From NCBI GenBank assembly GCA_022562855.1, contig JADFON010000152.1:1-5590 (forward strand): a stretch of DNA of 5,590 bases, in the 5' to 3' direction. Below are positions 1 to 5,590 of the stretch, in pieces (positions within the stretch are counted from its first letter, which is position 1; every line of letters begins with the position of its first letter). The stretch is from Candidatus Zhuqueibacterota bacterium (GTDB lineage Bacteria; SM23-31). A program made the translations under genes and the position numbers. Below the pieces are notes generated by a model. It had not been told where the DNA came from and did no database searches. It was given only the letters and a program-made list of their open reading frames with translations.

Positions 1-690
1 GCCAAGAATAGCTATTGCAGTAAGCAATTCCGCATGACGGTCACGCTGAATGATCTGGTTAGACACCGGGGCAGGTTGTAATGACAACTCTTTACACACC
101 AATTCTTCTACTTTTGGGTCGAGATAGGCAAATGTACCGACGGCTCCGGATATTTTTGCAAACGAAAGTTGTTCAACCGCCCTCTCGATACGTCCACGCG
201 ACCTGATCAATTCGGTGTACCAGACAGCCAGCTTCAGTCCGAATGTTATCGGTTCCGATGCGACACCGTGAGTCCTGCCAAGCATGATGGTGTCTTTATA
301 TTCTCTTGCACGTTCTCCGACCGCATCTATCGCATTACCTATGGCGTCGATAATCAGCCTTCCGGCATCCCGGCACTGAAGGGCAAGCGTTGTATCGAGA
401 AGGTCGGAGGATGTCATGCCGATATGAACATGCCGTGATTCGGGTCCAATATGTTCAGCCATGCTTGAGAGAAAAGCGATGACATCGTGACCCACATCCG
501 CTTCGATTTCATTGATCCGTTCTACTGAAAAATCGGCTTTTTCCTCAATGATTTTTAGTGCATCCGGCGGGATGTTTCCCAGTTCCGCCTGTGCGCGGCA
601 AGCCGCCAGTTCTATTTTTTTCCAATATTCAAACCGGTTTTCATCTTTCCAGATATTTGCCATTTCAGGCAGTGAATAACGTTCGATCAT
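1..690 (-). CDS. purB: Adenylosuccinate lyase, N-terminal 230 residues (3' end outside window)
   Basis: Adenylosuccinate lyase of the fumarase/aspartase superfamily acts twice in purine synthesis. It splits SAICAR to AICAR plus fumarate, and adenylosuccinate to AMP plus fumarate; it is a cytosolic homotetramer. The translation opens MIERYSLPEMANIWKDENRF, typical of bacterial PurB. Family motifs seen are HVHIGMTSSDLLDT at residues 87-100, GRTHG at 138-142 (H141 aligns with the conserved catalytic histidine), FAKISGAVGTFA at about 167-178, and QRDRH at 215-219. The flexible signature loop with the catalytic serine (SSxMPxKxNP) would lie further on and is off the left edge; about 200 residues are missing. 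The ATG at 690 is the natural family start, 21 bases after the htrA stop. No clear Shine-Dalgarno sequence precedes it (ACTGAATCTCA), so translation may depend on the upstream gene. It is the last visible gene of the minus-strand cluster. Confidence 0.96.
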   Translation of the reverse strand, partial: MIERYSLPEMANIWKDENRFEYWKKIELAACRAQAELGNIPPDALKIIEEKADFSVERINEIEADVGHDVIAFLSSMAEHIGPESRHVHIGMTSSDLLDTTLALQCRDAGRLIIDAIGNAIDAVGERAREYKDTIMLGRTHGVASEPITFGLKLAVWYTELIRSRGRIERAVEQLSFAKISGAVGTFAYLDPKVEELVCKELSLQPAPVSNQIIQRDRHAELLTAIAILG

Positions 691-711
691 TGAGATTCAG
701 TTTCTATTATA

Positions 712-1878
712 CTATCTTCGCGCCCGTTCAATGGTTAATGTGGTCTCAAACAGACGGTAATTTCTGACTATGGTCAGGTTGATTTGTGTGCCGACCTTTG
801 GATTCGAGGCATCTATAAACTTTCTGACTTCATCAACCTTCCTTACGGCATTTCCATTTACGGCGGTGATAATGTCCCCGACCAGCAGCCCGGCTTTAGC
901 CGCGGGGCTTGACTGGTCGATTGCAGCGATAAGAAATCCTTCGGTAACATTTAACCTGTACCTTCTGATAATGTCACGGTTTATGGTGTAACCCCTGAAT
1001 CCAACCCAATAGGTGTTGTCGTTCTCAGCTAATTTCTTTAGTTCATCGGCAACTTTTTTTACCTTGTTTATCGGTATTGCAAAACTGATCCCGATGGATC
1101 CTTCGGAGCCGCCTCCTGCCGTATATATGACGGTGTTTATTCCAATCACCTCGCCTGCGCCGTTTATCAACGGTCCTCCGCTGTTTCCCGGATTTATTGA
1201 CGCATCGGTTTGTATCATGTCCTGGTATATCCTCTGGTCGTGCTCCTCCAGGTCAAGATTGACTGCGCTGATCACTCCCACCGATACGGTAGGTTTATCA
1301 GTATTATTGAACAGACCAAAGGGATTTCCAAGGGCGATTGCCCATTCTCCGATAATAATGTCGTCGGAATTTCCAAATTTTACTTTCGGAAAGTTGGCGC
1401 CTTCGATTTTCAAAAGAGCTATATCTGCGGTAAATCTGCTTTCCACCAATTGAGCGTCATAGGTGTTTCCATTTGTCATCGTGATTTTTATTTCCTGCGC
1501 GTTTCTCACGACATGATCGCTTGTTACAATATAACCGTCTTCCGATATTATCAGACCCGATCCTATACCGCGTACTTCTCTTGGTTCCTGTCTTTCATAA
1601 AAAAACTGCAGGAACGGGTCGAGATTTACTTGCTGGATAGACCGGACACTTATTCCCACTACAGCAGGACTGACTAATTCAACAGCCCTGGTTATAGCGT
1701 TTCTTCGGGACGAATATATGTTGTTGTTTCCGGTATCGCTATCTGTGCCGGACGCCGGAAGACGCTGCCCGGATGTTGTCCCGGTGAGGTCGCTTTCGTC
1801 GTTTACAGTACGGTCAACTATCCATACGAGAAAAACAGCAATGAGGATGATTACTGCTATGTTCCTCTGTGCTCTCAT
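712..1878 (-). CDS. HtrA/DegS-like trypsin-type serine protease with one PDZ domain
   Basis: Membrane-anchored quality-control or signalling protease of the HtrA family (S1C), 388 residues. Residues about 7-22 form one hydrophobic segment (IAVIILIAVFLVWIV) with no cleavage site I can recognise, so it is probably a signal anchor facing the periplasm or cell exterior. A polar Ser/Thr/Gly/Asn linker covers about 27-57. The protease domain covers about 60-275 with a full triad: H122 in TSDHVV, D152 in TADIALLKI, and S233 in NPGNSGGPL. One PDZ domain spans about 290-385, with the ligand loop around EGFL at 313-316 and the SPAAKAGLLVGDII helix-strand motif. A single PDZ plus an anchor is the DegS or Gram-positive HtrA layout; DegP and DegQ have two PDZ domains. 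The ATG at 1878 has a GGGG ribosome site 7 bases upstream, overlapping the 12-base gap after the transaldolase stop. This indicates co-transcription. The substrate cannot be deduced. Confidence 0.95.
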   Translation of the reverse strand: MRAQRNIAVIILIAVFLVWIVDRTVNDESDLTGTTSGQRLPASGTDSDTGNNNIYSSRRNAITRAVELVSPAVVGISVRSIQQVNLDPFLQFFYERQEPREVRGIGSGLIISEDGYIVTSDHVVRNAQEIKITMTNGNTYDAQLVESRFTADIALLKIEGANFPKVKFGNSDDIIIGEWAIALGNPFGLFNNTDKPTVSVGVISAVNLDLEEHDQRIYQDMIQTDASINPGNSGGPLINGAGEVIGINTVIYTAGGGSEGSIGISFAIPINKVKKVADELKKLAENDNTYWVGFRGYTINRDIIRRYRLNVTEGFLIAAIDQSSPAAKAGLLVGDIITAVNGNAVRKVDEVRKFIDASNPKVGTQINLTIVRNYRLFETTLTIERARR

Positions 1879-1890
1879 ATATATCCCCGT

Positions 1891-2535
1891 TTATTTTTGT
1901 ACTTTTTCCCAGTCTTTCAGGAAACTTTCGATACCGATATCGGTAAGCGGATGTTTCAGCAATTGGTCTAATACTTTAATTGGCAGCGTCACGATATCCG
2001 CACCGGCTAATGCGGCTTCGACCACGTGCAGCGGGTTACGGATACTCGCAACAAGAACCTCGGTTTCAATACCGTAATTGTCGAAAATCGTAACAATGTC
2101 CCTGATAACATCCATGCCGTAATTCGTAATGTCATCAATCCTCCCGACAAACGGACTGACAATGGTAGCTCCGGCTTTTGCCGCGAGAAGCGCCTGAGAC
2201 GGTTGAAAAATAAGTGTCGTATTTGTTTTTATCCCCTCGCTTGTAAATATTTTTATTGCTTTCAGTCCTTCTTTGCTGATAGGAACTTTTATGTTTATAT
2301 TGTCGGCTATTTTTGCAAATTCACGTCCCTCCTTGACCATGCCTTCGGCATCGAGACTCACCGTTTCCGCGCTCACGGGTCCGTCAACAATAGAGGTTAT
2401 CTCCTTTAGTTTATCAGGATACGTTCCTTTCTCTCTGGACATGAGCGTTGGATTTGTCGTCACTCCATCGAGAATTCCAAGCTTGTCGGCTTCTTTAATT
2501 TCATCAATATTTGCGGTATCTATAAAAAATTTCAT
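1891..2535 (-). CDS. Transaldolase, small TalC/FSA-type
   Basis: Class I aldolase of the small transaldolase / fructose-6-phosphate aldolase family, 214 residues (usual length about 215-220), a cytosolic TIM barrel in the non-oxidative pentose phosphate pathway. The N-terminus [20 protein letters not shown] and the TTNPTL motif at 26-31 are diagnostic. K83 in INIKVPIS is the Schiff-base lysine. Two positions that separate true transaldolases from the E. coli aldolase FsaA can be read. FsaA has Gln in its FAQV segment and Tyr in APYVNRID; here they are E57 (VSAETV) and F129 (SPFVGRID), both as in transaldolases. I therefore favour transfer of dihydroxyacetone units between sugar phosphates over free fructose-6-phosphate cleavage; this is inference from active-site residues. 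The ATG at 2535 has a strong ribosome site (AGAGGGAGA, about 6 bases upstream). It follows truA after a 180-base gap and is closely followed by htrA. Confidence 0.95.
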
Positions 2536-2715
2536 GTACTATTCTCCCTCTTAATCAGGTTCTGTAAAGTAAGGTTCTTATAATGGCTCTAAGAGCGAAA
2601 GTTATAATGAGATTAACTGTTTGATACCACCCGATGACTGTGGCGCACCCACTATATACTTACACCTTTTGAATACCGAATGTGTTCCGATGCCCGGTAG
2701 ATTACCTTATCTGCA
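2536..2715. other. 180-base gap between truA and the transaldolase gene
   Basis: This is the longest gap inside the minus-strand cluster and so the likeliest place for an internal promoter or terminator. I see no tRNA, no T-run-backed hairpin and no open frame worth calling. On the minus strand there are -10-like stretches (TATATA near 2653-2658, TATAAC near 2602-2607), but neither has a matching -35 element 16-18 bases upstream. The ribosome site of the transaldolase gene lies at its left end. Whether transcription restarts here is undecided. Confidence 0.5.
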
Positions 2716-3456
2716 CTAATACTCAACATGCTCCAAAAACAGTCCGTTCGCAGGTGCGTGCGTACTTACCAATTTACGTTCCGAACCGCTTAATATACTA
2801 TCGATGCAATCCGGCTTTTTTGCTCCTCTGCCCACATCGACGACCGTTCCGGTAATTGCCCGAACCATCCCATGAAGAAATCTATTGGCTCTTAATCCGA
2901 TGATAATAGAGTCTCCGATTTTTTCTAATCCTGCCTCGTGAACAATACAAACGTAACCGTCGTCATTAGTAATTTCCGAATTTAGTTTCGCAAGGGGTTT
3001 GAAATCATGCTCCCCGACAACTTTATCGAGAGCGGCTTTCATATGTCCCGTATTCAATCTTGTCAGGATTTCCCAGGAAAACCGGCGCTGCAGTGCAGAA
3101 GGTGTAAGGCTTATCCTGTATCGGTAACTCCTGCTAACGGCTGAAAATCGTGCATGGAAATCGTCAGAAACAGGATCAAGCGAACAGATCGAAATATCGT
3201 CAGGCAGCATGGAATTCATGCTCTTGAGAAAAGTTTCTTCATCTGTATCCCGGTCCACATCGAAGTACGCTGTTTGACCTCTTGCGTGTACTCCCCGGTC
3301 AGTGCGTCCCGCACCGACTATTGCAACATGCTTTTCGAATCTCTTTGAAAGTATCTCTTCAAGGACACCCTGGACTGTTCTGTGATTTTTTTGTATCTGC
3401 CATCCGAAAAATTCAGTACCGTCGTATTCAAGAACGACTTTAAATCTTTTTGTCAC
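2716..3456 (-). CDS. truA: tRNA pseudouridine(38-40) synthase
   Basis: TruA converts uridines 38, 39 and 40 in the anticodon arm of many tRNAs to pseudouridine; it is a cytosolic homodimer. The protein is 246 residues, within the normal 245-270 range. Family features in order are the opening strand VVLEYDGTEFFGWQ (7-20), TVQGVLEEIL (27-36), the catalytic loop GRTDRGVHA with nucleophile D53 (50-58), FHARFSAVSRSYRYRI (100-115) carrying the conserved tyrosines, GEHDF (148-152), NRFLHGMVR (191-199), and the C-terminal APANGLFL (234-241). The start is GTG at 3456, which overlaps the ecfT stop as GTGA. No ATG lies near and the GTG gives the family N-terminus. The preceding bases carry only a weak GGGA, so translational coupling to ecfT is likely. 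Catalytic residues appear intact. Confidence 0.97.
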   Translation of the reverse strand: MTKRFKVVLEYDGTEFFGWQIQKNHRTVQGVLEEILSKRFEKHVAIVGAGRTDRGVHARGQTAYFDVDRDTDEETFLKSMNSMLPDDISICSLDPVSDDFHARFSAVSRSYRYRISLTPSALQRRFSWEILTRLNTGHMKAALDKVVGEHDFKPLAKLNSEITNDDGYVCIVHEAGLEKIGDSIIIGLRANRFLHGMVRAITGTVVDVGRGAKKPDCIDSILSGSERKLVSTHAPANGLFLEHVEY

Positions 3457-4244
3457 AACAGATAGGTCCCGGAAGCGATACTTATAACGGTAACTGCTGC
3501 AATGATATCGGAAGTCTTAAATTTCAGATCGTTATAATATGTTCGTGAGCCGCTGCCAGGATATCCGCGTGCTTCGAGAGCAAATGCAAGGGCGTCGGCG
3601 CGGTTAAATACTGATATAAACATCGGTATAACGAGCGACGCTAAATTTCTTATTCTTGAGACAATTTTACCCTCGAAATGTACACCCCTTGCTGCCTGTG
3701 CCTTTCTGATTCTATCACTTTCTTCAAAGAGAACCGGTATGAACCTCAAAGTAATTCCAAGCATTAGTGCGAACCTGTCAGGCTTCAGACCGGTTTTTCT
3801 GAGCGGTCTGAGCAATTTTTCCAACCCGTCTGTCATATCGGTCGGTGGAGTCGTCAGCATTACTAAAATCGAAAACGAAATCAATAGCAGCAGACGCAAC
3901 CCGAAAAAAAGACCTTTGCTCACTCCCTCTTCGGTCACGCTAAAACCAACTATCGGGATTTGGAAAATTGGATTTCCCTCGCCAAAAAACGAGTGGAGAA
4001 AAAAAGTAAATATTATTATCCAGAAAAAAATTCTTAATTGGCGGAAAAAATGTGCAAACGGTATTTTAGATAACCGTATGACTACCATAAGAAAAACTAA
4101 AAAACTTAAATGCGTCAAGAAATTCTGACCTAATGTAACTGCAATTACGATTGGAATCAGGGTCAGGAATTTTGTCCGTGGGTCTAACCTGTGAATTAGA
4201 GATTTTCGTGGACAGTATTGCCCTAACGTGAGATTTTGCAACAA
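3453..4244 (-). CDS. ecfT: ECF transporter transmembrane subunit EcfT (CbiQ family)
   Basis: EcfT is the membrane scaffold of energy-coupling factor importers, joining two ABC ATPases to a substrate-binding S protein that takes up vitamins or metal ions. The 263-residue product opens LLQNLTLGQYCPRKS then HRLDPRTKFL, the standard family start. Hydrophobic segments lie near residues 26-56, 71-85, 111-131 and 202-216, with a last one at about 245-262. Both Ala-Arg-Gly coupling motifs that contact the ATPases are present: AQAARGVHF (ARG at 185-187) and LEARGYPG (ARG at 225-227). I chose TTG at 4244 because AGAGG lies 7 bases upstream and the length fits. The frame is open up to a TTG at 4388, but those 48 extra residues are unlike the family and that TTG has no ribosome site. 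No ATPase or S-component gene is in the window, so the substrate is unknown. The stop overlaps the truA start by 4 bases. Confidence 0.93.
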   Translation of the reverse strand: MLQNLTLGQYCPRKSLIHRLDPRTKFLTLIPIVIAVTLGQNFLTHLSFLVFLMVVIRLSKIPFAHFFRQLRIFFWIIIFTFFLHSFFGEGNPIFQIPIVGFSVTEEGVSKGLFFGLRLLLLISFSILVMLTTPPTDMTDGLEKLLRPLRKTGLKPDRFALMLGITLRFIPVLFEESDRIRKAQAARGVHFEGKIVSRIRNLASLVIPMFISVFNRADALAFALEARGYPGSGSRTYYNDLKFKTSDIIAAVTVISIASGTYLL

Positions 4245-4256
4245 GATAACGCCTCT
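4237..4256 (-). promoter_or_regulatory. ecfT: Ribosome binding site that fixes the TTG start of ecfT
   Basis: On the minus strand the sequence reads AAGAGGCGTTATC followed by TTG TTG. The AGAGG core sits 7 bases before the first TTG (4244), an ideal spacing. The neighbouring in-frame codons GTT and ATC are not usual starts. This supports the shorter reading of the gene. Confidence 0.75.
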
Positions 4257-4313
4257 TGATTTTAACTTACTAATGTAGTAAATAATTGCCCAAAATAAAA
4301 GTCTTTTTCCGGC

Positions 4314-4440
4314 AGATTTTCGATCTATTGACGTCTCAAAAGCGCATTTATTTGAACCTAAAGAGAGTAAATCAGAAACAAGCGGCAAAAATAAAAATTC
4401 GTGACCTTACCGAGATTTTTCCGTATATTGACGTCAAAAG
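4314..4440. repeat. Two-copy imperfect direct repeat with TTGACGTC core
   Basis: Copy 1 lies at 4314-4342 and copy 2 at 4413-4440. Both begin AGATTTT, contain ATTGACGTC, and end AAAAG; the middle parts differ by substitutions and small gaps. The TTGACG starts are at 4328 and 4428, exactly 100 bp apart. In copy 2 the core extends to a perfect 10-base palindrome TTGACGTCAA (4428-4437), which also forms the -35 of the downstream promoter. It could be a pair of operator sites or a decayed promoter duplication; chance cannot be excluded for so short a core. Confidence 0.45.
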
Positions 4441-4457
4441 AAATTGTAATTTAAAAT
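4428..4457 (+). promoter_or_regulatory. Predicted sigma70-type promoter of the M50 protease gene
   Basis: The -35 is TTGACG (4428-4433, 5 of 6 to consensus) and the -10 is TAAAAT (4452-4457, 5 of 6), with an 18-base spacer. Initiation would fall at about 4464-4466, two to four bases before the ATG at 4468. No Shine-Dalgarno sequence is present. The predicted mRNA is therefore leaderless or nearly so. Confidence 0.5.
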
Positions 4458-4467
4458 GTAAAATACA

Positions 4468-5046
4468 ATGGAATATAATTTACCGCCATACGGGAACGAT
4501 CTGCCGAGTTATCAAAAAGAGCTTCCGAAAACCGACCCCGAAAAGACAGGGGCAGGACTTCCGCCAACTAAACCGGTAATAAATTTAGTACTATTTATTC
4601 TGACTGTATTAACGACCCTGTTCGCCGGTTCTTATCTGAACCAGGGAGACCCGCTCAGCAGGATAGAGGACCTCTATCTTGGAATTCCGTTTTCATTTAC
4701 ACTGCTTGCAATTATCGGATGTCATGAATTCGGCCATTATTTCATGTGCAGAAAACACAATGTTGACGCTACCTTACCATACTTTCTTCCTGCGCCTCCC
4801 CCGTTTTTGATCGGCACGTTCGGGGCTGTAATAAAGATCCGCACCCCGATAAAGAATAACCGCGCGCTGTTTGATATAGGCGCTGCCGGTCCTATCGCGG
4901 GAATAATTGTCGCAATTCCGGCAATAATTATCGGTTTGGAAAGATCGGAAATTCTCGAAGTCCAGCCAATGATTGGGGGTAGTCTCGGTGAACCGATTCT
5001 TTTTAAGATTATTTCAATTTCATTTTCATTTAAATTAAAAACATAA
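4468..5046 (+). CDS. Site-2 protease (M50, EGY-like), C-terminally truncated
   Basis: Intramembrane zinc metalloprotease of the M50/site-2 protease family, which cleaves membrane-embedded substrates. A proline-rich cytosolic-looking N-terminus (1-35) is followed by membrane segments at about 37-54, 73-92 (holding the zinc motif HEFGH, residues 86-90, catalytic E87) and 133-157. Conserved family stretches are CRKHNVDATLPYFLPAPPP (94-112), GTFGAVIKIRTPI (116-128) and ALFDIGAAGPIAG (133-145). This pattern matches the bacterial homologues of plant EGY proteases. The match ends near LGEPILFKII (173-182), after which only SISFSFKLKT precedes the stop. Family members run on for roughly another 100 or more residues that include the aspartate ligand for zinc (an LDGGH-like motif), so this product should be inactive. 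An in-frame TAA at 4459 makes ATG 4468 the first possible start. See the junction at about 5000. Confidence 0.85.
   Translation: MEYNLPPYGNDLPSYQKELPKTDPEKTGAGLPPTKPVINLVLFILTVLTTLFAGSYLNQGDPLSRIEDLYLGIPFSFTLLAIIGCHEFGHYFMCRKHNVDATLPYFLPAPPPFLIGTFGAVIKIRTPIKNNRALFDIGAAGPIAGIIVAIPAIIIGLERSEILEVQPMIGGSLGEPILFKIISISFSFKLKT
4987..5020. other. Junction truncating two unrelated genes tail-to-tail
   Basis: The plus-strand M50 homology runs to about 5004-5013, and the minus-strand ATPase-like reading runs to about 4995-5003. The breakpoint must therefore lie in this short interval. No inverted terminal repeat, target duplication or transposase is visible at the point itself. To the right, three hand-counted 60-base rows give about 28-37% GC, lower than most rows to the left, though AT-rich rows also occur there. 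Confidence 0.7.
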
Positions 5047-5252
5047 GTTATTGATGTGTCTTCTGAACTTCCTGTAAGAGGTTTATCGCCATCCTTAAAC
5101 TCGATATCTTCATTCAAAAACATCAATGCATCCAATATTGTTGTTTTTCCGGATTCATTTTTTCCTGCAAATATTGTTAAAACGTCAGAAACATTACATT
5201 TTGTATCTTCAATCGATCTGAAATTTTTTATTCTAAATGATTTGAGTTTCAA
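4995..5252 (-). pseudogene. N-terminal fragment of an OLD/RecF-like AAA ATPase (Walker A module)
   Basis: Taking TTG 5252 as residue 1, the product opens (L/M)KLKSFRIKNFRSIED, the first strand and FRSI motif of SMC/RecF/OLD-type (AAA_15) ATPases. The Walker A loop GKNESGKT follows at 30-37 and then TILDALMFLNED. Such ATPases occur in DNA repair proteins and in OLD-family or Gabija-like defence nucleases; 86 residues cannot decide among them. The frame stays open to 4737, but below about 4995 it is just the antisense of the M50 gene (GSPRLPPIIGW onward), so Walker B, signature and any nuclease domain are lost. The start is uncertain: TTG 5252 fits the family but lacks a ribosome site, while TTG 5312 adds 20 residues and has AAGGA only 3 bases upstream. 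A plausible promoter lies upstream, so the 5' end seems intact. It may be an assembly artefact rather than a real remnant. Confidence 0.7.
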
Positions 5253-5295
5253 GTGTTCATATTTCTTATAGGAAGTTATTAAACATCTGTGTGTG

Positions 5296-5355
5296 GATAC
5301 AGTGTTTCTCAAAAATCCTTCAATTCACCTTGAGAAAATTTCATAATACTGTATC
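5296..5355. repeat. Interrupted inverted repeat over the ATPase promoter and 5' end
   Basis: The outer arms are GATACAGT (5296-5303) and ACTGTATC (5348-5355), perfect over 8 bases. The inner arms are TTTCTCAA (5305-5312) and TTGAGAAA (5330-5337), also perfect over 8. Left arms are separated by 1 base and right arms by 10, so the two pairs are not in one continuous helix. The right outer arm lies in the promoter spacer, upstream of the predicted transcription start, which favours a DNA operator over an RNA hairpin for the outer pair. The inner pair could fold in RNA only if the start is at about 5337 or further upstream. Confidence 0.5.
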
Positions 5356-5370
5356 AAACTAAAACTTCAA
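5343..5370 (-). promoter_or_regulatory. Predicted promoter of the ATPase fragment
   Basis: On the minus strand the -35 is TTGAAG (5365-5370, 4 of 6 to consensus), the spacer is 16 bases, and the -10 is TATTAT (5343-5348, 5 of 6). Initiation would be at about 5336. That leaves about 24 leader bases, including AAGGA, before TTG 5312, or about 84 before TTG 5252. The spacer contains GATACAGT, one arm of the inverted repeat, so a repressor bound there would block polymerase; that is inference. Confidence 0.4.
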
Positions 5371-5529
5371 CACCGCAAATGTGTTTAGAGATATGAACCA
5401 AACAGACAATTCCCCTCGAGGGCTTCTTAAAACTATATTTCAAAAGTGAATTTTTGTATCAATCATACACTAAATATGCAAATAATTGGGAATTAATTTT
5501 CATACTTTTCTGCGTCCACTTTATTCCCC

Positions 5530-5562
5530 AAAAATGGTTCAAGCCTCTAAAGAATTGAACCA
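5530..5562 (-). terminator. Weak terminator-like stem-loop facing leftward
   Basis: TGGTTCAA (5535-5542) and TTGAACCA (5555-5562) form a perfect 8-base stem with a 12-base loop. Read on the minus strand, the stem is followed by ATTTTTGGGG, a run of five T. The stem has only three G-C pairs, so termination would be weak. It would suit the end of a minus-strand gene lying beyond the right edge. Confidence 0.3.
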
Positions 5563-5590
5563 AAGTTTTGAACTAAAACATCATTATCAT

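Follow-up and report, generated by a model that had tools for sequence, protein, structure and literature searches.

A truncated site-2 protease gene and an OLD-type ATPase fragment meet at a probable assembly joint in a draft bacterial genome

Chimeric contigs are a known class of error in metagenome-assembled genomes (the GUNC error class; PMC8201837), and the locus described here has in common with them the joining of pieces of different source inside genes, an abrupt change of GC content and recurrence within one assembly, the misassembly itself being something we infer here and do not observe. Misassemblies are reported to be relatively rare in metagenome-assembled genomes, which counts against reading the present joint as an artefact (PMC8201837). 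The genes concerned belong to two families, of each of which the locus holds a part. Compared with its relatives in the M50 family of site-2 proteases (PF02163), the protease gene shares the N-terminal half, with the HExxH motif, and with a relative from the same family also the gene neighbourhood, whereas the C-terminal half, with the LDG motif, is missing from the contig as assembled. Compared with the OLD-family ATPase-nucleases (AAA_15 plus TOPRIM), the second gene has the N-terminal approximately 80 residues, including Walker A, and lacks both TOPRIM and what remains of the ATPase domain.

The window, meaning the whole stretch of DNA that was analysed (5590 bp), is a complete contig, C158, of a metagenome-assembled draft genome of 491 contigs that is 79.6% complete. 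Its features are the following:

minus strand: purB (partial), an HtrA-type protease gene and a transaldolase-like gene (fsa), named by eye from their translations
2716..4388, minus strand: truA and ecfT, the usual upstream neighbours of the M50 gene, in the order found in the relative L011
4468..5013, plus strand: 5' part of a site-2 protease (M50) gene, from the PF02163 match, 58% identity to the intact gene in L011, and alignment
5007..5021: joint, within which both homologies end, from alignments and codon coordinates
5010..5252, minus strand: OLD-type AAA ATPase gene, 5' part of about 80 codons, from the AAA_15 match and identity to frames in L056, L057, L059 and L060
5014..5590: AT-rich tail of the contig (GC 29.5%), with the ATPase fragment and some 280 bp that appear to be non-coding, and reaching the contig end

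The window copies of truA and ecfT match those of L011, the closest syntenic locus and a relative from the same family, where the order is truA, ecfT, an intact M50 gene (312 aa) and panC. Since truA and ecfT are normal upstream neighbours of the M50 gene, the body of the contig is genuine chromosome.

The M50 open frame (4468-5046, plus strand, 192 aa) carries the zinc-binding HExxH motif as HEFGH at residues 86-90, yet matches Pfam Peptidase_M50 over profile positions 2-100 of 221 only, and the NxxPxxxxDG motif (LDG-type, third zinc ligand) is absent from it. All nine aligned relatives have this second metal motif, as an N(L/I/F)xPxGxxDGG block. None of the relatives found is similar beyond query residue 186, and the similarity ends at 181-185 in the best nine, which extend a further 125-138 residues (roughly 125-140) beyond that limit; residue I182 ends at position 5013, close to where an earlier note made from the sequence had placed the loss of homology. 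Past the joint the frame comprises 10 more codons, with its stop at 5044-5046. That note had also suggested searching the assembly for the missing half-genes, and neither the C-terminal half of the L011 protease nor panC, used as queries, gave a match in the window's own assembly. The window protease and the L011 protein match each other at E=1.9e-57, and so the C-terminal half would probably be detectable if it were present there.

The ATPase open frame runs on the minus strand from 5312 to 4737, with TTG at 5252 as its probable start, and matches AAA_15 over profile positions 2-88 of 374 (E=2.9e-16), with a Walker A motif, GKNESGKT. It is 42-53% identical to the N-termini of four frames of 547-653 aa (L056, L057, L059 and L060). 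Their alignment with the window frame reaches about residue 98-102 (window 5021-5007), and these relatives continue for about 450-550 residues beyond the point that corresponds to the joint, a TOPRIM-like region being found in the full-length proteins only. The proteins of L056 and L059 match the Old profile, and the L059 protein further matches the solved structures of OLD (6p74) and GajA (8jq9), so that, judged by its closest full-length relatives, the window ATPase is an OLD-type protein. Searches with it gave no match in phages, relatives at 36-53% identity in plasmids, one relative among viral contigs and six distant relatives from unrelated phyla among genome contigs; none of these is close enough to name a donor. 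An ATPase C-terminal part on another contig of the assembly, C464, was considered as the other half and set aside, no link to the window ATPase having been shown: its AAA_15 match covers positions 199-374 (268-374 in a shorter frame) and does not overlap that of the window fragment, and its upstream side consists of other gene fragments.

The limit of M50 homology at 5013 and that of ATPase homology at 5007-5021 overlap, which places the joint within about 5007-5021. Thus the coincidence of the two breaks, and the running-on of each frame into the other gene's DNA, were both borne out by alignment with relatives, the ATPase frame continuing for about 90 codons antisense to the M50 gene and without homology. 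The GC content steps abruptly at the joint, from 46% to 28% (45.9% at 4468-5010, 28.4% at 5014-5312 and 30.6% at 5313-5590). In 52 sampled contigs of the same genome, only 0.6% of the 577-bp windows reach the AT content of the tail, and among 215 frames of at least 200 codons none equals the ATPase piece (28.4% GC) in this respect; AT-rich stretches of similar GC do exist inside other contigs of this genome. Third-order Markov scoring gave no useful separation of the tail. Within the assembly the tail was found as its own copy only, and its DNA had no match in plasmids. The joint has no k-mer of 15 or more bases in common with the sampled contigs, and its only matches in the whole assembly carry 3 mismatches in 22. 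The non-coding part of the tail, upstream of the ATPase fragment, includes a perfect inverted repeat, GGTTCAA-N12-TTGAACC (5536-5561), which may be an operator or may be due to chance.

Whether the junction is peculiar to this contig was approached through a scan for terminal GC steps in 103 contigs, the window contig and 102 others. The window contig ranks tenth, with other contigs showing equal or stronger steps, and AT-rich ends fall evenly on the two contig sides (seven at 5' ends, seven at 3' ends). At three of the contig ends read, the gene content is chimeric. On C120 (L073; 4969-6393), a 475-codon open frame fuses a short-chain dehydrogenase (SDR) in frame to DprA, with dehydrogenase residues 13-182 followed by DprA from 176 on, devoid of its first 40 or so residues, while GC rises from 43% to 60% across the fusion. 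On C59 (L140; 1-1700, GC 30%), an archaeal-looking cluster of adenylate kinase (Adk), what we take by eye to be a response regulator, Ndk, and S28e, with, upstream of S28e, the apparent end of a protein that we likewise take to be L7Ae (ending in VTEGDAKKTLKEIVEKLK and a stop), runs into a bacterial AGCS (alanine) symporter without its first 160 residues, the symporter match beginning at profile position 162 of 424. Archaea and eukaryotes have S28e as a ribosomal protein, whereas the adjoining symporter is bacterial, and hence two domains of life are joined on C59. On C464 (L086; 10500-11690), the AT-rich last 1.2 kb holds in succession an M16 peptidase fragment, a membrane-protein fragment and the ATPase C-terminal part mentioned above.

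The repeated occurrence at contig ends of breaks within unrelated genes, in one case across domains of life, indicates misassembly, and since the assembly has several independent joints of this type, a false joint is by far the most economical account of the window, where two genes are cut at one point and the tail forms the last part of the contig. We therefore consider it very probable that the joint is a metagenome-assembly artefact and not a gene disruption, a chimeric contig being one of the origins that the earlier note had proposed and the one that the joints on C120, C59 and C464 strongly favour. Counting against this reading are the failure to find the true continuation of the M50 gene on another contig, so that the break in that gene is judged indirectly, and the want of a k-mer of 15 or more bases shared between the joint and the sampled contigs; the comparable joints decide the matter. 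The assembler would have extended a genuine stretch (purB, htrA, fsa, truA, ecfT, M50) beyond about 5010 by adding some 580 bp of AT-rich DNA that belongs to another molecule, in which the gene at the joint would be the OLD-type ATPase. The join, unless already present in a chimeric read, was probably made on a short AT-rich stretch common to both molecules, which may lie at the joint itself, and the contig would have ended soon afterwards. Presumably the joint existed in none of the DNA molecules sampled, and the real M50 gene is expected to encode an ordinary protease of about 310 aa and to be followed by panC.

The alternative is that a genuine illegitimate recombination, by deletion or insertion, put an AT-rich accessory island inside the M50 gene, leaving both the protease and a defence-type OLD ATPase truncated and inactivated. 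OLD-type ATPases do belong to defence-associated families, genes of defence systems are often mobile and rich in AT, and similarly AT-rich stretches occur inside other contigs of this genome. Against this stand the breakage of both genes at one point, the absence of inverted or flanking repeats at the joint, a tail that stops at the contig end with no other copy in the assembly, and the clear contig-end chimeras beside it, so that we regard recombination as improbable. The more specific proposal that the earlier note made for a real joint, that an accessory segment with an ATPase had entered the protease gene and inactivated it, drew no support: the joint shows neither an element end nor an integrase or transposase, neither target duplication nor terminal repeats of a mobile-element insertion were found there, and a clean insertion is disfavoured because it would not cut the supposedly inserted ATPase at that very position. 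If real, the joint would amount to an ordinary, if double, gene disruption. That both genes end naturally, in a lineage whose M50 protein is short and finishes in SISFSFKLKT and whose ATPase, also short, overlaps it on the opposite strand, is scarcely credible: both frames are open and each has a stop, but every one of the nine aligned relatives, including that of the same family, continues through the catalytic LDG-type block, and beyond the joint the ATPase frame reads the M50 gene in antisense, without homology.

A very probable chimera of this kind carries a warning for the use of the draft genome, namely that gene fragments found at contig ends of this assembly should not be attributed to the organism. 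This applies to the OLD ATPase on C158, to the genes for archaeal ribosomal proteins on C59 and to the fragment of DprA on C120, and chimeras within contigs are invisible to completeness and contamination figures. Four more contig ends are candidates by GC alone, the 5' end of C90 (L113) and the 3' ends of C296 (L081), C56 (L137) and C178 (L165), whose terminal segments of 0.5-1.7 kb have a GC content of 56-61%, compared with 38-42% elsewhere in those contigs, and encode, among others, heme A synthase and the glycyl-tRNA synthetase alpha subunit.
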